DNA of 64,000 nt, from contig JASKOT010000005.1 in the NCBI GenBank assembly GCA_032158125.1, positions 802,968-866,967 on the forward strand. Reading direction: 5' to 3'. Below the pieces are notes generated by a model, which had not been told where the DNA came from, ran no database searches, and saw only the letters and a program-made list of their open reading frames with translations. The stretch is from Papiliotrema nemorosa (taxonomy: Eukaryota; Basidiomycota; Tremellomycetes; Tremellales; Rhynchogastremaceae). Of this stretch, positions 1-64,000 are shown piece by piece; positions within the stretch are counted from its first letter, which is position 1, and each line of letters starts with the position of its first letter. Both the position numbers and the translations under genes were made by a program.

Positions 1-2317
1 CCCCATCCATTCTACATCCGGATCTCCCGCTCCTTCGATCCGAGCCGGCCAGTCGACAGAAGACCTTCGCCGTATCAGCACGTCTTCCTCGGGCGAACAT
101 CACCCTTCCTCTGGCAACGACTCGTCTCGTAGGTCGAGTCTCGGGAGAGGCCCTTCAGCCTCGTCGTCTGCTCTGGCCAGTCCCAGCATATCGTCTGCGC
201 CAAATCAGGAAGTCCGACAGGGGAAGCGGACCAGAATCGGATCAGGGTCCACGATTGTCATCAACAAGGACATGCCTGGACCCTCTAGGCCGTCCGAGCT
301 GCGTCAAGATTCCAACACCTCGAATCGATCTGCTTCGCTCAACGACGACGACAGACAACACCGTCATCTCAAATTTAGTATCGCCAACGCACTGGGAGCC
401 GTCAAAGGAAGGATTGCATCGAAATCGCGTAGTCGAGCAGAATCGAGAAACGCCTCCAGGGGTCCATCCCGCTCACACTCGCGTGCCCCATCTTTTGACG
501 AGCCGCGACCACCTATGCCAAATGGAACAAACATGTCCCGCACAGGTAGTGGAAGTGGGTTTGCTCGGGTCAGCGGAGTCGGCTCGGCCGTTCCGGCGTA
601 TCTGCAAGACGATGAGCGGACAAACCGATTCCAGGGTAGGGACGAGTCGCGCGGATCTGGACGAAGCAGGTCGAGTGATCGGACCGCCAGTCCGGCTAGG
701 CAGCGCGACGGCGAGAGGAGTCCGAGTAGAAACCGAGGGCGTCACAAGGGCATGAAGGTCTTGACTGGGGCTTTGGGGGCGGAACATGAAGACGAGGAGC
801 ATCTGCACAACTGGAAAGAGTTCAAGAAGGGTGAGTCGAGTAGGTGGTCTCGCTGACTCTAGGTGTGTACAACTATCCGATATCATTCCCCATCCCTGTC
901 AATGCCCCTCCTACCTTGCATGCCGAGTTTGGCTCGGTGGTGTACCGTCTGAAAGCTACCGTGGTAAGGGTCGGAGCTTTGACGTCGAATCTTGTGGAAG
1001 ACGTGGAGGTTATGATGATCGCAACACCGCAAGAGGATGACTTGGAGGAGACGGAGAATGTCATTGTTGAGAGGCAGTGGGAAGAGCAAATGAGGTATCA
1101 GATTGCACTGCACGGAAAGGCCTTTCCCATCGGTGGTATCATGTGAGTATCATGGCAATGTGCCTCGCTGACAACAGTCCTGTCAGTGTCAGGTTGATGC
1201 CATTGATGAAGTGCAAGATACACCGTCTCACGGTCGCTCTCGAAGGTGCGTAACTGTCTAGAGCTCAACTGACATTCAGAGAAGACGGACTACTTTGCAC
1301 AAGAGAAGAAAGTAGCTCGTCATGAAACGCCAAAGAAGTTTACCCTGTTATTCGTCAAACAACCCGACAAGCTCGAACGTGTTCAACCGTTGCTGCCCAT
1401 CATCTCTGACGACCCCAATGCCGCCAAGGAATCGCCCGTGGCGCCCCTCGCAGCTCAGGCGGCCATCAACAACCCGGCTCCAGATGCGTTTGACCCTACA
1501 GACGAGGATGCCATGTATGCGTCACTGCTTGATCCCTTGGGCCCTTGGCATTTGGAGAAGAGTCTGCAGTTGCCAGACTGCGCTAGTACGGTCAAATTCA
1601 CGACAAAACATGAAAAGACCAACATTGCCGTCGGACATTGGCTCAAGGTGATCATCCGAGTGGAGAGGGGCGACGATGTGGCGGTAGACGCCAAAGGTCG
1701 CAGGAAGCAGTTTGACATTATAATGTGAGACGTGTTTGTAGACCCTACTGACGTGTAGTGAGACACCCATCAAGATACTCGATTGCAGGGTCAACCCTCA
1801 GATCAACTCGCTGCCCACCTACACACCCATTCATCCCACCTCGCTCGTTCCAGCTGGGGTCTGCTCTATCCACTTGGGTCAATCGAAAAAGTTTACCCCG
1901 ATTGCCAATACTCAGGCGGATCCTTTGGTCGCTGCCGCGCCAACGAGCACGGGTAGAGTGGAACGCCGAGGCGAGTCGTCTACTCGAGGTCGCTCACATA
2001 ATCGAGATGGACATCACGAGGAGGATACTCTGCTTGAGCGGAACATCGTCTACGATCGACTCATGTCGGGTCAGGAGACTGAGACGGGTGATACGCCTCC
2101 GACGTATGGCGAGGCGGTCGCTAGCGCCATTAGGAGCGCAAGCAGGAGCGAGTCTAGGAATCCTTCGTCTAGGGATAGAGGAAGAGAGGGGATTATAGAA
2201 TTTGGCGCGAGTCGAGAAGAGTCGACCAGTAGGAGCAGGAGTCGGTTGAGAAGGATCAACGATGAGATTTCGATAGGCATCGGAGGAGTCCCCAGAGGAA
2301 GGAGTCCGAGGCGGTAG
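1..2317 (+). CDS. Arrestin-like ubiquitin-ligase adaptor (ART/creD type), 5' end missing
   Basis: The gene enters from the left edge, so its start is not in the window. Exons read as (1)-830, 863-1142, 1178-1245, 1280-1724 and 1759-2317; all introns are 32-35 nt GT-AG. After a serine/arginine-rich stretch come an arrestin-N segment (GVYNYPISFPIPVNAPP near 863, then IPVSVRLMPL and VALEEKTDYFAQ) and an arrestin-C segment (GPWHLEKSLQLP near 1540, then TPIKILDCRVNPQ). Near 2095 lies a PPTY motif, the PPxY sequence that binds WW domains of Rsp5/NEDD4-type ligases. Family knowledge: such proteins recruit the ligase to plasma-membrane transporters and trigger their endocytosis. The protein ends in another Arg/Ser-rich tail. 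The family assignment is firm; which fungal ART it corresponds to cannot be told from the sequence alone. Confidence 0.88.
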
Positions 2318-2417
2318 GTGGTCGATGTTGCTAGGAGAATAGACTATACATTGCAATATGCACATACGATACAACGAGAGGTCAGCGGTGAGGTGCTAAG
2401 ACTCTGTCCGCACTGTA

Positions 2418-3274
2418 TCATTGGTTCTTTACCGGCAAGGCAGCCTCGCCGGGTGCTTTTACCCTCTCTGAGCTCTCCGGCACTGGGGCGTCTCCCTCTT
2501 CTGGTGCTCCTTCCTCTTCTTCGCTGTCTTCATCGCCTCTATTGATTACCACCCCACTCATCAGGTCATCCCGCTGAGCTGGGTCGAACAGCTCATTCGC
2601 CAGATCATCCTCGTCAAACATCTCTTCTTCCCCTTCAAACGCATCGTCCGGTATCCTACCTTGCCTGACATGTCAGTACTGGACGCTCTGATATATTTCT
2701 TGGTAAAAGCGGCTTAAAATACTTACAACTCTGTCATGGACCCTTTGAGAATGTAGAGGAAAGGTCCAGATCCCGCTGGCGGAGGGGTGGTTTGGTACGC
2801 TATGGGTATGTTACACCGTCCACATTGAAAAGGTTGTCGCACTTCCATCATTTCGGACCCCCTCCTTCTCATCAGTATCAGCCTTGATGGTTAGATCGGT
2901 AGGATACCTCAGACGCACCGTTGGAATAGAAAACGGTCCCCTGGGACAGCGTTGAGTTTGAACTTGCGTCCTGGAAATTTACCATCTTTAGAGTCTTTAC
3001 TTCGGACAATATAGCTACCATCGGATCTGATATTAGCCTCGTTCGCCAGCTTTTCAGATAGCTACGTGGTCTCCTTGAGGCGTTTGCAAGGAGAGACAAG
3101 GTAGTGAACAGGTACTCACTCGCGTCGGGGAAGCCGGTCGAGTTTCCCTTGAATGACCAGTACGAAATCCCCGCAAAGACAATAGTATGATCTCAATACC
3201 GCTCGAGATGATTTGGCGGGCTGTCTCTGGTGCTCTGACGATGAGACGACGAAACGAGAGACGACTTTGGGCAT
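2418..3274 (-). CDS. STEEP1 (CXorf56)-family protein
   Basis: Four exons on the minus strand (3274-3120, 3026-2919, 2867-2727, 2664-2418) join in frame to 216 residues, close to the roughly 220 of animal STEEP1. The first residues, MPKVVSR, match the invariant start of the family. YYCLCGDFVLV and LDRLPRR follow, then FKLNAVPGDRFLFQR and a second cysteine pair in FQCGRCNIPIAYQT. The tail is acidic (DEDSEEEEG). In animals STEEP1 helps STING leave the endoplasmic reticulum; the role in fungi is not established, so only the family is claimed. The first intron (93 nt) is long for this window and has GCTAAT before its AG. The gene converges on the arrestin gene with 100 nt between stop codons and diverges from the SR-rich gene at 3426. 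Confidence 0.85.
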
Positions 3275-3425
3275 GATGAGGATGTTCAAGTGAGAGAAGG
3301 AGGAAGAAGTGTGATTCCGAGAAGTGGAGGTTGACATCGACCTTGTTTCAGATATTCGCATATCCAGTCATCCATCCCAACCTTCAAGCCCTTATTTCAA
3401 AGCCAGACATACTACAGGGAGCCGA

Positions 3426-4783
3426 ATGCCATTCTATCGTGATCGTTCAAGATCCAGATCACGTTCACGTTCACGTTCACCAAGAAAGAGAGATGACCGG
3501 CACTATCGCGATCAGAGCAGGGTTTGGGACCAAGGCGACCATGGGTCGTCCTCGAGGAGACGCACTTCGCATGATCACGTGGAACATGATCGAGACAGAA
3601 CAAAGAGGCGACACGATAGAGAAAGAATAGAAGACGGTAATGATAGAGACAGAAGGTCGAAAAGATACGAAGCAGAGGGACATTCACGCCAGGACAAGGC
3701 ACACAAGGGCGATAGGGAAAGGGATAGGAAGCGCCGACATGACTCGGAAAGTGAGGATGATTTCCTCGACCTCGAGAGGCTGGGTGTCAAGGAGATTTCG
3801 GAGGACGATTATTTGTGAGGATCAGCGACGGACAGAACCTAGTCGGGTATCACTGATGAGACAGCCTGAAGAGCGCGGAATTCAAACATTGGCTGAAGGC
3901 GGATAGGGGGAAGTACATTGATGAAATGTCGAGTGCAGATGCTCATCGATACTTTCGCAAGTTTGTACGAGTGAGTGATACTCACACTTGATTGTCACAT
4001 GCCTGACGTCCTCAGAGATGGAACGACGGTGCATTAGATCGAGCATATTATAGACCACCCAGACGGTCTTCCTCCAACACCGCATAGTTTGTTTGACAGA
4101 CCCCTTCCGGGGCCATACTGATCATCAGCAAATGGTCCTTCTCTGGCTCTCAACGTCCACCCTCCCCTCCTGCCTCCCCATCCCGCTCTCCGGAACATCC
4201 TTCCGACCCAGATCCGATGTCTTCAGACGAAGAGATCGGACCCTCTCTACCTCGACATGTATCAGGGCCATCTAGACCTTCCGCCTCGGACCGTCAATTA
4301 GCCCGTGAAGAGACTCAAGATGCTCTGCGCGCTCAACGTAAAGCTGACCGGCGGGCAGCATACGAAAGAGCAGACGAGATGGCTCCGCGAGTAGTTGGCA
4401 AAGAAGGAAAGATGGCCGAGAAGAGAGCTAGTAATGCTGCCAACAAGGAGATGAGGGAGAAAGATGTAGGTGGACTGGAGATGGATGAAGGGACTTTGAT
4501 GGGGGAAGAGAGCTCTTTTCAAGCTGCGTACGTCCTGCAGTTTCCTATTGTATCATGACTTTCTGACCCATAGGATTCGAGCGAGGGACGGCGCGCAGGG
4601 GTGGAGGGCCGAGAAGAGGCAGGAAGAGATGGCAAATAGACGAGCGGCAATGGAAAATCGGATGGCGGAGAGAAAGCAGAAGGAAGCTGCGACGATGGAT
4701 ATGTGAGTGGGAAAGCGATCAGTGGAGGACGCCGGAGCTGATGAAACAGGCTGAAAGCCATGGCGAAGCAGCGTTTTGGGTGA
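3426..4783 (+). CDS. SR-rich protein with SCI1-like and GPALPP/DUF3752-like parts
   Basis: Exons 3426-3814, 3865-3970, 4016-4086, 4129-4527, 4574-4702 and 4750-4783 keep one frame throughout. The N-terminus is an RS/RD-rich nuclear-type region (SRSRSRSRSRSPRK). It is followed by a conserved block, AEFKHWLKADRGKYIDEMSS ... YFRKFVRRWNDG ... TAYKWSF, resembling plant style cell-cycle inhibitor 1 (SCI1). The second half contains SSDEEIGPSLP, the GPALPP-type motif, and ends DMLKAMAKQRFG, as in DUF3752 proteins. Both parts are in one frame across a 42 nt intron (4087-4128), so I read a single gene. The start is the first ATG of the frame. Function is unknown; an RNA-processing role is a guess from the RS region. 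An alternative is two adjacent genes. Confidence 0.72.
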
Positions 4784-4991
4784 GGTCATTCTCGCCAAGT
4801 AGTCCGGAGATCCATTAAAGGGAAAGATAGCTCTCATCTGGGTGTACCTCCAACTGTTTCTCCTCCTATAACGTGCCTGGCGAACGCATGACGGGAGGAC
4901 AAGACGGTCCGGTTGTATCATCATCATCACGTGACATCCAATCTGAAATAACAACACCGTCTCGATTGCGACGAAGTGTTCAGTCCACATC

Positions 4992-7900
4992 ATGCATCAT
5001 GTTCAAATGAGCAGCACCCCGAATGGACTTGCGAAGAACTTCAAGGTGAAGCACAAGACTCTTTCGGCGTACTATCCCATCGTGCATCGCCTAGAAGATT
5101 GCTTCCAAGCGCGTCTATCGTCGCTCTCCGATAATGCGGAATACACGCGTTTCATCTCTACCACATTGTGCGCGACCAAAGTCCAGGGCGTCTTGCCCAT
5201 CTCGGACGATGGTCACATATGGCAGAATATACCTGTGAGCCAGAAAAGGAGCCATCAAGAATGTATAGATTGGATTATGGGCGATATAGCCCGGCGAGGT
5301 GCACCCAATCTCTTACTCAAGAGGGGCCGGGTGGGTGAGACGAAGATGATCAAGCTGATCATAGGGATCCATAAAGCAGGAAGAGGGTATACATACACGT
5401 ACTGGTCCGTCGGCCATACTGGGTGGGCCAGAGTGGAGATGCCTGAGAGAAAGGTGTGTTACTTGCTCGCGGTGGCTAAAAGCAGGGTCGGAGATACGGC
5501 TTTCCGGAGTCTCATAGTGTCCACTTCGATATTCACGCTGGTCGAGAACAACTCGTTTGTCCAGATCACCGGAGTGCCTATACATGATCTATACGTTGGG
5601 ACCGCAGCCGTGCAGCCGACTTTGCAGAAGCGTAAGCGGGCTACGGCAGATACGAGACGAAGGGTCAAGAAGCGGAAGACAGGCGCAGCTCAGAGTGTTG
5701 GGAGGTCATTTCGGACAGTCGACACGGAGCCAAGGTGAGGGACGACCTATAATGTGGCTCATGGTAGTCCTGCCGACAGGGTGATCGCGCGACAGAGGAT
5801 GTTTTATGGTCAACCTGCTCGGACAAGGCTAGGGAAGCTCATTCCAGGTCTTCATCCTCAGCGTAAGTTGCCCATACCAGAGCTCTTGCTCACATGGTAG
5901 ACATGCTGAACTTGATCTGTCAAGACGCGTCACTGTCCGATGAAGACAAGGTCAAACGACTGCAGGACACAATATTTAGCAGCGAGAGCCATGGCTTGAG
6001 CGGGCCTACAGAGAAAGAGCACTTGGCGTCTACCCTGCGAGACTTGCTCAATCGTCAAGCCGCTCTTCCTTATGGCACACTGCTCCGGTATGCAGTCGAG
6101 AGAGCAGTGAGTCGACTTGTCCATTCATGTGCTGAGAGCAGTACGACCATACCCAGGATGGGCTGCAGCCCTTGTCTCGCAGCCAGGTGTCGCGGTATAT
6201 TGGCAACGTCATTGATCGCCTATTGACCTTGGAGGTGGTTGGAAGTCAACACAACATGCAGACGATCAAACGCCGTACATCTCTTTCGCAGACTTGTGTT
6301 GTCTCACGGCTGACAATCAGATGCGAGGTTACTCATTACTGCGAAGCAGTTTGAACCCATCACTCTTCATATGCTCATGGCCGATCTTCGCACCGCCGAC
6401 TTTTCCTGGCTGTCCAAAGCATCAAACCGGTTCAACCCTGCTGAGTATCAGAAGCGCAGGCAACTAGTCGAGCAGTTTATCTTTTGGCTCTTCAACGATT
6501 ACCTCATTTCCCTCTTACGGGTACGCAAAAATCTCGATACTTGAACTCATGACAGAACACCTTTTACGTCACGGAAACATCTCAGACTCGATATCAAACA
6601 GTGTATTATCCTCATGAAGCTTGGGCAAAGGCGACGAAACCCGCCTTTGAGCAGCTGAGGAAGGACCATCTGGAGCCCGTCTCGATGGTATGTTTCCCCT
6701 TGATGGAGCTGAATATAGTCTGCTCGGAATGCCACATTGAACGGCACGCTTGGCGTATCGGCTGTTCGACTTATACCCAAGCCAAACGGCTTTCGACCTA
6801 TTGTCAATCTGGGCAAGAAGCAGGGTGGAGGTATATCAGGATCGGCAATCAGACCTGCGAAACGGGGCTCTGCAGCCAATGAAGCTCTGCGTGGTGTACA
6901 TCAAGTCCTCACTTATGAGAAGGTAGGCCATCTATCGTGTATCCAGAGCTGACGGCAGGAGCGGAACAGAGAAGCCCTCGGGTCAGCGTTATTCGGTACA
7001 AACGAAATCTTCGCGCCGCTCCATGGTCTACAAACAGAGCTTAAAATGCTCCATGGCAATCTGTAAATGGCCTGTCGGGTGTAGGCTGAAGCTAGTCCTC
7101 GATTGTATTTCGTCAAAATGGACATCAAGTCTGCCTTTGATACGATCAAGCAGGAAAAAATGCTCCAGGTTGTCGAAGATCTACTTGACGCAGATTTCGA
7201 TTACATCCTGATGATGTTTTGTATGATCCTTCCGCCCGCTAGCAAGGCCTCTCAAGGATCTGCTCGAAGGCTTTTCAAGACTCGAGCCGTGGTGGATGGC
7301 AAGTGCACGAGGCGAATGGCGCTGATCGCAGATGGCTTTCAGTCCACTTTCACTGAGCTAGCTCGGGAAGTTGCGAGACCGCTGAGGAATGCTATCCTCG
7401 TCGATTTGGTACGTCCAGCCCTGAGTCGTAGCTGAACAAAAGCTACGACAGACTCGAATGACTCGAGAAGAGTGTAGGAGAATCCTGCGCCAACACGTAA
7501 CCCGCAATATATGGCAGGTCAGTCGAGTTGTCCGTTCTTCACTGACGCCCAGGTAGGAAACCAGCTCTTCCGTCAGAGAGAAGGGATTCCGCAAGGATCA
7601 AAGATTAGCAGTATGCTGTGTTCCATCTTCTATGCTGCGATGGAACGGCAGCACCTAAGTTGCTTGTCAAAGCCAGGCTCTGTGAGTTTCACGAGTAATA
7701 TCTGGGCTGAAAGAAAGCGACTGTTGAGGTACATTGATGACTTTTTGTACATCACCGACGACTACGAATCGGCTAGGCGATTCATCCAGACCATGTCGAC
7801 CGGATTCCCAGAGTACGGTGCTTTCGTTTCGTCCGGAAAAACCTTGACCTCTTTTGAACATGCCCGAGGCAATCTGGTCGTCCCCGTCTGTGCGCATCAA

Positions 7901-8707
7901 CAGGATGGTGGTTCACGTGAGTCATAGCGTTACCATCCGCTGATCTCAGTCTTTCCCTTTTGCGGTTTCATGATTGATACGAAGACACTTGAGCTCAGCC
8001 CCGACATACCAAGGATGATCGCAGGAGGCGGGTTCCCCCGTGAGACAAGGGTTTGAGCTCATCGTTAGATATGGGGCAATCCTTTGCGCTGAGATTCGCT
8101 CGACGTCGCGGGAAAGCGTTTGTCGGGTGGCTGAGTCGACAACTTGAGAATCGAAATCATATAGCCTATGTGCGTCAACTGCTTTTCCGGTGAGGTGGCT
8201 GATGAACAGCTGAATACCTCGCATAATACCGTAATGGTGGTTCACTTGAACGTCTTTTTGAACTTTGCCTCGACTGCAATGAAGATTCCGCACTACTTTG
8301 ACAAGGCGGAAGATATCTCGTCACATGCTGCGAGGACCATATTTGGTGAGTCGAGCTCGATGGTGCGGTTGACATGGAGAATCCATTTGCGCCTCTGTGG
8401 AATACACCTATGTTGCCGGTCGAGCTCGGGTTCGACACGCCGCAAGGAACGAGCGGGATGGCTCGCAACACTATCTAGTCCGTAAAAGCGATTTTGAATA
8501 GTCAGTTTACCGTCTCAGAGCAGATCTGACCCTAGTCTTGCGAAAAGTGCCATCATCAAGGTGCTTGTCAGGAAAGCTGGGCGGTTCAAGGATGTCTTGC
8601 ATTTGTTGAGGGGCGATCTTGACAAGAGGGCGTATCGGCATTTGCGAGATCGACATCAAGCGACGATTGACCGGGGATGGGGTCAAGTCAAGGGCGCCCA
8701 GTATTGA
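4992..8707 (+). CDS. TERT: Telomerase reverse transcriptase (catalytic subunit), 16 exons
   Basis: Sixteen exons (4992-5734, 5780-5862, 5901-6106, 6142-6274, 6321-6520, 6556-6687, 6719-6922, 6959-7062, 7096-7408, 7452-7517, 7553-7916, 7950-8039, 8069-8169, 8210-8345, 8380-8477, 8519-8707) give an uninterrupted 1053-residue frame, the usual TERT size. N-terminal (TEN) signature: STSIFTLVENNSFVQITGVP. RNA-binding domain: VVGSQHNMQTIKR, FIFWLFNDYLISLLR and T motif NTFYVTETSQTRYQTVYY. Reverse transcriptase motifs: 1/2 VRLIPKPNGFRPIVNLGKK, A FVKMDIKSAFDTI, B' REGIPQGSKISS, C LLRYIDDFLYIT, D SSGKTLTSF, E FPFCGFMIDTKTLE. The thumb (TSHNTVMVVHLNVFLNFA) and an extension ending at 8707 follow. Catalytic Asp residues (motif A; DD of motif C) are present. 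Intron 15 uses a GTCCGT donor. A possible extra 36 nt in-frame intron sits near 7681-7716. The enzyme copies telomere repeats from its RNA subunit. Confidence 0.93.
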
Positions 8708-8874
8708 TATCTTTTTTGAGCTGTATGAGTACTCCAGTTGTATGCCACGATGTATCCCTCTCAATGTATCCCAATGCCAAACCCTGATCAGGAGAGAATC
8801 ATCATCCATGCGCAACATTCGTACAAGCCCACAACGATCTCCCATCCCATGACCCGTTTCCTTCCAAGACGCAC
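8708..8874. other. Convergent intergenic spacer TERT / RPL21
   Basis: This 167 nt spacer separates the TERT stop codon (8707) from the RPL21 stop codon (8875). It must hold both 3' untranslated regions. I see no further gene in it. Confidence 0.7.
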
Positions 8875-9546
8875 TTAGATGGTGGTCTCGTCTAGACCCA
8901 TCAGCGAAAACTCTAACACCACGCGAGGCACACTCACAAGGTTGAGCGGTAAGAGTCTGAGGAGCGTTGTTCTTGATCGAGATGTGTCGAGCCTCTCGTG
9001 GTTGAGCGGGCTGTCTCTTCAAGTTGACAAACTCTCCCTTTGCCTTTGCCTCCTTCTTTGCTGCGGCGTTGCTCTTCACTCGGTCCAAGAACTCTTGTCG
9101 GCATTTAGAGTGTCGGACGTGCTCGACTCGGACGTTGACTCGCTTCTCAATGTATCGACCGTTGACCACCTTGTAGATGATGACACCGACACCTCGAGGG
9201 GAGACGTTGTAGACGATACCGGTCTTTCCGTGGTAGAATTTGTGGGGGAGACCCTTTTGCTCGGAAGCGTTGGCCTTGATGTCGACAATGTCACCGACTC
9301 GGTAGACGGTCAAGAAGGTCTTCAAGGCGGGCATTCCATGGTCTGGATAGTGCAAGCAGATTGAGCGGGGCGGGATTGAGCGGTAGGATCAGGAAGACGA
9401 GTGCGTTTATGGTATGAGGAGAAATGTCGAATCAAGGTAACACTAGGTCAGCTATTAGATCCTTCTCTCCAACATCATCTACGCACCCTTGATGTTCTTC
9501 TTAAACATGTGACGCGTTCGCGCCCTGATACCGAAAGAGTGAGGCA
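8875..9546 (-). CDS. RPL21: 60S ribosomal protein L21 (eL21)
   Basis: Three exons (9546-9487, 9342-8938, 8891-8875). The protein starts MPHSFGIRARTRHMFKKNIK and continues TFLTVYRVGDIVDIKANAS, HKFYHGKTGIVYNV, RVNVRVEHVRHSKCR and LKRQPAQPREARHI. It ends APQTLTAQP plus YETTI from a final 17 nt exon. These are hallmark eL21 sequences. The first intron is 144 nt, much longer than most here, and the last (8937-8892) is 46 nt. If the last intron is ignored the frame runs on to 8507 as an artefact antisense to the 3' end of TERT. The gene diverges from RPS9, with about 600 nt between start codons. Confidence 0.93.
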
Positions 9547-10142
9547 TGGTGTCGGATTACTAGACGGTCAGATGGAGTTCCTCTAAATATTGATTCGACG
9601 ACGATGGCGAGAACAGGGGGTCTACCGCTCTATCGCTGTTGATGGGTCGATATTTGAGAGTGTAGGATGTCGGATGGGTGTGAGGGGTGTAGCGGAATGG
9701 GCAAGATGCTCACCTTTTGTTGAAGGATGAAGAAGAGCAATGGTCGACGTCGAGCAAGTCTTCAACGACAGCGAGCAGCGGCACCCAGCAGCGAGATCCT
9801 CACACGGGGGGGCAAAGCAGAGAAGAAGGAGCGGAATCAAATTTACATGCTCACCACTCGGGGGCATATCGGCGATATGGTATCCGAATCTAAACACCGA
9901 CAATTTCGCCCACCCAAATGAACGCCACGTCTCATTCCCCTTCGGCATTTGAGCGGTAACGCCGATTTCTCTCAGTCGCCCCCTCCCCCCTCTGGCTGTG
10001 GCTGGACTGTGGACCGTTCGCTGGGTGCTGGACGTTTTGTCGAATTCGTGCAATCAAAGCTTCCTCTTCATCGTTCAACAAAGTGAGTACACATATACAT
10101 ATATCATTCACATACTTTTGACACTCTTGCTGATAACATCAG
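9547..10142. promoter_or_regulatory. Shared divergent promoter of RPL21 and RPS9
   Basis: RPL21 (minus) and RPS9 (plus) start codons lie back to back at the two ends of this interval. A 60 nt intron (10083-10142, GTGAGT...CATCAG) sits in the RPS9 leader and ends directly before the ATG, so the RPS9 transcript starts upstream of 10083. Short TTGAGCGG-type words recur here and in the first RPL21 intron. Co-regulation of the two ribosomal protein genes is an inference from the layout; no factor site is claimed. Confidence 0.6.
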
Positions 10143-11068
10143 ATGGGATCGGCACCAAGAAAGCAGTCCAAAACCTACAAGGTTCCCAAGCGACCTTACG
10201 AGGCTGCTCGACTCGACGCTGAGCTCAAGGTGGGTCTCAATATCATGTCATTGGGTTTGGTCGATGGATGGGTCTGGGTCAAGAGGGTTCTGGGGTGTCA
10301 TGAAGGGCTGTGGATGGCCAGGCTGGACAGGATTCGAGAGTTTCAGCTCGGTGTAAATGGAGTACGAGGAATGTCGAAATTTCAAGCGAGGATTGTGCAA
10401 CGAGATGGTGGAACCTTGACCAGACCCATCCCTCTTCCGGCCACACTACAACTACAAGAGGAGACCGCTGACGTCTAGCTCGCCGGAGAGTACGGTCTCC
10501 GAAACAAGCGAGAGATCTGGCGAATTCAGCTCACCCTCTCCAAGGTGAGTCTGCCTCGAGTTTTCCGCATATATTCGAACTCACTCTAGATCCGACGAGC
10601 TGCCCGAGAGCTCCTCAAGCTCGACGACAAGGACCCCAAGCGACTCTTCGAGGGAAACGCCTTGATCCGACGATTGGTGCGAATTGGTGTGCTCGACGAC
10701 ACCCGAATGCGATTGGATTACGTGCTTGCCCTCAAGACTGAGGATTTCCTTGAGCGACGATTGCAAACCCAGGTCTTCAAGCTTGGGTGAGTTGCACCAT
10801 TCATAACTCTTCGCAGCATACTCATGACAGACTTGCCAAGTCGGTCCACCACGCCCGAGTCTTGATCCGACAACGACACATCCGAGTCGGCAAGCAAGTC
10901 GTCAACGTCCCTTCTTTCGTTGTCCGACTCGACTCGCAGAAGCACGTCGACTACTCTTTGAAATCGCCATACGGTGGAGGACGACCGGGACGAGTCAAGA
11001 GAAAGAGAGCCAAGGCTGCGGCCGGTGGTGAGGGTGGTGACGACGACGCCGAGGAGGACGACGAGTAG
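10143..11068 (+). CDS. RPS9: 40S ribosomal protein S9 (uS4)
   Basis: Coding exons are 10143-10229, 10479-10544, 10590-10786 and 10831-11068. The protein reads [20 protein letters not shown] ... [15 protein letters not shown] ... [20 protein letters not shown] ... [20 protein letters not shown] ... [20 protein letters not shown], which is eukaryotic S9, the small-subunit uS4 protein. It ends in an acidic tail ([11 protein letters not shown]). The first coding intron, 249 nt (10230-10478), is several times longer than typical introns in the window. A further intron lies in the 5' leader. Function: 18S rRNA binding and decoding-centre assembly in the 40S subunit. Confidence 0.95.
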
Positions 11069-11868
11069 AGCGTTTAAAAGAAGGACTGATGATGGGTCTC
11101 TTTTGACGTTGTCTCTTCTCGTTTCTCCTCTGGATGTAAGGCTATTCTTCCCAATGAGTGATTTACATGCATACCGCAGTTCACGCCACGACTTTGGAGC
11201 ACGCTTGGTAAAGGGAGGGAAGATGTTACTGATCAGGCTGACTTTGCGAGCTCACCAGATGGGGAGGGAGAGCGAGCAGGCGACTTTACAGATGAATGTC
11301 AGTCAGAAGGTATCAACGATGATGCAGCCGACGTCCAGCTGACATGGCCAAACACGTCCGAGGGGCAAGAAGTGCGCGACCGATCGAAAAGGACGGTCCG
11401 TCGCTCTTCATCTGTTCAGAGCATTCGATAGGTGTATGTACCGTAAGTGGAGTAGATAGACCGACGTGATCGACTAGACAATGCATGGCGGCAGTAGCGG
11501 TCGAGTGCTGTCTATCAAAATCTGTTTCTACATTGACTACCACTACATCACACAGATGACAGACAAGCGGCGAAGAATTCGGTTAATCTTTTGACCATTC
11601 GGCTCTGTCTCACCTGATGATAGCTGGAAATAAAGTTGCGACTCGACTCGCTGAGTATATTTGCCTTCGCGACCTCGCCTCAAGACGGCTTAGAGAGGCG
11701 AACTCAGCTCTGTGTATGAATCGCTCCTTTCGCCTCTATCCTTGAAACTTCGACTAGTCATCAACCATTCGTAGGCCCTCTGGTCATATGCCGTAAACTA
11801 GATGCTTGGATGCGATGCGATCGACAGACCCCCACCCTTCCCTTCAGACGGCAGATGGGTAGATATAT
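11069..11868. other. Intergenic region downstream of RPS9
   Basis: About 800 nt between RPS9 and the next predicted gene. Short open frames occur on both strands, but none has splice context or family resemblance. I see no RNA gene. Confidence 0.5.
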
Positions 11869-12704
11869 ATGCAGCTCTTTTCGCAAACTAACTGTCGGTT
11901 CATGATCGCCATGCCGCTCAGCCTCGACGGAAGCACCCAATATGGGGACGAAGCCTCTCTCATCTCGGACAACCAAGAGATTCTCCCACCGGTTCGTAAT
12001 GCAGGAGTCAGCCTGGATGGGCTGACAATTGCGGGTTCCGATAGGTCTGGTGAAAACTCCGAGCCATCGGACAGCGATGACGACCTTGACGCAGACGATG
12101 AGGATCTCACCAGCGAGGACGTCGCTTCTGGCATCCTGGATGTTTTTGACAAGGCCGCCATAGATGCCAGGGTCCAAAATCTCATCTCGTTCGTACGGAT
12201 GCAATCAGTCAGTGCCACACTGAGAAAGAGAAACGTGTGATGAGTGACGGGCTTGACAAGGCAGACACAAAGTTCGAGGAAAGGATTGAAATCCTGGTGG
12301 ACGCCAATGCAAACTCTCCATGGGAATTGTGTACCGGTACGCAGAAACGCGAAGAGTTGGAGTCTCTCGTCAAGGCAGCGGAGTTGTGCAGAACAGCGTC
12401 TGGGTGGCTTTTCGGTATGGATGCATTTGACATCCTCGGCATTCCCAAGACCCACCCGAGAATCGAGCGGGAGGAGACCTTTGGATATGAGCAGCCCAGT
12501 CAGCTCAGCGTGAGCATTCAAGTCTACGCAAGTGCTCACAGTCTTTTCGGAGCAGATGTTCTGTCGAAGTCGTGGTCTCACTTGCCTGATTGGCAGGAAC
12601 ATTACAGGGCGTTGGTTCAGGAGTCTCGTTTGATGAGTGCGACAAACGAGGCCCTCTTGGCATCAAGGGCACAGCGGAGTACAGGAGTCGAGACACCACA
12701 GTAG
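11869..12704 (+). CDS. Unknown protein, paralogue of the next gene
   Basis: Two exons, 11869-12192 and 12261-12704, join in frame across a 68 nt intron to 255 residues; in-frame ATGs at 11902 and 11914 are alternative starts. The N-terminal half is very acidic (SDSDDDLDADDEDLTSEDV). The second half contains NSPWELCTGTQKREELESLV followed by an aromatic GWLFG. The same pattern, HSPWKLVQGNEPRQQLEKL then CWLDG, occurs in the gene at 13060, so the two are a tandem pair. I recognise no family and see no signal peptide or membrane segment. The intron is inferred from the paralogue alignment and phase; without it there would be two short frames. Confidence 0.6.
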
Positions 12705-13059
12705 AAGTAATTCCACAAGTGGATGTAGCGCATGCAGACGATAGCCAAACTCCGTTTGCCCTTCCCAACAGTACGCATTGTATCGACAGAGGCGCAGCGT
12801 GCTACTTCAGTGTCACTCCGAGGTGCCACATTCCCCGCTGGTGGCGATATCTCATGACGAGTCTAGTACCTCCTTTGAACCGACAGTCACTGCGTCAAGG
12901 GATGACCCTCGATCACATGTACGAGAGAGTCCTTCCTATACATCTTGAGAGATATCTACCAGTCTTTGATACTCCCACACCCCTTCACCGTCCCACCTTC
13001 TCTGCTCCACATTTGCCACCTTGAACCTCTATTGCACTCGAGAACGGTCTGCTGTCAAT

Positions 13060-13941
13060 ATGGATCCTGATTTAAATGACTCTGACGAAGAGACATCACA
13101 GCGCAGCTTCGATCCTCGAGAGCAATCAGAATTACAGCCATTTGTACCATCTAGAGGCTCGAGTCCATACATTAAGCGCCGCAATGAGAAAGCAATCTGC
13201 TTCATCAGCAAATACTTTGACGACTCCGAAAAGATTACAGCGTATCTCTGCAGCAAGGTCTTGCCCCAGGCTTTCGGGAACCAAGACACATCATTCGGAG
13301 ATGAGGAGATTCTCAATACCACAGGGCTGGCTCTGACCGAAGAGGCGAACCGAGTGAACGAGGAGGTCGCGAGCCTGATAAAGAAGCAGTCTCACTCTCC
13401 ATGGAAGCTGGTCCAGGGCAATGAACCCCGGCAACAGCTGGAGAAGCTATATTCAAAAGCCCAAGTTTTCGAACAAGCAGCTTGTTGGCTCGATGGTCAG
13501 CCGCAAGACATGTGGCCAGAGCTTAGGGTGGGGACATCGGAGAAAGGCACAAGGGTAGAAGACTCGTCAAGTCCGGTCCTCCTCTCCTACACTTCTCGGC
13601 CAGGTCTATCACGGCTCGGCGTGTCTCGATGGCTGCGGGATGTATTTCAGCTGGACACCCCTTTAAGCAAGATGATGTCGAAGCTTGGTTCGAACCCGGA
13701 GCAGGTCGAATCGATAAAGCTTGAGCGCCAGACATTACGGCGAGACTTGAGCCTACCATCGTGGGATGACGACGAGGAGGGGCCTCTCCCTGCAGAATCG
13801 TCCGAGGTCAATGAGGGGATTGCCGTCGCCACGGACGGATCATCCGCTGCAGATACAGACAACGCATCTGACATACTACCGGCAATCGCATCGCTCAACA
13901 TTGGAGGTACTTCAGACACCGGGACCGGATCCGAGAAGTAG
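13060..13941 (+). CDS. Unknown protein, paralogue of the preceding gene
   Basis: A single open frame of 293 residues from the ATG at 13060. It begins MDPDLNDSDEETSQ and carries the block HSPWKLVQGNEPRQQLEKL with CWLDGQPQDMW. A more C-terminal helix-like segment (WLRDVFQLDTPLSKMMSKL) lines up loosely with the equivalent part of the upstream paralogue, and the tail is acidic and Ser/Thr-rich. No catalytic motif, signal peptide or membrane segment is visible. This copy needs no intron, whereas the upstream one does. I do not recognise the family; low sequence identity suggests an old or fast-evolving duplication. Confidence 0.65.
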   Translation: MDPDLNDSDEETSQRSFDPREQSELQPFVPSRGSSPYIKRRNEKAICFISKYFDDSEKITAYLCSKVLPQAFGNQDTSFGDEEILNTTGLALTEEANRVNEEVASLIKKQSHSPWKLVQGNEPRQQLEKLYSKAQVFEQAACWLDGQPQDMWPELRVGTSEKGTRVEDSSSPVLLSYTSRPGLSRLGVSRWLRDVFQLDTPLSKMMSKLGSNPEQVESIKLERQTLRRDLSLPSWDDDEEGPLPAESSEVNEGIAVATDGSSAADTDNASDILPAIASLNIGGTSDTGTGSEK

Positions 13942-14405
13942 GTTGGTACCGTCAGATCAGCTTTCGAGAGGTGTGCAACTCGTCCATAGAGCTGTCCGAC
14001 TTCGGTTGTACATGATTGCGGTGTAATTAAGAGCTGACTAGGATGATAGAGGCAGCGCAGGATGAATAGCGGTGATGATCAAGATGATGACAGCTTCTAA
14101 AGTAGACCCTCACTCGCCCACATGTTGATGAGTCCCCTACTTTTCGGTTTTCGCTCCCCGTTGATTACTAAACTTTGAGGTCAGGCATCTCGCCCGATGA
14201 AGCAAGGGAGAGAATCTCAGCTACACGTCTCTGCTCTACTGACCATCTATCTTTGTATTGATCGAGAAGATATGGATGGGAGCTCACAGCCTTTTGCAAG
14301 GCGAACTTTGCATCACGTGATCTCGCCACGCCCCGAAACAACAACCTCCACCGCGCGTACGAGTAACGTCTCTCTACCTTCACTGATACACTCTGATCGC
14401 TCACC
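13942..14405. other. Intergenic region
   Basis: About 460 nt between the unknown paralogue and DAM1. No gene is supported here; it presumably contains the DAM1 promoter. Confidence 0.5.
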
Positions 14406-15371
14406 ATGGCACCCCCTCACCCTCTTCGACGGATATCCACAGGGTCACTATCCTCTCTACACCGGTCCCAGGACAGAGCGCACACTTCACCTTCCGGCCT
14501 TGACTTTCTCCAACCCGCTCTCACAGAGTTATCAGACGAAGCTTCAACTTTGGCTGTCAACATACAAAAGCTGAATGACCTGCATGATGCATTGGGAACA
14601 TTCAACGAGTCCTTTGCGGGACTGCTGTACGCTTTGAAGATGAATGCGTTTTGTGTGGAATGGCCCGAGGTGAGATTTCCTCTCGATGTTCAAAGCTGAC
14701 CTTCCTAGGCTCCGAACAAGATGTCTTTTGAGAGGACACCCCAGCCACTTGGTCAGCTTCACCTGCCATCATGAGCTCCACAGCTGACGGTCAGTACCAG
14801 AGCCTGTACCTGCACCGTCTCAGCCGGAAGAACATGGACCGACGGGCCCCTCGCAGGCTGCACCAGATACGACATATGCGACGCAACACTCTTTCGAGAC
14901 TGACGCTTCGCCGGTGCCCGTACCCAAGAAAGCTGTAGCGAAGAAGCCCGCGGTTCAGGGTATCACGGCTAAGAAGGCCGCCTTGGCAGCCAGGAAGAAG
15001 CGAGAGGTGGGCGATACTTTTACTCTTTGCTAATAATAGGCCGAGATAGAAGCGATAATACAAACGCTGCCGCTGGAATACCGTGGCTCGCAACCTGTGA
15101 GCTACCTCATCTTAGATCATCGTAGCTGACAGTAGTCGCAACGCATAGCCATGGAGAAGATTATCACCATGCTCATGGCTCATTCCCCTCTACCTGGTAC
15201 GCTCCCTCACGAGCTTGGTCGGATCGCTAACAATCAGCGCAAGCACTGGTATCTCCACCTGATCTGCCCCAACCTCGTGTCAACAAGTGTCTCATTGCTT
15301 TGGTCGCCAAGAAGCTGGTAATCAAAGTGCTAGTCGATGGCAGGACAGAGTATCAATGGCAGGGACCGTGA
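14406..15371 (+). CDS. DAM1: DASH complex subunit Dam1
   Basis: Six exons (14406-14669, 14709-14751, 14795-15006, 15040-15096, 15136-15196, 15238-15371) give 256 residues in one frame. The diagnostic Dam1 block is LQPALTELSDEASTLAVNIQ followed by DALGTFNESFAGLLYALKMN and AFCVEWPE. It is followed by a Pro/Lys-rich linker (ITAKKAALAARKKRE) and a C-terminal segment, EIEAIIQTLPLEYRG then RVNKCLIALVAKKLVI and YQW. The DASH/Dam1 complex couples kinetochores to microtubule plus ends. Ascomycete Dam1 is known mainly for the N-terminal block; the C-terminal segment looks like a small helical or winged-helix fold, which is only an impression. Intron 2 uses a GTCAGC donor. The gene converges on CDC73. 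Confidence 0.87.
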
Positions 15372-15578
15372 GAAGCTGTCCAGCGTGGCCTGGTGTTGTA
15401 CAATATCCGATGCATGTATTATTCGAGGAATACTTGCGTGAGCGCAGATCTTCTTTCCAAAGGAGCGCATCGAGACTTGCTCTGACGAGCCTTTTGCAGA
15501 GACAATTCGCTGATGGGACGCGATTTCTTCATGAAGCGTGATACACATGAAATGTACAAGATGGACGCATGACCAGAT

Positions 15579-17138
15579 CTACCTCCTTTTCGCGCTATCC
15601 AAGACTCGCCAAAAGTCGGCGACAACTTGTCGATCAGTATGCCTCTTTGAGCGATCAATCTGTCCATGAGCTTCCACACACATGTGGGGCGGTCAGCTCA
15701 CCCTCATTTCCGACACATTCCAATCCTTTACAGCCGGATTTGATGGCTCGTTGTGCCATTGGAAATACACACCCGTCACTAGGTGTCAGGTTGTCTCCCA
15801 ATGCTCTCTCTGATTGGACTGACCATGACGGAACAGCACCTTGGGATTCTGCCATTTGTACGGCCTAAATTGCCATTCTTGTCCAGTAGTAAGAACACAA
15901 ATGACTCGTTCCCTGACTCTTAGCACCGTCTCTCAGCGTAGCTCACCATGCGTCAGGTCCAAACTTTTGCAAAGCTTCGACACCATCGACAACCCAGAAC
16001 TTGTTCGTCACGTCGCCTGCTGATCAGCATGACGGACACCAAAGCTGCATTCTACTTGCCATGCGTCCCGGTCTTCTTCCGTGTGATTGATACGACATCT
16101 TCCGACCTCGTGTTACCCTTGAGCGCTTCGTTTTGCCTGGCCACATCACTCGACTCGAAACTGGTATCAATAAAAGTAGGTGGCATCGACTCACATGCCC
16201 TGCTCCAGGAATTTTTGCACATTCCACATGGTGATCAAGGCCGTGGGCGATGAGGATATCATGATGATGGGTGTGTTGGATCTAGCCTTTTTGGCTCTGT
16301 TCGGATCTGCCGTCTGGGAAGAAGGCTGAGGTGCTTTGCTGCCCGAACTTTCTAATGACCGTCTTAATGCTTTAATCTTCTCCGCCATGACGCCTTTGAC
16401 GAAGGATTCAAAGTTCTAATGTCAGTCATTGAGGTTTGGCACGAAACCCACGTTGACTTTGCCCGAGCCAGAGGTGCGCATGACGCTATTGCGATCTCTC
16501 AGTTCGACCTCTTCACTGCGGAGCTAATGTCAGTCATGCCGGTGTGGGTGCTCACTTTTTTGCAAAACTCCCTATCCTTGGCATCCACCTCGTACTTTCG
16601 CTTCACAGGTGCAGCGCTCTTGGACGGCCCAGCCTCACTCTCCAACGCATCCGGGAGCGCTTCGACTGTTGATGAAGCAGTCTTTGATTCCTCCTTGACT
16701 CCTGCGCGTCAGCTCATCACCATAACAAAGGGAAAGCAGCGGACCCTCTTGACCCTTCCTGATCACTCTATCTCCTCCATCATTGTCCCCCTGGAGAAAG
16801 TCTATAACGCCACGTCGATCCGCGACACTGACATATCCGGGTCCACTCTGTTGACCTTTGATCAAGTAGTCCCTGACCGTGCTGTTCCTTTCGGTCCACG
16901 CGAGCCATAGTTGCGCGACATTGTAGAAATCGGTAGTGGTATCGGCTCTAGAGGTGTAGCGCGTCGTCGTCTCTTTCGTGAGGTTGACCGGTTCGCCAGA
17001 GGATTGAGGAAAGGAGATGTACGTCGCAAGAGGGAGGGTATCTACGGGCTCTCGAGCTGCTGTGAGGAGCACAGGTGTCTGTGATGTAGATATAGATTGC
17101 TTGAGAAGATCTATCGGGTCGTGTGTTTCCTCCGCCAT
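15579..17138 (-). CDS. CDC73: Paf1 complex subunit Cdc73
   Basis: The start is MAEETHDPIDLLKQSIST at 17138. Exons can be followed down to the stop at 15579: near 17138-16745, 16701-16556, 16523-16458, 16415-16195, 16160-16060, 16019 onward, then two or three more. Key family blocks are VELRDRNSVM, NFESFVKGVMAEKI, PIIMISSSPTALITMWNV, ARQNEALKGNTRSEDVV, FWVVDGVEALQKFGPDAW, ICVLTTGQEWQFRPYKW, GVYFQWHNEPSNPAVKDWNV and DRQVVADFWRVLD. These are the linker and Ras-like C-domain of Cdc73/parafibromin. The intron at 16059-16020 fits only as a GC-AG intron (GCAAGT), and others use GTCAAC and GTCAGT donors. Cdc73 acts with RNA polymerase II in elongation and histone modification. It is divergent from the DNA ligase gene (330 nt between starts). 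Confidence 0.9.
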
Positions 17139-17467
17139 GGTGGAAGAGGTGTTACTTGGTCGGCGGGTAGTGCAAGTGATACATCGAGGCACTTCGGTGG
17201 TTCTGGGTAAGAGCGGGATCAAAATCGGATCCGATGAGTGTGATATAACGCCACGTGGCTCGAGGTGTCAGAGGTTGTTCCGTGCCTGAATACATGACAT
17301 GATTTCCCGAAATCTTCGCGACGCGTCGGGAAAGTGACGTCCAGCAGAACTGTCTCATGACGACTCGAGCTGTACTCCCTGCTCCTCTGTCCATGTACCA
17401 GCAGCCTTATCTGTGCTGACTTGTTCGTGCGCCAATGTCAAGTTACTAGCCGAACGGATCGCTCACC

Positions 17468-20429
17468 ATGGACATCACCTTTGAGAGGTCCGTGTCATGT
17501 ATCGACCTCGCTGACAAACAGCTTTGCGACATTGATCTATCGACTTGGGCATCCTCCCAAGTCTAAATCAACACAGACCTTCCTCTCTCCCAGCCAGATC
17601 TTCACATCCTGGCTCACCCACCTGCCCCGACCGTTCCCCGACGGCACTGGCAAGCGCCTCTTTCGACTGTTATTCCCCCATGAAGGGTCCAGGCGGCGTT
17701 ATGGACTAAAGGAGATAAAGTTGGCTCTCGAGCTGGAAAGAATTCTCTGCATCGAAGGTCTGACCAAATGGGACGCCGCAGGCTGGGGCGAGGCCGGCAC
17801 GGGCTGTCTTGGGAAACAAGTCGAAAAAACGATGCGAGATCGAGTGAGTTGCAAAATTGTCAAGTGCTCATGTAGGTTCCTTCCGGCACCAAATCCCTCC
17901 TCACTCTCACACAGCTCGACAAGCTGCTAGATGACCTCGCTGCGCATTCCTCTTTTTCTCAGCTCTCCCAGCCACCGCTTCATTATCCCTCTCAGCAGCA
18001 ACTCCTCGTTACACTCTTTCGCGATTCATCGCTCTCACCATACGCCATGTGCCTGCTCGTTCAGATAATCTTGCGCGATCTCAGGCCGTTGTTGAGCCCT
18101 CTTCCCAGCTTGCGGGTCCGAAATCCGACAGCGATGCTGCGGATCAAGACGACCGCTGGTCCTGCTCAATTGGATCTGTATTCCGCGATGAAATGCTGGC
18201 ATCCAGACATGGCCGGCATGTACCGCCGCGGACTTGGCAATTTGGATGTCTGCGCCGATTATTGTGAAGGCATTTTTGGTGGTCCCTCAAAATCAAGAGG
18301 ACCAGTGGTTGGGGTGAATGTGCAGGTAAGGGACGGTAGGAACTCGGCTTAAAACAGATACCCAAATGTCGCAAGGGCAGATCAGTCGAAGACGCCTTGA
18401 AACCCTTCTTTCAGTCAGGACGGACAGGTGCCCATCAACGGCGCGGCGAAGAGCCTCTACATAGTGTGTGGGCCGAGACAAAGTATGACGGGTACAGGTG
18501 AGACCACTACCAGGGCCATCTGACAACAGGATGCAGATTCACGTCCAGGTGCAGGATAATGGCTTGGTGGATCTGCAGGTGTTTAGCAAGTCGAAGCGAA
18601 ACAGCACGTCTGATAGGTTGAACACACAATCGTAAGATTGTTCCAGCGTCTATCCTGACAGCAGCATTATACTGGCCGCACTTGGACTGCCGATACCCGC
18701 CCATCTGCCACAGCACTCCGCCCTGAACCATCGGTTGAACCGACCCAAACAATGCATCAAACGCTCAATCATCCTAGAGGCGGAAGTTGTCCCTTACAAT
18801 GAAGGTCGTCGCGAAGGAGGTCGAGGCCCCGGTGTGGAAGAGTTTTGGTGGTTGGGCGCTGCTGGTGTGACGAGCAGCGCATGGCCTCGGTAGGTCACAA
18901 CGTAATGTTTGCCTGATGCAGATTTCGATCGGACCAAGAGAGGCACCTCTGCCTGTATTTCTTTGACATCCTTCACCTCAACGGTGAGAACCTGCTGAAC
19001 ACGCCATTATTTCGCCGTAGACGGCTTCTCGAGCGATATGTGGCAGAGATTGACTGTTTTGTGGGTATTTACGATGACCTGAACTGACTTGAAGTCCCAT
19101 CTAGCAAGCTACACCCTCATCCCGCTGAATCAGGGTCGACATGTCGCCTCCCCAACGCTCCAAGCAGCGTTCGATGCTTCATCATCCCGACGAGAGGGTG
19201 AGCAATCCCGCGAGCTAGGCTGATCTGTAGAAGGGCTAGTCCTGAAAGCGCCAGAATCAACTTATATCGACTCAAGATGGCCATGGGTCAAGCTCAAGGT
19301 GAGCGAGACCGCGACTCCACTGATCACTAGAGAGACTACATCCCCAACCTCGGCGACTGTATCGACATGGTGTTACTCGGCGCTGGATGGGATGCCGATC
19401 GCGCCCGGGAACTCCTTGTCGACACGTCGGTTTTTACCTCGTTTTACATTGGTGTCCTCACCAATCGTGAGCGAGTCAAGGCCAAAGTCGAGACGCCCCA
19501 CTTTGACATCTTGTTCAAAGTGTCTTATGGTCTTGATCGAGACGTGTTGGAGCTCGTCAATGGGAACATCAGGCACGAACGGTGGGCGAGCAAGCCATAC
19601 GACAAGGATGATCGATTCAAGAGGGTTCGTACTTGGTCCGGCCTCGGCTGATCTTAGCGTCTGCTTGGATTGTCCTGGACCTATACTATGCGGAAAGATA
19701 TGACTGGACCGTCTATACTCTTCGAAAGGCCAATGTGCGCCGAGGTCATGGGCGCCGGGTTTCAGAGAATTCCTGATTCTTCGGTAGGTGACAAAGTGGT
19801 GTCTGTGTTGACAACAGCACTACGAGTTGCGCTGGCCTCGACTGCAAAAAATACATGATCGGGAGGAACGATCCTGGACGGAAGGTGAGTTGGACTCCTT
19901 TCGAAGACTGACAACAGCATTGACGTCTTTCGAACTGTTCGAGGCGGCACAACGATCACTTGGATACGAGACGTCTAACATCAGTACATCCCCAAAGGAC
20001 GACTCGGTCAGAGCGCTTTGGCGGTCATCGTCCGCTGTCGCGTTGACAGACATTCCCGAGCTTCCTACACCTTCTCCTGAACGACCGTCGCCAAGGCGAA
20101 ACAAATCTGCTCCGGATGTCATGGGACTACTCAAAAGCTCGCCTCCGAGTCCTATGCAACATACCGATGCAGATGCGAGGGTGGATACACCGCCACCAAT
20201 CGCTCGAGCAAGAATGCCCCTTTTCGAGAAGCATGCAAATGCGAGGATCCTCGTGGATCAGATAGAGGGAGAGGAACCACGCTTGAACCTTGGCGTCCCG
20301 CCGAAGCGCAAAAGGAACGGTCTTGGACAGGAGCGTGACGCTCGCGGAAAACGGAAGAAGCAGGGTGAGAATCGTCCTGTGTCTCTCGGAACGAGAATTC
20401 GTCGAGCGGTTCGACTGTCAAGGTCATAG
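17468..20429 (+). CDS. ATP-dependent DNA ligase family protein (fungal, not LIG1/LIG4)
   Basis: About eleven exons, beginning with a 20 nt exon (17468-17487, MDITFE) and a GTCCGT donor. Nucleotidyltransferase motifs appear in order. Motif I is AETKYDGYR (lysine adenylation site; the codon for R spans an intron). A conserved RSIILEAEVVPYNE segment and LCLYFFDILHLNGENLL follow. Motif IV is EGLVLKAPES and motif V is WVKLKRDYI. The OB-fold part reads DMVLLGAGWDADRARE, then EVMGAGFQRIPDSSHYELRW. A basic, low-complexity tail of about 170 residues (PPKRKRNG, KRKKQGENR) could carry a nuclear signal. No BRCT domain is seen. Family knowledge: the protein seals DNA nicks through an enzyme-AMP intermediate; the specific pathway of this fungal subfamily is not known to me. 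Confidence 0.85.
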
Positions 20430-20648
20430 ACTCCGGAATTGTCCGCCTTGTCATTTGATCCTGTTTGACATCTGCTCAGAACATCTTGATGCATGGTCCA
20501 GGTGCCCATCTTCGCGAAGGGAGCTGCCAGAGTGCCGAGCGCGAGCTGACCTTTTCGTTCCGTCGGAAAGGTCGAATGAGACGCGATATGTCCCATTTCC
20601 GTTTCAATCCCTTCAACTCATACATCTGTTGACATCACACCCAGAGCC

Positions 20649-21448
20649 ATGCCCGTCACACGAGAACGAGAAAGATCGCCACAAGATAGACGATCAGCTT
20701 CTCCACCTGGTCCGCACCATGTGTCCTTTGCCGGGCCTTCCAAACCTCGGATGACGACGAACGATGTGCAAAAGAGACGAGTTAGTATCCCAACTCGTTG
20801 CCCTTCTCCTTTCCCCCATTCCTCCTTTTTTCGTCTTGACCATGAATATGTATTCCAATAGCTAATATTGTAGCTAGAGAAGCTATTCGCCAACCCGGAG
20901 AAGGACGCGATACCGGTCTTGGGTCCCGTCGAACCGAAAATGCGCCCTGTTCAAGATATAATCAAAAATGTCCAAGCGTCGTCTGCAGCTGCCGGTTCAG
21001 GAGAGTTTCACGTTTACAAACACAGTAGGAGGAGAGAATTCGAGCGTATAAAGCAGATGGAGAGAACCACGAGAGATGTGAGCTCCGTTGTTCCCGAAGG
21101 GTCTCTGAGCTCATGCAGTAGCTTGAAGAACAAGCGGCGTTCAAAGCTCGACAAGAGGCTAGAGACGCAGAGGCAGACGCGAAGACGGCCAAAAACCGCG
21201 CAAAGAGGCAAAAGAGGAGAGGGGGGAAGAAAGGAGAAGCGGAACCAAGCAAGGAGACAAGCGGTGGAGGACTCAAGAGGAAATTGGAAAGCAATTCTAC
21301 CATTACCTTCAAAGGACCCGGAGAGAGTGATGAGGAATCTGAAGGGGAAGCGACGGCGGATGTGCCAGCACCTTCAGTTCTGGCGCCGATGGTCGAGCAA
21401 CCAATGAAGATAGAAGAGAGGGAGATCACGATTCACGACGACGACTAG
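20649..21448 (+). CDS. PRKRIP1 / DUF1168 family protein
   Basis: Three exons (20649-20780, 20874-21077, 21122-21448) give 220 residues. The family core is complete: LEKLFANPEKDAIPVLG, then [20 protein letters not shown], which in the human protein reads [20 protein letters not shown]. A long basic, coiled-coil-like region (KTAKNRAKRQKRRGGKK) and an acidic end (IHDDD) follow. Human PRKRIP1 is a component of the catalytic spliceosome. The gene runs in tandem behind the DNA ligase gene and converges on glutathione reductase (92 nt between stop codons). Confidence 0.86.
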
Positions 21449-21540
21449 ACGGGTGGTGGCTTGCGTACACTTCGCATGCGATAAGATATCGCGAACCCTG
21501 CACTGCAATCTTCATGCATCTGCTTCTATGCCACCTCCAT

Positions 21541-23385
21541 CTATCGCAGTGTGACCAGCTCCTCGGCAGAAGTGGGATCTGTGTGATTAGCTCGAATCCC
21601 GTCTTCAGACTGCACATACGGATGGCCACACAAGAGTCAAAGTCAGCTTTCGTCGCACCCATCTTGACAGCGACACCAACTACAGGATCAGCTGGACACG
21701 CGGATGCCTCTCGCAGCACTCACAGCCTTGAAGCATCTCGTCTGATCCCTCTCCAATAATGTGAAGACCCACGACCTTTTCCTCCTCTCCGACACAGATG
21801 AGCTTGTACGAGGTGGGTTGTTTGTGCTCCTCCTCGAGCATAGCAAAGGACATGGCCTTGAACTGTGGGTCAGTTGGTTGATATCATGGAAACTCACGCT
21901 GGTCTTGTAAATCTTGACCTTGTCGCCGTATTTTTCCCTCGCCTCGGGCTCGGTAAGACCGATGGCTCCGATGGTGGGGTGACTTTTGTCAGCATGAGAC
22001 GTATACATCACTCACGAGAAGACGACACTGGGGATGTTGTCATAAGACAACTTGTCATTCTTGTACTTGTCACCACCAAAGAGTCGGTTGGAAAGACGTC
22101 GCCCGGCAGCGATCGCGACCGGGGTCAACAAAGCTTTTCCGCCGACATCTCCAATGGCGTAGACACCGGGAATGTTGGTGTTTTGATAGTCATCGGTAAG
22201 GATGTTTCCCTCTTTATCATGTTTGAGACCGAGTTCGACGGAGCCAAGTTTCTCGGTATTGGCATGTCGACCGATAGCCCAGAGAAGGACGTCTACTTCG
22301 AGAGGTTCGGATTGAGAATCAAGGGTCAGTCTCAAAGCGCCAGATTCCGTCTTTTCGACCGATTTCACATTGGTCTTTTTGTGCACGTTGAGCCCGGTCT
22401 TTTCTGCGTGTCAGCGTCAAAGCAGATGACCACTCACCCATATAAGGGGTCAGGGTGTCCTGGATGAGCGGGTCAAAGGTTCGCAACACCTTGTCGTGTC
22501 GAATCAACAGGTGGGTCTCTGTACCAAGCGTGTTGAACACTCCAGCCAATTCTACCGAGATGTACCCTGCACCGACGACTGCAACTCGCTTGGGCTGCTC
22601 CTCGATGTCAAAGAAGCCATCCGAATCGATACCGTATGAGGCACCGGGAATCTGCTCATCGCCGGGGATGGTAGGTCGTCCTCCAACAGCGATCGTAATT
22701 TGCTTTGATTTGATGGTGTATTTTTGTCCATCCAAGCCTTCAATCTGCAAGGTGTTCTTGTCGATAAATGAGGCGTACCCTTCGTGATAGTCGACATTGT
22801 CATTGACCAAGTTCTTCTCACTGTTGTCAGCGACACCGACCGCGGGACTCACTATATGCCGTTTAGTCGTTTGATGTACGCGTCCCGCTTGTGCTTCAAG
22901 GTCGTCCAGTCGAAATTGTTGACGAGCTTACCCGCGGTCGCTTCATCCCCGAAACCGTACGCTGCGGCCTTTCGAATGTTGTCGGCAATGTCTGCAGTGT
23001 ACCACATGACCTCTGGTCGTCAGCTTGAGGCTCTTTCAGGGAGACCTTGACTCGCTCTTGGGCACGCAACTGGTCGATCAGCTCTCGGCCGGTCAATCTG
23101 CGCATGAGACTCACCCGACATTGACACATGTACCTCCTAATCGATACGTCGCCTCGACCAGTCCGACCTTGGCCCCATACGAGGCTGCTCTTCGCTGGCA
23201 GTCAGCAAGGGATTCAGCGACACCAGGCAGGCATCCGACAGGATTCGGTACTCACCGCTGAAGCCAGACCTCCGGACCCTCCACCAATGACAAAGTAGTC
23301 GCTACCCGTCAGCTCGTCCAGACTGCGGTCATTGCATCTCACTATTCTCCAACATTCTCAGCTTCCTTCTTGGGCAAAGGTGGCA
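21541..23385 (-). CDS. GLR1: Glutathione reductase
   Basis: Multi-exon gene from the ATG at 23385 ([18 protein letters not shown]) to the stop at 21541. FAD site: [16 protein letters not shown]. Redox disulfide: [13 protein letters not shown], where the codons for CVPK lie in a 14 nt exon (23069-23056). NADPH site: [15 protein letters not shown]. Other blocks: [47 protein letters not shown] and the C-terminal [10 protein letters not shown] carrying the catalytic His/Glu pair. The intron at 23055-23013 has GC instead of GT at its donor; only this reading restores CVPKK. The enzyme reduces glutathione disulfide with NADPH. Upstream of the ATG the same frame stays open for 83 codons and resembles a mitochondrial presequence (see findings). 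Confidence 0.94.
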
Positions 23386-24400
23386 TCTTGACCGTGGTGG
23401 TGGATGAGAAAGAACGGATAAAGGGTAGGGGCGCGAGGGGAGTAGCGTTTCTATACCTAGCGGGGAGAGGAGATAGCGAGCGGACTGCGGTTCCTATACG
23501 TCTGGTAGATGCAGAGATGGCCGAAGCGGCTCTGATGGGAGTGGGTGTGAATGGAGGTATGTTGGAAAGAGTGAGGGGATTGGAAACGAAAGAAGAGGTG
23601 AGAGAGGGGAATGAATCAGCGGCTTTCGAGAGTGATTACGAGATTTGACTCTGAGGATCGGAATGCATCCAACTCCTTTACCCGTTCATCCCAACGTCGA
23701 CGCATCCCATGGAACCTGGGAGAGTGATCAAGCTCACCTCTCATTGGCATCACCGATTCGGATCCCTTCTAAGTGTATAGATCCAAATAGCATCTCGATG
23801 CATGCTCGGCTTGATCTTCATTGAAGCTGAAGATGATGGACACTGCCGCATCGCTTTTGTCAATGCATCTCCACCTCGATTACGCCACATCCGAACATCC
23901 GACGTCCTCGATAACACTTCCAGCATCGACATGCGTCTCGTGCTGGGAATCTTGACCGCTGTAAATATCATGTGGCGGGCGACATAATGTGCTGCTACCC
24001 CCGATCCCTGCGTGTCATCCGATCAAAACACCGCGATGTGAGCTATCGGCTGGCCTGATGGAGCGCTAAAGACTAGGCGTCTTCCTCGAGCGGATGAATG
24101 ACTGCGCTGCTGTCATACCTTGCATCTACAGTCCTTCTATTCTAGCACCGCAAGGCAACAACAGGTGATCTTCCATGCTTCTCCACATAGCTGATACTGA
24201 GGATCAGTGCCTTAAGAACCGTGAGGACGAGGGACACAGCGACGCTGATCACGAAGATCTGACAGTGGCGACGGCCAAATCCCGCTGTTACCTCTCTCGC
24301 TCTGGTACTGTTCTTTCAGGTCTTTGTCAACTACGAGAGCCTGTAACTCCACGCAGGAGCCTATTGAATCTTTTGCTCCGTCCGAGCAACTCTTGCGGCC
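23386..24400. other. Upstream region of GLR1 and leader of an unresolved gene
   Basis: The first 250 nt contain the ATG-less in-frame extension of GLR1 on the minus strand. Beyond that, from about 23640 to 24400, I see only short frames on both strands. A fragment from 24175 (LKNREDEGHSDADHEDLTVA) might be a first exon of the next gene, but splicing could not be settled. Confidence 0.4.
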
Positions 24401-25196
24401 TTGACGATTACCAGCCAACTCCCTGACAATCCCTTCTACCCAACCATCCTCTCTGACGACAACGCCAACGACGAAGACTGTGACGAGGGGCGTTTCGTTC
24501 GCTCCTCCGCTGCTTTGTCCTTTCTTTGCGACCGTCAACTCACAGAAGATTGGCTTTCCGGCCAAGAGATAACCCATTACCCAACAGCATTAGATCTTCG
24601 AGGACTGCCATGAGAGGAAATCACTCGACACTGTCGAAGAAAAGGATCTCTTGGTCCAATGCGCCTTGACGGCTGACGAGATGGACGAAGGTTCGACAAT
24701 CTGGTACCACGCAGAGTCGATGCGCCTACTCTTCTGCGTTCTTTTTAGCGCTGCCGGCTACGTCGTACAGGTCAACACACAGCACTCGACCGACACCAGC
24801 ATCAAGAAATTCCCCTTCTCGCACTTCGGCATCGATGCAGAGAAGATTCGCCTTGCGACTGTCGGCTCGACTGATTACCCCGAAGGCCTAATTTGCCATA
24901 ACCTCGCCGATTATAGCAAATGGGCACAGCGGCTCTCCAACTTCCCCATACAAAAAGCTCGACATCTCACCGCACAATGCCGCCAAATCGAAGGGCTCTC
25001 CTGGATGGACACCTGGATGCTCGTGTGTCTCCAAGGTGGCGTGCGCGATCATAAATATAAACGGTATGTGAACGCCATCTACATGCACGACCATCGTTGT
25101 GAACATTCGCTAGAGTATCATGCAAAGGTGCTGCCTTTCCTACCAGGGGCTCGTCCTTGCTGGGAGCGTGAATCTCCCGCAACGCCACGCGGCTGA
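24401..25196 (+). CDS. Unrecognised protein, gene model uncertain
   Basis: Two coding-like segments in different frames: 24401-24493 (NPFYPTILSDDNANDEDCDE) and about 24592-25196 (SIKKFPFSHFGIDAEKIRLA, QIEGLSWMDTWMLVCLQGG, KRYVNAIYMHDHRCEHS). They can be joined in phase by an intron with a GTTCGC donor near 24502 and an acceptor TAG just before 24592. The true start may lie further upstream. No family is recognised. Composition (balanced charge, evenly spaced Trp/Tyr) looks like a folded soluble protein. The alternative is a broken gene with a frameshift near 24600. Confidence 0.4.
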
Positions 25197-27317
25197 TCTC
25201 AGCTTGCACAACGTCAAGGAGATTGACAAGCTGTGCGGTAGGGACCAATAGGCAGTCTGTATGGTACTCTCAAACTCATCAAACGGTTCGTGACCAAGCA
25301 AAGGGCGTCTCGACAGTGGATGCGAGTCGACATCTTTGCTTGTTTCTACTGATATCCAACGCTTGTCCAGGAGAAGAGCATAGGTGGTTCAGCTGAGCGT
25401 CACCGCAGATCGTGGCACCCTTGGCAGGGAACATTCACTCGCCAGGAGCCTGGCTTCAATCAAGTAGTCGAGCATTGTAGTCTGGTGATTGTCGAAAGTA
25501 AGCATTCTTCGAATCTTTGATGGGTTCTTGATGTATCAACTTGTATAGTCGGTGCTCTACTACTTCGTTTAGGCTGTTCCACCTTTTGATTCTGCGGGTT
25601 CAGGCCCGCAATTGAGACTCTAGGCCTGGCTCCTGGGTCTGAATGGTTCTGGACGATGAGAGAGGCTTGTTGGCATGGACTACTAGACTTGTTGTCACCA
25701 TCCAGAACCAGCATATACGGTGCAGGTGATGCAGAATTGGGATAGAGACAGCGAATGAGCCCCCTTGTCAGCCAAGTATCGGATCACCAAACATATATAG
25801 ACAAGCTTGAAGCCATGGGATGTGTCGGTGGCCTCGATAGATGTGCACCGGCTGATTTTCAGGTCTCAGGGGCGCTCTGTAAACGGGAAGAGGTGGAATA
25901 TTTCAACCAGCACTCGAGAATGAACGATTTCAATTTGTAGCATGTCGATGCAGACCAAAAATTGTCACAGATAATTGCCATGCGGCTATATGCCGAGTTT
26001 TGTGTAAGTCATTTCGCTTGCGAGGCTGATGCGTGATTTGGAACGCCAAGAATACTGTACTCCTTACCACTACGCCAGCCTTGCTGTTATCACAAGGCTG
26101 CATTTTGCGTTGGGTATGGATCACGCCCGAGTGCCTTAGGGTAGTGGTGATAGCTGTGTGGTGCCGTAGCCAGATGGGATAGGCAAAAGAGCTGGTTGAG
26201 GGATGGACCGAATCGCTTTGCTGAATATTCGGCTTTGGTAGGTATCGGGTCGCATCGGTGCATTGATATGGCATCACCCGAGTTGCAGTAGACGTTGACT
26301 CAAATGAAGCTACAAGAGGACCACTGTCATCTGTAAGTCTTCTGGTGCCATCTGGGTACCGTCAGAGCTTGCCTTTGTACCCTAGTAATTCGCTACCAGA
26401 GGTGGGAGCGTAATGCGGTGTTATCGGTTGATGGCGAGTGTTTTCCAGTCCAGTGAAGCCTCGCTACGCTTATATGAGTTGCTTTAACATAGACGGACTG
26501 CTGGAAGGATTCAACTCGACGCGCTCATTGTTGACACTCGCAAGGGAGATCAGTCCTTCCACCGGTCGCGATAGCTAGGCCTTACGACAGTCATAGCCAG
26601 ACGCAGGAATTCGTCCGAGTTCTAGCGGGCCAGGATGGCAAGACGATGCGGTTGGCTCGCCTGCGACCTACACTGTGTTATGAGTGAGGTCAGCTGTACA
26701 CGAGAGCGATTCACACAACCCACAGATGATCTGCCAAGCGGAAGGGCCTGCGCTAGCTGCAATCCTCTGCTCTCGGTGGATGATGACCGACGCTTGCCTG
26801 CCTATTCCGAAGCTTTCCACGTGGGAACCACGAGTCTTCAGGCAATGAGCCAACACTCCCACGCCGGTGATCACCGACCGCGTCTCGGCCGAATTGCGAG
26901 CACTTCCGCCACTATCAGAAAACACCGCCTCGTTGTCTTCCCCTTCCCATTGCATCCATGTTATGTTGCCATCTCCCACTCATACATTGTCATATACTGG
27001 ATGTTGAGAACGTCCATGACTGAAGCATTTCAGATCACCCTTCCTTCTCAGTCCTATTGATCACGACAATCAGCGACTTTACGAACCTGTCTGATGTTCT
27101 TGTTCTCGCCGTCCGTATCATACTTTGTCCAACATTGTCATACATCTACATCGGTCTATATACAACTATCCCACGACATAATTCGAATCTCCTTGCAAGC
27201 GATGTTCTCTTGATTCCTCGCCGTTCCCGCCGCAGATTGCGCCGCGAATGGCACCGTATTCCACGACTTCACTTGCTTCTCTCCGAATGCCATCATGTCG
27301 CCCCAACTCGCATGATT
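25197..27317. other. Gene-poor stretch
   Basis: About 2.1 kb with only short scattered frames. The longest, near 26635-27060 on the plus strand, lacks splice context and any resemblance I recognise. No transposon ends, tRNA or long repeat were seen. Part of it probably serves as the 3' region of the minus-strand gene that ends at 27318. Confidence 0.4.
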
Positions 27318-28574
27318 CTAGTATCGTAGATCCTGAGTAGGGATGGGAGGACCGAATCCGGGTCTGGGGAAGAGTTTGAAGTCCGGCAAAGAAGGCAAAG
27401 AAAGGCCGGCAACTCGCCTGAGAGCTTCGAAATTCCCTTGGAGGCTCGACATCGTATCGTTGAATATAGATCGTTGTGAGTGGGGAGCTTGTCGGCCATC
27501 TGCAAACATGCTGATCAATCTGACATAGTCGTTCCATGTATACTTGTGCACCTTGGCGAACCAAACCACATTCTCCTCCACATATTTTCGGTGATATCTT
27601 CCCCCCACTTGTTCAATCCCCTTGGTCGTCATGTCAGCGTATGCGACGATGTAGGTGAACGCATTGCAAGTCGGAAGGACGGTCCTGTGAATGACTTTGG
27701 AGCAGCCGAAATGATGGGAGGAATGATGTAGGTCGGGAAGAAGATCATTGATGGTGGTTGTGGGGAAATCAGGGTGAGCCTGCGTTAAACATGTCCCTGA
27801 TCGTTTTGCCGGGTTGTTGTGGATGGGATCGGTCGGACCGAGCTGATCATCAGTTTCGCATACCATTGTAACTTCCATTCTCATGCAATAATTGCTCACC
27901 CTTCGCGCCAGGCAGATCAGTTGGGCGGTCTCTTCGTCTGAAAGAGTCGTCATTTCGCCGTTGCACACTAGTTGTTGGTGGCCGACATCAGGATCACGCG
28001 AGAAGGATGGGTTGGTAGGCGATGGAAGGGGAACGAGGGTGGACCAGATGGTGAATTCTGGTTGGGAGAAGAGGCTCGGGAACTCCTTGGACAACTCCTC
28101 GTCCCATTCCCTTCGTCCCATTCCTTCTCGAATTTCCCTCTCGAAGTAGGAGGGCGGGGGATTCGTCGGACTGTTGTCAGTATCGATCGCATGAGAACGA
28201 CAAACTTACTCGAATAGCAGGTCCAGCCAGGATTGGAGAGCTGACATAGCTCGGAAATGGAAGTCTTCGGAGGCGAGGAATGCGAGGAAGTCACCCAGGG
28301 AAAGGGCCAGCAAGAGCTCGGAGGCGTGTGCTTGCGCCTCGCAGATCCTGTAGAGTACAATCGCTGGATAGAGCACAGATTCTCGGAAGGAGGCTACTTG
28401 TATGCCATCGATGTCGTACATCTGGAATCAATGGCAAGCAAAGGAAAAGGAAGGCGACTGAGGAAGATGGGTGACTGGTGTCGTGGCGCTGCAGGAATAC
28501 GGCCCAGCACTTACATATCTTAGGTATCCGTCGATGCGGGGGTCACTGTATCGGAGGGTAGAGACGCAAGGCAT
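27318..28574 (-). CDS. Unrecognised protein
   Basis: The gene starts at 28574 (MPCVSTLRYSDPRIDGYLRY), then an intron runs to about 28420, followed by MYDIDGIQVASFRES and a helical LLLALSLGDFLAFLAS stretch. Three or four further segments follow: DPTNPPPSYFEREIREGMG, then FPSLFSQPEFTIWSTLVPLP, then LARR joined to LGPTDPIHNN by an intron GTGAGC...GATCAG. The last part is YIVAYADMTTKGIEQVGGRY and FAKVHKYTWNDYVRLISMFA. All junctions keep phase, so the gene looks intact. No family, signal peptide or clear membrane segment was recognised. It is divergent from the gene at 28947. Confidence 0.6.
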
Positions 28575-28946
28575 TTTCGAAAGGTGGACAGAGAGTGTTA
28601 AAGCCCAGACATGTGAAGCTCAATCAAGGAAAGTCGAAGTGGACTTGGAGACATGGGAAGTCAATCTGGGGCTCCCTATATCGATGATCCGGCGGAATTC
28701 ACTTTCTGCCACGTCAGGCTTGGTTAAGCCGAGTATCGCATGCCACGCCGCAGAACGCGTCGCTCAACCCGATGCAATCGGCGACCATCAAGGGTGTAGT
28801 TGTGGGTGACCGTGTGTGTGTCGAGCGAGGTGAGGGTGATCGTACGAGCCATGCGACTGATGACTTTGATCCCTGATACTAACACGCCTTCATTTTACTT
28901 CTCACTCGCTGCAGGGTTGACTTCTTGTTGCACTGCTCTCCTCGAT

Positions 28947-30609
28947 ATGGCTTACTATGATCCAGATGCCGAGATCAGGGCACTCGCCGCGGCTGGAAGA
29001 GGAAACAGTCAACCAACCTTTCATGTCAGTCAACCCTGCTAAGATGCACTTACCTTTGTAGAAAGTCGGCAAGAAATACAACGGTCGAGGGCTGCAGAAC
29101 TGGACGCTTCCTCTTAAACTCATGAACCAGGCGAATGAGATCGGCAGACCTAAAGGTCTGCGGCTCTCGTTCGACCCTTACGATATGCTGTGGAGGGTCG
29201 CCATGGCGAAAGGTCGCGAACGGACCGAATGGGAGACATACCTTTTCGCCGCGTGTATTCAACTTGCCCAGTATGTGACCTCTTCCATATGCCGAGATGA
29301 TCCTCATCAGCAGACTCCCTTCTGTTGTTCAAGAGGGCACAGAAGGACCAGCCGCTAAGTTCGATCATCTTGCCGGCTATCCTCAGATTTGCTTCGACAA
29401 TCAACCCGTTGTCAACAACAAACAGCCCAAGTGGCTGGTGTGTGCTGCCCTATTGCCCAATCCTTTTGTCAATCGGCTCCATACCTTGCCTCAAGATGGC
29501 AATATAGGAAATATCAGCTATACCCCGAAGCAGCTTATGCCAATATTCGACGTAATGAGATCGGTGAGTGTTGGATCGCTTGAGTGATGATTGACCGTTC
29601 AGAGCACATGTGGAGGGCTCAAGGGACACGCCAAACACCTCGAACCGATCAAAGGGAACACAACCCAAGCCGCGAGGTCCGACGCGATCGTTGGAGGCCT
29701 GCTTCTACCTCCAGAGACTTGGGGTTGCGGCAACTGCGATTGGATGGCGTCAATCTTTTCATACATGGGACTGATCACCAAAGGCGACCGACCGGAACAA
29801 ACGACCGCGCACGGCACGCTTCGCGATGCTGCGACCTCCTTTCATCACTCTCAAGCGCTTTTTGTCCAAGATGGGATGACAATCATCGCTTATCGACAGC
29901 CCGCGGAGAACTGTGAGAAGGTCAAGGAGACTTTCCGGGCATATTTCTTGAAGGGATATGAAGAGCACAAACAGCGATATCCCAAGGTGAACATACCGGG
30001 AGGCGTCCTTGTTGCTAGTGAGTATCAAATTGGTAGTCTTGCTGACATGTAGTGAATCTAGACCCCGCGACTTGGATCACAAGAGCGCTCGGGGATGAGT
30101 CGGATGGAGAGGAATATGAGGATGACGACGAGGAGGAGGTGGTGGAGGAGGATGAGCAGGGGTATCTTCAGGACGGAATGGATAACGGAAACCGCCAAGG
30201 TCACAACCAAGACGACCATGAAGAAGAGGGAGCAAAGGGATCTGTTCCGAGAAGATATCGTTCAAGTACGCTGAACGTTTTTGCCGCAGTTACTACTGCT
30301 GATGGCCTAGTTCCGAGGTCAGACGGTCCCTCGAACCGGAACGATACCCCGACCAGCGACGACGAGTCGACTCGACGTTCTAAGAGCACACTGTCATCGA
30401 ATCTTGGAATGCATCGAATGTCGCTCAACCCTGCGACAGAAGCTAGACAGCAATCTTTACGGGACCTGGCAATGTCAAGAGCTCAGCAACGGCCTCGATC
30501 GCGACTCAGATCTGATCTGTCAATGTCTACGGCATCCAAGCGACATGCGAGCAGCGAGGAAGACGAAAATGCCCCTCTCATTAAAAGGTCTTACAACAGA
30601 CGAGGCTAG
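28947..30609 (+). CDS. Unrecognised protein with long acidic tail
   Basis: Five exons (28947-29024, 29062-29270, 29311-29563, 29603-30017, 30053-30609) give 503 residues in frame. The N-terminal 300 residues look globular: SFDPYDMLWRVAMAKGRERT, PKWLVCAALLPNPFVNRLHT, GGLLLPPETWGCGNCDWMAS, QALFVQDGMTIIAYRQPAEN. The C-terminal part is disordered: a run of Asp/Glu (EDDDEEEVVEEDEQ) followed by Ser/Arg-rich sequence ending KRSYNRRG. A CxxC (CGNC) is the only obvious metal or redox-like motif. The first intron uses a GTCAGT donor. I do not recognise the family. It is divergent from the minus-strand gene at 28574, which is likewise unknown. Confidence 0.62.
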
Positions 30610-31194
30610 CGATCGCGAGTATAAGCTGCAACAAGCTCCTGATCTGAATAGTATGTCCAGGCATTGCCTTGAAACAACACGATCCTGATGATACAGAAGT
30701 CGAAAGGTGATGATACGTCTGTGCATAGAATTGTGTAATGTATATACTCACGTATCTCATGCATCCGGTTTGCTCACCCTTTGGCATCCGGCAAAATCTA
30801 TCCGGCTCTTGAGACGTAACCGACGGCGCCCTTTGCGACGCAGGTTGCCCCAATTACCCCAATCTGACGTGACTGAAATCACTCAAAATTGACATGCATT
30901 GCGAGGACGAGCTGTCGATGATATGCATCGTGGTTGATCATTAGACAGACTCTACGAGTCGATAAAGATCCATGAGGCGAGCAGAGGAAGAGAAGAGTCC
31001 GGTGGGGTGGAGTGAGGAAGGCGGTCTGTGCGCCGGAGAGGTCTGATGGTTGACTCACCGCTCATCTCCCACCGCCTCATCTCCCTCCTCCTCTTCTCTC
31101 TCTCTCCCCTATCCACTCACACAGATCGATCGACCCTCAACACCGCTCAGTCACTACACCCCCTTCCTCCTCCCCGAGACTCAGCATACTCACC

Positions 31195-32223
31195 ATGCCG
31201 ACAAAGCCTTACTATTACGGCAAGGCGGACGTCACCGATCGGGCGGCTGAGAGGTGTCAATGGCACCACACCTCTCCCGAGGAGCTCATGAGGCAGTCTC
31301 TGAGACGGAAACGACCCGATATTGAGCTGCTGGTTAAGGAGGTGGAAGGGTTCATCGAGGCGCGGACGGAGAGGGGGTCCGAGGTAAGGAAGCAGCGAGA
31401 GGCCAAGGAGGCCCTGCGAGAGGAGCTCGGGGATGTAGGGGCCAAGGAGAAGAGGAGGCAAGAAAAGAACGCACGACAAGCAGCTCGATATGAGAAGGAA
31501 AGACAGGAGAACTGGAAACGATGGAAGGAGTTCGATGGTGATCCCCTCACAGAGCCTATACGAAGAGGGGCGAGATTCAAGAGTACGTCCTCTGAGCTTC
31601 CTCACACTGATACGCTAGCGATCGAAGCTCTTGAAGCGAGAAAGAATGGAGAGACGCAGGCCACATATGTTCAAAAGGCCAAGCAAGACCCCAACGCCCC
31701 CAAAAGGGGGAAGTACACGACAAAGGCGATGATCGCCGCTGCCGCGACTAGAGGCGAGACGCTGCTTACCGGTCATCAACGAAGGGCCCAGAAGAACAAA
31801 GAGCGAATGGAGGAGAAAGATGATGAGGGAGTAGAGGAGGAGGGGCATGGGGAGGAGGAGGATGAGGAGGAAGAAGAGAAGGAGAAGGAGAGTGAGCAGG
31901 GTGAGGAGAACGAGATGGAGCAAGAGGAGGAAGAGGAGGAAGAGGAGGAAGAGGAGGAAGAGAAGCAAGAGGAGGAAGAGGAGGAAGAGGGGGCACAGCA
32001 GAAAGGGGAAGAAGAAGAGTTCGAAGAGGCCGAACAGGAAGAAGAGCCATCCGTGGGAAAGATGGTGAGGGGAGTCATAGTGGAGCTCGGTGCGAATAGG
32101 TTCGGTGATCATCACGATGCCGAGGTAGGGCCGAGCAGAGGAGTTAAACGGGGCAAGGATGAAAAGGACGATCAGTACTGGTCTAACGAGCCGAAGGTAG
32201 ATTTACTTCTAGATGGCGACTGA
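31195..32223 (+). CDS. Glu-rich coiled-coil protein, unknown
   Basis: An intronless frame of 342 residues begins MPTKPYYYGKADVTDRAAER. The middle is a basic/charged helical region (REAKEALREELGDVGAKEKR, QAARYEKERQENWKRWKEFD), with a KRGKYTTKAMIAAAATRGE segment near residue 170. From about residue 200 it turns into an almost pure glutamate tract encoded by GAG/GAA repeats (31840-32050). The leucine- and proline-rich frames on the opposite strand are artefacts of this repeat. No domain is recognised; nuclear acidic proteins often look like this, but that is only analogy. Confidence 0.55.
   Translation: MPTKPYYYGKADVTDRAAERCQWHHTSPEELMRQSLRRKRPDIELLVKEVEGFIEARTERGSEVRKQREAKEALREELGDVGAKEKRRQEKNARQAARYEKERQENWKRWKEFDGDPLTEPIRRGARFKSTSSELPHTDTLAIEALEARKNGETQATYVQKAKQDPNAPKRGKYTTKAMIAAAATRGETLLTGHQRRAQKNKERMEEKDDEGVEEEGHGEEEDEEEEEKEKESEQGEENEMEQEEEEEEEEEEEEEKQEEEEEEEGAQQKGEEEEFEEAEQEEEPSVGKMVRGVIVELGANRFGDHHDAEVGPSRGVKRGKDEKDDQYWSNEPKVDLLLDGD
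31840..32050 (+). repeat. GAG/GAA (poly-Glu) low-complexity repeat
   Basis: The coding strand consists largely of GAG, GAA and GAT triplets encoding a glutamate tract inside the gene at 31195. It is likely to vary in length between strains. Confidence 0.85.
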
Positions 32224-32858
32224 CAAGCAGCGATCTAGGTCCAGTGGAAAAGAGAACGAGGGACAGCACACGATGCAAGATAGACCTAAACGCCTGGTCA
32301 GGGTGAGTCAGGAATTTACGATGCGACACTGAGCGACTTAGAAGCCAAATATTTACTATCCATGGCGATGATTGAAGGTGTATGCATGGAGACGGAATTG
32401 TATTAGTACCGAATGGTGGTTATGGACGATTGGATGTGTATGGATATTGACTTACGAGATAGTATATACTGCTAAAGGCAACCGAGTTGGTTTCAGGGCC
32501 GCAGTCTGCGTCGATATCTCCGTCTCACTCTCCGTCGCTCAGTACGCGGTCAACACAAAGCCGAACTTGATGGACCTTCAGGTTCTTCTCGATCACCAAG
32601 GGGCTCAAACGCACCCGAGCATGCGATCAAGGGTGGTTTAGATCCCCAGGGTATCGCCCCTCAAACGCGCCCTTCTCGCGATCGTTTGATATGACCTCGA
32701 GTTCTCTTTCTGATCCTAATTGTCTCCATTGCTCGTTATTGATATCTCACGCACAAGTACAAGCATCTGAACATCTTCACTGCAATTCATCGCCGCTCAG
32801 CTACGGTATCAGCCTACCCTGACCCCCATTATTTCTATCGGATCGATCAAAGACGCCA
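32224..32858. other. Intergenic region
   Basis: About 630 nt between the Glu-rich gene and the large unknown gene. No gene or RNA feature is supported. Confidence 0.45.
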
Positions 32859-35641
32859 ATGGAACCTTACCCCTTTGATCACGGATGGACCCCTCGACAA
32901 CCAGCCACCACTATTGCCCAAAGTCATTGGTGTTTGCATCAAGGAAGATGGACAGGCGAGCCGGATGATGAGATACGAGAAATGCTCTACGAATCAATCG
33001 CGGAGCTATACTACTGGATTCGGGATACCGAAGCCATTGGGCTCGATGAAGCGACGTTTTTTCGGCACTCGTATCATTTGCTCACATACTGCGGTGGATG
33101 GAGGCAAATTGTGCAGGAAAGTGACAAGAAAACGGCGGTCCCCTACACATCGGCCTTTATATTGTTGCCCGAAATGGTGCTCAGCTATACAAAGTGCTCC
33201 AAGTACCCGTCTGGATACACCCAGTATGGGCCTGACCAGGCAAAGAAGCTAGGGGGAGATATGAAGAGTAAACGGATTGCTTTGGAAAAGCTTCAAAAGA
33301 AGCCCCATAATTTTGTGGGGAAGGAGTGCTTCTTCGATCCGAGCAAGCTCTTCTGGGAGGCGGGATGCAAGATGGGAGACGAGTGCGGTCAACACCTTCT
33401 AAGGCAGACCAATTGGGGAGGTCAGTGGGGAATGGGTACGGGGGAGAAGCTATTGGCATGGATAGATTGCGAAGAGGACTCTCGTTCAGAGGCGTAAGTT
33501 GGCCCCCGAAATGATGAGATTGAACAGCAGGCTTGACCTCTTGGCACAATCCCTCGCAGTGTCCGAAATACTGGGTGAGCTGCAGATGGGTGGACATCTC
33601 AGGCAAGGAGGGTTCTTGAGGGGAGCGACGGCATTGTACCTCGACAAGGCGGAGGGCATGAAGATTATGGGGTTGGACGAGGCGGTGAGTTGTTCTGCGC
33701 ATGATGTTTATTCTGACGACAGGCTTGGAGATATTTCATGAGCAATGTCTGGCCGGAATTGGAGCAGCCGCTCATCCACAAAGCCCTTCAATTGAAAAGG
33801 GACAATGGATCGGCGTCGATAGGCACTGTGGGTAATTGTGTGAATCGAAAACTGACAACGTAGTATATCCGCGCTCGTCCGGTACAGGCATCGCCAGAAG
33901 AGCTTGCGGCGGGCATCACTCTGTCATTGGCCGGCCGTACAGCAAGAGAGGTGAGTTTAGCGTGGGGGTAGTGAACTAATGATAGGCTATCGGAGCCTTG
34001 CTTGTCAGTGCAATGGCATCAAGGAGAGCTTCCGGTAGGAGCGGTCAACAACTGGCGACAGACCACGCCGCAGAGATTGCGGTCCACCAACAAACCATCC
34101 GTCGTCTCTCCTCACCCCTCATCGATCTCCTCGACCATCTCCAGACAGGAATCGACGACACTCCCCTGCGAATCTCGACCACTACCCCTTCTAAACCGAT
34201 ATTCAAGCTCCGTGGGGGTGTCGCGCCTTCCACAGAAGCTTGGCCCGATCACACCGAGCACCCCAGATCCGATCTTCAGCCGAATCCAGTCATAGAGGGG
34301 GGGATCAAAGCCGAGGAGGAAGAAGAAGAAGAAGAGAAGATGGACATGGCAGATGGAGCAATTGGCGCCCCCGCAGAAGGCGCAATTGTCGCCGCAATGA
34401 GCGGGTGCCTGGGGTCACAAGACCCAGACTGCGAGCAGCATCGCTCGGAGCGATTCAATCAATTCGTAAAGCTCGAGGAAGCATCCAAGCCCGGCTCGGA
34501 CTTTGTCGGCTTTGATCTTCACGCCGATTACAACAATCTGGGCATCAACATCGAGAATGCGATAGACCTTACGCAAGACGACGATGATTACAACCTCCAC
34601 ATCGAACCCACAACGCTCGACCTGCCTGCTTCGACAGGTACTGCTCCGACCTTTGACCAAGCTCTGCTCAAGTGGACGCAGCTCATAGAGGAGGAGGAGG
34701 CTCGGTTCATGAGCCCAAGCCGAACAGTGGCGGTACAGTCCTGTCAGCAAGCCATCATCCGAGCGATCAGTCGCGAAGAGATTGTCGAGCACAACAGAGA
34801 CAACCTCAGAAGAACCCGAGACTTCGGATCGGCGTACTATCAGGATACCCTGTCAACGGTTTCGGCAAGTCTAGTGATCGGATCCGAGCTGATCATCAGA
34901 CCATCCTTGCTCGCAAAGGACACCTCTTCCTCCCTCTCGAGCTAGACCAAATTCGAAAACGCATCAGTCTCATCTGTGCAGTCGCGATGCTCAGCTCTCG
35001 ACCCTTCCTCTACCCGTGGAGCGTGGATGCTATTTTTGACGAATTGACCATGAAGGCGGGGCAGATAGGAGCGGAGAACGTGCCAGAGCTCGACATCCTG
35101 AAGGTGCTGGCAGACTTGAGGGACTATGTGGGAGGTTTGCTCATTGCTGTCACCATAGGAAATCGATCCACAGTAAGTACAAACGCCCCTCAACCTGACC
35201 CTGCTCAACTGCCAGAAATCGGGATCAGAACATACCAACGCTCGAAGCTGGCTTCGCGCCTTGATTGCTCCATTTCGTGTGTTGGGGTACGAAGATAACG
35301 GCGAAGACGGCACAACTCCGTGTCATGTCTGTGGACGATCTAATCTCTTTGTCCCAGAAGACGACGGTCGACCCGCCTTTCATTCTGTGGCACTACCGGA
35401 ACGCCTTTCAATAAGCGTACATGTGGCGAGAAGGGGATGGAGACACGAGACTACCAAAAGTGTGGGGAGACTAGAAGTATGGGTCTGTCTAGTAGTCTTG
35501 ATTTTCGGCACCTTCGACACGATATTCATCGCCATCTTTCTCTACTATGGATGCGTCATACACCAAGAGGACAAGATTTTCCGAAACAAGTATGTTATCG
35601 TGAAGACCGCTGGCGGGTGGAGGTATTTGACCGCGCTATAG
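32859..35641 (+). CDS. Large unknown protein (family member A), apparently intact
   Basis: Seven exons (32859-33493, 33528-33684, 33723-33827, 33864-33950, 33986-34858, 34900-35172, 35216-35641) keep one frame for 851 residues. Recognisable stretches are FFDPSKLFWEAGCKMGDECG, WRYFMSNVWPELEQPLIHKA, an acidic linker with AIDLTQDDDDY (SUMO-interaction-like), SSRPFLYPWSVDAIFDELT, and ARSWLRALIAPFRVLGYED followed by TPCHVCGRSN (a CxxC pair) and RLSISVHVARRGW. A hydrophobic run near the end (VCLVVLIFGTFDTIFIAIFL) would be a membrane helix if translated, but could be a misread intron. No known family is recognised. Related but damaged sequence lies at 36.2-38.6 kb and 45.8-46.1 kb. Confidence 0.6.
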
Positions 35642-36179
35642 ATTGATATACGGGAGCCGCATGCATACACTCAGACTGCCTGACAACCCTAGACTCGACG
35701 CTATCTATCACCATTCAAGGGGTGCTGTGTTGGATCCCGAGAGACTGATACTCCGATAAAACCAAGAAGAAAAGAATTTACTCCTCGATTGCTGTGAATT
35801 AATGTCCCCGTCGCGACTCTACCGATAGCCTTGGGTACACATCCGGTCGTACAGAACGCTATGCACCTTCACTGTCTACCCTTTAAAATTAGCGACCGAC
35901 GCTCTCACCACAAAACATCGAGATCTCGCATCAGAAGCTTAACAACCCACACGCACCAGCGCCTTCCTCAAACTCGGTATTTCCCCTGTCGTTCCGCTCA
36001 CCGGATTTGCGCGATGCGGCAATATGGTCGTCACGACGTACAGTTTCAGAATACCGAGCATCACTCGACGTATGTCCCAGCGCGGAGGCCAGCTCTACAG
36101 AGTGCGACAAAGCTCTGGAAATCATATCAACGTCCTCGAACGGTGAGCTTATGCATAGGCGTATAGGCTAGCGAAGCAG

Positions 36180-38575
36180 GTTTGACCACGTAGCAAATCC
36201 GCCACTCTGTACAGAATTGGCAGATACGGATGGGGAGAACAGACGAGGATGGCGTCATGGAGAGTCCAATACGTCCCCGTAAATGTTAGCGGACAAGGTG
36301 CGAGAGATCTTGGATGTCGATCTGAAAGTCAGCATGTTTCCCGTCGATTGTGAGGCTGTAGGTAGGCATTGAGACATTTCAACAACACATACTGACCCGT
36401 GGTGTTGCCTCTGGTGGTGCGACAGGCGTACAATCTACCGGTAGAGCGAGAGGAAGAGGACGAACAGAGAGGTTTTTCGATCGTCAGAGAAGCTGCCTGT
36501 GTGAGTCGTACACCTCTAGACCACAGTGACGTGCTAGTGGGTTAAGGGCGAGCCGAAAGCAGCCAGTGAGGAAAAGATGGCCGTCATGCTCAGCATCGCA
36601 CAGTAGCTGAAGGCCCTCAGAAAGGTGCGCTATACTCTCTTGATGACTGCGCTGATATTAGCTCTGTGGCACTTATCTCAGTGCCATTTACGACGAGCAA
36701 GGGGCTTTCTCGGCGGACAGTGAGACAACGAGGCTGCAATTGCGCCGAGTGGAAGGGGTCCTGGCGCAGATAGGGACCCACCTTGTCCCGATTCTCGACA
36801 AGCTGTTGACTAGTATGGGGAGTGAGGAGGCGGAAGGTTTCTGCGAGATCTGCGAGGCAGAGTACGACCAGGCAGGCGTTGAACTAGCCTGACGTTTGGA
36901 CGTATTCGCCTCGACAGAGGTGGAGGCGGATGGGGAAGCTGCTGGGAAAAATCGGAAGAACAAGGAGGAAAAGGGGGATGTCAAGGACGAGGAGCAAGGA
37001 GCAAAAAAGAAGGGGAAGGATGGGCCGGTGACGAAGGGCAAAGGGACGGAGAGATCGAAGCAATACGACGACGGCGGAGACGGGTCTGAAGACATCAAAA
37101 TTCGATGTGAGGAAACCTTTGACGAATCACCCACCAACCTCCCTTCACGACCAACCTCCCTCCACGTCCGTCCGCCGACATCTCGCCCCTCGTCTGGATC
37201 GATACCTTGAAGAAGAAATGAGCGGACTCAAATCCGAGTGGGAGAGGGATCGACTGTTTGTGAGTGTCTAGGCGATCTTCCTCCGTCTGCGATAAGAGCC
37301 GTCTCTTACTCCGACTCTCAAGAGTCGCTTCACAACTTCGTCCGTCCGGCCTACGAAGCCAATCTCCAGATCATCTCCGTGAGTTCACGCTGGGTCTATA
37401 CCAATCATTGTTCATCACAGAACATCTGGACCGCCAACCGGATGTTCATCAACGTCGGCACATGGCTCCATCTCTCAAAGCGGCTATTCCTCCTGCGAGC
37501 GCTATGCCCGCAGTCCAGCCGTCCATGGCTGTACACAGGTATAGTACATTTCCTCTTCGACGATTCCACCTCCAATATGGTCGATTCCACCTCCAATATG
37601 GTCAACACAGTCCCAATGTCGATGAATTTCTAGCTCTGGGTGTTTTGACAACGGTGAGGGGCTATGCGGACGGCTGTGTGATGTGCTGCCAGAGTGACTT
37701 CGGGACCTGCATGAGTCACTCTTTACTGAGGTTCTCTGCTGATGTCTAAGAACGCCAAGGATTACAGCACATCTCGAAAGAATGGATACGGGCTGTTGTC
37801 TACCGGTGGCCAGCTTTTGGCTATCAGGACCCAGGTCATGGTGGGTCGACACTGTGCGAATGCTGCAATGGACGTCTTCCATTGGCGGTACCTGCCGGGG
37901 ATGGTCATCAGCCTATAGGGGGCTACAGTACCGAGCACAGACTCTCCTTCTCGCTTCACGAGACTCGCTGAGAATGGTCACACGCGTCCACGAGGCATTA
38001 ACGCTTCAAGGCTTATCCCCTGCCTATCTCTCCCCAGCCGGCGACGACTGCTCTTTTTCTGCCAACGAGTCCTGCAACAATCATGGCAGTCCTGAAGGTA
38101 TCCCGGAGTTGGAAGATGAAGAGGAAGAATGGAGCGTGGACGCGAACGAGTAGGGGGAGGATAATGCGATGGAGGAGGACCTCAGCTGGGTTCTGGGGTT
38201 GAAACCGAATTTTATGTACGCTCAACAACAGGTGGAGTTTTTACCCTGTCTCATCGCATCCACCTTCTGCAGAGCGTCGGCTGCAAGAGCCAAATCCAGG
38301 AAATCGATCAAGCGGATCGACCGCAGCTGTGGGTCGACCTGGCGGAGGTGGACACCTGGGCAGAGAATATGGCCCCCATTCTCGAGAAATTGATGATCAT
38401 TCCCAACGGGAGAGTGGCTTCGGCCTCGTGGGACAACCCATACTACTGCTCATGGCAATCAATGGTCGACATTCTCATCTCGAAGGAGATATGGGACGTT
38501 GCAAATTCGACAATTGCATCGATGGTAGTAGCGACCCCACCCTCTTCATCCTTTGCGTTCGTTCACCTTATATGA
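36180..38575 (+). pseudogene. Decayed tandem copy of the 32859 gene (family member B)
   Basis: Blocks occur in the same order as in the gene at 32859. LRHFNNTY-stop-PVVLPLVVRQAYNL (36375-36440) matches WRYFMSNVWPELEQPLIHKA, with TGA at 36393-36395 where the intact copy has Trp. LQLRRVEGVLAQIGTHLVPI matches the IRRLSSPLIDLL region. SKRLFLLRALCPQSSRPWLY matches the SSRPFLYPW region. A one-base frame change near a duplicated 21-mer leads to NVDEFLALGVLTTVRGYADG. Then EWIRAVVYRWPAFGYQDPGH with TLCECCNGR matches the CxxC block. A further coding-like end, LWVDLAEVDTWAENMAPILE (38320-38400), has no counterpart in A. I read it as a pseudogene; a heavily spliced functional gene is less likely. Confidence 0.58.
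37563..37604 (+). repeat. Two tandem copies of a 21-bp unit
   Basis: The unit GATTCCACCTCCAATATGGTC occurs twice back to back. It lies in the decayed copy of the 32859 gene, where the reading frame relative to the intact copy changes, so slippage here may have contributed to its inactivation. Confidence 0.85.
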
Positions 38576-38699
38576 TGTCTTCTACGTCCATGAACTTATT
38601 GTCACTGAAGTCTGCTCACCATTGCAGACAATACTGGTATCAGCTCATACAAGCGCTCAGTTACTGATACCACTCAAATGCGTGGACCCGTATCATGAC

Positions 38700-41600
38700 T
38701 CTTCACAGTCACCCACATCTAACCATATATCGACCCGGTGTGGAAACTCTACAAACTCGTAATTGGAGCAACGTGAGGCGGCTCGAAACCTTCCAATCTC
38801 AAGAATCGGCCGGGTGTCATAAATCACGGCGTATATCACTGGATCATGGGTCGGGACTACCAAATTCCAACCGAGAGCTCATAGGTATTTAAGTAGTTAC
38901 CACTGGGAATTAGCTCCCCAGACATTCTATCTCTTTGCATGGTTTCAATCTACATTGTCTACCAGAGTTGCAGGCACTAGTAACCCAGTTTGACCGGATG
39001 CTTGTAAAGATCGGCGCGGCACATCACAGCGGGGGGTGGATAACAATGAGGGGCTATGAAAGCTGAAGGCGGTCGTCTCATGCATATGCGCTTGGTCAGT
39101 GACGCAAAGATGGCCATACCATGAGTCTCGGGCACAGAAAAGTGCAGATCCGGCAGTCTTAACAAGAACGGTGAGACGCAACGTGCGCTGCGCAAATGTA
39201 CAGTTCTCAAAGGTCGTTGTTCCATTTCTCAGAGCCGGATTTTCAGTAGCCGTCATTGAGCTTGCTCGTTATATCAGACGCCTTCGAGTCATTGTGTGAG
39301 CTCTATCCTCGCATAGCACCTCTTCTTCCTACTGATAAAGCGTACAGTACGTGGATGTGTGAAAGCATCGAAGGCTCGAAAAGCTTCTTTTGCTCGAGCG
39401 GATTCAGCATTAATCGCACACAAAGTCCAACATCACTGCATTCATGTTGTCGACACTTATATGTGACAGATAGGCAGTGGGTCGCTTTTAGGTGATGTAT
39501 CGATGATGTCGTGAGATTGCCAGGTGAAGTCATATCGGCCTGCGAAATACGCCATTGGCATCAAATGCCAACCGAGGACGTGGATCTTGCGAGTTCTGCA
39601 TCGACTTTGAGCGTCGAGCAAGCTTGGCGGCGATGAAAATTCGATATAAGCAGCGATAAGAGCTTATATTTAAGCTCTTGATGACACAAGTAGGCTGTTC
39701 GACTGACACATATGGGGACTGCGCGGCAGCTGTGGCAGATCGGATTGCCCCTGTATAGGACCACCTCGAGTGAATTACGCACCCGAAGACACGTATTACG
39801 GGGAGTCAGCCAAAACCACGCGGTCATCCAGGTGGTTGACCATGATATTAGATCACCACAATACCAAGGGTCTTACGATCACGATCGCTCGCGGATGATG
39901 TACTCCAACAAAGTGGATACAAAGATGCGTCAGCCTCGACAAGATGTACCGGCTCGCCACTACGCAAGGTTTGACATGCCTATTATGAGGCTGAAGTACG
40001 AGGAAGAGGGAGGGTGAGAGATGATAGAGGCAGGATCGCCCGATGGTCTCGCATATTGAGATGCGGATGATACCAAAGAAGACGTCGACCTGGCAACGAG
40101 GTTGTGATACCTGTCCGGAGAACAGAGCTGGCCTGTCAGCCGTTTTGAAAAGCTGTTCGGGACAAACTGCAGCGGTGTTTCTCCTTCAGAGAGAGAAGCT
40201 CTTCGTCGCCTAGTGGGTACCCTGATTATAACCATGTTGCCGACACGAGCGTCGGCGAAGGCGGATGGGTATGGCAGTGGATGATGCGGTGAGGAGATTC
40301 AGCAGCGAGCTCCTCCATGAGATGCTTGAAAATGGACGATGGGTATGTCTTCAGGTCCCTATGTAGCTGTTGGGATCTCCGAGGGGGGTCCAACGGGAAG
40401 TCTCGCCCATCTCGACATGCCGTTCATCAGAATAGCCTGCCGAGGGAAGAGGTCGGCTCGTCGACCACCCTACACACTCATAGGTCAATACGAATGACTT
40501 GACGCAAGATGACCCCCTTACTGACAGACGTGATATGTTGTTAATGGCAGGGACGAATTGTGATCCGCTCACCAACTGCACGGGTTTCGATCCCTCTGTT
40601 CCGTGCTGTTACCTAGACACTCGAGCTCAGGGTTGACTCTCGCCTAATGCGGCACTGCCATGTGATGTAGGCGACCGTACTTAGGTACGTACTGGGTATC
40701 ATCAACGTGATTGATGGTATCTTTTGAGGAAGCTCTACGGATAGAGTACCTAGTTCGATGACCTCACTGATCCCCCCGATCAATTCGGCTTCATCATTGG
40801 ACAACAGCCAGCAGCGCCGGGGCTTACATGGCATTGTAGCGGATAGCAATCTCTCGAGGCTGTCTCGAGAGCAGAAACCTCATGCTGAGTTCCAACGCGG
40901 CTTCGTTTGTCCTCGGCGTTGTATACCAAGAAGATGAATGGTGATCAGGCTACAAAGGTTTACGAGAGCTGCGCTTCCGTGTCGCCCCATCAACATCATC
41001 TCAGCCTATCACCACTCCTCTTTGGTCTTCGGCTTCATCCCACGTGCCGCATATGTGCATCGGGCGGACAGAAGATGGTGGAGCGTTCTGGCTTGGAACC
41101 GTGGCGAATGTCAGCTTTGATCTGCAAGCTGCCGTGCTAGTACAGCTGCGTTGTGTCCCTGGTAATTGATCGATGAAGATCCCGTCCTGTGTACCACAGA
41201 CTTGGTTTCATACTGAGTACTGGCCACATTTCGATGGAGACATTACTCACTTGATCAAGTTTGGATTGATGTCAAACGCGTGGCTGTTGGAATGTCCGGA
41301 TCATCTACGTGATCATGGTCACGTTTTCTCACACCAGAAGATCATCTCCTTGAAGGCCAATTGCCCCCAGATCCTTGCCGTCTGCGAATTCAGACGATGG
41401 CTTGGTGAGCTGACGCCCGTCGAGCTTGGGTTCTGGTAGTTCAACTTGATTCTCGTAGTTCAACTTAGCTCGCTATATTAGGTCCAATCATGCCTTCCTC
41501 GGCACAAAGCACATACTGTAGCTCGTAGCTGAAGAGATTTATATAGCCGATGCTCTGATTGGACCCGATGGTGCTCGGCTATTGCATGTGCAAGTGATAG

Positions 41601-42960
41601 TGGATATCCGTGACCCTTCTGCCTTGACAGGTGCTGCTACCCCCTGGTGACTGTCATTGCACCTCACTCTGCCCCTGATATCATCTACGATGCAAGGCGT
41701 TGGACAATTACTCCAATGATGTGGACGATCCCGACCGTTGTGCCAGTCCGGATACGACCAATCTGTAAGGCATACGGCAGGAAAGATGTGAGCGAAACTC
41801 CATGAAGACAAGAACAATCGGTGAGCACTTGACGTCAGTTGCATGTGGGCTTTGGGTTGATTGGATCCGATTACTCCATCAACAAGTGTAGGGAAATCGA
41901 CAAAATCGAAGGACAGCTGCAGGTCATGGGTGGTTGCGGCAGGCTTCTAAAAAGATGGGGGAATAAGGATGACGGGGAAAGGAATACGCAATCGTCCGCC
42001 AGCAATACCTGCTGTTCTAGGCAGTCGGTTCCGTCATTGACATTCAACGAAGAAAGACCGATCTGAAGCAGAGTCGTCTCGAGCAGCGATCTCAAGCAGA
42101 GTTGAAGGGCCATTTTGCTATTGCTCTTCCTGACTGAGCGCTGCAGGGCTGTCACACAGGTGTAGTGACGACGAACAGTGAGATAGAGCTGTTCCCGTCC
42201 GAAAGGGGGCGCGAGTTGCTGGAATGAAGGAGAGACCTACTGCGGTGACCAGAGCAGCCGAGACCGAAAGGAGGCGAAGGGGTCATCGCGTTTTCGGACA
42301 AGTGTGAGAGTCGTCTCTTCATCTCTCATCCTACTCAATGAACCCTCTCCTCTGGATGCCCCTCTTGTTCTCGGTCTTGCCCCATTTATCCACGTGGAGA
42401 CCTTGATTGATATACTTAGGGACTAGAACTTCCAGTCAGGCGTGGCTTTACACGACTGAGTCACCGGCATCGTATTGTTTGCGCTTTACCGTAGCTGCGT
42501 TTCGACCCTTCTCGTTATGCAGCTACAGTGGTTTAATGTCGCAGCGGTCCTCTGATGTGGAAGGCCGAGAACATTGGGTACGCTCCTTGGGTGTGTTATA
42601 CACCTCCATCGGTGAATGGGGGACTCGAGGGATCTTCAGGCAGAACATTTCATCGACCTCTCTGATTCTCGATGGCGCGACCCGCTTCCCAGACCTTGCG
42701 AGGAGGAATCAATATCCCCGAGGAGACGAGACCGAACACCGTGGCACGGTACAATCTTTGAACTGTCAAGCTTTCACCTGCTGTCATTTACTTCTTCTGT
42801 CCAACCTTCCAACTGATTAATCACTCACCCCAACCGTCTTCCTTCTCTTCTAACCCAGTACCAGGTCCATCATTAGGTCACCATAGCACAGCCCAACAAA
42901 AGTTGATTATTTTACTTGACCACTGCGCTCCGTCCCACAGTATCCCGCCGCCACTGAGAT
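38700..42960. other. 4.3 kb stretch without a recognisable gene
   Basis: Both strands carry only short frames with frequent stops. One plus-strand frame at 41173-41439 (HFDGDITHLIKFGLMSNAWL) has protein-like composition but no start context, splice partners or family. No terminal inverted repeats, LTRs, reverse transcriptase or transposase motifs were seen. It may be decayed sequence of the same accessory kind as the flanking pseudogenes. Confidence 0.4.
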
Positions 42961-42986
42961 ACGCCCTGCGCATTGCCTTTGACAGT

Positions 42987-42992
42987 TATATG
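42987..42992 (+). promoter_or_regulatory. TATA box of the U6 gene
   Basis: TATATG lies about 28 nt upstream of the predicted U6 5' end (near 43015), the spacing usual for a TATA element of Pol III-transcribed U6 genes. Part of the promoter assignment is inference from distance. Confidence 0.5.
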
Positions 42993-43126
42993 AAGATGAC
43001 AAAGTGTGGGGCCCATTGCCCGGCGTAACTGCCGGGCCCATAACAAAATTGGGTAAGCCCACGCTGTCCGAGGTGTAAAGTTTGTAAACTGACCCTCTAG
43101 AACGATACAGTCAGTACAGACCGTTC

Positions 43127-43135
43127 GTTCGAACC
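43127..43135 (+). promoter_or_regulatory. Pol III B-box inside U6 intron 2
   Basis: GTTCGAACC matches the B-box consensus GWTCRANNC exactly and lies within the second predicted intron (43110-43158). In Schizosaccharomyces pombe the U6 intron likewise contains the B-box needed for transcription, which is established knowledge. Function here is inferred. Confidence 0.55.
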
Positions 43136-43255
43136 CCAGTGGCTGATGGCTCGTGTAGGAGAAGATTAGCATTGTTGGTCGAAATTTGCCACCCGTCCGC
43201 GTAATGCTAATCCTCAGGCCCCTGCATAAGGATGACAAACTTTGAACAGAGTGGA

Positions 43256-43271
43256 CGACGCTTCGGCGTCG
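43256..43271 (+). other. Perfect hairpin with C(UUCG)G tetraloop in U6 exon 4
   Basis: CGACGC-TTCG-GCGTCG forms a 6-bp stem closed by the very stable cUUCGg loop. It is followed by AAATATTTTT and so sits just before the predicted terminator. The same hairpin is conserved unchanged in the partial copy at 47.4 kb. Confidence 0.75.
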
Positions 43272-43526
43272 AAATATTTTTGCAATGTCAGAGCAGCTTT
43301 CGACGACCGCTGGGGATAGCATGGACGACTTTTGCAGTTCGTTTTGCCCCCCCCCTGCGCCACATTCACCTCCACACGCGTTGTTAAACTCGCAGGAATG
43401 TCGCCAAACATCTTTCCTTGACTCTTTCATGTGACATCGCCTACCATAAAGGGGTGCGCAAATCGACGGCTGCAGCGCGCAGCTCAGTGTCGAAAGACGC
43501 GTTCCGCGGGCCACAGCGACAGCTCC

Positions 43527-43982
43527 TTACACACTCACAGGCAATTCAACATCGGCCCATGATGTGTTGTCAGCGAGAGAGAAGCGAGCGTCAAAAGATA
43601 TGCCAAAGGATGCCTCAAAGGATGCCTCAAAGGATGCCTCAAAGGATGCGTCAAAGGATGTGTGAACGGATGTGTAAGTTGATGTGTTGGGGGATGCGTC
43701 GAGGGGCAGCGCGCGGCGCGCGCAGTATCGATCATCCTCGTCCGCCATCTTTTGCAATTGTTTCCAGCTGAGGGTCGAACCATGATACAGATACGGAGTA
43801 CAGCTAGCGAGCACACCCTTCAGCGCAACAGCCAAGGAGCCGTGTCGACCAGTCAGCCGACCTCGACCCGTGGTGAGCAGAATCTTCGCATCGTCTGCGG
43901 ATCGCTGACACTTAGAATCCCGTAGCATGAGCAGATCCACCCCGTCCGTCAAGTCCATGTCTTTTCCTCCTGCCCCAATCAT
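43527..43982 (-). CDS. Possible small protein with EASF repeats, doubtful
   Basis: An open frame of 151 residues from the ATG at 43982, reading MIGAGGKDMDLTDGVDLLML, then TGRHGSLAVALKGVLASCTP and STLSWKQLQKMADEDDRY. The C-terminal part encodes repeated EASF units from the 12-bp tandem repeat on this strand. No family is recognised and no introns are needed. It lies in a gene-poor region close to the U6 gene, so it may be a chance frame. Confidence 0.3.
   Translation of the reverse strand: MIGAGGKDMDLTDGVDLLMLRDSKCQRSADDAKILLTTGRGRLTGRHGSLAVALKGVLASCTPYLYHGSTLSWKQLQKMADEDDRYCARRALPLDASPNTSTYTSVHTSFDASFEASFEASFEASFGISFDARFSLADNTSWADVELPVSV
43602..43666 (+). repeat. 12-bp tandem repeat (AGGATGCCTCAA)
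   Basis: Four nearly perfect copies of AGGATGCCTCAA are followed by degenerate copies (AGGATGCGTCAA, AGGATGTGTGAA) and looser ATGTGT units up to about 43700. This is a short minisatellite. The unit length is a multiple of three, so frames through it stay open. Confidence 0.85.
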
Positions 43983-44003
43983 GTGATTACTCGAGACGGA
44001 CAC

Positions 44004-45770
44004 GGTTCAGTTGAGTCAGCTGGGTATCTCTCCAGGTCATAGCACACGTCGCCAGTAACGCCTTTTCGCTGCACGTGCAGCTAAGCCCAAGGCGAAGAGC
44101 CTCCTGAGCGTCTCGCTCAGAAAGATGGAAGAGAAGGACGGAAGAGGCTCACAGGGATGACTGCAAGGTGTGAGGAAGTCTTCAAAAGTAGGTGCATGTG
44201 GTCAGGGATCCGAGTTGACGCGTTAGGACTTTCATGCGCCGCCTTTTTGCCCGACGAGCGAGCGACTTATAGGAGGAGAAAAGCGTCCGAGTCCTGCATG
44301 ACATCGAGGCGCCTTTGACCGCGGTCCGGGACACTGAGATGGTATTATTGGGACTGCTAGAGGCCCCGGTAACTCCCCCCATCTCGATGAGCCGTCCATC
44401 CGACTATCTATGTTTGCCCAAGAGGAGGGCTCCCTTCGTTGATCGTCCAACCAAGCCACAAGCCAGACCTATCGACTTCGGTCTGTGCGACCCGCTGAAT
44501 GGCCTCTACGGCACGAAAAGTCGATGGTGAGAGTCACTCGTGCCATCGAACCATCACCTGTACACGGCAGGGATTTCGGCCATTCCAAAGGTGTTCGATG
44601 ACCTGGAGGACCGGGACGGGGAAGGGGAGGACTTTGCCAGTCAACCTGCACCTTAGAACGCAGAGGAGGAGAATGACAGAGGCGTTGACTTTTCGGATTG
44701 TCAGGTGGTTGAAACTGGAGGTGACAGAGAGTCGCTGAAAGTCCCGAAGCTGCGGAAGCCTTTCAGGCTTTCTGGCAAGCCCTACATCCGGATGGAAGGA
44801 TCTTTTCACAACCCACAAATCGAGCGAGGCTGTGAGGCCTCGCCCCTGGCCTGAGTGTACTTTAACGATTACCCTAAATGCATAAGGGTTCTTCGTGGTG
44901 GCTGATGCGACAATGGACCTACTTACGTTGAGGGGTCTGGTGATGTCGGAGGAGTATGGCGAGTTGAACGTGTTGAAGGATTCGGGAGCGAGCTGTTTTA
45001 CGCTCTATACATTGCAGCGTGTAGGCTATCAGATATGGCTGACTTTAGGATATCAAGGCTTCCAACCAAGACGCGATCAAGACTTCGTCTTTGTCCCTCC
45101 TCCTGCGACACGGATCTCCCCCTACCTCGCGAAGGTCAGCTCGGTGACAAATGCGAGTTATATCTCCTCTGTCGCCGAGCCATGATGGACACTTATACCC
45201 TTCGCATTGACTCTTACCGTATCAGCAAGGACAGGATTGCCACGGTAAGCGCATCGAGACCGCTAAAAAGGGCTGTTTGGAGGGTATGCTTATGGCGTGA
45301 TCGGTAACAGGACAGGGGCACGTGGTTTTATGAATGCGATAGCTGTATATGAAACTGACCGATGGTACGACCGAGCGAGGGTCCGGAGAGCGTTGTGGTG
45401 AAATGAGGAAGGGCATCATGATGCTGTCTAAAGTATAGTACTCGTAGCACCTTCATGTCGCCGTCGACGGGGGTGCTTTCGGAGATCGCCGCCGCCGCTC
45501 CAATATAATCACCGTAGCTCAGCACTCCTTCACAGTTGCCTCTACATGGACGCGCTCCTCCACCAACAGCAGATGGTCCTTATCCTGCAGTCTGCGATAC
45601 ACGAGCGCGTTGTGTCCCTCTAGCCCGACTTCTCGCTCGGATGATCCTTCTTGAATTCATCCTCCTTCGCCTGCAGCTCAAACTTCTTACCTCCATTCCT
45701 GACCATGGGTCATGGAGCCTGATCTCAACGTTATACATTCTGCCATCCATATCAATACGACTGGACAAAT
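44004..45770. other. Decayed accessory sequence
   Basis: Coding-like pieces in changing frames occur on the plus strand, for example ISAIPKVFDDLEDRDGEGED near 44570, GGDRESLKVPKLRKPFRLSG near 44730 and REGQLGDKCELYLLCRRAMM near 45140. Stops and frame changes separate them. They could be the remains of a gene, perhaps related to the fragment that follows, but I cannot align them to any intact gene here. Confidence 0.35.
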
Positions 45771-45789
45771 GAGAACTCATGATCCACAG

Positions 45790-46080
45790 GCTATCGAGAA
45801 GGTGCTCGAGAATGCGAAGTGCCCCATGTGTACATCCCGGGAATACGTTCAATACGGGCCTGATCTAGGGGAAGAATCGATTGGCAGCAAAACAGCCGCC
45901 TCACAGTGCGGTCGAACAAAACCGGTATAGTTCTTCAACCAAAGCAAGCTCCTCTCGGAGGCGGGATGCAAGATGAGGTAAGAGCGCGGTCATTACCTTA
46001 TGAAGCTGACCAATTTGGGTGCTCGGTTGCGAAAGGGTACAGCAGAGAAGCTGCTGGAATGGATACAGAAAGTTACGGGA
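45790..46080 (+). pseudogene. Fragment related to the N-terminal part of the 32859 gene (member C)
   Basis: In a single frame the fragment reads KVLENAKCPM, EYVQYGPD, FFNQSKLLSEAGCKM, ERGHYLMKLTN and KGTAEKLLEWI. This aligns with GYTQYGPD, FFDPSKLFWEAGCKMGDECG, QHLLRQTN and GTGEKLLAWI of the intact gene. The DNA is also visibly similar (GGCGGGATGCAAGATG in both). In-frame stops occur at 45928-45930 (TAG) and 45979-45981 (TAA). Roughly half of the residues agree. It is therefore a broken relic of the same family, about 10 kb from the intact copy. Confidence 0.75.
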
Positions 46081-47427
46081 GGGTGCGCACGGTGGGCTCA
46101 ATGACACCGTCCGTCTCCCGTCTCCTGCTTCCCTTCCTTTGCGACAGTCGTTACCAGGCGGACGACCAGTTGCCTGAAGGACGTTCATTGTTTTGAGACG
46201 TCATATGGGATGCGTGGCTTCGGCGATAATGATTACGGGCTTTGAGTCCCACTCGAGCTTTCGTGCGATACAATCAGCGTAATCACCCTTGTTCCCGTGG
46301 AGAGAGGGACAAGGCACAGGCTCGAACCTAGGCTTGATGTTCGCATGATGCAGTATGAAGTCGTCATTGTTTACTGCGTGATACCTTGACCTGGTGCATT
46401 ATGACCGGCGCAGGATTGCTATAGTGTTCGGTCTTTCGGATTCTCGATGTGAGACTGGTCATACGTATGTTAGAGTAGGCAGACCAACTCGTCAAGACCG
46501 ACCGCTTGTAAAATATTGCGGTCTGCAACATGTGATGCTGCGAAAAGCAAGAGTAGCCTCATTGAGCTTGGGTGACCATCCCACCACTCATGAGTATACA
46601 TATAAAATGGAGATTTCTGCCTATGTTACAAGGGATTCGCGGTGCGTTCATGGTGTCGACTGATTGCCGCAGAGACCGGGATATTTGATGATCAATTGGA
46701 AGGTCGGGGAGAGGGAGGGAGTCCACTTCCAGGTGGAACATACAAGGTTGGGGCCAGGGATGTGACTTGTCCATTGCCTCTTGACGGTCAATGAAATGCG
46801 GTGAGACGAAGGCACCTCGATGGCGTCGCTCGTTGCCGTTGCCTGACGTGGTGCCTGTGTTTGAAAACTCGTTGAGCTGATCCCGCCATGGGTGTTTACG
46901 AATGAGGCCAGACACCTAAGTGGAGTGCCCATCTATCTGAAAATCTACATCAGCACGTTCGGTATCTTGGAGCTGTCCCGAAGGCACAATGCTTGTAGAG
47001 CTCCTAAACCCGAAGAGTATTTGCAAATGGAGTACGAGTTAGCCAAGGAAGATACTTGATCCCGACTCAATGTCAGAGCCTACTTCTTTCCAATTCTATC
47101 TAGTTGCTACAGATCTCTCTCTTCTGTGGCGCTCAAGCATTTCGATCGTCCGCAAGCATTAGAAGCAAGCTCAGAAGACGTACATGTGCCTCGAGTCTTG
47201 CGCTGTCCGGGGACTCTGTGTGAGAGGATCCAACATACTTCTTCCGTGTCTTTCAAGCTTGCTCATTCTTCGAGGCACACAGCGCTGTATTGGCGAAGCA
47301 GACGCACAGCAAAGAGTCGAGGTGGTGGAGGAGTGGAAGGAGATCCCCTAAAGTTTGCCACCAACTTCCAACCGCTCCTTCTCCTTCCTCAGGTGAGTCC
47401 CACCACAGTCTGGTCCCCTGGAGCTAG
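46081..47427. other. Gene-poor stretch
   Basis: Only short frames are present on both strands. No family resemblance, RNA gene or repeat was noticed apart from the U6-like segment that follows. Confidence 0.4.
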
Positions 47428-47429
47428 AC

Positions 47430-47531
47430 CTGGGCCCCTGCATAAGGTATGACAAACTTTGAACAGAGTGGACGACGCTTCGGCGTCGAAATATTTTTGC
47501 AAAGTCAGAGCAGCTTTTGACGACCGCTGGA
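47430..47531 (+). pseudogene. Partial U6 copy (3' half only)
   Basis: The segment repeats U6 exon 4 and its downstream flank from the gene at 43015: GCCCCTGCATAAGG, an inserted T, ATGACAAACTTTGAACAGAG, then the identical TTCG hairpin, ATATTTTTGCAA and GTCAGAGCAGCTTT. Only about three differences occur over roughly 100 nt. The first three exons are absent. The extra T falls in the U6 AAGGATGACA sequence, so the piece should not yield functional U6. Weaker similarity (GC.GCATTC..CC) continues downstream to about 47570. Confidence 0.8.
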
Positions 47532-47929
47532 CCGCTCGGCGGCCCTGGCGGGCCGCATTCTCCACATGCCTGCATGTCACTTGTGCCCTCTGAGGGCATC
47601 TACAAGCCTTCATACGCCAGTGGTAAAGCCTGGGGCAGGGTGAAGCATGCTTCTCCGTCGGATGCAGGCAAGAGGAATTTGCCACTCGGCTCTGCAGAAC
47701 TCTTCCGAACGTGGGTGAGAATCAGGACATCCTCTCATGTTTCACAGCTCGACTGGATGCACATCAGACTTATGGACCACTTGTGCGCCTCGCGACTCCT
47801 CTGATCATATTCCTGTCCCCTCGAATGGTCAGGGTGGGCATCTCAAGATGGGCCACATCTGACCCTTTGCATTATTAGATGATCGCCAACATGCTCTGGC
47901 CGCGGGAGCCCGAGTCACGTTGGTCGCGA

Positions 47930-50702
47930 TCAGACAGGTACTCTATCAATGCCCGTCACCGCCGCCTGTTCACCTCTTGCACCACTAGGACCCATCGACT
48001 TGGCTCTCTTCTTCCTCCCGACCTTGGTGTCCACAAAGGACAAAGACCTCGCAGGACGCCTGAGATCGTCTAGGTCATAATCCTGACGCTGATCACACTC
48101 TGCGGCCAGTCTAGCAGCCGCGAGCAGTGCGGAATCGACCTTGTCTCGAGCACGAGATTCAAGAGGGAGCTTGTCGGATAATTCTTCCGTCAGTGTGATC
48201 GCCACGAAAGCTCACCTGTAAAGAGCAGCTTGTACCGGAGAGCTCGAGTGATGGGAGTCATTATCTAGAGTGAGCCCGACTCGACGGACCACTCACAATA
48301 TCCGCGAGTCCAAGTCGTTCATCTGGATCATCGGCGAGATCGCCTATACTGCCTTGACGGGACCCGCCCGGGGACTTTTCAACGCCGGTCAATCCCGCCG
48401 CAATCAGGTGACCGACTTGTCCCGCCCAAAGACCAATCTCACGCGACAGCTCCCCCTCCATCGCCTCGAAAGCAAGGGCTACGCCTGCAGGGGATGGATC
48501 ATGCTCGAATCGAGAGGAAAGGGTCAGAGAGACGGCCAACAGGCGAGGAAGGTGGTCCAGGAGTATACCAGAAGGCGGCAGAGCATCCGAAAAGGAGATT
48601 CCTCTGCGATGACGGCGCGGCTCAGCCCCTCGAACGATCTGTGGTCAGCTGGTTCGTGACGCGACTCACCATGACGCCTCGAGCCAGCAGCCTCCCGTGC
48701 CGACGTTCTCCTTGGATAAGCTCCCTCGTGACGAACCAGGCACCAATATCTTCGCCCCTTGACTGTCTTGCCGGGCGCATTTCGAGCACCTCTTCCGATT
48801 GCAGCTGAGCAAGGTCTTGCAAGACACGCTGAAACACCGCGTCGTCCTTGATCTCGACCAGGGTTTGGCGGTATCGGCGGCGTTTCTCCCTTGTGGCTGA
48901 TCTCAAGCTCTCTGGAGACTCGATCAAGACTGAGCGAGAGTGAGCCTCGTCCCGCGTGCGAGAAGGAGATATGGGAGCTGCAGCAAGGGGAAGCTCGGCG
49001 AGAGAAGAGTTGCGCGCGGCAATATATAAAGCAGAAGGCGGCAGTGCGGGGATATTCTCCGTGCCCGCAGACTGCCTTGCCTTGCCTCTGGACGCTCTGT
49101 CCATCAAGCGTTGAATCTCTCCTGGGGAGACGGGAGGAGGTACCCGAGGGGCATCTTCAGGCGGGAAGAGGGATGACTGCCGTTTGGGAGGGATAGGAGC
49201 GTCTCGCTTTCCCTTTGAGCTGGTGGAGAACCGTCGCCAGAGTTGAGAGAGCGAGCTGGATCGGGATGGAAGGGGAGGTCGATGAAGAGCTGGCGTACTG
49301 GTCGTGGTTTTCGTCTCAAGGTGAGGAGGCGGCGGAGGCCTTCGAAGGGTCAAGCTCGAGCGGGGGGCTTTGACCTTGGACGCTCTCTTGGTGTCATCGG
49401 ACAATAGCCTCAGCCTCTCGATAGGGTCCGTCGATCGGGCTTCAGTCTGTCCATCGTCAAATTGCACCGCGCGAGCAGGCGAGACGATCCCTTGCGCAGC
49501 AGTGATGACCTCGCCGACAGAGTATACAGAGGTCGTCATTGTCGACCTATGTCCCAAAGATGCCGATCGTATCCGTGTGAAAGGGTGCGCATCTCCAGCA
49601 GAATCTGATGTTCGGGGTGATGTGTAAGATCTGATCAATGTTCCTCTAGCCGTGCTGGAGGTAGAGGAAGATTGAAACGTGATGGTCGACTGCGGGTTGC
49701 TGTCGGTGGGCGATGGTGGCCGAGTTTCTGCAAAATCAAGCATAGGATTCCGAGGGAAGATGTCTCGCACGATCTCATCATCGAAAGCTGCGCCAATCAT
49801 CTGATTGCCCATATTCGCCTGATCGAACATTTCGCCAAAGCTCTCTCGTCTAGTGAGGGGCTCTGTATCATCTCGGGGCGTCTGCACGATGCACGACTCC
49901 TCGGTAGCTGAACCAGATGCCGAAGTGTAACTCGCAGCAGAGGGTTGTCGCTCCAGTTCTGACATCGCTTCGGGTACACTTGTATGAGTGAGCGGTCGAG
50001 AAGGAGCTTCCGGTGAGGCTCCAAACGGTCCAGTATGCAGAGGCTCTGGTCGGTAGGAGTTTAGCTCTGCATCCGTATACCCGACGTTCCATTGCGGCTT
50101 CAATTCTACCCCCTCCAATATAGCAGGTTCGGGCGGTCTCTTGAGCCTTTGAGGAGGCACCGAGCGCCGGCGATTAGGAATGGGGAGTGTACCAGGATAC
50201 TCGCTTGGAGAAGCGATCATCAGAGGGTTCTCATCACGAGGTTGAAAGATAGAAGGAGTCGATGAGGCTATATCGAGTCGATAACGAGAAGCGCAGTCGA
50301 CATGCTGGGATGAAGCCGAAGCACGTTGCGAAAACGGATGATGGGCAAAGGGGGAAGATGGCTGGGAATGACTGTGCTGTGTACGTCTGATTTATCAGCT
50401 AGATCCATGACAACAGCTTACTTTGGGTCCTCTTCCAGGCAAAGTCCCACAAAAGCCTTCTCTATCGGGTCATCAACCCTGTTCATATCCCTGCTCCTCT
50501 TTCGTCCAAAACTCAACGCTCGACCGAGAGAAAAGGACGTAGGAGGATTTCGCTCCTTTTCTTTGCCTTTACGACTGTAGCCAACGCTTTGCCGTGGTGA
50601 AGGTGTTTGAACGTCGGTAGTCAACGGGGAGAGAGGGAGAGATGGGGTCGATGCGGACACGGGCAGGGGGGACTGGCGACTGTTCTTGACCAACTTCATC
50701 AT
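47930..50702 (-). CDS. DH-domain (RhoGEF-like) protein
   Basis: The start is MMKLVKNSRQSPLP at 50702. Exon 2 begins near 50382 after an intron that starts GTAAGC, and the last exon ends at 47930. The N-terminal 500 residues are disordered, rich in Ser/Pro/Arg, with RPPPPPHLETK-type proline runs. The C-terminal region resembles a Dbl-homology domain: AWFVTRELIQGERRHGRLLA (first helix), LPRLLAVSLTLSSRFEHDPS, GVALAFEAMEGELSREIGLW, and IMTPITRALRYKLLFTELSD, which corresponds to the DH signature P-x-x-R-x-x-R-Y-x-x-L-L. DH domains exchange nucleotide on Rho/Cdc42 GTPases. No PH domain follows; the protein stops about 70 residues later. The two introns inside the DH region carry the final helix, so the match depends on splicing. 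Confidence 0.75.
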
Positions 50703-51650
50703 GTAGCGCACTCATGAATGATTTATGGCTGTTGCAAAAGCACCAAGGGCAAGTGATGGATTTGACCGTAAGCTAGAGAAGTTTTCGCGTTGGGTGACGA
50801 TCTGGCAGTCCCGCGTTGAGGACTGATGATCAAGGCGGTAATGGCTTCTGAAAATGAGCTCGCTCCCGCCAAACTGGACTGCATGTGGACCCACCTTATA
50901 GCTGTGACATGGCCACCCTTCAGTCGGTGATCCAGAGAGTGTGTGTCACCAACGCAATCGGCTCTGAGCCGAAAATCGACCTGTCCCCGGAGGCGATCGA
51001 AGAGAGACCTGCCGGTGATACTCAGCTCATAGGCCCTTGACGATGTGAAAGGAGCAATGCAGTGACGATTCCAGTATGAGATGCGAGAATATCACCGAGA
51101 GTATCCTACAAAGGGGTATTGGTAGGGTTCCTTGGGACCTGTACTCGAAACACATCCTCGGAAGTGTGATCGACGGATAGTTGCCCTGTGCGGAAGCATC
51201 ATCATATCTGATGCAGCCGATATAAGTGCCAAGCTTCATTACGCATGTCCAAGAGCGGCATCCTGCTGAGCGCCTGCGGAAGGACAGATGTGGTATGCCT
51301 AGGGTGAGAAGGGAGAGCAAGCCAAAGGTGTGGAAGGAGATTGCAATGCCGAGAGGGGTCACCAGAGATTCCCGCAAACAGCGATTATATATCCCTCTTG
51401 TTCACTTGGCAGCGGCGGATCGTCAGATAAGAGCAATGGCAGAGTGGTCGATAAAATGCATGGAGATGGACTCTCAAGCAGGAGTCGGGTTCCCATTGCC
51501 CAAACATCCTCCGCGGTCAGGCTGGTGACCACCTTTTAGTGCCTAGTCCGTCCTTTGAGAGGGCATCCCGGTTGTCGCACGGCATGTCGTCGCTCATTGT
51601 GAAATACATAGAGTGGCAGACTAATCATTCGACATGGAGCGACTCTCATC
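50703..51650. other. Intergenic region
   Basis: About 950 nt between the divergent starts of the DH-domain gene (minus) and the small membrane protein (plus). Open frames at 51226-51539 overlap one another in different frames and look like chance. No RNA gene was seen. Confidence 0.45.
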
Positions 51651-51985
51651 ATGTCCACTGAAGACAAATCGACATTCGACTTTAGCAACATTGGGACAAA
51701 TGAACTCCTAGGTATGGCCATCCACAGACACCTCTAACCGCAGTCATCCTTGTACCAGGTACTCTGATCGCCATTGTGCTACTCTTTTCAGGGGACCTTG
51801 CATATCATGGCCGTTTATGGGGTCAGTGGCATTGTCCAAACGGCAAAAAGCGAGGTCATCGATGGTCCAATCCGGATCCAGTAGACGACCAGGGTGAAAA
51901 GTATGGAACACGTCTTTGGTCGGGCGGCCAGGTGCTACAGTGTAACAAGGAAAGCTGCCAGCCTGTCAAAGGCGACCAGGTGTAA
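51651..51985 (+). CDS. Small single-pass membrane protein, unknown
   Basis: Two exons (51651-51711, 51744-51985) join to 100 residues. An acidic/polar N-terminus (MSTEDKSTFDFSNIGTNE) is followed by a hydrophobic helix (LLVILVPGTLIAIVLLFSGD) that is created by the splice. A polar C-terminal tail with three cysteines follows (WHCPNGKKRGHRW, LQCNKESCQPVK). Topology is probably N-out or N-in single-pass; the sequence does not decide. No family is recognised. It converges on the MoCF-domain gene, with 63 nt between stop codons. Confidence 0.5.
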
Positions 51986-52048
51986 ACAGTCATTTGTACA
52001 ATGCATGCCTTGCTGCGCAGGCACCCGGCGCCAATTCTTCGCTGCAGA

Positions 52049-53385
52049 TCATATCTTTGCACTGTCTTCCCCCAACCTCCCCTCGGAGACGACCTTGCCA
52101 TCAAGCTCCTTGACGACCTCTTGCTCCAGTTCACGCAGACGATCTTGGTCGTGGCCGATCAAGCTGACGTGGACCCCCTTGTATAGGTATGGATCTGCCA
52201 TGAGTTCCGAACATGGCTCCACTCACAAGACCCGACACGGATACCCTCTTTCTTCACCCGTGCTTGTAGGTCTGTCAAGAATGGCGCAATCGCTGATTCT
52301 GGTTTACTACCTTGAGCGTCGCCTTTGTCCCGACTCACTCGGTAAAGATCAAATGTCTGAAAGGTTTAGCCGAGGCTGGAGGCAAGGGCAGATAAGGGGT
52401 CAGGCCAAGCAAGAGTTGTTGGAACAGCGAAGGGATACCGGGAAAGATGCACAACTAAGTGTCAGCTGGGAAGCCTCCAAGACGCACCTTTCCAGCCAGC
52501 CTGACCACTGGCACCCACTTGTCCTCCTCGACAAACAACACCTCACTTGTCTCACCCCCTTGCTGCGAGACCTCTCCTTCTCCGCCCACAGTATGCCCCC
52601 CTTTCGCAGTAGGGAACAAGGCCATACGATCCCGAGCTTCCCTCACGGCTGCCGGAGCCTCACTGAGCTCTTTCTGTCTCGCGGGAGAAGTCATCCCCCA
52701 CATCCGCTTCAGCGTCTCTTGGTGATGCTTCAGCTCGAATCCAAAGGCTTTACCGAGAGACTGGTAGGTAATGTCATCATGGGTGGGTCCTATACCCCCC
52801 GACGTCACGACAAAGTCGTAGTTCCGGGTCATCCGTCTTGCTGCTTCGACACTGAAATGAGACAAAGCTCACAGGAAGGCTCACATTTCTTCCTCGTCAT
52901 CTGCAATGACCTCGATTCGTTTTCTACACATTAACGGGGGTCTCTGGAGGCGACTCACAACTCGATACCCAGATCAAAGCAGAATTGGGCAAAGAAGCTA
53001 GGCCTTCAGTGGGTGTACTCGAAACGACTCACTTGGAGTTTGTATCCTTTGTCTTGCCGTTCAGCACCTCATCACTACCATCAGATTTATCCTAAGCGGT
53101 AGCGACAGACCCTATGATCAAACATCCAGCTGTTTTGATATACTTGCCCTCCCCCAAAGGTTTCGAGGCAAGAGTCGGATCTGTCCGGTCATATCTGGCC
53201 GGTTTGTGCTCATTTGCAGCAGTCATGCTCGATGCGTACTGTCGTGCGAGTCTTTCAGTCTGTAGTCGGAGGGATAAGAGAGGGATACGAGCGAGACGAG
53301 GGGTGGGCATGAGTTGACCCTTTATAGCAAGAGGTGAGAGTGATCGAAAGATCGAAAGCGGGGCCGCCGCGACGATCCTCGTCAT
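52049..53385 (-). CDS. MoCF_biosynth (CinA/FLAD1-N type) domain protein
   Basis: The gene starts at 53385 with MTRIVAAAPLSIFRSLSPLA; a second in-frame ATG at 53310 begins MPTPRLARIPLLSLRLQTER. Both give basic, acid-free N-termini resembling mitochondrial presequences. The domain begins TAGCLIIGDEVLNGKTKDTN, continues RIEVIADDEEE, and has the diagnostic FVVTSGGIGPTHDDITYQSL. Later parts read PYLYKGVHVSLIGHDQDRLR and VVSEGRLGEDSAKI, ending at 52049. Family knowledge: this fold binds molybdopterin in MoeA/MogA proteins and also forms the N-terminal half of FAD synthases and CinA. No PAPS-reductase-like FAD synthase half is present, so the substrate is not predicted. Confidence 0.8.
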
Positions 53386-53693
53386 CGGTCTTCACCTGAA
53401 GTGACATAGTCGACTTCACGCTGAGAGAGTCCATGTCCATCAAGGAAGCAAATAGTTCATGCATGCCATCATGCAATCTACTACTTCCGAGGAGTCTCTC
53501 AGGTCATGCAAGGCCCAGTCTGGCATCATGGGCATTCGGAGGTGAGCGATAACGCCTAGCGTGTCTATACTGATGCCAATGGCAGCAACTCTCCCTCGCG
53601 GTCACCTCAAGGTCTCAAGGTGCCTTCCCTGGTACAAGAGAAGTGCGGCACTTGCTATATGTCTTCGGTCGGGCAAAGATGGATCAAGTGATA

Positions 53694-56368
53694 GGTGTCC
53701 CTGCCCACGAGGGAAACACCAGACCATATTGATTGTCCGTAGGCGAATTGACTGTCCCCACCAGACTGAGTCCAACGGCTACACACGTCAGCCCACGCAG
53801 TCGCGCTCGACCGAGGCCGACTTACCATCACTGGTGGACCTACTAGAGGCCCGCTCGAGCAAAGCAAGAATATCAGCGGGTAGAGGCTGCACTTCATCGG
53901 CAATGTCGACATGCTGAATGCCCTCGGCTTTTTGATCTAGTGCGCGGATGATGTACCGTACCCCCTTCCAGTACTTTTCCACCATGCGAAACATGGAAAT
54001 GACACGGAGAAAGTCTTGCTTGGCTGCTCGAGCTATATGAGCTTGGGCGCCGGTCACAGAGACTGTATCCGGTTTGCCTCTTTCTGCAGGAGCTGAGCAT
54101 TTGGTCACTACCGTGAGTGTGGACTCGCGATCGACCTGAAGAACAACTCACAGAAAGCGCGTCCCGCCAGATAGAGAGGGTAATTGACCCATGGCTGACA
54201 GATTGCTTTGGCGTCAATCTGACATCAGCTCTGCCCAGAGTCACTACACCCACCAATTCGGCAAAAGACATGATGTCCAAAATCGATTTGGCAGAACTAG
54301 CAGCGACTTCAATAGAAGCGCGTTCGGTTGCATCCTCCTTATCTTCCAAAGTATCCCCGACTAGCAGGTTCGGGCAGTAAGAAAGGATGATGAGACTGTA
54401 AGTGAGTAGGCATCCCAAGCACCTGGACCCACGCATGAAACCAGATCTATACCCGTCAGTCATGCTGCCATGGCACACAAGTCTCGTACTCACATGTAGC
54501 AGAACAAAAGCTGCCCCTTGAGCTATCGAGGCATACACCTGCAGCGTGGAAGCCTGAAAGCGGAGATCCGTGGGTAGCTCTCCGTAAAACTCGCTCAACT
54601 CTTTTTGTATCGTCACAAGGGTTTCCTTTGGCTTTGACAGAGAAGGATCTTGGATCAAGATGCCCGTTATATTGTCCGCTATTACGAGGACCCGCATGAC
54701 ATGCTCGTACAAGTCTGGCAAGGCCAGTCCGTTCTTGTCCACCAACGGAGCAAAAGAGGGAATCGTCCATTCCGGATGTTGAAACATGCCCGCTCGTCCA
54801 GCTAATGGTCAGGATGAATGGACGGCTGCACTCACTCCCGATGGTCATGAGGGAATCCATCAACCTGAGACCCCCATGGAGTCGTCGATGATCGACAGCT
54901 CCAGGTGCATCTGGACCAGAAGACCTGCCCAAGGCGTCGAGGCCCAGGTCTTGCGCCATACGCAGTGCCATTCCCGAATACCTAACATGAGCGACAAGTC
55001 ACAGCTCGAGCAGTGAATACAACCCACATCCATAGACCCGAATCTCTATCCCCGCCAAATTCGTGCCAAGCAATCATCAACAAAGTCTGGACCATCTCCA
55101 CACTTGACACGGCCAAATTTCGGCCCGCCTGTTCCTTTGCCTTCGAAGCCCAGCTGCCTGAAGATTCCTCCCATTCTGTTTCCACGCTAAGATCGTTGCC
55201 CATACCCTGCCTGGGAACGATTCCGCCATATTTGGGGCTATACCGTGCTGCCAGCGCGCACATCATATTCAAGAGGGAGGGCGCGTACCGAGACATTTCT
55301 TCATAAGTGGTGGGAGGGTGGATGTGAATGAAGGAGAAAAAGTAACTAAAGTGTTCGTAAAAGATCGGGATGAGGTTTTGCAATGCGTCGAGATGCTAAA
55401 GCTGTCAGCGCAAATTTCGAGAAACCCATTTGGGCCGGGATGCTCACCGGGAAATCATCATATGGAGCAGGTCCAAATAGGATAGGTCGTCCCAACAGCC
55501 CCTCCATACCTCGAAACGTCGGTGACGGTGCCCTTGATACATTGCTCGTGACTTGTTTGTACCCCGGGGCGATTGCCGTTGGACCGCTGGAGTTCAGCAC
55601 TGTCCACCTCTAGACTCACAAGAAGCGGAAATAAGGCACGCGAAACTTGACACGTTTAGACTGTGCAAACGAGCCGCCGTGTCCGCTGGAAGCGTTGGAT
55701 TGTGCTGCAGTGGGAGAGTCGAACGGATTTGGGAAAGCGGGATCCAACGCCAAGAGCGATTCCAACGACTCGAATCCTGCTGTCGATTGTTCTGTGGAGC
55801 TGGCACCGGGAATTTCGGGGATTGTATGGGCTGTCCATAGGGCTTGCCCATTGGGACTTGACCAGGATGGTCCGGCAAGATCTAAAGTGCCCATAGGGGT
55901 GGGGAACATGCTCGGTATATCCATACCGTGGAGGGGCTGACTTTGCATCGGTTGGTTGGGTAACGCTCGACCTTGAAGCAATTGGTTCTGCCAGTGTGAT
56001 ATGTTTTGATTCGGATCACCTCCTCCCACAGTCGCGGATGATTGCACGCGAGAGCAAGCAGCATCGAGATCCGCTTCGATCCTATCCCTGTCCCTCATCC
56101 TCCGCTTCCGTGTAGCCACAGGTGGGTAGATGCATGTCTCCTGGTATTTGATACAGTTTGCACAAGGAGTTTCTCCTGGGCATTTGATCTTTCGGGTTCG
56201 ACAAGCGGAACATGCCGCGGTGAGCTTGATGTTTGAGGTAGCAGATGAGGATGCAGTCGGTAGAGGAGCCGGTAAGATGGTCGGAGCTTGACTCGCGTGG
56301 GCTTCGGAGACTACTGTAGGCAGAGACCCACTCGCGGCTGCAAGCTGCTGATCGGTCATCGAGGTCAT
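53694..56368 (-). CDS. Zn2Cys6 transcription factor
   Basis: From the ATG at 56368, residues 50-80 form a binuclear zinc cluster: ACSACRTRKIKCPGETPCAN then CIKYQETCIY, with all six cysteines. A Gln/Pro/Ser-rich linker leads to a fungal-specific transcription-factor middle domain: ALQNLIPIFYEHFSYFFSFI, SLLNMMCALAARYSPKYGG, VQTLLMIAWHEFGGDRDSGL and SGMALRMAQDLGLD. The last exons end at 53694 (NQYGLVFPSWAGTPIT). About eight introns of 30-55 nt interrupt it. Such proteins bind CGG-type DNA sites and often control nearby metabolic genes; the adjacent transketolase, dehydrogenase and sugar transporter are candidate targets by position only. Confidence 0.88.
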
Positions 56369-56867
56369 ATTTCCATGTCGGAGGTGGTGTCAAAAGGCTA
56401 GATTCGGGAGGGAATATGGCTGGAAAGTGTCCTGCTCGGTCCAGAAAAACACCGGCGGTATCCGAGAACTTTGATCATCAGGCGATCAGGCGAATTGATC
56501 CCCAACTCTGCCACGATCACGGCGAAGCGTCCGAGGTGTGCGCCGGGGATTGCAGTAGAGTCAGATCTGTCTCTTCTGGACCACGAGTGACCACTTTGGT
56601 ACCAAGGAAACGCCTCTTCGGGATGGGGGAACGCAGCTCGGACCGAGAACCAAAGTCACCTGACTCGACTATGCGTGGGGTGACGAGGAGAAAGACTACT
56701 CATCGGCATAACTCACCCTTCAGCCCATCCATACCTCGAAGGAGGTAGAAAGGAGCAGGAATGGAGGAGGCATGAAATGAGAGGTAAGGGCTTCGCACTG
56801 CTCGATTCTACTGCTTCACCTAAATGCAAGCTCATACATTGTCATACATATACAGAGAGGACCCAGA
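56369..56867. other. Intergenic region
   Basis: About 500 nt between the transcription factor start (minus) and the stop codon of the transketolase-family gene (minus). No gene is supported; it should hold the promoter of the regulator. Confidence 0.5.
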
Positions 56868-59351
56868 TCAATGATGCACCTGACCTATCAACAACTCTTC
56901 AAACTCTCCGATCCTGGGCAGTCGACCCTTATCCTGCCACTTGCCAACCCAGGCATCAATCTTCCCTGCCATATCCTTGGGCTCAAATCCAAAGTATTCA
57001 TACAGCTGCTTCTGAGGTGCCGAGTGACCCTTCATGTCAGCCGAACGCAAAACTCCAAACTCACGAAAGTGTGCATGGACAAAGACGCGTGCGCATACTT
57101 TGACCAGCCATACGACGACCACGCCTCGATAGCAACCGTCAAGTGGTCAAAGTCGATGACGGAATGTCGATACTCTTCCGATTGCAAGTCAAAGTGGCGT
57201 TGAGAAGGCATGGAAACGACTCGAACCTTTTTCGCCTTGGACAGGAGCTTCGCCGTGGCAATAGCTCGAATGACCTCTGCGCCCGTAGCGACTAGAGTGA
57301 GGTCTGGGTCCGGGATATCCGCGCCGTGGACAATGTACGCTCCCAGAGCAACCTTGCTTCGGTCGGATCCAGGAAGAAGGGGAACAGGTTGTCGAGAAAG
57401 GGTAAAGATGCTCGGCGTGTCTTTCGATTCATCCCCCAGTGCCAGCTGCCACATGCCCATGCACTCTTCCGCATCGGCAGGTCGGATGAGATTGATGTTT
57501 GGAAGTGCTCGGTAAAAGGCAGAGAGGGCGACGGGCTGATGGGTTGGACCTAATATCAGCGTGACACAGTCATATACTCACCATCTTCCCCAATACCGAT
57601 CGAATCGTGAGTTGCGATACCGATGAAGCGAAGCTTTTGAAGCGCTGCCATCCGCGCTGCTGGTGCTGCATACAGCCAGAACATGAAGAATGTAGACATG
57701 ATTCTGTCTGTCAGAACGGCTTGCCAAACGTCACGTACGGAATAATCATGCCCTTGTGGTAGGCCGCCATTCCGTTGCCAAGGCCCACCATGGCAAACTC
57801 TCTGATACCGTATCGGACTTGTCGTCCGCTGTAATCCCCCAGACCCGAATCCGGCTATCGTCAGCGGTGTCGATGTTTCTTGGCGTACCTTTTGAAACTC
57901 TACCTGCCCATCGAAGTTGACAAAGGTCGACTCGAGCAGATCGGCTGATCCTGCCACAAAAGTCTTAAATTTTGGTGCTAGAGCCTGAACAACGATACCG
58001 CTCGACTTTCGAGTCGGCTGCTCTGCTTGAGGTAGCTTGTCCTTGGCGGGAAGCAGAGAATGCCAGTCGTCCGGGGCGAATTTCCCGGATAATCGCAGTT
58101 CCAGATCCTCGTGCAAGTCCGGGTGAGACTTTGCGTATCCCGCATACAACGCGTTCCATTCATCTTCCGCTTTTGCACCCTTTGTCTTACACTCGGCAAA
58201 GTAATCGTACACCTTGTTGTCCACGTGGAACTTTTTGGAAGGGTCAAAGCCGAGCTGCTGCTTGACATAGGCGACCTCGTCGTCGCCGAGCGCTTGGCCG
58301 TGTGCCGGACCCGTGTTGGCCTTTCGAGATGAATAACCAATGACTGTGCGGATGTTGAGCAAGGTTGGCTTTCCGGAAGATCGCTTGGCCTGGTCGAATC
58401 CTCTGAGAATAGCCGCAAGCTGATCGTTAGCATGTTTGTCATACCTGAAACTCACATCGTTCGAGCCATCGTAGACATCAATAACATGCCACCCCTGAGC
58501 CTTCAATTTGGCCGAGGTATCCTCTGTAAAGCAGTTGTCTATCGAGCCATCTACGGTGACCGAGTTGTTGTCGTACACCAATATCAGGTTGTCAAGACCA
58601 AGGTGACCAGCGAGAGACACCGCTGTGATGAGTCCCCGTCCGATGCACTCTTCCAAGCTCGACTCACATTCTTGGCCGACTCCCTCTTGCAGACATCCAT
58701 CTCCCGTAAAGCACCAGATCTTGTTGTCGACGATGGGGAAACCATCTCGGTTGTACGTGGCTGCCAGCTGCTTGGAAGCAATGGCCATTCCGACAGCGTT
58801 GGAAATACCTTGACCCAGAGGTCCGGTCGTCACCTCGATTCCTGATGATCAGCACTTGAGTGGGTGATCGCACCCACCTGGATACTCAATCTCTGGATGG
58901 CCGGCAGCCATGGAGCCAGAGGTCTCGGGAGAGTGATACTTTTTGATCTGGTCCATGGTCCAGGCCTTATAGCCGGAAAAGTGCAAGAAGAGGTACTGAA
59001 ACAGGCAAGCATGCCCGGCAGACATGATGAAGCCTGCAGATCAGCTACGACCTCGGGCGCGCTCACGATCTCGGTTGAACCACTCAGGGTTGGACGGGTT
59101 GTACCGCATCTCGTATCTCCATAGCGCGATACCAATCGCGGCTGCGCCCATGACAGTACCTGGGTGTCCTCCTTTGTATTGCTGGCACAGGTCGGCGGCT
59201 AGACATCGTATGGTGTTGAGCACAATCTGCTCCTCTTTGACCTGAAATCTCAGCAAAAGTTGAATTTACAGGAAGAACAACTTGCCGAGGTGACATTGTC
59301 GGTGGTCTTGGGTTTAACGTCAAGCTCTTTCGCAATCTCTTTGATAGACAT
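56868..59351 (-). CDS. Transketolase-family enzyme (transketolase or dihydroxyacetone-synthase-like)
   Basis: From MSIKEIAKELDVKPKTTDNV at 59351 to the stop at 56868, roughly 690 residues over about nine exons. Thiamine diphosphate site: GHPGTVMGAA, TTGPLGQGISNAVGMAIASK and FTGDGCLQEGVGQE followed by VYDNN. Pyrimidine-part sequence: YGIREFAMVGLGNGMAAY and THDSIGIGEDGPTHQPVAL, then NINLIRPADAEE. C-terminal domain: TLVATGAEVIRAIATAKLL, VVSMPSQRHFDLQ and MKGHSAPQKQLYEYFGFEPK. The enzyme moves two-carbon ketol units between sugar phosphates. Several C-terminal features recall dihydroxyacetone synthases, but no peroxisomal PTS1 ends the protein (it ends QVHH), so I leave the subtype open. Confidence 0.87.
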
Positions 59352-59762
59352 TGTATCAATCTTCTGGTCGTAGGGCGAGCATCCTGCTATGGACACTCCT
59401 TATATACTCCTCCATTGCCAGAGCTAACAACCGGTGGATCTACGCGTGTAGAGAGCGGCGACTAAATTCCGCATAACCGATTGCATCTCCGGAGCGAAAC
59501 CACGTTCTCCCATCACGGTAACCGGCGAGTTATTCCGCCGGAGAAATCGTCTCTCACCGAGGAGTGTTTACAGCCCTCGGGGGCCAATGCGGTGGTAGAG
59601 CTTCACGATACCAGGCTGAGCCGCAAGTGGGGAATAGACCCAAAAAGACCGAGCTTCGATGAGAGGTAGGGCTGAGACAGCTGTTCCTAGCTAATGAGAA
59701 AGCTGTCAACTTAGGAAAGGCTATAGATGCATGCACGGAAAGCCCAGATAAACAAGATGACC
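59352..59762. other. Intergenic region
   Basis: About 410 nt between the start of the transketolase-family gene and the 3' end of the dehydrogenase gene, both on the minus strand. It presumably contains the transketolase promoter. Nothing else is recognised. Confidence 0.5.
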
Positions 59763-60832
59763 CTAGAATGCAGTATGTCCACCATCCACGATCAAATCCC
59801 CGCCAGTCATAAAACTGGAAGCTTTGGACAAGAGGAAGATGACCGGTCCTCTGAATTCGTCTGGTGTCGAAAGTCTGCCCAGCATGCTTCCACTCAGCCA
59901 CTCTTGATCGAGGTCTGGCCGTTCCGCCAGCAGCTGGTCCGTCATGGCCGTCCTGATGTAGCCCGGGGAAAGAGTCTGAATGTCAGGGGAGAACAACAAG
60001 GGAGTGGAGAAGTCTCACGTTGACTCGAATCCCATGGGTGCCCCATTCTGCAGCCGCGCTCCTACACATTTGCAACAAGGCTGATTTAGAGGTATTGTAC
60101 GCAAGGCAGGTCAGACCTTTATTGGCGATCGAACCAGACATGGAGGCGGTCATGACAATGCTGCCAGCGATACCTCGTTTCACCATTTCCTTTGCCGCAG
60201 CTTGGATGGTGATGAACGTGCCTGCCATCAGCCATTACGTTCCGAGTCCAGTCAGCTCACCTGTCACGTTGACATCCATGATCCTCCTGAAATCTGCGGC
60301 AGGGTACTCCAATGACGGGATCATCTGTTGGATACCGGCTGCACCAAAGAACGCGGCGATGGGGATGGGGCATTCCTCGTAGATCTCTGCAAAGACCCGT
60401 TGGACAGCCTCTTGATCGGTAATGTCCAGTCGTCGATAGGCAATCTTTCCTCCCTCCTTGTCTGCAACTTCCGAGGCAACGTTCCAGTCGGCCTCTGCTG
60501 GTTCGGGAAGAATGTCCACGCAGTATACGTACGGTGCTCCAGCCTCGAGCAGCGACTGTGCGACGCACAAACCCAAACCTCGGGCTCCTCCAGTGACGAT
60601 CACACCGGTGTCTTTGAGGTTGAACAGGCCGGCACTTGAGATGGATGCAAGTGATGCCCCGTTGGTTGCTGTGGGGGTCAGCATCCGACTATCGTGTGAC
60701 AGGTTCAAACGCGCCTTTAGCATGACCGTTCTGCTTGGGCTCACCCCCGAGAGTAGGGTCGACTGCTGCCTTGCCCTTCTCGATGGCAGCGGCAGCTTGG
60801 GACGGGTCGTCGACGATGGTAGGTACAGGCAT
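59763..60832 (-). CDS. Short-chain dehydrogenase/reductase, polyol/ketose type
   Basis: The start is MPVPTIVDDPSQAAAAIEKG at 60832. After an intron GTGAGC...CCACAG come SISSAGLFNLKDTGVIV and the cofactor motif TGGARGLG, then DILPEPAE. Later blocks are AAGIQQMIP, MTASMSGSIANKGL with the catalytic Ser, and the active-site YNTSKSAL (YxxxK). The end reads LSPGYIRTAMTDQLL and FMTGGDLIVDGGHTAF. It belongs to the classical SDR family; the closest remembered relatives are fungal sorbose reductase, mannitol dehydrogenase and D-arabinitol dehydrogenase. The substrate is inferred as a sugar alcohol or ketose and is supported by the neighbouring sugar transporter and transketolase. Confidence 0.85.
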
Positions 60833-61370
60833 ATCGAGTGACCGCTATGTGGATGGAACTATTGCGGAAGAGGATAGTAGACACGATGGATCCCCTCATA
60901 TCGACAGGCCATCTTTACCCACACTCCCCACATCCCTCGGTACGAGCTGATCGTTGCTCAAAGATCATCCAATTCAAGACCGCGTTCGCTCCGTCTCGGA
61001 TTCCTGTTTGCGATCGACGGACCGAAACCACGTGGAGTCGCACCGCTAGTTTTCTCGTAAGTCTCAAACCTCGCGTATGACAGCAGGTTATACACCGTCC
61101 CCGTCAACTTTCCGGTCTCGCCCCGAAATGCGACATGATTGACAGTGCTAGTTTCGACATGTCGATCGGTGCTTGACATAGCACTGTCGTTCCGAGACGA
61201 CTCTGTTGACAGACTAGACCGAAAAACTGATCTATATAAGGGTACAGTCTGGAGTTGCGGAGTGTCCATCGGCCCCACCTCTTCCCCTTGTCCCTCACGA
61301 AGATCTACCCCTTTCATCTTCACATCTATTGCTTGTAGACTTATATCCTGAGCTCAAGCACATTATCGTC
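60833..61370. promoter_or_regulatory. Divergent promoter region between SDR and sugar transporter
   Basis: About 540 nt separates the two start codons (60832 minus, 61371 plus). The genes are transcribed away from each other, so they share this regulatory region. No specific operator is claimed. Confidence 0.5.
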
Positions 61371-63425
61371 ATGCCTGTGCAAGGTAAATGGGCCAATTGG
61401 GGTATCACCGCATGGTATGTGGCACTCTTCATTCGGGTGAACCTTTCTTTGCTGACTTGGCAGTGCCGGTAGTGCTTTCTTGTGCGTTTCCCTCTAACAT
61501 CCTCGAGGGATCTACTAACCCCTCTATAGACTCTTTGGATATGATCAAGGAGTCATGTCTGGTCTGCTGACCGGAGCGGCATTCACCGCTCAATTCCCCG
61601 AAATCGGTCAGTCACCATCGATAAACACCCACTTCAATTCTTCTTCTTCTGACGATCGCAGACACAACCGCTGGAGCAAAGGGCTCTGCTTCTTTACAGG
61701 GTACAGTGGTGGCTATCTACGAGATTGGCTGCCTTTTTGGATCTCTCTTTACGTTCTTCTTTGGAGAACGATTGGGTCGTCGACGGGCCATCATGCTCGG
61801 TTGCACGGTTCTCAGCATCGGCGCGGTACTTCAGTTCACTGCTTTCGGTATTCCTCAACTTATCGTCGGTCGAATCGTTACTGGACTCGGTAATGGTATC
61901 AACACATCCACTGTTCCAGTCTGGCATAGTGAGACGACAAAGGCTCACAACCGAGGACGAGCTCTCGCCATTGAACTTGCCATCAACATTTTCGGAGTGG
62001 CAAGTTGGTCCTGTTCCGAGCTGTTCCATACTAATCTCACAGATGACTGCATACTGGGTAGACTACGGCTTCAGCTTTGTCAACAACCCGGCACAGTTCA
62101 GGACCCCGATCGCCCTTCAGATTGCTTTCGCCATCGTCACGGTTGTTCTCATTCTGTTCTTGCCCGAGTCTCCTCGATGGCTCCTCAAGCACGGTCGAGA
62201 GGATCAAGCACGACAGGTCCTCGAGCAGCTGTCCATCAAGCCAGCTGGACCGGAACGAGAGTTAGAGCTCAACACCGAGTTTACCGAGATTCTCACCGCT
62301 TTGCGAGAAGAGGAAGCCGCGACTGTCAAGGATAAAAACGGAAACCCCGTGTCTGCCGTCCGAGCTTGCTTTACGAACGGCAAAGAGCGATATTTCCACC
62401 GTGTTATGCTTGGTGTAGGCTCGCAGTTTATGCAGCAGCTGTGCGGTATCAACCTGTGAGTGCCGAACAAACTCGAAATGGAGACAAACTGATGTCAGGA
62501 TCACTTATTGTGAGCAGAAAGTGACCTGTGGTTAGACTCTTCTGACGGGTAGACGCGCCGGTCATTTTCGAGCAATCCGTTGGCCTTTCCCGAGACGTGT
62601 CCTTGCTCCTCTCTGGGTTCAACGGAATCGCCTACTTTGCTTCGTCCCTGGTGCCTATTTGGCTCATTGATCGAATTGGTCGAGTAAGCGTCCTCACCTC
62701 AAACTTGTAATCGATCTGACCACTTTAGCGAAAGCTCATGTTATTCGCCGCTTTCGGACAGTGCGCTTGTATGGCCGTCCTTGCTGGTACCACTTCGGTC
62801 TCCCACAAGGGCACAGGTATTGTCGCCGCCACTATGCTCTTCCTGTTCAAGTGAGTTACAGTGCCAACTCATCCCGTATGCTCCTAATTCACAGCTTCTT
62901 CTTCGCGGTCGGTCTGTTGGCTATCCCCTGGCTCCTTCCTGCCGAGTATGCGCCACTACCAATCCGAGCGTCAGCAGCTGCGCTCGCTTCCGCCTCGAAC
63001 TGGATCGTGAGTGATCCTGATTGACAATGGCTGATAACGAGTTCACCTTCCTTGTCGTCGAGATCACTCCCGTTTCAATCAAGTCTATCGGTTACAAGAC
63101 TTACATTTACTTTTGCGTCTTCAACGCTTGCTTCGTCCCTATGATCTACTTCTTCTACCCAGAGACTGCCAACTTGTCCTTGGAGCAAATTGACCTGCTG
63201 TTCACCGGCGACAAGGTTCTGATGGGCTTGCCTCAGGTACGTCGTCACATTCCCCCACTCTTTTGCTAAAGTACTGACGAGTAGGAAATGCGACATCTGA
63301 TTCATGGTCATGTAGATGTCGAGGTCTCGCCCACTCAATCCGGTGGCAAGATGGAGGATGCCGAGGAGAAGCCCGTCGAGCTCTCGCACCGAGAAGCTGT
63401 CTCACGCCACCACGAGCTCAAGTAG
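61371..63425 (+). CDS. MFS sugar porter
   Basis: From MPVQGKWANWGITAW at 61371 to the stop at 63425, about ten exons. Sugar-porter signatures in order: LFGYDQGVMSGLL, GERLGRRRAIMLG, GRIVTGLGNGINTSTVPVW, LPESPRWLLKHGR, GSQFMQQLCGINLITYYAPV, LIDRIGRRKLM, LLAIPWLLPAEYAPLPIRAS and YFFYPETANLSLEQIDLLF. Twelve hydrophobic segments are expected. The motif ITYY is encoded largely by an 11 nt exon (62499-62509). The intron before MTAYWVDYGF fits best as GC-AG (62000-62042), though a weaker GTGGCA donor six bases earlier also keeps frame. Probable function: proton-coupled or facilitated uptake of a hexose, pentose or polyol at the plasma membrane. Confidence 0.9.
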
Positions 63426-64000
63426 GCACCGGAAGTATCAGTACAGCAGGGAAGCAAGGGAAGTGCAGGAGGGATACGCGCGGTGTGTCGATGTTGTGGG
63501 GTCAGAATAAGGGGAAACTCTGAGGCAGGATTGTAGTACAGCAAGGGATCATCGTACGAAACGTATCTTTTCGCAAAAGACTCACTGGGAGGTTTGGATG
63601 CAGTCTGTGCTCTCACCTCTTCCCTTCCACTTTCCACCTTTTACTGGGCTTCTGTGAGTGTCCAACGGTGAGGGAGATACGTACAGCACACACCGCGTTA
63701 GAGAAGAACTCGCTTGCCACCCCTTTTCTTCTCTGCCTTGCTTGCCACTTCCCTGAAGATCATTGTACTCAGATGGTGTATTGCGGGGACGTCCATCGTT
63801 GAAGAGGAGAAAGAGATGTGAAGGGTGAAGGAGGAGCGGCGGAAGGGTAAGGAAGGGAAGGGAAGGGGAGGAAGGGGAGGGGAGAGGGGGGGGGGGGGGG
63901 GGCGGGGGGGCACAAGGCTAAAAACTCTCTTCCCTTATGCACAACCCCACTCGTTACCCATAACCACGTGCATATTTGTTTTTTCAGTATCATAATCGCG
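63426..64000. other. Right-edge intergenic region
   Basis: No convincing gene occurs after the transporter. Minus-strand proline-rich frames between 63698 and 63993 reflect the G-rich tract rather than a protein. Confidence 0.45.
63886..63910 (+). repeat. Homopolymeric G tract
   Basis: A run of 17 G is followed by one C and 7 more G, inside a longer purine-rich (GGGA-type) region that starts near 63840. It is capable of quadruplex formation in principle and is a likely site of length polymorphism or assembly error. Confidence 0.85.

What the first reader, a model, noticed from the sequence alone, without database searches (positions are those of the whole stretch)
43015..43281. U6 snRNA gene apparently split by three introns within its catalytic core
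Four consecutive pieces of U6 appear in order, separated by three 44-49 nt segments with GT...AG ends and branch-like CTGAC/CTGAT/CTAAT. Intron 1 precedes AACGATACA, intron 2 cuts the ACAGAGA box, and intron 3 lies between AGCAT and GCCCC; internal exons are only 9 and 15 nt. Introns in U6 are known from S. pombe and some basidiomycete yeasts and have been explained by reverse splicing into U6. Three introns within 62 nt of mature RNA would be an extreme case.
Basis: partly seen in the sequence, partly recalled or inferred. Interest (0 to 1): 0.88.

Follow-up and report, generated by a model that had tools for sequence, protein, structure and literature searches.

The report
U6 RNA gene carrying three introns
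In a basidiomycete fungus, the only complete U6 gene found, which makes the catalytic RNA of the splicing machine, is itself cut by three introns, so the cell appears to need finished U6 in order to make more U6.

Summary
On the + strand, 43018-43281, a U6 snRNA gene is split by three GT...AG introns of 48, 49 and 44 nt. Joined in silico, its exons match human U6 at 48 of 51 core positions and S. pombe U6 at 49 of 51. Breaks fall after human nt 34, 43 and 58: before AACGATACA, inside the ACA|GAGA box, and between the AGC triad and the internal stem-loop. The assembly (19.2 Mb, 68 contigs) showed no uninterrupted U6 in four searches. The only relative found is an exon-4-only fragment at 47433-47530. 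U2, U4 and U5 each rang once, unbroken; U1 was not found. The genome's own U4 pairs well with the joined RNA. I read it as the functional U6 gene, not a pseudogene. U6 genes with one or more introns are known in fungi, so this is a strong new member of a known kind. Not shown: transcription, splicing, or any relative's sequence.

The parts
42986..42993 (+). TATA-like element (TTATATGA), 32 bases before the inferred RNA start
   Evidence: sequence; role as Pol III promoter element inferred
43018..43052 (+). Exon 1: 5' stem-loop GCCCGGC/GCCGGGC then ...AAAATTGG (start +/- a few bases, inferred)
   Evidence: fold and alignment
43053..43100 (+). Intron 1, 48 nt, GTAAGC...CTGAC...TAG, branch A at 43092
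43101..43109 (+). Exon 2, 9 nt, AACGATACA (5' part of the ACAGAGA box)
43110..43158 (+). Intron 2, 49 nt, GTCAGT...CTGAT...TAG, branch A at 43146
43127..43135 (+). B-box-like element GTTCGAACC (fits GWTCRANNC) inside intron 2
   Evidence: about 0.023 expected per 49 nt at the window's frequency
43159..43173 (+). Exon 3, 15 nt, GAGAAGATTAGCATT (GAGA and AGC triad)
43174..43217 (+). Intron 3, 44 nt, GTTGGT...CTAAT...CAG, branch A at 43210
43204..43213 (+). AATGCTAATC in intron 3, exact reverse complement of GATTAGCATT (43164-43173) in exon 3, overlapping the branch site
   Evidence: reached in 4.3% of 20,000 shuffles that keep the branch motif; predicted hairpin
43218..43281 (+). Exon 4: internal stem-loop strand, tail, 3' hairpin, ends in TTTTT (43277-43281)
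47433..47530 (+). Truncated copy of exon 4 plus 32 bases of the gene's 3' flank: one inserted T within exon 4, two substitutions in the flank; no exons 1-3 seen upstream

Best explanation
This is the fungus's working U6 snRNA gene. RNA polymerase III would start near 43018 from the TATA box, helped by a TFIIIC-binding B box lying in intron 2, and stop at TTTTT (43277-43281), giving a precursor of about 264 nt. Existing spliceosomes would then remove three ordinary U2-type introns, one at a time because 9- and 15-nt exons leave no room for neighbouring complexes, giving a mature U6 of about 123 nt that joins U4/U6 and U2/U6. New U6 is thus made only with the help of old U6. Shown by sequence: exons, splice signals, promoter-like and terminator motifs, pairing with the own U4, no other complete copy found in the assembly. 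Inferred: transcription, splicing, order of removal, use of the B box.
For: No intact copy by the exact 3'-domain pattern, by an 18-base core pattern with up to 2 mismatches, by a DNA search with the joined 122-nt RNA, or by the 3' domain with up to 3 mismatches. U2, U4 and U5 ring above Rfam threshold, one copy each, unbroken, so the assembly does hold snRNA genes. The own U4 5' end and the U6 internal stem-loop strand give -19.4 kcal/mol, reached by 2 of 2000 shuffles; the human U6 strand with this U4 gives -14.4 and the truncated copy -16.1. Cofolding of the joined RNA with U4 gives the two-stem U4/U6 shape. Introns fit the local type: 5' sites at the 35th, 59th and 46th percentile and branch sites at the 66th, 77th and 11th of 157 candidate window introns; those candidates were picked by GTNNG and CTRAY, mostly unverified, so this is a rank among look-alikes. 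No T run of four or more inside the unit before the terminator, though 59% of window stretches of 259 nt also lack one.
Against: No RNA data. No relative's U6 could be fetched, so neither intron positions nor exon conservation were tested across species. The predicted mature RNA carries U where human and S. pombe U6 have G just before junction 3; the folded internal stem-loop is weaker (-2.7 against -5.4 kcal/mol for human), a version with the consensus G cofolds better with the own U4 (-38.7 against -36.9), and stem I does not clearly compensate (-8.1 with own U6, -8.0 with consensus). RNA that keeps intron 3 has lower energies still, -53.8 in the cofold and -15.3 for its stem I side with the own U4, so pairing with U4 does not by itself show splicing of intron 3. 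Introns 2 and 3 have C and T at +3, where excess over the reversed control is small (33 against 20 and 27 against 21; G 74 against 22, A 29 against 18). U2/U6 helix II is weak evidence: 97 of 2000 shuffles reach it with the tail up to the 3' hairpin, 177 of 2000 with the full tail, 579 of 2000 with a shorter tail. No A box was found. U1 was not found, so either the searches or the assembly miss at least one snRNA gene.
Confidence: 0.92

Rival explanations
1. Pseudogene: a dead U6 locus that collected insertions, while an intact U6 lies in an assembly gap.
For: A truncated U6 fragment exists 4.2 kb away, so U6 pieces do get copied here. U1 is not found either, so something may be missing from the search or assembly.
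Against: The core is intact at 48-49 of 51 positions, all three insertions carry splice signals at exactly the breaks (about 7e-13 by chance), promoter-like and terminator motifs are in place, and the own U4 matches. A decaying locus would hardly keep these together (inference).
Confidence: 0.04
2. Same gene and same working, but intron 3 starts four bases later (GTCGAA at 43178), giving a mature RNA with AGCAUUGUUGGCCCC. A variant of the best explanation, so its odds overlap with it.
For: The internal stem-loop folds better (-5.3 against -2.7 kcal/mol), the U4/U6 cofold is slightly better (-39.3 against -36.9), and stem I with the own U4 is -9.8 against -8.1.
Against: GTCGAA scores -1.88 as a 5' splice site against 6.12 for GTTGGT; 62% of all GT in the window score at least as well.
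Confidence: 0.07
3. Working U6 gene, but the inserts are removed by an RNA endonuclease and ligase, as with tRNA introns, not by the spliceosome.
For: Pol III transcripts such as tRNAs are processed that way (recalled).
Against: All three inserts have GT...AG and CTRAY, with 7, 8 and 12 bases from branch A to the end; window candidates mostly have 6-9 (65 of 75). Introns of the window's transketolase gene look alike.
Confidence: 0.02

Closest known systems
Schizosaccharomyces pombe U6 gene with one mRNA-type intron
   Same: Pol III U6 gene, spliceosomal intron near the catalytic bases (passages read in PMC10484740 and PMC8917221); from memory also a B-box match inside the intron
   Different: One intron there, three here; here one break lies inside the ACAGAGA box. 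The exact S. pombe position was not checked
U6 genes with introns in basidiomycete yeasts (Rhodosporidium dacryoidum, Rhodotorula hasegawae; Tani and Ohshima 1991, recalled, not held)
   Same: Several mRNA-type introns in one U6 gene (four in R. dacryoidum as I recall) in the conserved centre
   Different: This host is placed near Filobasidium and Cryptococcus by one protein, another class of basidiomycetes; intron positions could not be compared
Fungal U6 introns surveyed by Canzler, Stadler and Hertel 2016 (recalled; not held; seen as a reference in PMC5832005)
   Same: As recalled: canonical splice and branch motifs, many independent insertions in fungal U6
   Different: Could not check whether their set holds this species or this arrangement
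Fungal U3 snoRNA introns (PMC5832005, passages read)
   Same: Small structured RNA genes interrupted by spliceosomal introns; [quoted passage not shown]
   Different: U3 is not part of the spliceosome's catalytic centre

Membership tests
U6 spliceosomal RNA (RF00026) | ACAGAGA box, AGC triad and internal stem-loop strand | tested here: met
   48/51 with human, 49/51 with S. pombe after in-silico joining
U6 spliceosomal RNA (RF00026) | Score over the Rfam gathering threshold | tested here: not met
   Unspliced DNA only: none at gathering, 15.3 bits against 44 on exon 4. The tool takes no joined sequence, so the spliced RNA was not scored
U6 spliceosomal RNA (RF00026) | Pairing with the species' own U4 (stems I and II) | tested here: met
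   Cofold; stem II 2 of 2000 shuffles; stem I forms but is no better than with the consensus base
U6 spliceosomal RNA (RF00026) | Pairing with the own U2 (helices I and II) | tested here: inconclusive
   Helix I -4.6 kcal/mol, no shuffle control; helix II 97 of 2000 shuffles with the tail up to the 3' hairpin, 177 of 2000 with the full tail, 579 of 2000 with a shorter tail
Pol III U6 gene | TATA near -30 and T-run terminator | tested here: met
   TATA-like 42986-42993, TTTTT 43277-43281; start inferred
Pol III U6 gene | B box bound by TFIIIC | tested here: inconclusive
   Motif present in intron 2, binding not testable; A-box consensus TRGYNNARNNG and a relaxed form had no match in 42991-43260
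Intron-bearing fungal U6 gene | U2-type introns with GT...AG and CTRAY branch site | tested here: met
Intron-bearing fungal U6 gene | Spliced RNA detected in cells | not testable with these tools
   no RNA data held
Intron-bearing fungal U6 gene | No uninterrupted U6 elsewhere in the assembly (bears on function, not strictly defining) | tested here: met
   within the limits of a 68-contig assembly and of searches that score only the best candidates

The most novel reading that the evidence does not exclude
The introns are part of how the gene works. Intron 2 carries the B box and so cannot be lost without losing transcription, and intron 3 carries a 10-base exact complement of the AGC region that overlaps its own branch site. 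Unspliced U6 would thus be locked in a U4-like hairpin, kept out of spliceosomes, and released only when enough active U6 exists, giving a built-in positive feedback on the amount of U6.
Probability: 0.1. Interest if true: 0.85.

Novelty: new member of a known kind. Interest (0 to 1): 0.55.

Why it matters
If RNA data confirm it, a cell whose only U6 gene needs three splicing events per molecule makes the self-dependence of the spliceosome unusually stark and open to test: U6 supply should fall off faster than other spliced RNAs when splicing is slowed. The positions (inside ACAGAGA, next to the AGC triad) bear on the idea that introns enter U6 by reverse splicing at the active site. The break directly after the adenosine that I recall as the m6A site of human U6 (A43) would mean that this mark can be placed only after splicing.

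Tried and rejected
Rfam U6 by its standard threshold on the window and whole genome: nothing, as expected for a split gene; the 14 control genomes there also rang in none, so the blank alone proves nothing. A scan of viral contigs for a split ACA...GAGA arrangement: 0. Two 2-mismatch hits of the core pattern (L002, L003) gave no Rfam match at E 0.01. The 3'-domain pattern with up to 3 mismatches gave 12 places including the gene against 9 for its reversed control; the other 11 are near chance level and were not examined one by one; this pattern does not allow for the copy's inserted base and so missed the copy. U1: Rfam, two spaced patterns and an 11-base 5'-end search (2 hits, which look like coding sequence to my eye) found none; left open. 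Naming the host from a first ORF: 9 proteins, none with an organism name; a second one gave names. PDB sequence search with the transketolase: not informative for the host. Similarity among the three introns: none beyond shuffles. Homology of the copy's upstream DNA to exons 2-3 and intron 3: weak, 18 of 300 shuffles reach it; not claimed. Co-change of U4 stem I with the altered base: looked good by eye, but the energies do not support it. Absence of T runs as evidence: 59% of stretches also lack them. PMC9789556 (passages and one section): two U6 genes on one contig of Rhodosporidium kratochvilovae; that section says nothing of introns.

Full report
WHAT IS THERE. The window lies at the end of contig C5 of a 19.19 Mb assembly of 68 contigs. 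A transketolase-like gene in the window has its best named matches in Filobasidium floriforme (65%) and Cryptococcus bacillisporus (66%), with Kwoniella and Naganishia further down the list, so the host looks like a fungus of the class Tremellomycetes (class name recalled). This rests on one protein. At 43018-43281 (+) the U6 pieces occur in order, with breaks of 48, 49 and 44 nt. The words of exons 2, 3 and 4 occur once each on the + strand of the window.

IS IT MORE THAN CHANCE. Yes. Each break has GT at one end and AG at the other, and the only other placement that gives the same product is not GT...AG. Of 191,859 segments of these lengths on the + strand of the window, 17, the U6 introns included, have the 5' site, branch and AG pattern. 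The window's own introns are of this type: in the transketolase gene, four gaps and two breaks of the alignment to the Filobasidium protein mark introns of 32-45 nt, and five of these six coincide with a GT...CTRAY...AG segment; the sixth, 45 nt, was not matched by my pattern (coordinates compared by hand). Two further likely introns there shift the frame and were not counted. Of 75 de novo candidates of 28-60 nt outside this gene, 33 are 31-36 nt and 23 are 43-49 nt; most are unverified. The U6 introns belong to the longer group. In C. neoformans, introns of 40-60 nt are reported to be spliced best and those under 40 nt poorly (PMC11913375, passages read).

IS IT THE ONLY U6. The exact 3'-domain pattern hits once. 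The uninterrupted core with up to 2 mismatches hits twice elsewhere, in places with no Rfam match. The joined 122-nt RNA finds its own exons 1, 3 and 4 (exon 3 only at E 2), and one other place, 98% alike over exon 4. That place, 47433-47530, holds exon 4 and 32 bases of 3' flank, with one inserted T in the stem-loop strand and two substitutions in the flank, and no earlier exons by my reading of the DNA before it. It is a truncated copy. U2, U4 and U5 were each found once, over threshold, from first to last model position. U1 was not found, so absence from such searches is not proof.

HOW IT WORKS. Before the gene is a TATA-like element 32 bases from the inferred start; at its end is TTTTT. 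Intron 2 contains GTTCGAACC, which fits the B-box consensus GWTCRANNC, the only such match from 42901 to 43600 on this strand; 0.023 are expected per 49 nt and 0.13 per 265 nt. From memory, S. pombe U6 also has a B-box match in its intron; a search for this gave a listing of six papers that I did not open. No A box was found. In the joined RNA, U6 GCAUAAGGAU pairs with the 5' end of the own U4 (-19.4 kcal/mol, 2 of 2000 shuffles; the human U6 strand gives -14.4). Stem I forms with exon 3, but the departure from consensus at the last base of exon 3 gains nothing there and costs a little in the whole cofold (-36.9 against -38.7). RNA that keeps intron 3 also pairs with U4, at lower energy. U2/U6 helix II is possible but weak (97 of 2000 shuffles with the tail up to the 3' hairpin and 177 of 2000 with the full tail; 579 of 2000 with a shorter tail). 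In the precursor, exon 3 GATTAGCATT is an exact complement of AATGCTAATC over the branch site of intron 3, and a hairpin of -18.5 kcal/mol is predicted for 43159-43221. Since the branch motif itself resembles the complement of the AGC region, the extension to 10 bases comes up in 4.3% of 20,000 shuffles, so this is a lead only.

WHAT IT IS LIKE. U6 introns are known: S. pombe has one, thought to arise by reverse splicing (PMC10484740, passages; its intron also in PMC8917221, passages). A 2017 paper states that U3 and U6 are so far the only small structured RNAs known to be often interrupted by an intron (PMC5832005, passages). Tani and Ohshima 1991 and Canzler et al. 2016 are not held; I recall four introns in Rhodosporidium dacryoidum U6 and many independent insertions across fungi. 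On that basis three introns are not a record. Ten literature searches in an open-licence library listed no title on this gene; that library lacks the key papers and I opened passages of five papers only (PMC5832005, PMC9789556, PMC10484740, PMC8917221, PMC11913375), so I make no claim of first report.

VERDICT. It is a new member of a known kind, of good interest because the gene appears to be the sole U6 source, has two very short internal exons, and keeps a promoter-like element in an intron.

Noticed in passing
47433-47530: Truncated copy of U6 exon 4 and its 3' flank, 4.2 kb from the gene, with one inserted T
   Followed up: yes
43588-43683: Short tandem array of 12-base units (such as AAGGATGCCTCA), downstream of the U6 gene
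   Followed up: no
43164-43173 and 43204-43213: Exact 10-base inverted repeat between U6 exon 3 and the branch region of intron 3
   Followed up: partly
whole genome G000: U1 snRNA not found by Rfam, two spaced patterns or an 11-base 5'-end search; it may be divergent, split by an intron, or missing from the assembly
   Followed up: partly
56871-59238: Transketolase / dihydroxyacetone synthase-like gene on the - strand with several introns of only 32-45 nt; very short introns seem usual in this window
   Followed up: partly
8507-9355: ORF on the - strand with a ribosomal protein L21e domain
   Followed up: no
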